Assembly: GCA_030692375.1 (NCBI GenBank)
Contig: JAUYCD010000018.1
Span: forward strand, 1-32,066
Direction of reading: 5' to 3'
From: Candidatus Latescibacter sp.
GTDB taxonomy: Bacteria > Latescibacterota > Latescibacteria > Latescibacterales > Latescibacteraceae
Length of the DNA stretch: 32,066 nucleotides
Below are positions 1-32,066 of this stretch, one piece after another. Below the pieces are notes generated by a model, which saw only the letters and a list, made by a program, of their open reading frames with translations, did no database searches and had not been told where the DNA came from. The translations under genes were made by a program, and so were the position numbers. How positions within the stretch are numbered: the first letter of the stretch is position 1; each line of letters starts with the position of its first letter.

Positions 1-32
1 ATCCCCATCGGGTATACCATAGTATCTTAGTA

Positions 33-97
33 AGGGGGGTAGGGGGGATTAACCTTATCAGATGATCACCTTTGCTAACTTAACGACATACCTGTTC
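33..97 (-). repeat. Dispersed MITE-like repeat, terminal part (family M1)
   Basis: Read on the minus strand this segment runs from an AACAGGTATGTCGTTAAG-type end through GGTGATCATC into a C-rich tract. The same order of motifs recurs on the plus strand at 3855-4010 and 17671-17928. Only one end is recognisable here; sequence left of about position 33 no longer matches the other copies, so the copy is truncated or diverged. It lies upstream of the first gene. Confidence 0.7.
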
Positions 98-210
98 AAT
101 GAAAAGGTATTTTACCATAAAAAAACATTGTGAACCGGTGAATGGGTATACTATACTCATATCCATTACTAAATTTCCAGAAAAAAATGAAAGATAAAGG
201 AGAATAATCC

Positions 211-1587
211 ATGCGCCCCGCCACAACCTTTCTTTTCTCCATCAGCCTGCTCCTTATCGGAGTCACGGGAGCATTCGCCCAGGAGGGCGGCTGGTACACA
301 GAGGGAGATTTCGCCCCGAAAGTCAGGGTAAAGCTCGAAATAGTGAATACCCTTGATTTCGACCGGAAGAACTGTCCCATCACCATCACCCGAAGCCAGC
401 TTCCCGTCAAAGATATCACCGATCTGTCCATCAATGTGATCGATCCCACGCTCCCCGGAGTTCCCCAGCCCACCAAAGAAGAGCTGTCGCTGGGAGGCGG
501 CCACCGTATCCAGAAGGAAACCAACGGCCACCAGCTTTACAGCCAGTATGACGATATCGACCGTGACGGCATCGGGGACGAGTTTTTCTTTATGACCGAC
601 CTGAAAGCCAAGGAAACAAAGACCCTGTACCTTTATTTCGGATTCTCACAGCGAGGCTGGAACGTTCACGGCACCCATGGAGCCATCGGGAGCTATGCCC
701 ATCACCTGATTCCTTTCTGGGAATCTGCCAATGTGGGCTGGAAACTCTGGTATCCCACTGACGCCGATCTTTACGGCAAACGGAAGAATGTGCTCATGTC
801 CGATCAACTCTACATGAAGAATCTCAACGGGTATGCTGTGCCTTTCGATTACGGTTCCGATATCATGCGGGTGGATGACAGCTTCGGCGCGGGAGGCGTC
901 TGCCTGTTCGAGGTTCCCGCCAGGCCCGATTCGGCTTCCCGTCCCCGGTTCACTTCGGTGAAAACCGAATTCAAGCCTGATCGCGTCTGGAACGGCGGCC
1001 AGCTTTCCGATACCCGGTACGCCTTCGAGGTCATAGTCAACGGCCCCATGCGCAGCATGATCAAGGCCAGGACCATGAACTGGAATACCGGCGCCGGAAC
1101 CTACGAGCTGGAGCAGATCTATACCGCCTATGCAAACCAGAACTACTCCATCTGCCAGGTGCACTACACGACATTCAATCCCAGGAATCCCGGAACCATG
1201 TTCGGCTGCGGCATACGGAAAATTGTGGGCGAGTATGATTCCTACCATGAAGGCAATACGGTGATTACCATCGGCAACGATGAGGTCACCGCGCCGGACG
1301 ATCCGACCGGACTAAGCAAACTCAGGGTGCAGTATGTGGCCACCGCGCTCATTGTGAAAGACAGCTACAGGCCGCAGTTCCAGTTCGTCCCGGCCCATCA
1401 GGGCAACTATACGTTCAAGGTTCCTTCAGGCAAAGACCTCTCGTTCGAATATCTCATCGCCGCCGGCTGGAGCGAGGGCGAGATGCTGAACAAAGCCCCC
1501 GCATTCAAAGAGTACATCCTCAAGACCGCCAGGGAATACAACAACCCGCCGGTGATCAAACTCGGTGCAGTGGAGAGGAAAAAGTAA
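211..1587 (+). CDS. Secreted DUF4861 family protein
   Basis: 458 residues with a clear signal peptide (hydrophobic core about residues 5-20, cleavage near AFA-QEGG). The body fits DUF4861: an early NTLDFDRK segment (residues 46-53), a DDIDRDGIGDEFFF acidic loop (about 114-127), WYPTDADLYGKRK (about 180-192) and a YGSDIMRVDDSFGAGG block (about 214-229), corresponding to the family's conserved VN-LDF-RK, DxDGDG, GYRxYxDxxxxDxFGK and DxGxDxxxVGxSxGAGG blocks. Members are usually exported and encoded near carbohydrate-degradation genes in Bacteroidetes-like bacteria; the activity is not established and no such neighbours are visible here. The ATG is well placed behind AAAGGAG eight bases upstream. 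The convergent GlcG-like gene lies 105 bp downstream. Confidence 0.82.
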   Translation: MRPATTFLFSISLLLIGVTGAFAQEGGWYTEGDFAPKVRVKLEIVNTLDFDRKNCPITITRSQLPVKDITDLSINVIDPTLPGVPQPTKEELSLGGGHRIQKETNGHQLYSQYDDIDRDGIGDEFFFMTDLKAKETKTLYLYFGFSQRGWNVHGTHGAIGSYAHHLIPFWESANVGWKLWYPTDADLYGKRKNVLMSDQLYMKNLNGYAVPFDYGSDIMRVDDSFGAGGVCLFEVPARPDSASRPRFTSVKTEFKPDRVWNGGQLSDTRYAFEVIVNGPMRSMIKARTMNWNTGAGTYELEQIYTAYANQNYSICQVHYTTFNPRNPGTMFGCGIRKIVGEYDSYHEGNTVITIGNDEVTAPDDPTGLSKLRVQYVATALIVKDSYRPQFQFVPAHQGNYTFKVPSGKDLSFEYLIAAGWSEGEMLNKAPAFKEYILKTAREYNNPPVIKLGAVERKK

Positions 1588-1692
1588 AAAGATAGGCACA
1601 AAGGGGCAAAGGCACAGAGGAAAAAGCTTACCTGACGGAAAGTTGGTCTGCTCGCTTTCTTTATCCAGATTTGAGCAGAGAGCCGCAGCGTT
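1588..1692. repeat. Short intergenic spacer with CACAAAGG-type tandem motif
   Basis: Positions 1595-1622 contain a degenerate tandem of the form GGCACAAAGGGGCAAAGGCACAGAGG, a low-complexity motif that often sits between convergent genes in environmental genomes. No stable terminator hairpin with a T-run was recognised between the two convergent genes. Confidence 0.4.
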
Positions 1693-2169
1693 TCATTTCC
1701 CGACAACATCGGCTCCGGCCTTTGCTACCTGACCGTCCTGCTGCGAGCTCATGCCGCTCACTCCGATCGCACCGATGATCTTGCCGTCCTGCATCAAAGG
1801 CAGGCCCCCCTCGATAGGCGTCGCGCCCGGTACTCCAAGCAGCGTTAAACGGCCGCCGGCTACTGCGTCCTCAAAAACCTTGCTGGGCCGCTTGAACATC
1901 GCAGCGGTGCGGGCTTTTTCAATCGCTACCTTGACGCTCCCCGTCTGCGTGTTATCCAGGCGCTGGAGCATGACCAGCAGTCCGTGTGTGTCCACGATTG
2001 CGATCACGACAGTCCAATTATTTTTTTTCGCCTCGGCTTCGGCTGCTGCCATGACCTTCTTAGCCATTTCGAGTGTCACTTCGTTACCGTAGGCCGGCGC
2101 CTGCGCCTGGGCAACACTATTGACTGCCAGGATCATAAACAACGCGAAACATTGCCAGAACATTACCAT
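1693..2169 (-). CDS. Secreted GlcG/HbpS-like heme-binding family protein (DUF336)
   Basis: About 158 residues from the chosen ATG at 2169; GAAGGAGG lies just upstream, and another ATG two codons later (2163) has better spacing, so either may be used. A longer reading frame to 2250 exists but lacks such a site and puts non-signal residues before the hydrophobic stretch. The N-terminus is a signal peptide ending around AQAQA. The rest is the GlcG/HbpS fold: VTLEMAKKVMAAAEAEAKK, VVIAIVDTHGLLVMLQRLD, a TGSVKVAIEKARTAAMF helix, then GGLPLMQDGKIIGAIGVSG near the C-terminus. Family members bind haem or small cofactors, or occur beside glycolate oxidase genes; no such partner is adjacent. It converges with the DUF4861 gene. 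Confidence 0.88.
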   Translation of the reverse strand: MVMFWQCFALFMILAVNSVAQAQAPAYGNEVTLEMAKKVMAAAEAEAKKNNWTVVIAIVDTHGLLVMLQRLDNTQTGSVKVAIEKARTAAMFKRPSKVFEDAVAGGRLTLLGVPGATPIEGGLPLMQDGKIIGAIGVSGMSSQQDGQVAKAGADVVGK

Positions 2170-2278
2170 ATTGCCTCCTTCGTAAGTCTGTGTAAGGGTT
2201 TGTTCGAAGACTGCAGCGCAAAAGCTGCAGAGATTGTTTAGCCTATTCAATCAACTCTGTTCTGCATCGATCTATTGG

Positions 2279-2542
2279 TCAATAAAACTCCCCGCATTCG
2301 GTACACTTATTGGTTTTATCAAGGCCATTCACTTTCTCAAGTAAATGATAAACAGCGATAATCATGAACAAAAAAATCATTGATGAAATCACAAACCAAT
2401 GATTCCCCTTTTGAACCATTTTGTATATACCATAGATAAGAGCGGTGAAACCGCAGATAAAAAAGAATAGAACAAATGAAAAATACACATCCCGGCGATC
2501 GACATGTTTGTAGCTATTTGCGCCGCACTTTGGGCAAGTCAT
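2279..2542 (-). CDS. Small zinc-ribbon membrane protein
   Basis: 87 residues. It begins MTCPKCGANS and ends NKCTECGEFY, so two CxxC pairs placed at opposite ends could form one zinc ribbon. Between them are two predicted transmembrane helices (about residues 20-42 and 49-67), which would bring both termini to the same side of the membrane. A GGGGG-rich stretch lies 7 bases before the ATG. It lies 109 bp upstream of the GlcG-like gene on the same strand. No specific family was recognised; function unknown. Confidence 0.65.
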   Translation of the reverse strand: MTCPKCGANSYKHVDRRDVYFSFVLFFFICGFTALIYGIYKMVQKGNHWFVISSMIFLFMIIAVYHLLEKVNGLDKTNKCTECGEFY

Positions 2543-2593
2543 AGGATTTCCCCCATATATTTCTACCTTTTTTGACCCGGCAAGTATCCCTGT

Positions 2594-2854
2594 TTACGGC
2601 ATTTTCCCGACAGCTTTGCCTTCCCCGTCAAACAGGCTCAGGGACGGCCCATCCTTGGACACGCTCAGTATGGCGCGCAGCTTGCCGTTGAAGTCTGCCA
2701 TACCAAAATCCGGCCCGTTATCGGACACACGCAGCATGGTTACCATACTGCCTTTCTCGTCTACAAGAGTGAATTGTTTGGCGCGAATCTCGTTCAAAAC
2801 GCTCTGTTGAGCGGTCGGCGCTCCTGAGGCGCCGGAGATGAGAGCCAGGCATCC
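2594..2854 (-). pseudogene. 5'-truncated secreted beta-repeat protein
   Basis: From a stop at 2855-2857 the frame stays open for 86 codons: the back half of a signal peptide (CLALISGASGAPTAQQ) followed by FTLVDEKGSMVTMLRVSDNG, FGMADFNGKLRAILSVSKDG and LSLFDGEGKAVGK, a repeat of the form LxDxxGKxRxxLxVSxxGPxL known from many secreted proteins of uncultured bacteria. There is no start codon before the signal-peptide remnant except a possible CTG; a TTG at 2797 would discard the signal peptide. The upstream DNA encodes a different protein remnant in another frame (2794-3042), so the 5' end was probably lost in a deletion. Confidence 0.6.
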
Positions 2855-3042
2855 TCATAGCGGATTCGGCTGACCGGGGCGGAATCGAACGAGTAAATAT
2901 CCGCTCCGGGACAGGCGACTAAAAATGTTGTCGGGGAGCGGAATTCCAGGTTTCTGGTCGCCAGAAAAACGGGCATGTTGAACGGATATACTTCGGCAGT
3001 CGGAAATCTGTCAGGATGGAGGGTGATATTCCTGAGGTGCAA
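2794..3042 (-). pseudogene. AAA ATPase (COG3910-like) remnant with central deletion
   Basis: The first about 42 residues (LRNITLHPDRFP, YPFNMPVF, LEFRSPTTFLV) match the start of COG3910-type predicted ATPases, in which the next motif should be the Walker A loop GENGxGKST. Instead the frame jumps to ACPGADIYSFDSAPVSRIRYED, which resembles the extreme C-terminus of the same family (HSPILLACPGAxIYxFD...YED). Roughly 150-200 residues with Walker A, Walker B and signature motifs are missing; the join lies near position 2919. The TTG start at 3042 has AGGAG eight bases upstream, as a former real gene would. After YED the frame runs into DNA of the neighbouring remnant. Not expected to be functional. 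Confidence 0.62.
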
Positions 3043-3077
3043 TGGTATCTCCTGTATAAATTTTTACCTGAAGGAGG

Positions 3078-3674
3078 TCACTTTTTCGAGTCATCAAACA
3101 GACTCAGTTGATTTTTCTGACGGTTCTTCTTTTTTTCTTCTGCGTTTTTTTGGTTTATCTCCGCTCGTAGAGCTTTTTTCTCAAGAGCTTCCTGTTCTCT
3201 GATTCGCTGCTGTTCGGTTAAGTATTTTTCCAATTCTTCCGCTTCTTTACCTTCGACGAATTCCACTTCTAAATCTAGTTTAGATAGAGCGCTTTTGGGC
3301 ATGATTATTCCTCCCGGAAATTCAACAAAAGTGAACATGTCGGTTATTTCCTGGCGGCAGAATCCTTCTTCTCCCAGTCCAAGTTTACAGGCTTTTTCGA
3401 TTTGAGCTGCCTTATTAACAACAGTAGATTTCTTTACACCAAAATAATCACAGATCGTGTCAGTCTTCATACAATATTCTTGATCACGGTCAAATAAAAA
3501 ATTAAGACGGGCAATGACGTAAATAATTGAGGCAGCCCAGATTTCCTCTCTGCCCCTGGTTATGGTAAGCTTTTTTTTCCTTCCGAGTTTATCGCATAAT
3601 TTTTGGGCATATCCCTCATATTCATCGTTTAAGTGCTGTTCACAAAAATCCCTTATCAATTCCTTGATCTTCAT
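3078..3674 (-). CDS. DUF6398 domain protein
   Basis: 198 residues, soluble, no signal peptide. Residues about 5-115 fit DUF6398: DFCEQHLNDEYEGYAQKLCDKL, a TRGREEIWAASIIYVIARLNFLFD helix pair and TDTICDYFGVKKSTVVNKAAQI, which looks like a helix-turn-helix or cyclin-like segment. The last 60 residues are very charged (Lys/Glu/Gln) and probably coiled-coil, ending in QLSLFDDSKK; a QLSLF-like peptide resembles clamp-binding motifs of DNA metabolism proteins, but that reading is speculative. The ribosome site (AAGAG, 9-10 bases from ATG) is weak. Only 35 bp separate it from the ATPase remnant downstream on the same strand. Function unknown. Confidence 0.75.
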   Translation of the reverse strand: MKIKELIRDFCEQHLNDEYEGYAQKLCDKLGRKKKLTITRGREEIWAASIIYVIARLNFLFDRDQEYCMKTDTICDYFGVKKSTVVNKAAQIEKACKLGLGEEGFCRQEITDMFTFVEFPGGIIMPKSALSKLDLEVEFVEGKEAEELEKYLTEQQRIREQEALEKKALRAEINQKNAEEKKKNRQKNQLSLFDDSKK

Positions 3675-3854
3675 AAGTTTTTCTCTTAAAAATTCATCAA
3701 TCCAGAGTTATTAGTAAATCACAGAAATGGGTAATATTATTGTAAAGAGGCTTTTGCAAAAGTCGTGTTTACTGGGAGAAGCCCCCTTTCTGTCCCATTA
3801 CTTGACATCCTTCCCCCTAAGGGGAAAAAGCCTCAAATTTAGAAATAATTGTAT
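3675..3854. other. Gene-free spacer
   Basis: AT-rich spacer between the DUF6398 gene and the M1 repeat. It holds a 12-bp perfect palindrome CTTTTGCAAAAG (3751-3762) and a CCCCTAAGGGG palindrome near 3815. No coding potential was recognised. Confidence 0.5.
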
Positions 3855-4010
3855 ACGGGTATGTCGTTACATAAGCTAAGGTGATCATCCGAAAGGTAAA
3901 TCCCCCCTGCCCCCCTTATTAAGGGGGGAAAAAGAAAATTGTTACTAATACTATGTAAACATTTCTTAGGATTTTACAGAACCCTCTCTCTAAATTCCCC
4001 CCTTAATAAG
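3855..4010 (+). repeat. M1 MITE-like repeat, left part, split by an insertion sequence
   Basis: Starts with GGGTATGTCGTTAC and continues through AAGCTAAGGTGATCATCCGAA, a C-rich tract and TTATTAAGGGGG, then a block with ATGTAAACATTTCTTAGGATT and a second C-rich tract ending CCCCCCTTAATAAG. This is the same order as the intact copy at 17671-17928. The IS element begins directly after CTTAATAAG; a G-run resumes at 5881 on the other side, but the right terminal repeat expected further on is absent. Confidence 0.8.
4002..4010. repeat. Target-site duplication, left copy
   Basis: CTTAATAAG immediately left of the IS; the identical nonamer is at 5872-5880 on the right. In the uninterrupted M1 copy the corresponding site (about 17819-17827) occurs once, which supports duplication on insertion. 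Confidence 0.7.
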
Positions 4011-5871
4011 GCGAGGGCGACAAAAGGATAATATTGACATAAGTTATTATAAATAAATAAAATAAATGAATATTTAGCTTGACATGGCGGTTTAGATTTA
4101 TTATACTTAAGGTATTGTTATGAAAGGAGATAAAGCCGCCATGCAACATATTGTAGATCCACGACAAACGAGTTTGATTGACTCTTATACGGGGGTATTT
4201 TCGAAGTTGGCTTACCGCCGCATAGTCAACGGCTGGCAGGGAGTATTCCGGAATGTTATACTCGCTACGATGCCTGTGGACACAATTGCTGGAGAATTCA
4301 GCGAAAGTGAAGGACGGTCGACCAAGGAATTGTATTCGATGGCCGGGTTGGTATTCATCATGCAGTTTCGTAACTGGACGATCGAGCAGGCAGCGGAAGA
4401 ATATATGATTAATTTGGGCGTCCAGTATGCGCTCAATCTGGAGCCGGGCGGGCAAAGTCTTTCTTCGCGAACGCTGGATCGTTATCTGGCGATTTTTCGT
4501 GAGTGTGACATTGCGGAGAAGGTGTTTCACGATGTGACTCAAGCACTGGTTGAAGCACTGGAAAAAGACGTGAGCCGGCAGCGATTGGATTCCACGCATA
4601 TATTCAGCAATATGGCGCAGTTTGGGCGGACACAGTTGATGGGAGTGGTAGTCAAGCGTTTCCTGACTCAAGTGCATCGGCATGATGTCCCTGCTTATGA
4701 AGCCTTGCCTGAAGAATTGCTCGCGCGATATGCCCCGGCAGCCAACCGGTTGTTCGGCGACACGGTGAACGACATCAAATCGCGGAAGCTGATTCGTCAA
4801 CAGGTTGCTGAGGATATGCTGATGTTGATTCAATGGTTTGAGGATACCGATCACGCTGATCGGACGACGTTTAAGCAACTGGTTCGGGTGTTCAACGAAC
4901 AATGCACGGTAGAAGAGAAACGGGTGATAATCAAAGAGAAAGCGGGAGGCCGAGTGCTTCAGAACCCTTCCGACCCCGATGCCACCTATGACGGCCTGAA
5001 AGGGCCGGGATACCAGGTGCAGGTCGCCGAGACCTGTACGGAAGGTGATGTGCAGCTGATCACAGCGGTTATCCCGCAAACGGCGGCCGAACCAGATTGT
5101 GAGGCTGTCCTTCCCGTATGCCGTGACCTTCAGGAAACTGGATTGGTTCCTGAAATAATGCTGTGCGATGCCGCCTATGGCAGCGACGCCAATGTCCAGA
5201 ATTGTAAAGCACAAGAAATGGAATTGATCAGCCCGGTCAACCGGTCCCGACGCAATGATGAGATAATGCATGTAGACGATTTTGACATCGACCCTTTCAC
5301 AGAATGCGTTCACCTTTGTCCGGCAGGTCATGCGCCTCTGGAATCCACTCATGACCTGTCCACGGGGAAGACCCGCACCATCTTTGACGGTGCGTTGTGC
5401 AGAGCCTGTCCAAGCTTTGCAAAATGCCCCACTACCGGAAAGGGTAACCGCCGTACGTTCCATCACACCCCTGCTCAACGGCGTAACGCCGCGCGCCTCC
5501 AGAAGGAACAGACCCCCGCGTTCCGTTCCGTATACAACAAACGAGCCGGTATCGAAGGAACCTTTTCGCGCATCAAATCCTGCCTCGGCCTGCATCGGTT
5601 GCGAGTTCGGGGATCCAAGCCCGTATTCATGGCATTGTTTCTCAAACTTGCTGGGTGGAATATTCTCCAGGCCGCAAAATCTAATACCTTGAGGAGGAAA
5701 ATAGCCGCCAAAATACGGGTATTTTCCACTAATCCGATCCCAAATTGGCTTTCGATGTATGTTTTCAGGTTCCATTGTTATCTTTTTAACCGTCCTGTTC
5801 TCTGTTCGCCTTTAACAGACCTTTTGATGCATTCAAGTTGAATAAAAGTTTTTTACTTTTGTCGCCCTCGT
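4011..5871 (+). mobile_element. IS1182-like insertion sequence, apparently complete
   Basis: The ends are 15-bp inverted repeats, CGAGGGCGACAAAAG at 4012-4026 and its exact complement at 5856-5870. One extra base on each side (G at 4011, T at 5871) separates them from the flanking 9-bp direct repeat CTTAATAAG. The element is 1,861 bp and carries one transposase gene. The perfect inverted repeats, perfect target duplication and open transposase frame all suggest a recent insertion. Confidence 0.85.
4141..5841 (+). CDS. IS1182-family-like DDE transposase
   Basis: 566 residues from ATG 4141, chosen because AAAGGAGA lies 10 bases upstream; an in-frame ATG at 4120 precedes that site. N-terminal DNA-binding part about residues 20-150, then a DDE catalytic core: DSTHIFSNMAQFGR supplies the first Asp, LCDAAYGSDAN the second, and RAGIEGTFSRIK the Glu. 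Between the last two lies a Cys/His cluster (HLCPAGH, LCRACPSFAKCPTTGKG) typical of IS1182-type enzymes, followed by the RTFHHT segment. All three acidic residues are present and the frame is unbroken, so the enzyme may be active. The C-terminal about 35 residues after NPIPNW are not conserved-looking and run nearly to the right inverted repeat. Confidence 0.88.
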   Translation: MQHIVDPRQTSLIDSYTGVFSKLAYRRIVNGWQGVFRNVILATMPVDTIAGEFSESEGRSTKELYSMAGLVFIMQFRNWTIEQAAEEYMINLGVQYALNLEPGGQSLSSRTLDRYLAIFRECDIAEKVFHDVTQALVEALEKDVSRQRLDSTHIFSNMAQFGRTQLMGVVVKRFLTQVHRHDVPAYEALPEELLARYAPAANRLFGDTVNDIKSRKLIRQQVAEDMLMLIQWFEDTDHADRTTFKQLVRVFNEQCTVEEKRVIIKEKAGGRVLQNPSDPDATYDGLKGPGYQVQVAETCTEGDVQLITAVIPQTAAEPDCEAVLPVCRDLQETGLVPEIMLCDAAYGSDANVQNCKAQEMELISPVNRSRRNDEIMHVDDFDIDPFTECVHLCPAGHAPLESTHDLSTGKTRTIFDGALCRACPSFAKCPTTGKGNRRTFHHTPAQRRNAARLQKEQTPAFRSVYNKRAGIEGTFSRIKSCLGLHRLRVRGSKPVFMALFLKLAGWNILQAAKSNTLRRKIAAKIRVFSTNPIPNWLSMYVFRFHCYLFNRPVLCSPLTDLLMHSS

Positions 5872-5880
5872 CTTAATAAG
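5872..5880. repeat. Target-site duplication, right copy
   Basis: CTTAATAAG, identical to 4002-4010, immediately right of the IS. It is followed by a G-run from the interrupted M1 repeat; the rest of that repeat is not recognisable beyond about 5895. Confidence 0.7.
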
Positions 5881-5937
5881 GGGGGGGGATCCTACCCCAC
5901 AGCAAGCTGCAAGGAATTCCGTGATTAAATGTCTCTC

Positions 5938-6084
5938 TCAGGAAAATACCCTTGTAACTATATAGAATATAAGAATATAGGCAACCAGACTCGCCAGAAC
6001 CAGAGTATACAGGCATCTCCACGAAGACAGAATCGGCGGCGGCTCTTCACTATTTTCTCTCTGTTCCTTCTCTAAGCCATTCAT
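5938..6084 (-). CDS. 48-residue single-span membrane protein coupled to the deacetylase
   Basis: Begins MNGLEKEQRENSEEPPP, has one strong transmembrane helix (about residues 26-46, LYTLVLASLVAYILIFYIV) and ends TRVFS. Its ATG overlaps the stop of the PIG-L gene (ATGA at 6084-6081), so it is probably translated by coupling. Small proteins of the form PPxxxSWxxLYxLVLxxLxxxILxFYxxTRxF occur next to sodium:solute symporter genes in FCB and related bacteria; that recollection suggests an accessory subunit. No symporter gene follows here: after 54 bp the sequence passes into repeat and IS DNA. Confidence 0.6.
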   Translation of the reverse strand: MNGLEKEQRENSEEPPPILSSWRCLYTLVLASLVAYILIFYIVTRVFS

Positions 6085-8567
6085 TGATTTTTCCCCGATG
6101 AAATCATATTGACAAAAAGCCGGTACGCCCCGGGAACACCGGCCGGAAGCTGGCGGAACCACGCGTAACCCGAATAGATAAAAACACCCTTACCATACCG
6201 GGCATACAACATTCCTCCCTTCCGATCGGGTTCGTTCGGGTCATGGCAGGACAAAACCGGTTCATAATGCTCGTCCCATTGTGTGGCGAAATAGAGCCCC
6301 CGCTCCTGCACCCAGCCATCGAAATCGGCTGCGGTAATCCTGTTCGGAACTTGCAGAAGCGGGTGATCCGGCTTTATAAAGCTGACAGGTGCTGTCTCCA
6401 CGCTGACCCGGTCATTTCCGATGGTGAAAGGATACGGGCCGAAATTCCCCATGAGCAGACCGGAGGGCACGTTGTACTGAACGATCACAGTTCCGCCATT
6501 ACGGACATATTCGAGCAGCCGCGATTGGGTGGCTTTCAATATCTCACGAGTATTGTATGCACGCACACCGGTAATTATGGCATCGAACGAGGAAAAATCC
6601 CCTGCCGCAAGCATCTCGTCAACCATCAAAGCGACATCGTATCCCAGGCTGTGCAGCGCACCGGGGATCTCGTCTCCCGAGCCCATGACATAGCCGATTT
6701 TTCCCCCTGGCATCGGGCTGTCGAGTTTAACAGTCTTGATGCTGCTCTGCGGGAAATACACCTGCTTTTTAATGTGGGGGTGACTGATTTCGACGAGGGC
6801 GCGGTCATAGGTTTTCCCGTTGATTTCAGCCTGGGCGACAAGGACCGCTTCACCAAAATTTTCAGGCGGAGACAGGGTAAAAGTAACCTGTTGTTCCCCA
6901 TTTTTTTCAGCGATGGAAAATGGTATCGTCTTCGGCTCGACCTTCCAGGAGTCAGTACCGCTTAACCGGAGGAGCCCCGAGATGTTTGAAGCATGGCTCT
7001 TGATCCCGACAGTAATTTTTTTGGAACTGTTGTTCCCGAACACGCAAACGTTCTCATTGAAGTTACACGTTGCCGGAGGCCTGATTTCAAACGGACGATA
7101 CAGCTCGCCATCGACCCGGTCAGTCCATCGAAAAATGAGAGGCGCCGGGTATTCCAGGAACAAGCCTCCGCAGCTCACGGTAACGAGAATCCGAATCGAG
7201 GGTGGATTTTCCGCGAGGCCGATCATCCGTTGATTGGAAACGGAGAACATTCCTTCTGAAAACGGCTCTTCGAGCCAGTATGGCTGTGAAATCGGACATG
7301 CCGCCGGGATGTGAAGGGTATTTTCGACGGTCACCGGAACATTATCGGCCAGATCGCGATTTTCAAGGGATGTAAAGCCGCATTCAGGACAACTGACCTT
7401 CCCAAGCTTCAAAGGCAGATCAGATCGGTTTACCATTGTTATACGGAACGGAACCTGCTCCCCCGGAACAGCGGAAAAACCGGTCGACACCGCTTCGATC
7501 CAGAGGCCTGCGCAGGATTGTATGATTTTCAATAATTCCTGCCGTTTTACCGCGACCCACTCGTTCTCCTGGAGTTTGTTCAGCTCTTCATAGACCGCTA
7601 ACAGATCAGGAACAGATTTGGAAGGGTTCTGAGGGTCAAAAGTTTTCAGAATTTTCTGAAGCATCTTTCCTGTCCGCTGGCCGCCGGGAATCCGGTTCCA
7701 CGTGGTGTCGATGCCCTCGAAAAGGTCGTTTGAGGCCGGATCCCCGTCAACGAGTACGAAATTATCGTACTGAATTCCCCTTCGGCCGGCGGCGCCGAAA
7801 CCCTGTGTCTTGTGCATGGACCGGCTCAAAGCGGCGATTTCGGTATATGATTTGCCCGGAAGCGGATTGTATTCGCCGACATTTACTCTGATTAAAGGAT
7901 TTTTATCACCTTGCTCGATACGGAAGGTGTTCGCGAATATTCTCCGTGTTTTCCAGGGTTTGACGAATTTGAGCTGTTCCGGGAATTGCGCCGGGTCTGC
8001 TGCGGCTTTAAATGCCTGGAGCGCAAGCAGCGCTGAAGCGGCATGGTGACCGTGCCCTCCGGATTGACCCGGAGGGAACCGTGTCATAATAAGATCGGGA
8101 CAGAATGTCCGGATTACCCATACCATATCGGCAAGAACTTTTCCCCTGTCCCAGAAATTGAATGTCTCTTCGGCTGTCTTCGAATATCCGAAATCGATTG
8201 CCCGGGTAAAATACTGTTCCGCGCCGTCTATGTTACGCGCTTCCAGAAGCTCCTGGGTACGGATTATGCCGATTTCGACTCCCTTTTCCGAGCCGATCAG
8301 GTTTTGGCCGCCATCGCCGCGTGTGAGCGACAGGTATGCGGTGCGGTATTTTTTCCCTTTCACCAGATACGCCAGGACCGCAGTATTCTCATCGTCCGGA
8401 TGGGCGCCTATATACAAAACGCTTCCAAGTGTGGTGAGCTTGTTTAAAGCTATCTGTAATTCGCCCGAGTCTCTTATTGCACCGGGCTGTGCAATGACGT
8501 GATGCGAGATAAGAAATGCCGCAAAAATCGTAAAGAATATTGATTTATAGGAGTGTTTTTTCATCAT
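6081..8567 (-). CDS. Exported PIG-L (LmbE-like) deacetylase with C-terminal amidotransferase-like domain
   Basis: 828 residues with a signal peptide (about residues 8-26, ending HHVIAQ). Residues about 45-190 are the PIG-L/LmbE zinc hydrolase: GAHPDDENTAV gives the AHPDDE metal/catalytic motif, TRGDGGQN follows, and SGGHGHHAAS supplies the later histidines. The family removes N-acyl groups from amino-sugar conjugates; the substrate of these long secreted forms is not established. The middle (about 360-620) looks like beta-sandwich domains, including an NEW3-like stretch. The C-terminal region (about 630-828; GKIGYVMGSGDEIPGALHSLGYD, FDAIITGVRAYN, YVRNGGTVIVQYN) has a ThuA/glutamine-amidotransferase-like fold. 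It lies 25 bp behind the DUF2911 gene and overlaps the small membrane protein, forming a three-gene unit. The ribosome site is weak; the ATGATG pair leaves the exact start open by one codon. Confidence 0.88.
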   Translation of the reverse strand: MMKKHSYKSIFFTIFAAFLISHHVIAQPGAIRDSGELQIALNKLTTLGSVLYIGAHPDDENTAVLAYLVKGKKYRTAYLSLTRGDGGQNLIGSEKGVEIGIIRTQELLEARNIDGAEQYFTRAIDFGYSKTAEETFNFWDRGKVLADMVWVIRTFCPDLIMTRFPPGQSGGHGHHAASALLALQAFKAAADPAQFPEQLKFVKPWKTRRIFANTFRIEQGDKNPLIRVNVGEYNPLPGKSYTEIAALSRSMHKTQGFGAAGRRGIQYDNFVLVDGDPASNDLFEGIDTTWNRIPGGQRTGKMLQKILKTFDPQNPSKSVPDLLAVYEELNKLQENEWVAVKRQELLKIIQSCAGLWIEAVSTGFSAVPGEQVPFRITMVNRSDLPLKLGKVSCPECGFTSLENRDLADNVPVTVENTLHIPAACPISQPYWLEEPFSEGMFSVSNQRMIGLAENPPSIRILVTVSCGGLFLEYPAPLIFRWTDRVDGELYRPFEIRPPATCNFNENVCVFGNNSSKKITVGIKSHASNISGLLRLSGTDSWKVEPKTIPFSIAEKNGEQQVTFTLSPPENFGEAVLVAQAEINGKTYDRALVEISHPHIKKQVYFPQSSIKTVKLDSPMPGGKIGYVMGSGDEIPGALHSLGYDVALMVDEMLAAGDFSSFDAIITGVRAYNTREILKATQSRLLEYVRNGGTVIVQYNVPSGLLMGNFGPYPFTIGNDRVSVETAPVSFIKPDHPLLQVPNRITAADFDGWVQERGLYFATQWDEHYEPVLSCHDPNEPDRKGGMLYARYGKGVFIYSGYAWFRQLPAGVPGAYRLFVNMISSGKNQ

Positions 8568-8592
8568 TTTGAGTGTTCAATGTCCTCTCGCC

Positions 8593-9171
8593 TTACTGTA
8601 TTATCTGAATCTTAAAAGGAACCTTCAGCTTTTCCCAGTGCAGGAATGCTGTCGCGGATGTTCCAGACAAATCGTCAAATCCGTATAACAGCCATTCTTG
8701 GTGAGGAGAACTGATCGGTGTCACCGTTATTCTAAAAATATCATCTTCCTGGTTATAAAGATAGCTTCCATCAAGATCATTTTTCTTGCTGAATGCGATG
8801 ATCCAGTTTTTTTCCGATGGTATCATGTGGATGCCGTACTTGCCTGCCGGCAGTTTCTTTCCTTCAACGAGGATATCTTTGGTGCATTGAATGGTGGTAT
8901 TTTCGTTCGCTCCCGCACGCCAGGGAAAAGGCTTATCCTTTGAGTAGTTGTTGCCTGGCGCCAATCCATAGGGCACGAGTTTGCCCCAAATTACTCTTCC
9001 TTTGACCCCAGGCCGGCTGTAATCTATAGTGATATCGGTATCGATTCCCAGCCTTTGAGTCACACTGGCCTTGAGGCTCGCACGAACTTTTTCACCCTGT
9101 GCCTGTGCTGCTGATGGTATAACAAGCAACAAGACACTAACCATACTGAGCGCGATGTTGAATCGTTTCAT
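8593..9171 (-). CDS. Secreted DUF2911 family protein
   Basis: 192 residues with a signal peptide ending SAAQAQ (about residue 25). Conserved DUF2911 blocks are visible: ASVTQRLG, ITIDYSRPGVKGRVIWGKLVPYG, WRAGANENTTIQCTKDILVEG, LPAGKYGIHMIPSEKNWIIAFSK, and a final WLLYGFDDLSGTSATAFLHWEKLKVPFKI. The family is common in Bacteroidetes-like genomes and has no established activity. GGGGAAG lies upstream of the ATG. It is first in the unit with the PIG-L deacetylase, with 25 bp between the genes. Confidence 0.9.
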   Translation of the reverse strand: MKRFNIALSMVSVLLLVIPSAAQAQGEKVRASLKASVTQRLGIDTDITIDYSRPGVKGRVIWGKLVPYGLAPGNNYSKDKPFPWRAGANENTTIQCTKDILVEGKKLPAGKYGIHMIPSEKNWIIAFSKKNDLDGSYLYNQEDDIFRITVTPISSPHQEWLLYGFDDLSGTSATAFLHWEKLKVPFKIQIIQ

Positions 9172-9280
9172 AAAAACTTCCCCTTTTTGATGGGTTTACC
9201 GGTTGTGGAGCTTGATCGGGATTTCTGTTCCCGGTTTCGTTAAAAACCAATATTTTTTTTATCATGATTCTGCCGAAGTA

Positions 9281-9310
9281 AATAAATTCGGAGGCACTCC
9301 TATTTGTCAA
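9281..9310 (-). promoter_or_regulatory. Possible sigma-70-like promoter for the DUF2911/PIG-L unit
   Basis: On the minus strand a perfect TTGACA (9310-9305) is followed after 18 bases by TTTATT (9286-9281), a moderate -10 match, about 110 bases upstream of the DUF2911 ATG. The region is AT-rich, so a chance match is possible. Confidence 0.3.
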
Positions 9311-9435
9311 GAAAAAAATGGGTAAAGTTAAGGTAAATAAACGTTTTTTTAGGTTCATCCGATTATTGCATACCTGAAGTAGAAAGGGGTGGAAAAAAGG
9401 AGTGGATATTGTATAAAATTCCCTTTGAACAAACC

Positions 9436-9585
9436 CTTTAGCCCCAATACAGTTCATTTAACCACGAAAATCACGAAAAACACGAAATTTGCTTTTTGAT
9501 AAAATCATTTTTTGTGCCTTTCGTGTGGTTCGTGGTTTAAAAATCTTGTACTTTTTCGTTAAAGTGAACCGTATTGGGGCTAAAG
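9436..9585. repeat. 150-bp MITE-like element with 21-bp inverted ends
   Basis: The left end CTTTAGCCCCAATACAGTTC... (9436-9456) is the complement of the right end ...GAACCGTATTGGGGCTAAAG (9565-9585) with one mismatch. Inside are a second, looser inverted pair of CACGAA-rich motifs (ACCACGAAAATCACGAA near 9461 and TTTCGTGTGGTTCGTGGT near 9518). No coding capacity; no flanking target duplication was identified. It lies between the divergent DUF2911 promoter region and the end of the adenosine-kinase-like gene. Confidence 0.72.
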
Positions 9586-9627
9586 TGCAAGAGTACTCAG
9601 AAGCAGGTAAAGAATCCAACTTTTTTT

Positions 9628-10113
9628 TCATAATTTATACCCGATCTTGCGCAATAAATTTTTCCGCCATTGTATTTCTTCCTCGTCTTCAATGCCTCTG
9701 GAATGAAAGCCGTCCACTACCCCCAGTACGCCTCTCCCCTGTTCCGTCTCGGCAAGAATTACTTCGGTCGGGTTGGCAGTGGCGCAGAAAATACGGCATA
9801 CCTCCGGCGCCATCTTCACGGTGTTCAACACATTCAGCGGGTAGAATCCTTCCCCGAGGAAAATGATAAAACAATGGCCGGCGGCAATGGCAAGAGCATT
9901 TTCCCGCGCAAGTTCGATCATGACCTCGTCGGTGCCGGACCAGCGCACCAGGCATTTGCCGGAGGCTTCGCAAAAGGCCAGGCCGAATTTGATGCCCGGA
10001 ACAGCGCCAACCAAAGCTTCGTGGATGTCCTCAACGGACTTGATGAAATGCGTCTGGCCGAAAATGAAGTTCACCGATTCCGGCTTATCGATTCTTACAG
10101 TAATGATCTGCAT
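9628..10113 (-). CDS. Adenosine-specific kinase family protein (DUF355)
   Basis: 161 residues, cytosolic. The whole length fits the DUF355/adenosine-specific kinase family of archaea and bacteria: NFIFGQTHFIKSVEDIHEALVGAVPGIKFGLAFCEASGKCLVRWSG-type N-terminal region, then AGHCFIIFLGEGFYPLNVLNTVK, and a C-terminal PEVCRIFCATANPTEVILAETEQGRGVLGVVDG segment, which is very conserved in the family. Family naming rests on archaeal studies; the bacterial role is unclear. GGGAGG lies 8 bases before the ATG. It appears to be a single-gene unit; the TATATA stretch just upstream of the ribosome site could be part of a promoter. Confidence 0.9.
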   Translation of the reverse strand: MQIITVRIDKPESVNFIFGQTHFIKSVEDIHEALVGAVPGIKFGLAFCEASGKCLVRWSGTDEVMIELARENALAIAAGHCFIIFLGEGFYPLNVLNTVKMAPEVCRIFCATANPTEVILAETEQGRGVLGVVDGFHSRGIEDEEEIQWRKNLLRKIGYKL

Positions 10114-10344
10114 ATCGAACGCCTCCCTTTTTAGATATATAACGCGATCCGGTATTTCGCCTGATGGATTAAAATAGTACGAAAAAAATATTGAAACAGT
10201 AAAAAAATAGATATATTTCCTGAAACCTTGATAAAAAAGGGGCGTTATGTAACTTCAGCCCTCTTTCCCTCGTTTCCTTTACCCCGAATGGGGTAAGGGA
10301 AGTCGTTGCTCCACAGGAGTTGCTGCTTCGCAGGAACGGTAAAA

Positions 10345-11667
10345 ATGAAAAAGTTTTCCAGAAGAACTTTCCTTGATCACACAGCCAAAGGGATAACAGG
10401 ATTTCCCCTCTTTGCATCATCGTTCAATAATTCCGCACAGGCATTGGAAAAACCGGCAGGCAAGGTTCCAGTGGTGGTGGTCCAAGACGATAAAGCTCTC
10501 AGTGGCAGTGTAATCAACCAGGATACTGTTCAGGTCATGCTGGATGCCGCCCTCAAGAGCATCACCGGAATGGAAAGCGCCCTTGAGGCCTGGCAGAGCC
10601 TGTTCCCGGGAATCACCCGGAAAAGCGTAATCGGAATAAAAGTGAACTGCATCAATGATGCGCTCTCCAGTCATCCGAAGACTGCAATGGCCGTTGCAGG
10701 CGCGCTCAAACGTATGCAAGTGGAAGGGAGCGCTTTCCCGGAGGGAAATATAATCATCTGGGACCGCACGGTCAGCGAACTCCGCCGCGCCGGTTACACA
10801 ATCAATACCGGAACAACCGGTATACGGTGTTTCGGCACCGATCAGTCCGGAATCGGTTACTCTACAATAAATTATAATGTGGCCGGCAGTACTCAGCGTC
10901 TGAGCCGTATCATTACCGACATGTGCGATTACCTTATCAATCTCTCGGTGTTTAAAAACCATGACATGGCGGGTGTGACATTCAGCATGAAAAACCACTA
11001 TGGCACCTGCAATAACCCAGGGGGTCTCCACGGCGGCTACTGCGATCCTTACATTGCGGCGCTCAACAATCTGTCTCCCATCCGTACCAAACAGGTCATC
11101 TCCATCTGCGATGCTCTCTGGGGCATCGTTGCCGGGGGTCCCGGCGGCGCACCCCAGGTCACCCCGAAATCACTGATCGTGAGCCGTGACCCGGTGGCGC
11201 ATGATGCGGTATGTACTCAGGAAATCGGAAATCTCGGATGCAAAACACTCAAAATCGCCACCCACATCGCCACCGCCGCAAAGGCGCCCTATTCACTTGG
11301 TATCGCAGACCTCGGACAGATTGAGATACTACGGCTTCAAAATCCCAAGCTGGCAGTTAAAGAGTTTGAAAGCGGTGAAACCGCGCCCCAGGTGTTCCGG
11401 GTGTTTCAGAATACCCCCAATCCATTCAATGTGGAAACGGTAATTTCCTATCGGCTTTTTCGTCCTGCGGCGGTGAAGCTCGATATCTATTCGATCCGAG
11501 GAACCATCGTACGACGCCTGGTGGACGAACGCCAGAACGCCGGGCTGTATCGAGTGAACTGGGACGGCCGTTCAAAAGAGGGTCTTCCCGCAGCTAGCGG
11601 GATATATTTCGGGCGATTTTTAATCGATAAACATAGAGGGATTGTTTGTATGCAGTTGCTCAAATAA
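10345..11667 (+). CDS. Tat-exported DUF362 protein with C-terminal sorting domain
   Basis: 440 residues from ATG 10345, preferred over 10306 because it puts KKFSRRTFLDH at the N-terminus as a Tat twin-arginine signal. Residues about 40-330 fit DUF362: IGIKVNCINDALSSHPKTAMAV, IIIWDRTVSELRRAGY, the LINLSVFKNHDMAGVTFSMKNHYG block and an SRDPVAHDAV segment near the end of the domain. The ferredoxin-type cysteine cluster found in some DUF362 proteins is absent. The last about 90 residues form a Por/T9SS type A sorting domain (VFQNTPNPFNVETVISY, DIYSIRG, YRVNWDGRSKEGLPAASGIY). Having a Tat signal and a sorting domain together implies folded export, then outer-membrane transfer. The lipoprotein gene follows after 18 bp. 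Confidence 0.87.
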   Translation: MKKFSRRTFLDHTAKGITGFPLFASSFNNSAQALEKPAGKVPVVVVQDDKALSGSVINQDTVQVMLDAALKSITGMESALEAWQSLFPGITRKSVIGIKVNCINDALSSHPKTAMAVAGALKRMQVEGSAFPEGNIIIWDRTVSELRRAGYTINTGTTGIRCFGTDQSGIGYSTINYNVAGSTQRLSRIITDMCDYLINLSVFKNHDMAGVTFSMKNHYGTCNNPGGLHGGYCDPYIAALNNLSPIRTKQVISICDALWGIVAGGPGGAPQVTPKSLIVSRDPVAHDAVCTQEIGNLGCKTLKIATHIATAAKAPYSLGIADLGQIEILRLQNPKLAVKEFESGETAPQVFRVFQNTPNPFNVETVISYRLFRPAAVKLDIYSIRGTIVRRLVDERQNAGLYRVNWDGRSKEGLPAASGIYFGRFLIDKHRGIVCMQLLK

Positions 11668-11685
11668 TAACCTTGAGGATTTACC

Positions 11686-12225
11686 ATGAAAATGCGCTTC
11701 ATCTTCCTGTTTTTACTTTCAGTAACTCTTTTCAACTGCTCCAAGGATTCGGTCACCAATTCCAAACCGGTAACTGTGGAAGATATATTGACCCGTGATG
11801 ACGAGATCAGCGGATGGAAACGAGGCGGAGTATCCTGGACAGCAGGCAGCAGCGGAGAACTCAATACCCATATCGACGGCGAAGAACCGCTCTATACCCG
11901 GAACGGGTTCATCGAGGCGGCGATGCGGCGGTACGAGGGCCGGGTTCTTACTATAAGCGCCGCCATAGAGCTTCGGGTTTTCGACATGGGAACTCCCGCT
12001 CATGCTCAGTCACTCTTTAATGAGATCGTCCTGCAGTTGGTCAATCCAATTATCTGGAGTCCGGGAGCGGGAGAAGAAGCCCGTATCGAGCGATTTCCTC
12101 TTTCGCAGAAAATTGTGTTCAGAAAATCCGTATACTTCGTTTCTCTTTCCATCACTACCGGGCAGGACGAAGCATTGGATGTATTGAAAACATTCGCGGG
12201 AAATGTGAACAGCAAAATCCAGTAA
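11686..12225 (+). CDS. Lipoprotein, unknown function
   Basis: 179 residues. A lipoprotein signal peptide ends in the lipobox LFNC, making Cys18 the lipidated residue, followed by SKDSVTNSK. The mature part has VEDILTRDDEISGWKRGGVSW, a GFIEAAMRRYEG segment, and ends FAGNVNSKIQ; the layout recalls secreted proteins of the DUF6599 type, but I cannot confirm that family. GAGG lies 8 bases from the ATG. The gene is 18 bp behind one DUF362 gene and 14 bp ahead of the next, so all three are probably co-transcribed and may act on the same exported process. Confidence 0.75.
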   Translation: MKMRFIFLFLLSVTLFNCSKDSVTNSKPVTVEDILTRDDEISGWKRGGVSWTAGSSGELNTHIDGEEPLYTRNGFIEAAMRRYEGRVLTISAAIELRVFDMGTPAHAQSLFNEIVLQLVNPIIWSPGAGEEARIERFPLSQKIVFRKSVYFVSLSITTGQDEALDVLKTFAGNVNSKIQ

Positions 12226-12239
12226 AAACAGAGACTTTC

Positions 12240-13175
12240 ATGAATACACCGTATACCAGAAGAAATTTTATCATATGCTCCGGAGGAGTTATCGGCGCCG
12301 GTCTCCTTCCAGGTACAATTCTTCCCTCGCCTGCCGGGGCGAAAGAAAACACCGGAACTATCGACCTTGCGGTAGTGCAGGGAGATACTGCCAGGGCGGC
12401 CGCGCGTGCAATAGAACTGTTCGGGGGAATGGAACGTTTTGTCCGTCCGAATGACACCGTTCTCCTCAAACCGAACGTCTCGTTCCCCAATCCTCCCCGC
12501 ATGGGCAGCACGACCAGTCCCGAACTGGTGAAAGCGGTTGCGGAGCTGGCACTGAAAGCGGGCGCGGTAAGGGTCATCGTAGCAGATAACACGATGCGCG
12601 GCAGCGCCGCCTGTTTCGAGGCAACAGGAATACAGGCGGCTTTCGCAGGCAGTGAAAAGGCAAAGATCATCTCTCTTGACCGCGAGAGCTCTTTCACCGA
12701 GATCGAGGTTCCGCACGGCAAGGCGCTGAAAAAGGTCATGATCGCCAGGCTGATCGGCAGGTGCAACGTGGTGATAAACCTGCCCTGCGCCAAGTCGCAC
12801 AGCGCCACCGAGGTGAGTTTCGGTCTGAAAAATCTTATGGGACTCATCTGGGACCGTCAATTTTTTCATACCGGCGCCGATCTGCATTGGGGGATTGCCG
12901 AGCTGGCGACCGTGATGCGCCCGCATCTTACCATCCTGGACGCCAGCCGCGCGCTGATAACCGCCGGACCAACCGGCCCGGGGAAAGTCCAGGAATTGCG
13001 CACCGTCATTGCCGGAACCGACCCCCTTGCGGTCGATGCCTATGCGGTCTCTCTGGCGGCCTGGAACAACCGGTCGCTTGACGCCCGTTCTGTGCTGCAT
13101 CTTTCCCATGCCTATACCCTGGGTGTAGGGAAAATAGATGTGACAAAGATGGCTGTTGTCAAGGAAAGCGTATAA
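12240..13175 (+). CDS. Tat-exported DUF362 protein
   Basis: 311 residues. The N-terminus TPYTRRNFIICSGGVIGAGLL is a Tat signal with the RR at residues 7-8. DUF362 blocks are clear: LKPNVSFPNPPRMGSTTSPELVKAV, VRVIVADNTMRGSAACFEATGI, VINLPCAKSHSATEVSFGLKNLMGL, ILDASRALITAGPTGPGK and AGTDPLAVDAYAVSLAAW. It has no sorting domain and no [4Fe-4S] cysteine motif. It is the third gene of the DUF362-lipoprotein-DUF362 set and only distantly related in sequence to the first DUF362 protein. The substrate of exported DUF362 proteins is not known. Confidence 0.88.
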   Translation: MNTPYTRRNFIICSGGVIGAGLLPGTILPSPAGAKENTGTIDLAVVQGDTARAAARAIELFGGMERFVRPNDTVLLKPNVSFPNPPRMGSTTSPELVKAVAELALKAGAVRVIVADNTMRGSAACFEATGIQAAFAGSEKAKIISLDRESSFTEIEVPHGKALKKVMIARLIGRCNVVINLPCAKSHSATEVSFGLKNLMGLIWDRQFFHTGADLHWGIAELATVMRPHLTILDASRALITAGPTGPGKVQELRTVIAGTDPLAVDAYAVSLAAWNNRSLDARSVLHLSHAYTLGVGKIDVTKMAVVKESV

Positions 13176-13208
13176 ATTGAAATAAAAGGCTCTTCTCTGA
13201 ATTATATT

Positions 13209-13335
13209 TGACGACATAAATAATTGCGCATGTATTGAGTGTTCAGATCCTGAAACGAGTTCAGGATGACACGTGTCATGCCGAACTTGTTTCGGCATCT
13301 ATCTTTAAAAAGAAACTCAATAAAATATGTCGTCA
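13209..13335. repeat. 127-bp inverted-repeat element containing a triple palindrome
   Basis: Outer ends TGACGACATA (13209-13218) and TATGTCGTCA (13326-13335) are exact complements, with a second inner pair ATTGAGT (13234-13240) and ACTCAAT (13315-13321). The centre (13247-13298) holds three palindromes in a row: an 8-bp-stem hairpin ATCCTGAA/TTCAGGAT, the 10-bp palindrome GACACGTGTC, and an 8-bp-stem hairpin ATGCCGAA/TTCGGCAT. The element ends just before the start of the large surface protein gene. Confidence 0.75.
13247..13298 (+). repeat. 52-bp triple palindrome, copy A
   Basis: Two hairpins around a central GACACGTGTC. The reverse complement is identical over all 52 bases to 24845-24896. 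Confidence 0.85.
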
Positions 13336-13356
13336 TGTCAGGTAAGACCACGGTTC

Positions 13357-16300
13357 ATGAACTCTACACTCCGCTATACATTTTCCCTTGCCATTTTCCT
13401 CTTCTTTTCAGAGTCTCATCTCCTCACCGCTCAGAACCGGCCGGTCTGGCCGAAAGGTGAGTTTCCCCATCTCGTGGTTGATGACAAACTATGGATCGGA
13501 ACCCACCAGGGTCTCTACCAGTATCACTCCTCTGAAGACACATGGGCGGTTTACGGCGAACACAGCGGCCTGCCTTCCAATGACATCCGTCTCCTTCTCT
13601 GGGACGGTGAATTTCTCTGGGCCGCAACCGCGAAAGGCCTGTCCTACGGCGATCTCAGACTGAACAAATGGGTGACCTTCACAGCCGGGAGCGGGCCTCC
13701 GAGCGAAACTATCCTGTCCCTGGCCAGCGGGGGAAATTATGTCTGGGCCGGTACAGACCGGGGCGCCGCACGGTTCGACAAAATCATACAGGAGTGGGAA
13801 ACTTTCGTCCCGGGAAAAGGTTTGCCGGATTCCACCGTGTACGATATCGCTGTCGACGGCGACCTCGTATATTTTGCCACACGCAAGGGGTTGGCCGAAT
13901 ACGACACCCGTTTCGAGAAATGGCGCTACTATGGAAAAGGCGAAGGTATCGCTTCGGACACAATACGGGTTATCCATCCGACCGCCGAATACCTCTGGCT
14001 TTTCACCGACCGAGGTATGAGCCGATTTCACAAGAAGCTGCACACTTCCCTGTCATTTACCGGCGACGCCCGGATGAACTATGAGAACATCCGCGATTTC
14101 GCGGCGGATAATGACCAGTTCTGGCTGGCCGGCGGTGAAGGTGTGCTTCTTTATGACCCCGGCAGCTCCCTCTGGAGAAATTATCAGGAAGAAATAAACC
14201 TGCCGAGCCGCTCGGTGAAAGCGTTCTCGTTCACCCGGGAAAAGAAATGGTTTGCAACCGAGCGTGGGGTGGCCCTCTACGATGAAGCAGAAAATATCTG
14301 GCGCCGTTATGACCGGGCGCAGGGACTTTCCTCGGAAAACTATGAGGCGGCTGCGTCCTATTCAGGAATGACCTTTCTCATCAATGCCGACGCGATCGAC
14401 TACTTTAAACCTTATGAAAACCGGTGGTATACCTATACGGTAAAAAAAATGACCGGTTCCGGCCGCAGCGGCGTTTTCCCCATCCTGTCCCTTGACCGTG
14501 AGAAGGGGAGTTATATCAAGTTAAATCCGGATCTCCAGCTCAGTGCGAGCGGCAGCCGTTTTACCTACCTTGACCAGCAATCCTTCGACAACCGATACGG
14601 AAATGTATTCGGTAACGCTTCCGGGGAAACCGCGAAGCGCGGCGATCTTAAAGCTCAGCTATCTTTTCCCGGGGGCCGGACGCTGAACGGGTTTTACAAT
14701 GACACCGATTTCAGCCGCACCGTCCACGGCATGAGATACAAAGGGCGCCGGAGCGATCTTGTCCAGGAGATAAACCTGGGCGATGTACGGTATGAACAGG
14801 GGAAAAACAGCCTTATCCCCTCGCTCGGGATATACGGGTCTTCGGCGCTCCTGGAGGCTGGCCCCAAAACGGAACGGTATAAGCGGAGCCTGGTTACCGC
14901 CCGTGGATGGAGCGGCGAAAAAACCACCGGATTCGAAACTGATTTTTTCACCGGCAACCTTCAGAAGGGCGATCTTCTCCTCCGGGATACGGACTATATC
15001 CGGGAGACCTTTTTCCCCGTCTTTTCCGGCATCGGAATTTTTTCGGTAGACGAAGGCTCGGAGAAAGTGTACATGGACGACGGCGACACTTCCGACAACA
15101 CAGCCAATACCATCAGTAATACCACCATAGCCGGAATCGGCGGCGATTTCGACCTCCTCGGCCAGTATAGTAAATATTCCATGGATTACCGGCTGGGAGT
15201 GATACGTTTCCTCACCCCGGTAAGTGATGCCGCCGCTGTGGTTATCCGCGGAAGTTCGGGCGGCTCGCCCTTTGAAAGCGTCCTGAAAAAGCCGGAGTCG
15301 GTAGACAATAGCCTTGTAAACCGTTACTTTATCGGCGGTATGCAGATCATCCCCTCCACGTTCAGCCTGGAGATTCTCGATGAAGGAGGCGCCCAACACC
15401 CTCTGAAAGAATTCGGCCTAGATGACAACGGCGACGGGAGAGTCGACCCGGAGCGGATCGATTATCGTGAGGGAATTCTCTCCTTCCCCGCCCCGAAACC
15501 GTTCCCTTCATCGGCTTACGACCGCGGCCACCCGCTTTCGCACTACTCCCTGCACATCAGATTTCAGACAGAGATAGCTATTTTCAGCCTGAAACACAAT
15601 CACCTCATCCGCGGGTCGGAAACATGCACCGTCGATGGCGAGACCCTGACCGGAGGAGATGACTATGTGCTCGATTATACCAGCGGCGCCCTGCTCATCA
15701 TCAAGGAAGGTACGGTTGCAGAAGACAGCGAGATCAAAGTCGCTTATGAGTATTATCGCGATTCCACGGAGAATTTCAATCTGGCCGGCGCCGGACTCAG
15801 TCCCTCGGACAAAATGCAGATGGAAGTCAGCTATTTCACCTTCGACCAGGGCGGAGACAGCGGGTATCGGGAAAGATACAGCGGCATCGACTCTTTCAGC
15901 GAATTCAGATGGCAGGCGCGGGGGATGGATTTCGTGCTCACCCCCCAGTTTGCCCGCACCCAGGGAGCTTTACGGGCGGGAAACAGCATGGCGGTCAGAA
16001 CAGATGCCAGCTCCTCAAGGATGCGCCTCTTTTCGCTTTATGAGCGGTATGATCGGAATTTCGAGCCGTTATTCCCCCAAAAATTTCAATTGGGGAACCT
16101 GGAGGACCGTGAGGGGGCGGGAGGAACACTCTATCCCTTTGCCTTTCTCGACGTTTCCGCCGACTGGAGCCGTGAGCGCTCCCCGGCGGATGGACATGGA
16201 AAGCAGAGCACAGAGGAGAATCTCGGGGGAAAAATCGTGCTTAACAAAGCCCTCCTTCCGGCGCTCTCTCTTTCCGCGCGGTCGCGGACACTGAAGGCGC

Positions 16301-17547
16301 AAGCGTATGAATCCCGCAAGGAGACTTTGAAGGGAGAGATGGAATACCAGGTTCCGGGTATTCTTCTTGAGAAGATACCGCTCAAAGCGATGCGCTTATA
16401 CGGGGTCTGGCGGCGAAGTTATGAGGATCGTGTGACGGATTCGGGCGAACTGACTCCGGATGAAACCAGAAAGGTGTATGATCATAACTACCTGCGGTTT
16501 GACATAACACCGGCGAATCTTATCCAGATCAATACCTACTATCGGGGGATGAGCACCCGCGCAGAGGATGTACTTTCCGGCAGGGGCAGCCATTTGCTCA
16601 ACAACCGCCGGAAACTCTTCCTGGATATGACCCTTGATCGTCTGCGGGGGATGAACCTGAATATCCGCTCGCAGGGGGAAATCAACGAATCGTTCTCCGC
16701 GCCCGGACTGAACACCCGCAGCCGCTCGCTCGACCGCAACCTCCAGTCCAGCCTGAGGTTTTTCCCCGGGCAGTGGTACCGCCCGCTCACTCCGTTCACC
16801 TTCGAATTCAACTACCAGCCATCTTTCAACGGCTACCAGGGTAATACCCCGGCGGATACCCCCTGGATTGACACGCTCGCCGGGTCCTGGCCGGTCCGGG
16901 AATTATCGACCTCTGAAAACAGTACGCTTTACCAGGCTCGCGGGGAATGGAGACCATCCGGGTCTCTTTTTCTCTCCAGCGGCATCGATGTCTATGCGAT
17001 CATCGACCGCACTTTAGGCAGCCGGCTCGATACCGGCATCCATAGAATAAACCAGAAAGTGGAATACCGGCCTTCAATGTCTTCGCTTCTCACCCTGCAA
17101 TATATCAGAGATCAGGAGGAAAAGGTAAAGTATTCCGTCTCCACACGCGACAACCCCCTTGTCTGGCTGGAAAACCGCTGGAATGACAAGCTGCAGACCA
17201 AATGCACCGTATCATGGCTCCAGGAAGAAAAACGCCTGGGAAATATAAGGGAACATTCCACCCTCTGCTCGCCCCTGTTCGGCTGCACCTACCGCATGGG
17301 GCGGCAAAGCTCCGGGCTGTCTGCCGCCGAGATCAGGAATGACCTTTCTTTCACTTTCTCCCGGGGCACGAGCTTTCTCCCGGATTCACGGTACAACAGC
17401 GTATCAAACGCTTTCGCAATGGACTGCTATCCGGCATCTGTGCTCATCCTCCGGTTACGGGTAATAGTATCTTACCGTGATCACACCATTCCCGGAGCGC
17501 CTTCCCTGAACACCCGGCTGGAGATACGGATGACCGCACAGTTGTAA
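13357..17547 (+). CDS. Giant surface protein: N-terminal beta-propeller, C-terminal SprA-like/barrel region
   Basis: 1,396 residues from ATG 13357, chosen because MNSTLRYTFSLAIFLFFSES starts a signal peptide ending LLTAQ; an ATG at 13327 lies inside the upstream repeat. Residues about 30-360 hold seven or eight Reg_prop-type blades (WIGTHQGLYQY, WAATAKGLSY, WAGTDRGAARFD, YFATRKGLAEYD, WLFTDRGMSRFH, WLAGGEGVLLYD, WFATERGVALYD). From about 590 to 800 are motifs of the form DYxxGxIxF: YSMDYRLGVIRFLTPVSD, DDNGDGRVDPERIDYREGILSFPAPKPF, DDYVLDYTSGALLI followed by DSEIKVAYEYY, reminiscent of SprA-like surface proteins. The last about 550 residues alternate polar and aromatic strands, as in an outer-membrane barrel, and the protein ends in a strand-like RLEIRMTAQL. 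No histidine kinase domain is present. No function is established. Confidence 0.7.
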   Translation: MNSTLRYTFSLAIFLFFSESHLLTAQNRPVWPKGEFPHLVVDDKLWIGTHQGLYQYHSSEDTWAVYGEHSGLPSNDIRLLLWDGEFLWAATAKGLSYGDLRLNKWVTFTAGSGPPSETILSLASGGNYVWAGTDRGAARFDKIIQEWETFVPGKGLPDSTVYDIAVDGDLVYFATRKGLAEYDTRFEKWRYYGKGEGIASDTIRVIHPTAEYLWLFTDRGMSRFHKKLHTSLSFTGDARMNYENIRDFAADNDQFWLAGGEGVLLYDPGSSLWRNYQEEINLPSRSVKAFSFTREKKWFATERGVALYDEAENIWRRYDRAQGLSSENYEAAASYSGMTFLINADAIDYFKPYENRWYTYTVKKMTGSGRSGVFPILSLDREKGSYIKLNPDLQLSASGSRFTYLDQQSFDNRYGNVFGNASGETAKRGDLKAQLSFPGGRTLNGFYNDTDFSRTVHGMRYKGRRSDLVQEINLGDVRYEQGKNSLIPSLGIYGSSALLEAGPKTERYKRSLVTARGWSGEKTTGFETDFFTGNLQKGDLLLRDTDYIRETFFPVFSGIGIFSVDEGSEKVYMDDGDTSDNTANTISNTTIAGIGGDFDLLGQYSKYSMDYRLGVIRFLTPVSDAAAVVIRGSSGGSPFESVLKKPESVDNSLVNRYFIGGMQIIPSTFSLEILDEGGAQHPLKEFGLDDNGDGRVDPERIDYREGILSFPAPKPFPSSAYDRGHPLSHYSLHIRFQTEIAIFSLKHNHLIRGSETCTVDGETLTGGDDYVLDYTSGALLIIKEGTVAEDSEIKVAYEYYRDSTENFNLAGAGLSPSDKMQMEVSYFTFDQGGDSGYRERYSGIDSFSEFRWQARGMDFVLTPQFARTQGALRAGNSMAVRTDASSSRMRLFSLYERYDRNFEPLFPQKFQLGNLEDREGAGGTLYPFAFLDVSADWSRERSPADGHGKQSTEENLGGKIVLNKALLPALSLSARSRTLKAQAYESRKETLKGEMEYQVPGILLEKIPLKAMRLYGVWRRSYEDRVTDSGELTPDETRKVYDHNYLRFDITPANLIQINTYYRGMSTRAEDVLSGRGSHLLNNRRKLFLDMTLDRLRGMNLNIRSQGEINESFSAPGLNTRSRSLDRNLQSSLRFFPGQWYRPLTPFTFEFNYQPSFNGYQGNTPADTPWIDTLAGSWPVRELSTSENSTLYQARGEWRPSGSLFLSSGIDVYAIIDRTLGSRLDTGIHRINQKVEYRPSMSSLLTLQYIRDQEEKVKYSVSTRDNPLVWLENRWNDKLQTKCTVSWLQEEKRLGNIREHSTLCSPLFGCTYRMGRQSSGLSAAEIRNDLSFTFSRGTSFLPDSRYNSVSNAFAMDCYPASVLILRLRVIVSYRDHTIPGAPSLNTRLEIRMTAQL

Positions 17548-17670
17548 GTGAAAAAAAGGAATTTATTTAAAATTTCCTTCTGCTCTCATAAGGGAGCTTG
17601 ACACTTTAGGGCGGTTGTGCGTATTATACAGACTTGAACTCGTTTCAGGGGCTGCATGATAATAATACAA
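17548..17670. other. Gene-free spacer with degraded palindrome half
   Basis: After the surface protein gene there is an AT-rich hairpin (AAGGAA...TTCCTT, 17554-17575) without a T-run, and a GAACTCGTTTCAGG segment (about 17637-17650) that matches one hairpin arm of the triple palindromes. AATAATACAA at 17661-17670 is the left target duplication of the MITE. Confidence 0.45.
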
Positions 17671-17928
17671 AACAGGTATGTCTTTAAGTAAGCTAAGGTG
17701 ATCATCCGAAAGGTTAATCCCCCCTACCCCCCTTATTAAGGGGGAAAAAGAAAATTGTTCCTATTACTTATGTAAACATTTATTAGGATTTGACAGAACC
17801 CTCTCCCTAAATTCCCCCCTTAATAAGGGGGGATGCCGAAGGCAGGGGGGATATTTAAAAGACACAGGAGCACCCAATTTCTCATATTTACTGTTTTACT
17901 GTATGTTGCTGACTTAACGACATAACCA
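17671..17928 (+). repeat. M1 MITE, complete copy with target duplication
   Basis: The 258-bp element has inverted ends: GGTATGTCTTTAAGTAAGC (17675-17693) pairs with GCTGACTTAACGACATAACC (17908-17927), with one indel and two mismatches. It is flanked by the direct repeat AATAATACAA (17661-17670 and 17929-17938). Inside are two inverted C-run/G-run modules (CCCCCTTATTAAGGGGG and CCCCCCTTAATAAGGGGGG) and a GATGCCGAAGGCAGGGGGGAT segment. No ORF. Copies or parts occur at 33-97 and 3855-4010. Confidence 0.8.
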
Positions 17929-17984
17929 AATAATACAATTTTTCATAGTGCTCCTGTTGCTAATATATGTATGCAATGGAGAAA

Positions 17985-18050
17985 ATAGATGCCGAAACGG
18001 TTTCATCGTTCCCGCGAAGCGGCAACAGGTTCGGCATGACGTCTTCCGTT
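17985..18050 (+). repeat. Degenerate palindrome
   Basis: Contains ATGCCGAAAC and GTTCGGCATGAC as outer arms, with an inner TTCCCGCGAAGCGGCAA stretch. It is related to the CCGAA/TTCGG arm of the 52-bp triple palindromes but enlarged. It lies directly upstream of the spermidine-synthase-like gene. Confidence 0.5.
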
Positions 18051-18094
18051 GTAACTTTTTAACCACCGGAGAGGCTTTTGAAGGAACGAACCGA

Positions 18095-18994
18095 ATGGCA
18101 AAAGGAATTTTTTTTATAGTGTTTTTTATTTCAGGTGTATTTGCTGTAAGTTTATCCTGGGCCGGATCGCCGTACTCTGACTCTAAGACTCTCTACCAGA
18201 AAGATTCGATCTATCAAACGATTAAGGTATGTCAGGAAGGTACGGTGCTGAAATTATTTGGGGGAAGAACCTGTTTCAGCGCGATGGATAAAGCTGAGCC
18301 TTATCACCATGTTCTGGAATATACCGGAATGATGATCATGGGTACCGCATATGTCGAGAATCCGAAGACAGCACTTTTGATCGGCCTGGGCGGAGGAACT
18401 GTGGCGAATTATTTGAGAAAATATTACCCGAACTTGAAAATTACCGTAGTTGAATTGGATAAAACCGTTCTTGAATGTTCTCAAAAATTCTTTGATTTTA
18501 AAACGGGTGAAAATATGAAGGTGGTTATTCAGGACGGAAGAAGGTTTCTCATGAAAGACAAAGATAAATATGATATTATAATTTTAGATGCATATTATGG
18601 AGATTACATACCTTTCCATCTTTTAACGAAAGAATTTCTCGGTATTGTAAAAGAACATGTACAGAAAAACGGTATCGTTGTTTCCAATACGTGGTCATCG
18701 CAAAAACTGTATGAAAGAGAATCTGCGACCTATGAAGATGTATTCGGTCATTTTGACAGCTATCTGGGTAATAAATCGGGTAACAGAATTATTATTACTT
18801 CCGGGAATGGGGAAAAATCCGATGAATCATCATTGCGATGCTGTATGGTAAAAACACAAGATACAATTCAGTATAAAGAATTGAATCTCCCCGAAATATT
18901 TGATAAAACGTATGATAGAAATCTTTCCTGGCCGAAAGATACTCAAATCCTGACCGATGATTATGCTCCGGTTAATACACTCGTTGATCGGTGA
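18095..18994 (+). CDS. Spermidine synthase-like protein with N-terminal signal/anchor
   Basis: 299 residues from ATG 18095, which follows GAAGGAACGAACCG; the open frame extends upstream to 17948 but without a ribosome site and with repeat-derived codons. Residues 5-24 are a signal peptide or anchor ending SWAG. The catalytic domain follows: YQKDSIYQTIKV, PYHHVLEYTGMMIMG, ALLIGLGGGTVANYLRKYYP (SAM-binding loop), ITVVELDKTVLE, and IIILDAYYGDYIPFHLLTKEF, where the DAYxGDxIPFHL motif replaces the classical spermidine synthase pattern. This resembles the enzyme half of the fused MFS/spermidine-synthase-like family. The membrane half is the next gene. Polyamine synthesis is not certain. Confidence 0.82.
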   Translation: MAKGIFFIVFFISGVFAVSLSWAGSPYSDSKTLYQKDSIYQTIKVCQEGTVLKLFGGRTCFSAMDKAEPYHHVLEYTGMMIMGTAYVENPKTALLIGLGGGTVANYLRKYYPNLKITVVELDKTVLECSQKFFDFKTGENMKVVIQDGRRFLMKDKDKYDIIILDAYYGDYIPFHLLTKEFLGIVKEHVQKNGIVVSNTWSSQKLYERESATYEDVFGHFDSYLGNKSGNRIIITSGNGEKSDESSLRCCMVKTQDTIQYKELNLPEIFDKTYDRNLSWPKDTQILTDDYAPVNTLVDR

Positions 18995-19076
18995 TGAACG
19001 AGCCAGAAATGAAAGAAGTATTTTTTTGGCATCTTTAAAAACGTAAAAAATAAGTCGCACCGTATATAAAGGTACT

Positions 19077-19718
19077 ATGCTGACAAAAATTCTTATCTAC
19101 ATGATTACTTTTTTAGGCGGCGGAATCTTTTTAGGACTTGAAATAATTGCCAGCCGGGTTTTAGCTCCTTATTTCGGGAATTCGATCTATGTATGGGGGA
19201 GCCTGATAAGCGTTTTTTTATTGGCGTTGAGCATCGGTTATTATTTCGGCGGTCTTTTGGCAGATAGAATGCCGTCCTTTAAAATACTCGCACTGCTGAT
19301 TCTGGGCGCGAGTTTTTTTGTCCTGATAATACCTGTTATCCAAATTCCGGTCAGCAGGATTATCGTTGCATGGGATCTGGAATTGCGTATTTCTTCACTC
19401 ATTGCCTGTATTTCTTTTTTCATGATCCCTTCCGTGTTAAACGGTATGATAACCCCGTTCGTCATTAAACTAAATACTGCAAAACTCACAACCATCGGGC
19501 AGACAGTCGGAAATATCTATGCGGTTTCTACCATGGGAAGCGTCACAGGAGCTCTCCTGGTTTCTTTTTATTTGATTCCGAGCATAGGAACCCGCGCCAT
19601 ACTTATTTTATCCGGCATAGTATTGATCTTCACCAGTTTTTTAAGTTTTCTAACTGACAAAATTTTGTCGCATCAAAGAAAAGATTATCATCAATGCACG
19701 AAAGGAGAATTAACGTGA
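19077..19718 (+). CDS. Membrane half of the fused spermidine-synthase-like family
   Basis: 213 residues, six or seven transmembrane helices. FLGGGIFLGLEIIASRVLAPYFGNSIYVWGSLISVFLLALSIGYYFGGLLADR (residues about 13-65) is characteristic of the N-terminal membrane domain of fused MFS/spermidine-synthase-like proteins, as is SVLNGMITPFVIKL and the GNIYAVSTMGSVTGALLVSFYLIP segment. In most relatives this domain precedes the enzyme domain in one chain; here it is a separate protein encoded after the enzyme, with 82 bp between. It overlaps the methyltransferase gene by 4 bp (GTGA). Confidence 0.85.
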   Translation: MLTKILIYMITFLGGGIFLGLEIIASRVLAPYFGNSIYVWGSLISVFLLALSIGYYFGGLLADRMPSFKILALLILGASFFVLIIPVIQIPVSRIIVAWDLELRISSLIACISFFMIPSVLNGMITPFVIKLNTAKLTTIGQTVGNIYAVSTMGSVTGALLVSFYLIPSIGTRAILILSGIVLIFTSFLSFLTDKILSHQRKDYHQCTKGELT

Positions 19719-20551
19719 ACATATCGCATGGAGTACGCAGGTCGTTGTTGGCTCTCTCCCTGCTCGCGTTACCAGCCGGTATTTTCGCACAGGCGCAGCA
19801 GCAGAAAGAGCAATTCGAGCCGCATGTCGGCCAGGAAGGCAAGGATGTTGTGTGGGTGCCGACGCCGCAGGCGCTGGTGAATAAAATGCTCGACATGGCT
19901 AAGGTCACTCCGGAAGATTTCCTGATCGACCTCGGCTCAGGCGACGGGCGCACAGTTATTACTGCCGCTAAGCGCGGCGCCCGGGCAATAGGCATCGAAT
20001 ACAACCCGAACATGGTGGAGCTTTCGAAGCGCAGCGCCGAAAAAGAAGGAGTCTCCGATAAAGCTGCTTTCGTCAAAGCCGACCTGTTCGAGACCGATAT
20101 CTCACATGCGACTGTGATTACCATGTTTCTTTTGCCTGAGATCAATCTTAAACTGCGTCCGAAAATTCTCGATCTCAAGCCCGGCACCCGTATCGTATCG
20201 AATACTTTCACCATGGAAGATTGGGAGGCCGATGAGACCGCCACGGTTGATAATGTCGGCTCCTCCTGGGACACAGCCCTTTTATGGATAGTGCCGGCAA
20301 AAGTGGGAGGCACATGGCGGCTGGCTCAGGGAGACCTCACGCTCAAGCAGGAGTTCCAGATGATTTCCGGCGCGCTCAAATCCGGCACTAACAACACCTC
20401 GATTGAAAATGGCAGGCTGCGCGGAGATCAGATCAGCTTCAGCGCCGGAGGCGCCCAATACACCGGCACCGTGAACGGCAACACCATGGAAGGAACTGTC
20501 ACATCCGGCGGAAACAGCAGCAAATGGAGCACCGCCTACATAGGGTTATAA
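19715..20551 (+). CDS. Exported class I SAM-dependent methyltransferase
   Basis: 278 residues from GTG 19715, which overlaps the preceding stop (GTGA) and follows AAAGGAG; an ATG at 19694 lies before that site. The start gives a signal peptide ending GIFAQAQ. Residues about 50-170 are a Rossmann methyltransferase domain: DFLIDLGSGDGRTVITAAKRGARAIGIEYN (motif I and the acidic SAM ribose residue), then KADLFETDISHATVITMFLLPEINLKLRP, as in lysine-methyltransferase-like ATPSc-KMT relatives. The last about 85 residues are a Gly/Ser/Thr-rich beta domain (GGTWRLAQGDLTLKQEFQMISG to the end). A secreted SAM enzyme is unexpected, because SAM is cytosolic, but such proteins are common in these phyla. 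Confidence 0.85.
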   Translation: MNISHGVRRSLLALSLLALPAGIFAQAQQQKEQFEPHVGQEGKDVVWVPTPQALVNKMLDMAKVTPEDFLIDLGSGDGRTVITAAKRGARAIGIEYNPNMVELSKRSAEKEGVSDKAAFVKADLFETDISHATVITMFLLPEINLKLRPKILDLKPGTRIVSNTFTMEDWEADETATVDNVGSSWDTALLWIVPAKVGGTWRLAQGDLTLKQEFQMISGALKSGTNNTSIENGRLRGDQISFSAGGAQYTGTVNGNTMEGTVTSGGNSSKWSTAYIGL

Positions 20552-20592
20552 CATTGTATATCGCTGCGGTCTTGAATGCACCATGGCAGTAG

Positions 20593-20628
20593 TAAAAAAA
20601 AAGGCCCGGTATTTGATTCCCGGGCCTT
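20593..20628 (-). terminator. Rho-independent terminator of the sorting-domain gene
   Basis: A 9-bp perfect stem AAGGCCCGG (20601-20609) / CCGGGCCTT (20620-20628) with a 10-base loop. On the minus strand it is followed by a run of at least nine T's (A-run 20594-20602 on the plus strand). It is placed 28 bases after the stop of the minus-strand gene. Confidence 0.85.
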
Positions 20629-20655
20629 CAGAAGAAATTAAGACAGCGCAATGAC

Positions 20656-22473
20656 CTATTTCAAAAGTGTCATCTTCAGTGTCTTGGAAGTATTTCCGGA
20701 TTTTACCGTATAGAAGTAAATTCCGGCGGAAAACTTGGATGCATTCCAGGTAACGGAATGTGAACCGGCTGTCATAAACGCGTTGGTGATGGTATCCACT
20801 TTCTGGCCCGCCGCGTTGAAGACATCAACACTTACCATTCCGGTTTTTGGAACGGTGAAACTGATGGTGGTTTCGGGATTGAAGGGATTGGGAGTATTCT
20901 GGGAGACGGTGAAAGCCTCAACCTGATCCTCCTTCACCGATATTGACTGCGAAATACTGCCTTGAATGGAATCATTGGCGATATACCAGAGGCTGGTGGG
21001 ATAAGTTTTCTGGGTAATATTGTCGCAGTAGATACCGTCAAATGCAGTATTACTGTCGACAATAACAGGGCCGTATTTAAGGCCGGCCACATCCCCGGCG
21101 TAAGCAAGATAACCGAATCCCGTTCCATCGGGACCAAGGAGTCCAAAAGACACAGCCCCCAGATCATAGGTCGAAAAAATGGAAAATCCAAGCGGATCTC
21201 CGCTGTAATCGTACACCCAGGGTGCGGTGCTGTCGCCGGAACACAACCATGCTCTCGCTCCGGCGTTCGGATCCCAGAAACGGTCACCGACATAATCGCC
21301 GTTCCCGTTATACCATAACGTGACATCAGAGTCTTTTGTCTGGGTGGGATCGATGCAGTGCTTCATGCAGAAAGATAGACCCTGGTTGTAAATACGGCCG
21401 TTGGAGTAATTGGCCTGGGTCGGCCCGCCATGGTATTTGTATCCCTTTGCCACTTCTGTGGGATCCCACCACAACCACTTAAAGTCATAGGTCCGCAGCA
21501 CGGTGCCGTCATTGGGGTCCAGATAGTACATCATTGCCGGATTTGAGATATCGGGGTAGCCATTATCGCCTACTATGCACCAGAGGCTGCTCAGGTTGTC
21601 GCTGATCGGCCCGGCGTATCCTGTGGAAGTGTTTGCAAAAGTCACTTCTCCGTCTGTGCCGAAATCCATTTTCTGCTGGCTGGTGCCGTTGGGAACCCAC
21701 GAGTATTTCCGGACTTTATGAAGCCCTCCGGGGACCACCGCTTTGGGAATGTAGTTCTGAACGAAAAATTTTGTATGCTCGCCTGGCATAAGAGCAATTT
21801 TCCCGTCATCGCCCCAGCCCATGAAGGCGGTTGTTTCAATCATGGTCGAGTCCTGCGGGGTGGTTCCAATAATCCATCGGGCGCGAATCTTCATTCCGGG
21901 ATTCTGGGTTTTGCTGTCATATCCGCCGTTGGCCACGGAAAGCTGAGGTACAGCAACCGGTGAAGGATAATATACGGGGTTGGCCATAACCATGTTCTTG
22001 GCGTCATACTGCTGAATATGTCCGGCGCAATTAAATTTCGGACCGAATTTGGTGCTCACGAGCTCTTTGGGAGACCTGCTGTCGTACGCCCATATATAAT
22101 ACGTGTAATCTCCCGCCGGAACCAGGCTGCGATCTCTCGCCTTGCCGTCCCAATTCATCACATTACTTCCGATATCCAGCATCTGGGCGCCGGACATATA
22201 CATGCAGGTATCGACACGATTCATATAATGCCAGCCCAGGAAACCGTTTCTAATTTTTACTACCGATGCGGCTTTTCCCTTGGTATACACAAAAAATATC
22301 GCGGTGGCGGGAGTGCCTGATACCGTAACCGGTATGGCAAGATTTTTGCCGTCGAAGCTGTATTTCAGTTGCTGGGGTACGGTAAGCTTCATAATTTTGG
22401 GTGTAAAGGCAGCCGCAAAGACTGTTGATGCAGTAAATAAAAGCAATGATGCGCATACAATAAAGCGTTTCAT
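20656..22473 (-). CDS. Secreted protein with C-terminal type A sorting domain
   Basis: 605 residues. A signal peptide ends TVFAA (about residue 21). The N-terminal region (about 35-140) resembles a FlgD-Ig-like fold: NVMNWDGKARDRSLVPAGDYTYYIWAYDS. The central about 350 residues are rich in Trp, Tyr, Gly and Asp and appear to be a beta-propeller or similar extracellular fold with no catalytic motif recognised. The last about 85 residues are a textbook Por/T9SS sorting domain: SQNTPNPFNPETTISFTVP, VDVFNAAGQKVDTI, SHSVTWNASKFSAGIYFYTVKSG, KTLKMTLLK. AAGGAG lies 8 bases before the ATG. It is a single-gene unit with its own terminator; no T9SS machinery gene is seen in this window. Confidence 0.87.
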   Translation of the reverse strand: MKRFIVCASLLLFTASTVFAAAFTPKIMKLTVPQQLKYSFDGKNLAIPVTVSGTPATAIFFVYTKGKAASVVKIRNGFLGWHYMNRVDTCMYMSGAQMLDIGSNVMNWDGKARDRSLVPAGDYTYYIWAYDSRSPKELVSTKFGPKFNCAGHIQQYDAKNMVMANPVYYPSPVAVPQLSVANGGYDSKTQNPGMKIRARWIIGTTPQDSTMIETTAFMGWGDDGKIALMPGEHTKFFVQNYIPKAVVPGGLHKVRKYSWVPNGTSQQKMDFGTDGEVTFANTSTGYAGPISDNLSSLWCIVGDNGYPDISNPAMMYYLDPNDGTVLRTYDFKWLWWDPTEVAKGYKYHGGPTQANYSNGRIYNQGLSFCMKHCIDPTQTKDSDVTLWYNGNGDYVGDRFWDPNAGARAWLCSGDSTAPWVYDYSGDPLGFSIFSTYDLGAVSFGLLGPDGTGFGYLAYAGDVAGLKYGPVIVDSNTAFDGIYCDNITQKTYPTSLWYIANDSIQGSISQSISVKEDQVEAFTVSQNTPNPFNPETTISFTVPKTGMVSVDVFNAAGQKVDTITNAFMTAGSHSVTWNASKFSAGIYFYTVKSGNTSKTLKMTLLK

Positions 22474-23058
22474 GGTACGAATCTCCTTCTAAAGAGAAAA
22501 ATCACAGCAAACCAGATTCTTTACCACAATACTTCCGATTTTCATCACCACCTTTCCACTCAATTCCGTATATAAAGAATTAAAACACTATGCAGAAAAG
22601 AAGCTGATAACTTTCTAATATAAATTTAATACTTTTTTAACATTTGTAAATGATTATTTTCAGTTTTTCTTAATCAATTACTGATGATCCGGCAAAAAGT
22701 AATTTTTACATTATTTTATGGTGTTTTAAACCTCACCCCCCGTCCCCCTCTCCTAGTCATGAGAGGGGGTAACTCATTGCTGGCTATGTTTTTACCCTCT
22801 CCTGGATAGGAGAGGGTGGCCGAAGGCCGGGTGAGGTTTTCGTCAATTCAGAGAGCTTTTTAATACTTTTTGCCGCATCATCAATTACTCAATAATTCTA
22901 TATTTTCTATTCATCATACTTTATCGGAGGGTAAGTTTCAAAAAACTGTTTATCCTCCAGACGACTCTTGCAAAACTCGAAATACCTGTGTATCTTGAGG
23001 AAAATGCTCACAAACACGTTTCTCTCAACAAAAATCACCTTTATGCCGGAGGTATGCG
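22474..23058. other. Gene-free region between divergent genes
   Basis: An AT-rich 5' region of the minus-strand sorting-domain gene (22474-22725), a palindromic element (22728-22839, listed separately) and an AT-rich stretch leading to the first bicupin gene. No further coding potential was recognised. Promoters of both divergent genes should lie here, but no convincing pair of boxes was identified. Confidence 0.5.
22728..22839. repeat. 112-bp palindromic repeat element
   Basis: Outer arms AAACCTCACC (22728-22737) and GGTGAGGTTT (22830-22839) are exact complements. Inside are hairpins CCCCCTCTCC...GAGAGGGGG and CCCTCTCC...GGAGAGGG, then GGCCGAAGGCC. Elements of this make-up (CTCACCCCC...CTCTCC...GGGTGAGG) are widespread intergenic repeats in environmental genomes. 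Confidence 0.75.
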
Positions 23059-23925
23059 ATGGTACGAAAAATTACGCTGGCAGGACTCTTTTTTACTCTG
23101 TGCCTGCCCTGTTTATTGGCTGCCCAGACGCTGGACGGGAGTCCTTATACTCCCGGGAAAGACCCTGATATCGATCTCTACATGGTGAACTGGAAAGACT
23201 CCGCGCCGAAAAAAACCTACGGCGCCCTGACTGAACAAGCGATTTTCACCAGGGGCGACCCGATGAAACCGCCGGCAAAAGGCGCGGTGCTCAAGTACTG
23301 CAATCGTTTCAGCCATGCCGCATTGGAACCGCAGGCCACCACCGGTCCGGTCACCCTTCAGGGCGAGCAGGAAGTGTACTATATCCTTTCCGGCAAAGGC
23401 GCCATCAAAACAGGCAAGAAGACCGTTGACCTTTATGAAGGCATCTGCATTCTCATGCCCGCCAATCTTACATTCGTCATGACCAGTACCGGTTCCGAAC
23501 CGCTCACCATGTACCTGGTCAACGAGCCGATTCCCCAGGGATTCCGCCCCAATAAGGACATACTTGTCAGGGATGAAAACACCATCCCCATTACTTCCAC
23601 CAACGGCCATTGGTGCCACATCGTCAAAGGACTCTTTTCCGCCGCCGATGGGTTCGGAACCCTGGAGGCGGTGCTTACCGTGTCGCTGGATCCCATGACC
23701 ATCGCCCATCCCCACAGCCATGACACGGGCTGCGAAGAGGCGTGGACTGAAATCTCCGGGACCAGTATTGCTTTCATCGGCAAGCAGATCCGCATGCAGC
23801 CCCCCGGAACCGGGTATATGATCCCACCCAACGGAAACACTCCCCACGCCAACATCAATACTTCTGACAAACCGATCAAATTGTTATACTTCGCTCGCTA
23901 TAAAGATCACGAGGTGAGAAAATAA
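23059..23925 (+). CDS. Exported bicupin protein, paralogue 1
   Basis: 288 residues. Signal peptide ends LLAAQ (about residue 22), then LDGSPYTPGKDPDIDLYM. Two cupin domains: the first (about 75-155; EQEVYYILSGKGAIKTG, GICILMPANLTF) lacks the HxH metal ligands; the second (about 205-280) has the full set, HPHSHDTGCEEAWTEISG for motif 1 and GYMIPPNGNTPHANIN for motif 2, so one metal site per chain is likely. GGAGG lies six bases before the ATG. It is followed 17 bp later by a close paralogue. The substrate is unknown; cupins of this layout include oxygenases and sugar-binding proteins. Confidence 0.85.
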   Translation: MVRKITLAGLFFTLCLPCLLAAQTLDGSPYTPGKDPDIDLYMVNWKDSAPKKTYGALTEQAIFTRGDPMKPPAKGAVLKYCNRFSHAALEPQATTGPVTLQGEQEVYYILSGKGAIKTGKKTVDLYEGICILMPANLTFVMTSTGSEPLTMYLVNEPIPQGFRPNKDILVRDENTIPITSTNGHWCHIVKGLFSAADGFGTLEAVLTVSLDPMTIAHPHSHDTGCEEAWTEISGTSIAFIGKQIRMQPPGTGYMIPPNGNTPHANINTSDKPIKLLYFARYKDHEVRK

Positions 23926-23942
23926 CAACCAAGGAGAAAACC

Positions 23943-24806
23943 ATGTCCGTCAAAGCATATACCCTGAGCTTTCTGATGTTTCTTGCGATTCAAACCGCCG
24001 CGTCCGGCCAAAGCCTGGACGGTTCTCCCTATACGCCCGGCAAGGATGCCGATATCGACATGTTCATGGGATGCTGGACCGAATCCAATCCCCGGGTGAC
24101 CCACGGCACCCTGATCGAGCGGGATATTCTGACAAAAGGGAATGCTCTTACTCCCCCCCGCCGTGGCGCGGTGATGGAGTATGTGAACCGTTTCGCGTAC
24201 GGTACCCTTCCCGCTCACAACACCACCGTTCCCACCGCGCTCAAAGGCCAGCAGGAAGCTTTTTATGTTCTTTCCGGAAAAGGTACGGTAACCGGAGGCG
24301 GAAAAACAGCCGATCTTTTCGACGGCATCTGCTTCTTTGTCCCGGAAGGCCTCGAATTCACCATGACCAATACCGGCGACGAGCCGCTGACCATGTATGT
24401 CATCTCCGACCCGGTGCCGGAAGGTTTCAAACCCGGAAAAGAAATCCGGGTTAAAAACGAGAATCTGTTTCCCCTCGGCACTAAGGACGGCCACTGGTGC
24501 TACCAGGAGCGTGACCTGCTTACGGGCCGTGACGGCCTCGCTACCATCTACGCCATCATCACACTCACCATGGATCCCATGACCATCGGACATCCCCACA
24601 GCCATGGACGCGGCACCGAGGAAATATGGACTACCATCAAGGGGAACAATATAGCATTCCTCGGCAAGCAGATCCGCATGCAGCCGCCGGGAACGGCCTA
24701 CATGATACCGGAGGACGGGAAGACTACCCACTCCAATATCAACCAGTCAAAGACCGAGCAGGTGAAGATGCTCTATATCGCGGTTCGAAAGGATTTGAAA
24801 AAGTGA
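23943..24806 (+). CDS. Exported bicupin protein, paralogue 2
   Basis: 287 residues, the same architecture as the first: signal peptide ending AASGQ, then LDGSPYTPGKDADIDMFM; an N-terminal cupin without metal ligands (GQQEAFYVLSGKGTVTGG); a C-terminal cupin with HPHSHGRGTEEIWTTIKG and AYMIPEDGKTTHSNIN. The Pro before the last His of motif 2 in the other two copies is replaced by Thr. AAGGAG precedes the ATG. The 17-bp gap from paralogue 1 suggests a shared transcript. It ends KDLKK without the KDHEVRK-like tail of its neighbours. Confidence 0.85.
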   Translation: MSVKAYTLSFLMFLAIQTAASGQSLDGSPYTPGKDADIDMFMGCWTESNPRVTHGTLIERDILTKGNALTPPRRGAVMEYVNRFAYGTLPAHNTTVPTALKGQQEAFYVLSGKGTVTGGGKTADLFDGICFFVPEGLEFTMTNTGDEPLTMYVISDPVPEGFKPGKEIRVKNENLFPLGTKDGHWCYQERDLLTGRDGLATIYAIITLTMDPMTIGHPHSHGRGTEEIWTTIKGNNIAFLGKQIRMQPPGTAYMIPEDGKTTHSNINQSKTEQVKMLYIAVRKDLKK

Positions 24807-24819
24807 TAGTGCATCACAT

Positions 24820-24896
24820 GACACGTGTCACCTTTTAAAAATAGATGCCGAAACAAGTTCGGCATGACACGTGTCATCCTGAACTCGTTTCAGGAT
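24820..24896. repeat. Palindromic cluster, including triple palindrome copy B
   Basis: 24845-24896 is the exact reverse complement of 13247-13298: hairpin ATGCCGAA/TTCGGCAT, GACACGTGTC (24866-24875), hairpin ATCCTGAA/TTCAGGAT. An additional GACACGTGTC sits at 24820-24829. The cluster separates the second and third bicupin genes and could attenuate or stabilise their transcript. Confidence 0.82.
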
Positions 24897-24918
24897 ATAT
24901 TCCGAATAGGAGGACTCC

Positions 24919-25794
24919 ATGTCACGTCCGATTTCCATACTCTGTCTTCTTCTTCTGACAGGGTACACCGTTCCTGCATTCGCGCAGAATCAGCTAGATC
25001 CGGCGCCGTACGATCCGGCCAAAGAACCGAACCCGGACATGTACATCTCAAGTTATAAAGATTCCATGCCTGTGCATACGCACGGCGCCCTGATCGAACG
25101 GGCGGTGCTCACCCGCTGCGATGGCGATCCCATGAATCCGCCGACCAAAGGCGCGGTGCTCAAGTATGTGAACCGCTTCTCCTACGCCACCCTCGATGCG
25201 TCCGGCTCCACTTCGCCGACCACACTGAAAAACGAGCAGGAGCTTTTCCTTATCCTTTCCGGCAAAGGCAGGGTAACCGCCGGAAAGAAAACGGTGGAAC
25301 TCTATCCGGGGATGTTTTTCATGGTTCCCTGCAATCTCAGCTTCACCATAACCAACACCGGCGATGAAGAGATGACCATGTACCTGGTAGCCGAGCCGAC
25401 TCCGCCCGGATTCCGTCCCAATACGGACCTCTTCGTGCGTGACGAGAATGTAACGCCCTGGACTACGTCCAACGCCCACTGGGTCAATGCCTACAAGGAT
25501 CTGATCATGCCCGATGACGGCCTGGCGACGCTCCAGATGGTGCTGACTGTCGAGTTGTACCCCATGACTTTTGCCCAGCCGCACAGCCACATTCCAGGAT
25601 GCGAGGAAGTGTGGGTGACCATGAGCGGCGAGGTATACTTCCTTCTCGGAAAGCAGATTCGCAGGCTGCCGGTCGGCTCGGCCTATGAAATTCCGCCGAA
25701 TGATAAAGTCCCGCACGCCAACTTCAATGTGTCGGAAAAACCGATCAAGTTTTTCTATTTCGCACGTTTCAACGACCATGAACCGAGGAAATAA
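24919..25794 (+). CDS. Exported bicupin protein, paralogue 3
   Basis: 291 residues. Signal peptide ends PAFAQ, then LDPAPYDPAKEPNPDMYI. N-terminal cupin without ligands (NEQELFLILSGKGRVTAG); C-terminal cupin with QPHSHIPGCEEVWVTMSG and AYEIPPNDKVPHANFN, so the metal site is kept. A two-residue insertion (RCDGDPMN versus RGDPMK) distinguishes it from paralogue 1. GGAGG is six bases before ATG. It is separated from paralogue 2 by the palindrome cluster, so it could be independently expressed. Confidence 0.85.
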   Translation: MSRPISILCLLLLTGYTVPAFAQNQLDPAPYDPAKEPNPDMYISSYKDSMPVHTHGALIERAVLTRCDGDPMNPPTKGAVLKYVNRFSYATLDASGSTSPTTLKNEQELFLILSGKGRVTAGKKTVELYPGMFFMVPCNLSFTITNTGDEEMTMYLVAEPTPPGFRPNTDLFVRDENVTPWTTSNAHWVNAYKDLIMPDDGLATLQMVLTVELYPMTFAQPHSHIPGCEEVWVTMSGEVYFLLGKQIRRLPVGSAYEIPPNDKVPHANFNVSEKPIKFFYFARFNDHEPRK

Positions 25795-25813
25795 AGTGCC
25801 TGAGTGCCTGCAC

Positions 25814-25877
25814 TTCGACAAGCTCAGTGCCCGCTTGCTGAGCCTGTCGAAGCAAGTGCCTGTCGAAGCAAGTGCCT
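25814..25877. repeat. Palindromic and short tandem repeat
   Basis: TTCGACAAGCTCAG (25814-25827) and CTGAGCCTGTCGAA (25838-25851) are inverted arms with one mismatch. The 16-mer GTCGAAGCAAGTGCCT is then repeated twice head to tail (25846-25877). This type of CTTCGACAAGCTCAG palindrome is common between genes in many environmental genomes. Confidence 0.7.
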
Positions 25878-25891
25878 GAGTTGCAAAATAG

Positions 25892-25913
25892 GGGCAACCC
25901 CCTGTGGTTGCCC
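25892..25913. repeat. Small hairpin repeat
   Basis: GGGCAACC (25892-25899) / GGTTGCCC (25906-25913), a perfect 8-bp stem with a 6-base loop, followed by an A-run on the plus strand. The A-run is on the wrong side for a plus-strand terminator. Confidence 0.6.
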
Positions 25914-25930
25914 AAAAAAAGCTGGTGAAA

Positions 25931-26002
25931 ATGGATAACATACTCTATTACGGCGACAACCTGGATGTTCTGAAAACGAACAATATGTCAAGCATCGGAT
26001 GA
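25931..26002 (+). pseudogene. N-terminal stub of a site-specific DNA methyltransferase
   Basis: The frame MDNILYYGDNLDVLKTNN followed by MSSIG and a stop. NILYYGDNLDVLK is the characteristic opening (SAM-binding strand) of DNA adenine/cytosine-N4 methyltransferases of restriction-modification systems; the DPPFNS catalytic motif that should follow is gone. Only about the first 15-18 codons remain, so this is debris from a lost restriction-modification gene. Confidence 0.6.
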
Positions 26003-26053
26003 TATCCAATTCCCTTATATTTCCCTTATTTGGGGTGACAGTTAGCTTTTTTG

Positions 26054-26059
26054 TATAAT
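26054..26059 (+). promoter_or_regulatory. Possible -10 box
   Basis: A perfect TATAAT lies 108 bp upstream of the cassette gene's start. The nearest -35-like hexamer (GTGACA, 26035-26040) is only 13 bases away, so this is at best a weak candidate. Confidence 0.2.
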
Positions 26060-26135
26060 AGTTTATTATTTTTCTTCGCGATTCAATAGAAACAATTTTA
26101 TAATGGGTGTTATGAAGGGGCTACAGAATTATTTG

Positions 26136-26992
26136 TTAGACCTCGGAGGCTAAAGGAGACTCCGCTATGGCAAAAATCGCGGAAAAGATTACGAACCTCG
26201 CTCTATAACAACTCAAAAAGCATCCGGATGGCGTCCGTTATGGGGACCTCGTACGCCTCATTGAGACGGCTGATGCCTCATTGATGAACAACACCATTCA
26301 CGGTACCGTCTGGGACCTGGCAACTCGTCTGCCCGAAAAAGTCTACAAACCCTCGCGCGGCCTTTTCCGGCTCGTCGAGTTCCTCGATAAGGACACGGAT
26401 CAGCTCAAGGTCGATCTTGTTCCAAAGCCCCCGCAGAAAACGAAGGAAGAAGACTTCTACTCTCCTTTTGCAGATTGGCTCGTCAACGACTTTGAAGAGT
26501 GCACCAAGGCGATTCCCCTTGGCGGCAACAAGTTTAAGGATAAATGGGGTACGCCGGACGTGATCGGCAAGCGGGAGTCAAAGAAAAGTGACATTTTGCA
26601 AGCGCCAACGGAGATCGTCTCCGCCGAAATCAAGACCGACGTCTCACAACTCGTTACCGCGTTCGGGCAGGCCTGCGCATACTGCCTCTTCAGCCATAAA
26701 TCATATCTTGTGGTGCCAGAGGACTCCCCTCAAGGTGAGGTTGCGCGGCTCGACTCGCTCTGTCAGGTGTTCGGCGTCGGACTAATCCTCTTTGACGTTG
26801 CATCGCCCAATGATCCGAAGTTCAACGTCAAGGTTCGCGCACGTAAGCAGGAGCCAGACATGTTCTACGCCAACAAGTACATGCGGCTCATCGAGACTGA
26901 AATGTTTTCTTGAACGGAGGTCTAACCCGCCGTCGTAGCGGAATCTCGGGAGCGGCGCTTTGCGCCGTCCCTCGATCCGTTGAATGGTAACG
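26136..26992 (+). mobile_element. Candidate integron gene cassette
   Basis: The unit begins TTAGAC (26136-26141, preceded by G) and ends with a structured site whose inner box is GTCTAAC (26920-26926) and outer box GTTAGGC (26992-26998). If cut at G/TT as integron integrases do, the circular cassette would join G to TTAGAC, giving GTTAGAC, the exact complement of GTCTAAC. The single gene starts 25 bases after the left boundary and stops 6 bases before the inner box, the tight packing expected of a cassette. No integrase gene lies in the window. Confidence 0.6.
26167..26913 (+). pseudogene. HTH plus PD-(D/E)XK nuclease-like protein with in-frame stop
   Basis: ATG 26167 sits 9 bases behind AAAGGAG and opens MAKIAEKITNLAL, then TAA (26206-26208), then QLKKHPDGVRYGDLVRLIE continuing in frame into the remaining 210 codons. 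The N-terminal region including NTIHGTVWDLATRLPEKVYKPSRGLFRL looks like a winged-helix/HARE-HTH domain. The C-terminal part (about residues 95-200 counted from 26167) has a probable PD-(D/E)XK core: WGTPDVIG and IVSAEIKTD (D...ExK), followed by FGQACAYCLFSHKSYLVVP. Such proteins resemble restriction or nuclease-like accessory proteins. Either the gene is inactivated by the stop, or a shortened protein starts at TTG 26281/ATG 26284. Confidence 0.62.
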
Positions 26993-26998
26993 TTAGGC
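26920..26998 (+). other. Candidate attC recombination site
   Basis: 79 bp. Outer boxes GTCTAAC and GTTAGGC; symmetric unpaired 9-base spacers (26927-26935, 26983-26991); then a stem starting at 26936/26982 that includes GGAATC...GATCC, GGGA...TCCC and CGGCGC/GCGCCG with a TTT loop (26959-26961). Two bases on one side (A26942 and G26952) are unpaired bulges, matching the extrahelical bases that define attC polarity. The boxes fit RYYYAAC and GTTRRRY. Confidence 0.62.
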
Positions 26999-27051
26999 TT
27001 TCCCGATTATTTAATTGATTCTCTCAGATTTCAGATTTTACATTTCAGATT

Positions 27052-27246
27052 TCAGACCATATTCTCTCTCAAAAACACCTCAATATCTCTCGTCGCTATT
27101 ATTCCACCGTCTCTTGCTCCTGCTATAAATTCAACTTTGAATGCCTGATAGAGCTGCCTCGATAGTATCGGATTTCCTGTATAATCATAGAGTATTGCAA
27201 ATGCCGCCTGAGAGCACTTATGTATTTTTTGTTTTTTTTCCCGTCT
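27052..27246 (-). pseudogene. Orphan C-terminal gene fragment
   Basis: On the minus strand, after a stop at 27249-27247, a 64-codon frame reads RREKKQKIHKCSQAAFAILYD, YTGNPILSRQLYQAFKVEFI and AGARDGGIIATRDIEVFLREN, ending MV-stop. The composition and amphipathic pattern are protein-like, unlike the surrounding AT-rich DNA, but there is no ATG or GTG start. It is probably the end of a gene whose front was lost. The family was not recognised. Confidence 0.4.
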
Positions 27247-27527
27247 CTAAGTCTTGTTATTGCTTATTCTAAGTTTTTTTTTATATATTGTATTTGTCTG
27301 TTTATGTTTGATTCTGAAAAAAAATATTTTTTATTATAAATGGATTTTTCCTGTTTTTTGCGCTTTTTTTATCCTTTTCCGAAAGGAGAAGAAATCCCCT
27401 CTGCCTGTCGGCATCTCCCCTTATTAAGGGGAGAATTATACAATGCTGTCTTTTTCCTTCTTTTTTGCCCCCTTAACAAGGGGGTCGGCGCTGTGCGCCG
27501 GGGGGATTTTTAACAAGGAGAACGCAC
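27247..27527. other. Gene-free AT-rich region with C-run/G-run repeats
   Basis: Long T-rich stretches (27230-27370), then two inverted modules: 27391-27437 (ATCCCCTCTGCCTGTCGGCATCTCCCC-TTATTAAGGGGAGA) and 27468-27506 (CCCCCTTAACAAGGGGG then hairpin CGGCG/CGCCG and GGGGGGAT). These are the same modules found inside the M1 elements. The second ends about 20 bases before the next gene's ATG. Confidence 0.6.
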
Positions 27528-28994
27528 ATGCACTTGAAAAAGCTTCCTCTCTCCCTTATGTTCGGCCTCATGTTCGGAACCATCGCGGTGAGCGCCGAGT
27601 TTTACAACCGCGCCCCGGATGTGCTTCCGGGAACGCTCCCGGAGATGAACACTACAGCATTCTGGATCGCCAAAATGAAAGCCCCGGATGAGGTTATCCT
27701 GACTCCTTCCGCCATCCAGGCGATGAATGTGTCGTACCTGTCGCGCATGAAAGCGCCCGATCCGTTCAAAGGTGTCGACAAAGACCGTATCCCCAATCAC
27801 GATGATCTGAACCGCTGGCCGGGACGGTATATCGTCCTGCCGGACCTGGCGTCCATGACCCCTGCGCAGATCGCAGCCGCTGTGCGTGAGGAAGTGGCCA
27901 AGGATATCAATTTCATGCGGGGGAAATACTCGAAGAACGTCCTCGGCCTCAAATCGGTCGAATTCAAGGAATTTGGTAACATGCTCGGCATCAAGTACAC
28001 CGATTGGGAGCTGGACCGTTTTGAGAAGGAAATGGCGCCCGACCTGATCGGCAGCACGGTCACCCCGCTCGATGCAGTAACGGTCTCTAGCGCCCGGCTG
28101 CGGATCGTCCCCACTTTCACTCCAGAGCAGGTCGGTCTCATGGAGAACGGCAAAGCACGCTGGGATGTATGGACAGTCAACATCGTCCGTGTCGGCGCCC
28201 CGGTTTCGGTGCTGCACAGCTCACGGAGCGGCGGATATGTTTTTGTGCTCTCTCCAGAGGGTTACGGCTGGATAAAAACCGAGGAAACGGCATTCGCTCC
28301 AAAAGCGGATATTACTAAATTCTCCCGGCCCGCCCTATTTGTGGTCTGCACCGGCGACCGCGTCCCCTACTATTCCGATGAATCATGCAGGTATGCCTCC
28401 GGATGGCTGCGGCTTGGCGACCGTCTGCCTCTCGTTTCACAGGCTAATCACCGGCAGGTGTTTGTCCCCGTCCGCCGGGCGAACGGGAGGCTCGCCACAG
28501 AGCAGGCATGGCTGGCGAAGGATGCGGACGTTCATGTGGGATGGCTGCCTTATACGCGCCGCAACGTGGTGACCACCGCTTTCAAGATGATGGGGAACCC
28601 CTACGACTGGTCGATGGCCTGGTATGGCCGTAATCATGAGACTACGCTCCGCGATCTCTTCGCCTGCTTCGGATTCGAGCTTCCGTTCAACGCGGAGCTG
28701 TTCACCTTCTTCTCGGATAACAAAAAGCGGGTGGTTCGCCCCGCCGAGGGCAAGGCCGAGCAATACAAGGCCATTCTCGCCAACGAGCCGTTTATCACCA
28801 TTCAGACATGCGGCGGAGGGCACTGCCAGCTTTTTCTTGGTGAACACAACGGGGAACCCATCGTACTCGACACCACCGGCTACGGCTATGACAAGGACGG
28901 CGTCCGCTGCGAGGTGCGGCGTCTTACTGTAAGCAATATGTCCATGCCGGAATATTTTCTCAAGACCAATTTCACATTCTGCGAGCTGAAGTAG
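27528..28994 (+). CDS. Exported SH3 plus NlpC/P60-like protein lacking the catalytic cysteine
   Basis: 488 residues. Signal peptide ends VSAE (about residue 24). The middle carries two SH3-like regions (about 195-270, VSVLHSSRSGGYVFVLSPEGYGWIKTEE; and about 275-345), as in the SH3b1/SH3b2-NlpC/P60 peptidoglycan endopeptidases that cleave muropeptide stems. In the catalytic domain the relatives read PYGWGG...DCSxxLRDLFxPFGxxLPRNS; here it is PYDWSMAWYGRNHETTLRDLFACFGFELPFNAE, so the DCS triad is replaced by HET. The later histidine is kept in GGGHCQLFLGEHNGEPIVLD. Activity by the normal mechanism is unlikely. AAGGAG precedes the ATG. The URO-D-like gene follows 8 bp later. Confidence 0.8.
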   Translation: MHLKKLPLSLMFGLMFGTIAVSAEFYNRAPDVLPGTLPEMNTTAFWIAKMKAPDEVILTPSAIQAMNVSYLSRMKAPDPFKGVDKDRIPNHDDLNRWPGRYIVLPDLASMTPAQIAAAVREEVAKDINFMRGKYSKNVLGLKSVEFKEFGNMLGIKYTDWELDRFEKEMAPDLIGSTVTPLDAVTVSSARLRIVPTFTPEQVGLMENGKARWDVWTVNIVRVGAPVSVLHSSRSGGYVFVLSPEGYGWIKTEETAFAPKADITKFSRPALFVVCTGDRVPYYSDESCRYASGWLRLGDRLPLVSQANHRQVFVPVRRANGRLATEQAWLAKDADVHVGWLPYTRRNVVTTAFKMMGNPYDWSMAWYGRNHETTLRDLFACFGFELPFNAELFTFFSDNKKRVVRPAEGKAEQYKAILANEPFITIQTCGGGHCQLFLGEHNGEPIVLDTTGYGYDKDGVRCEVRRLTVSNMSMPEYFLKTNFTFCELK

Positions 28995-29002
28995 GAGCCG
29001 CC

Positions 29003-30262
29003 ATGACTTCCAGAGAACGAATCATTGCCGCCATCAATCACCATGAACCGGACCGTACGCCGGTTGATTTCGGAGGAACCGTTGTGTCCGGCCTGACCGC
29101 AGGTGTCATACCGCGCCTGCGAATGGCGCTCGGGATGGATAAAACGGAACAACCTGTGAAGGTATTCGAGCCTATCCAGATGCTCGGAGAGGTGTCGGAT
29201 GACCTCCGTGAGCGTCTGCACGGCGACTGTATCGGAATTTTCGGCACCTCGACTCGCTTCGGTTTCAAGAATGCCGACTGGAAAGAATGGAAGATGTTCG
29301 ACGGCACCCCTGTGCTCGTTCCGGGAAAATTCAACACTGAGCCGGATGAAAACGGCGATATTGTCCAGTATCCGCGCGGGGACAAAACCCTCGCTCCCAG
29401 CTCAAAGATGCCTAAAGGCGGTCTCTATTTCGATGCTATTGTCCGCCAGAAGCCGATCAATGAGGACAAACTCGATCCTGCGGACAATGTGGAGGAATTC
29501 GGCCCTATTCCCGATTCAGAGTTGGAGCATTTCAGGAAAAGCGCCGAATATCTCCATGCCAACACCGACTGCGCGGTCATCCTGGCCATGCCCGGCGCCG
29601 CGCTGGGCAATGTGGCCGCCATTCCCGCTCCCTGGCTAGAATCTCCAAACGGAATCCGCGACACCGAGGAGTGGTACATCTCCCATGCGCTCCGCAGGGA
29701 TTATGTGTATGAAGTCTACGACCGTCAGACCGACATTACCATGGGCAATCTCCGAAGGGTGTACGAGGCGGTCGGCGATAACATCGAGATTCTCTACCTG
29801 AGCGGCTCCGATTACGGCACCCAGCGCGGCCCTCTCTTCTCGCCGGACATGTTCCGCGACCTCTACAAGCCCTTCTTCGCGCGGATGTGCGGCTGGATTC
29901 ACGCCAACACCAACTGGAAGGTAATGATCCACTCCTGCGGGGGAAACCGTCCCATCATGGAGGACATTATCGAGGCCGGCATCGATATTTTCAATCCGGT
30001 ACAGTGCTCAGCTGAAGGTATGGAACCGAACGGTCTCAAGAGGGATTTCGGCGATCGTATCACGTTCTGGGGCGGCGGTGTAGACACACAGAGAACCCTG
30101 CCTTTCGGGACACCGGACGAGGTTTATAAGGAAGTCCGTGAGCGTATCCGGATTTTCAATAAAGGCGGTGGTTTTGTATTCAACACAATCCATAATATCC
30201 AGGCCAACACTCCGACAGAAAACATTCTCGCCATGCTGAAGGCTATCGAGGATTCTTTTTGA
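29003..30262 (+). CDS. Uroporphyrinogen decarboxylase-like (URO-D family) protein
   Basis: 419 residues, cytosolic. Starts MTSRERIIAAINHHEPDRTPVDFG, the usual N-terminus of non-haem URO-D relatives in Latescibacteria-like bacteria. Later landmarks are YLSGSDYGTQRGPLFSPDMFRDLYKPFFARM, KVMIHSCGGNRPIMEDIIEAGIDIFNPVQ, and GGGVDTQRTLPFGTPDEVYKEV with GGGFVFNTIHNIQANTP near the end. HSCG marks the corrinoid/methyltransferase branch rather than haem-synthesis HemE; many such proteins are predicted methyltransferases of methoxylated or sugar-linked substrates. The start follows TAGGAG. A second family member is encoded 1.5 kb downstream. Confidence 0.88.
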   Translation: MTSRERIIAAINHHEPDRTPVDFGGTVVSGLTAGVIPRLRMALGMDKTEQPVKVFEPIQMLGEVSDDLRERLHGDCIGIFGTSTRFGFKNADWKEWKMFDGTPVLVPGKFNTEPDENGDIVQYPRGDKTLAPSSKMPKGGLYFDAIVRQKPINEDKLDPADNVEEFGPIPDSELEHFRKSAEYLHANTDCAVILAMPGAALGNVAAIPAPWLESPNGIRDTEEWYISHALRRDYVYEVYDRQTDITMGNLRRVYEAVGDNIEILYLSGSDYGTQRGPLFSPDMFRDLYKPFFARMCGWIHANTNWKVMIHSCGGNRPIMEDIIEAGIDIFNPVQCSAEGMEPNGLKRDFGDRITFWGGGVDTQRTLPFGTPDEVYKEVRERIRIFNKGGGFVFNTIHNIQANTPTENILAMLKAIEDSF

Positions 30263-30277
30263 AAAAAGGGTCTTCCG

Positions 30278-31522
30278 ATGAGAAGAATAATACCGGTTCT
30301 GTTCATACTGCTGTTCGCAGGCTTGGCCCTGTCTGTACCAAATATTTTTAAAAAAGTCGGGTTATACACCGATGCAAATCGTGCAGTACCTGAATCGTTT
30401 ACACCCCCGCCGTACACCAGTCGCAGCAGCAGTATGGTAACGGAAGCCGCGAGTCAGGACACAACCGAAATAATCCGTTTTCAAAAGTGGCTCGACGCCA
30501 AGGGAAGCACGCCATCCGACTATTTGGTGAAAGTAGCCGGAAGCCACCAAATTACGATTCTTGGCGAAAGACATGAAATTCGGGAAAACCTGGAATTCTT
30601 GAACCAGATTATCCCACGGCTCTATTATCAGTCCCATGTAACCTGCATCGCCATGGAATCGTGTGTGGCCGAAGATAATGAACGCTTGAGAAAGCTCGTG
30701 ACCGCTCCCGTTTTCGACCGGCGGCTGGCTCTGGATATTGCACGCTCGCAGGGCTGGAAGACATGGGGTTGGAAAGGATATTGGGATGTGTTGGAGACGG
30801 TATGGAGAGTCAATCAGGAGATTCCGGACAAACAGCAGAAAATAATAGTTGTCGGTATCGATTTTATCTGGGACGGCCCCTCTTTTGCACTTCTGGGACT
30901 GGGGGATGAAGGTTTGAATGTACCCTTCTGGCAGAAGTTTAAGGGAATCAGCGCGATTGATGATATCATTTTGCTATCCAAACGCGATGAAATCATGGCG
31001 CGCAATATCGAGAAAAATATACTGCAAAAAGGAGCGCGCGCGGTAGTGCTTGTAGGGGCAAATCACTCGTTTATCAACTACCGCCAGGCAGTAGTGAGAA
31101 ACGGAAAAGTTCTGAAGGAATGGAGCCGGATGGGATTCCTGCTCCATCAGAGGCATGGGAATGATATTTATCAAATCCTGCTCCATGATTCTTCAGACGG
31201 CCTAGTTTCCCGGTTTATCGAAAATGCGTGCAGAGAACGCAATGAACCGGTCGGATTCGATGTACTCAGTTCTCCGGTTGAGTTCCTGCGCGACAGCAAA
31301 GTTTCTCGATATAGAAACCGTCCCGCGGTTTGTTTTTCCGATATTGCCGCCGGGTATATCTTCCTGAAGCCCTCCATGGAACTACACCGGTGTCAGTGGA
31401 TTGACAATTATATATCAAAAAAGATGTTTGCCGCCTACCGGCACTATTATGAAGGGATATGTAAACAAAGATTGCAGAATGCCGAAGAGGCAAACCGAGT
31501 CTTTGCGAAGTCAAAACAATAA
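30278..31522 (+). CDS. Exported Tiki/ChaN-like (erythromycin-esterase-like) protein
   Basis: 414 residues, signal peptide or anchor at residues 3-20. Residues about 85-285 fit the ChaN/Tiki/EreA superfamily: ITILGERHEIRENLEFLNQIIPRLY gives the conserved GExH...E, CIAMESC the strand with Glu, then RDEIMARNIEKNILQ and AVVLVGANHSFINYR, the RxxxMxxN and GxxH motifs. Members bind haem, metals or act as metalloproteases or esterases; the substrate cannot be told here. The C-terminal about 130 residues are not recognised. It is 15 bp after the URO-D-like gene and so probably in the same transcript. Confidence 0.72.
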   Translation: MRRIIPVLFILLFAGLALSVPNIFKKVGLYTDANRAVPESFTPPPYTSRSSSMVTEAASQDTTEIIRFQKWLDAKGSTPSDYLVKVAGSHQITILGERHEIRENLEFLNQIIPRLYYQSHVTCIAMESCVAEDNERLRKLVTAPVFDRRLALDIARSQGWKTWGWKGYWDVLETVWRVNQEIPDKQQKIIVVGIDFIWDGPSFALLGLGDEGLNVPFWQKFKGISAIDDIILLSKRDEIMARNIEKNILQKGARAVVLVGANHSFINYRQAVVRNGKVLKEWSRMGFLLHQRHGNDIYQILLHDSSDGLVSRFIENACRERNEPVGFDVLSSPVEFLRDSKVSRYRNRPAVCFSDIAAGYIFLKPSMELHRCQWIDNYISKKMFAAYRHYYEGICKQRLQNAEEANRVFAKSKQ

Positions 31523-31734
31523 TATCACTTTTCTCTATGGAGGTGTTCCATACTCGGGACACTCATCAAAAAAAATGGCAAAAAATGTGGCCGGAATTGA
31601 CGCTTGCGAAACCCTGATTGGTCTGCATTGTCTTTATCATCGTAATATAGCTAATATCAGAGGCTTTCTGGAGTTTTTCGTTTTTCTCCTGACTCCTGTC
31701 TTCTGACTCCTGTATTCCCTTTTTTGAGGTTTCA
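31523..31734. other. Gene-free spacer
   Basis: 212 bp without recognisable coding potential. The stretch 31688-31720 contains a repeated CTGACTCCTGT motif. No terminator hairpin with T-run was identified. Confidence 0.4.
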
Positions 31735-32066
31735 ATGACTTCCAAAGAGCGTGTTAACGCCGTCCTCAGGGGCGAGATACCGGACAAGGTTCCCTGGGGA
31801 GAATGGGCGGTCGATTTCGACACGGTTGGCCGGGTGCTTGGGCATGAGACCTATTACCGTGCCAAGGCAAAATCACAGTTCGCGTTCTGGGAAGGCCGCC
31901 GCGACGAGGTAGTGCAGAGCTGGAAAGAGGATGCCATCGCATTCTTCCGAAAGATGGACTGTTTCGATATTATCAATGTTGCAGCGATGGCTTCAAGTGT
32001 GGCTCCGCCGCGCGGTTTTGAGTTCGAGAAACCGAAAAAGATCGGGGAGAACACATGGGAATTTCG
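31735..32066 (+). CDS. URO-D family protein, 5' part (cut by window end)
   Basis: 110 complete codons of an unfinished frame. It begins MTSKERVNAVLRGEIPDKVPWGEWAVDFDTVGRVLG, the same type of opening as the first URO-D-like protein (TSxERxxAxxxxxxPDxxP), followed by QSWKEDAIAFFRKMDCFDI. GAGG lies 6 bases before the ATG. The catalytic part lies beyond the window. Its sequence beyond the opening differs greatly from the upstream copy, so it is a distant paralogue rather than a recent duplicate. Confidence 0.8.
   Translation, partial: MTSKERVNAVLRGEIPDKVPWGEWAVDFDTVGRVLGHETYYRAKAKSQFAFWEGRRDEVVQSWKEDAIAFFRKMDCFDIINVAAMASSVAPPRGFEFEKPKKIGENTWEF

What the first reader, a model, noticed from the sequence alone, without database searches (positions are those of the whole stretch)
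26136..26998. Lone integron cassette with an attC-like site and no integrase nearby
The right boundary folds into R-box, symmetric spacer, stem with two bulged bases and TTT loop, which is the attC architecture. The left boundary G/TTAGAC completes a perfect partner (GTTAGAC) for GTCTAAC on circularisation, a prediction that did not have to hold by chance. The gene packs tightly between them. An isolated cassette in a non-integron neighbourhood would be either a secondary-site insertion or a CALIN-type remnant in a candidate phylum.
Basis: partly seen in the sequence, partly recalled or inferred. Interest (0 to 1): 0.65.

Follow-up and report, generated by a model that had tools for sequence, protein, structure and literature searches.

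The report
Integron cassette at orphan attI-like site
The stretch is a genuine mobile gene cassette of the integron type, and it is one of about twenty scattered through a bacterial genome that has lost the integron's recombinase gene, most of them sitting behind the same kind of leftover docking site instead of at one central array.

Summary
Window 26920-26998 is the only attC-like site in 32 kb by a covariance model built from 16 independent attC sites (25.4 bits, E 0.0013), and the left boundary GTTAGAC (26135-26141) is the exact partner of R'' GTCTAAC. The cassette gene is a predicted PD-(D/E)XK nuclease with a premature TAA at codon 14.

The interpretation changes. The cassette is not isolated and not at a random secondary site. 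The genome (3.9 Mb, 97% complete) carries at least 23 attC sites on 19 contigs, and no intact intI. The DNA left of the window cassette (about 26038-26135) is a repeated attI-like site: 20 copies of three classes share a roughly 30-nt core that ends exactly at the cassette crossover G|TT. Nine of 16 cassettes behind such sites have the exact 7-base partner of their own attC (1.1 expected).

One copy (contig C180) lies 3' of a degraded intI C-terminus, and a core-like site lies 3' of an intact intI in another genome of the phylum. The same sites occur in sister genera without IntI.

Best reading: a decayed, multi-locus integron system, with orphan attI-like sites each keeping one to three cassettes (TA, AbiJ, TIR, SIR2 genes). 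How the sites multiplied is unresolved.

The parts
25984..26037 (+). 5' extension of the repeated class A element; shared with contig C99 of the same genome and with sister genome G002
   Evidence: BLAST: window 25984-26137 against C99, 78% identity over 154 bases; G002:C108 83% over positions 1-67
26038..26135 (+). attI-like site, class A; core GTTATGAAGGGGCTACAGAATTATTTG| at 26109-26135 ends at the cassette crossover
   Evidence: 10 further class A copies in own genome and 9 of classes B and C with a shared core; core-like site next to intact intI in G027 and class B next to an intI remnant on C180
26054..26059 (+). TATAAT, possible -10 box of a promoter reading into the cassette (weak)
   Evidence: sequence; consensus scan gives a 9/12 match overlapping here, not above chance; the hexamer is not conserved in all class A copies
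26135..26141 (+). left crossover G|TTAGAC, exact partner of R''
   Evidence: 7/7 complement of GTCTAAC
26136..26992 (+). integron gene cassette (TT at 26136 to G at 26992)
   Evidence: attI-like site on the left, attC on the right, one gene between
26152..26158 (+). AAAGGAG, likely ribosome-binding site
   Evidence: sequence, 8 bases before ATG 26167
26167..26913 (+). cassette gene, 248 codons, predicted winged-helix plus PD-(D/E)XK nuclease, with a nonsense codon
   Evidence: homologues in many phyla align from the same ATG; motif P-D...E-x-K invariant in 22 sequences; AlphaFold model pLDDT 85
26206..26208 (+). in-frame TAA at codon 14 (closest homologue L044 has glutamate in ALEQLKKH)
26920..26998 (+). 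attC site (R'' 26920-26926, R' 26992-26998)
   Evidence: covariance model R1 25.4 bits, E 0.0013; R2 39.7 bits, but R2 was trained partly on this site

Best explanation
Window 26136-26992 is an integron gene cassette held at an orphan attI-like site (about 26038-26135), one of about twenty such docking sites dispersed in a genome whose integron integrase gene has decayed. Inferred working: when an IntI was present, or is supplied in trans, the folded bottom strand of a circular cassette's attC recombined with the attI-like site at G|TT, giving attI-cassette-attC. The integrase genes next to these sites were later lost (a C-terminal stub remains on C180, and the last codons probably on C212), leaving each site with one to three cassettes, many of them toxin-antitoxin or anti-phage-like genes. 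The window cassette encodes a predicted PD-(D/E)XK nuclease that now carries a nonsense codon. Shown by sequence: the attC, the matching left boundary, the repeated attI-like core ending at the crossover, the other scattered cassettes, the intI remnant, and no intact intI detected. Inferred: that class A is a true attI, that IntI made the insertion, and that the sites share one origin.
For: attC: independent model, only hit in the window. Own genome: 10 attC at E<0.04 with the independent model R1 and 23 at E<=0.1 on 19 contigs with R2, while 10 of 19 genomes searched alike, some complete and up to 6.5 Mb, gave none. attI-like sites: 20 copies in three classes with a shared core. In 13 of 17 cases the site's box matches the next attC's R'' at 6 or 7 of 7 bases; exact matches 9 of 16 against 1.1 in shuffled pairings, never reached in 200,000. 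intI link: C180 has [30 protein letters not shown] (93% over 30 aa to an intact IntI), then a class B site, then a cassette with an exactly matching attC. The class B copy on C212 aligns with C180 across the end of intI; its bases CGCAGCCCGGTCGGCGGACTTTGA read RSPVGGL* against RSPVDGL*. In G027 a core-like site lies about 170 bp 3' of an intact intI. Sites also occur in sister genera G001 and G002.
Against: Class A, the class in the window, has not been seen next to any intI; its attI identity rests on the shared core. The cores of classes A, B and C are alike but not closely so outside GTTAT...G|TT. Four class A copies and one class B copy have no detectable attC downstream. The genome is a fragmented MAG (273 contigs, 3.4% contamination), so an intI on a missing contig cannot be excluded. 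No recombination was tested.
Confidence: 0.72

Rival explanations
1. Class A is not an attI but an unrelated repeated intergenic element that happens to contain a good non-canonical insertion site (attG-like), so cassettes landed repeatedly in copies of one repeat.
For: Class A copies are 75-88% alike, AT-rich, restricted to one family, and not seen beside an intI.
Against: Classes B and C, with different upstream sequence, share the core and the crossover position, and B and a C-like site sit 3' of an intI remnant and an intact intI respectively.
Confidence: 0.15
2. The loci are fragments of one or more former large cassette arrays broken up by rearrangement (ordinary CALIN decay).
For: Small clusters remain (C264, C171, C176, C140); several attC sites lie near contig ends; several are followed by cassette-like genes.
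Against: Breaking one array does not make 20 diverged copies of the sequence that precedes the first cassette; most loci are single even with full scoring of about 5 kb on each side.
Confidence: 0.08
3. Secondary-site (attG) insertion of a lone cassette at an arbitrary chromosomal place.
For: Such insertions are described experimentally (Loot et al. 2024, cited in PMC12444791 and PMC12901181).
Against: The left flank is a repeated attI-like site, not arbitrary DNA.
Confidence: 0.04
4. The attC is a chance hairpin.
For: Folding energy is only modestly unusual; the 25-bit score is near the lower end for this genome.
Against: Covariance hit, exact left partner, attI-like flank, and a cassette homologue with its own attC.
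Confidence: 0.01

Closest known systems
Chromosomal integrons with intI transcribed towards attI (Treponema; PMC3607928) and archaeal integrons with attI directly downstream of intI (PMC9668308)
   Same: Order intI 3' end, attI, cassettes (own C180 remnant and G027); canonical G|TT insertion point; integrase loss with cassettes left behind, as in T. phagedenis.
   Different: Those papers describe one attI per integron; here about 20 attI-like sites of three classes are dispersed, nearly all without any intI.
SALIN / CALIN (single attC site, or cluster of attC sites, lacking an integron integrase; IntegronFinder 2, PMC9024848; PMC12690207)
   Same: attC-bearing cassettes without intI; the window locus has a single attC.
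   Different: SALIN and CALIN say nothing about a left-hand platform; here the cassettes follow a recurring attI-like site.
attG insertions (Loot et al. 2024, read only through citing papers PMC12444791, PMC12901181, PMC11023631)
   Same: Cassettes outside an integron, dispersed over a genome.
   Different: attG sites are described as broad and weakly specific; these left flanks are a conserved repeated site linked to intI in two cases.
Delta-attI gene cassettes of class 1 integrons (PMC12901181)
   Same: A cassette-like unit may end in an attI-type site instead of an attC (C197: two class C sites 437 bp apart around a DUF433-like gene; C140: a class A site 175 bp after an attC).
   Different: Not class 1, no resistance genes, seen here only by sequence.

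Membership tests
Integron gene cassette | attC site at the 3' end of a gene | tested here: met
   R1 25.4 bits, E 0.0013, only hit in 32 kb
Integron gene cassette | left boundary complementary to R'' of its own attC | tested here: met
   GTTAGAC against GTCTAAC, 7/7
Integron gene cassette | homologues of the gene also found as cassettes | tested here: met
   L044 and L032 followed by attC-like sites, L035 preceded by one; most other homologues were not in cassettes
Integron gene cassette | excision or integration by an IntI | not testable with these tools
   needs a recombination assay
Complete integron | intact intI in the genome | tested here: not met
   Only XerC/D-type genes and a 30-aa IntI stub on C180; other genomes of the phylum exceed the IntI cut-off in the same search
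attI site | located beside intI | tested here: inconclusive
   Met for class B (C180 remnant) and a core-like site in G027; not seen for class A, the class in the window
attI site | non-palindromic conserved site whose 3' edge is the cassette crossover G|TT | tested here: met
   20 copies; 13 of 17 boxes match the next attC at 6 or 7 of 7 bases
SALIN (single attC lacking integrase) | one attC and no intI nearby | tested here: met
   No other attC or intI in the window, filters off
attG insertion | target is a non-attI chromosomal sequence | tested here: not met
   Left flank is a repeated attI-like site
PD-(D/E)XK nuclease | conserved PD...ExK motif on the expected fold | tested here: inconclusive
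   P116-D117...E140-x-K142 invariant in 22 sequences; structural matches to PD-(D/E)XK-type proteins (MUS81, MspJI, YaeQ) are all weaker than E 0.001; no Pfam hit

The most novel reading that the evidence does not exclude
A polycentric integron: one integrase, now lost or supplied in trans, served many attI platforms dispersed over the chromosome, each expressing one or a few cassettes, instead of one attI feeding one array; attI sites may themselves have spread as cassette-borne sites.
Probability: 0.25. Interest if true: 0.8.

Novelty: new variant of a known kind. Interest (0 to 1): 0.62.

Why it matters
Integrons are normally pictured as one attI beside one intI feeding one array. A family of bacteria with about twenty dispersed attI-like sites, each behind a different cassette and without an integrase, would show either repeated integron acquisition and decay or a genome-wide capture design in which any cassette can be first in line for expression. 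It also supplies natural sequence families for defining attI requirements, which are poorly known outside class 1 and Vibrio, and it gives context to single attC sites that annotation software ignores by default.

Tried and rejected
Rfam has no match in the window. BLAST of the attC against the own genome finds no second similar attC, because attC sites are conserved in structure and not sequence; a covariance model was needed. The first scanner settings missed known attC sites and gave GC-rich false positives in other loci, so it was dropped for counting. IntI genes of the phylum (L062-L069) had no attC arrays usable for training. A search of the phylum of G094 was uninformative, as it holds one genome. 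The idea that the class A 5' end (NMSSIG* / GGMSSIG*) is an intI C-terminal stub was not supported: upstream sequence in C99 and G002 is non-coding. Synteny of the window's flanking gene in sister genomes did not give an empty site, because the gene has many paralogues. Structure search gave no significant match. PADLOC and Pfam do not know the cassette protein.

Full report
Observation. The window sequence contains GTCTAAC at 26920, GTTAGGC at 26992 and GTTAGAC at 26135, as described. To test the attC claim independently I fetched class 1 integrons of known cassette content from plasmids (dfrA12, catB3, aadA2, aac(6')-Ib, cmlA1 and others) and one cyanobacterial plasmid integron. I aligned 16 attC sites, imposed the R''/R' and L''/L' pairs and built a calibrated covariance model, R1. 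In the 32-kb window it has one match, 26920-26998, 25.4 bits, E 0.0013. Folding alone is only mildly supportive.

The gene. The frame starts at ATG 26167 after AAAGGAG and stops at a TAA at 26206; the rest is open to 26913. Homologues occur as intact proteins in Planctomycetota, Verrucomicrobia, Acidobacteria, Nitrospirae, proteobacteria, Elusimicrobia, Woesearchaeota and others, and only once among 72,556 plasmids. They align from the same start codon. Twenty-two sequences share invariant P-D...E-x-K, the signature of PD-(D/E)XK nucleases. The AlphaFold model is confident (pLDDT 85), but PDB matches are weak, so the nuclease label is a motif-based prediction. The closest homologue (83%, L044) is followed at once by an attC-like site; L032 is followed and L035 preceded by one.

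The rest of the genome. The own genome has no intact IntI: the hits to the integron-integrase family are XerC/D-type genes and fragments, while 7 of 64 genomes of the phylum have an IntI above the curated cut-off. R1 nevertheless finds ten other attC sites at E<0.04. All look classical. A second model from 13 of these sites (R2) finds 20 at E<0.003 and 23 at E<=0.1 on 19 contigs. R2 includes the window site, so it is not independent for the window. Under the same search ten of nineteen genomes of the phylum, including complete ones of about 6 Mb, give none, while the sister genera give 10 (G001), 5 (G002) and 1 (G003). Exhaustive scoring around the sites shows most are single within their locus, with small clusters on C264, C171, C176 and C140.

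Left boundaries. For 9 of 26 attC sites an exact 7-base partner of R'' lies within 1.2 kb upstream, with 1 exact match within 2 kb downstream. Laying the left flanks side by side gave the main result: they are not arbitrary. Class A precedes the cassettes of the window, C187, C99, C171, C229, C264b and C140, with further copies on C258 (two), C155 and C96. Class B is on C212, C244, C264a, C137 and C180. Class C is on C122, C199 and C197 (two). The classes differ upstream but share a core of about 30 nt, GTTAT...G|TT, ending at the crossover. Pairing each site with the next attC downstream, the box matches R'' at 6 or 7 of 7 bases in 13 of 17 cases. Leaving out the first of the two C197 sites, which point at the same attC, 9 of 16 are exact, against a mean of 1.1 when partners are shuffled, never reached in 200,000 shuffles.

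Link to integrases. A weight matrix of the core finds one convincing site next to an intact integrase: G027, about 170 bp 3' of intI, score 23.7 against at most 11.8 in shuffled 32-kb sequences. In the own genome the short IntI hit on C180 is [30 protein letters not shown], 93% identical over 30 residues to the IntI of G039. It is followed by a class B site and a cassette whose attC is an exact partner. The class B copy on C212 aligns with C180 across the end of intI, where CGCAGCCCGGTCGGCGGACTTTGA can be read as RSPVGGL*; this last point is my reading of the alignment. The order intI 3' end, attI, cassettes is known from Treponema (PMC3607928) and Archaea (PMC9668308). The dispersed sites are therefore best read as attI platforms whose integrase genes are gone. 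For class A, the class in the window, this rests on the shared core only; I found no class A copy beside an intI, and a possible intI stub at its 5' end was not borne out. Class A and C sites also occur in sister genera without IntI.

Cargo. Cassette genes include PemK/MazF-like, HicA, HicB-like, AbiJ, TIR, SIR2-like and ORC/CDC6-like ATPase proteins, the toxin-antitoxin and defence-like content usual for chromosomal integrons (from my own knowledge).

Origin of the dispersal. Copies of class A differ by 12-25%, so they were not copied recently. Possible routes are repeated acquisition of related integrons followed by intI loss, or spread of attI-ended units (C197 has two class C sites 437 bp apart; C140 has a class A site 175 bp after an attC). 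The evidence does not decide between them.

Limits. The genome is a MAG in 273 contigs; several attC sites lie near contig ends; IntegronFinder's own model could not be run; the key attG paper was read only through papers that cite it; no recombination was tested. The second protein sent had its first letters mistyped and is ignored.

Noticed in passing
window 25931-25987: Apparent N-terminal remnant of a DNA methyltransferase gene (MDNILYYGDNLDVL, family recalled from memory) that ends where the class A element begins.
   Followed up: partly
window 27055-27204, minus strand: Remnant of a DUF6166 gene right after the cassette (Pfam E 3.6e-6 for the C-terminal half).
   Followed up: partly
window 4120-5841: Transposase with DDE_Tnp_1_6 domain, far from the cassette.
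   Followed up: no
window 23059-25794: Three consecutive paralogous genes, apparently cupin-like, upstream of the cassette.
   Followed up: no
L119 (own contig C197), reverse complement 1938-2375: Cassette-like unit with a DUF433-like gene and a truncated second gene that ends in a class C attI-like site instead of an attC.
   Followed up: partly
L147 (own contig C258), L148 (C155), L149 (C96): Class A attI-like sites with no detectable attC downstream: empty sites or cassettes with decayed attC.
   Followed up: partly
L032 339-1031: The homologue in a Thermoguttaceae contig also carries one in-frame stop codon, next to an attC-like site.
   Followed up: no
   Followed up: no
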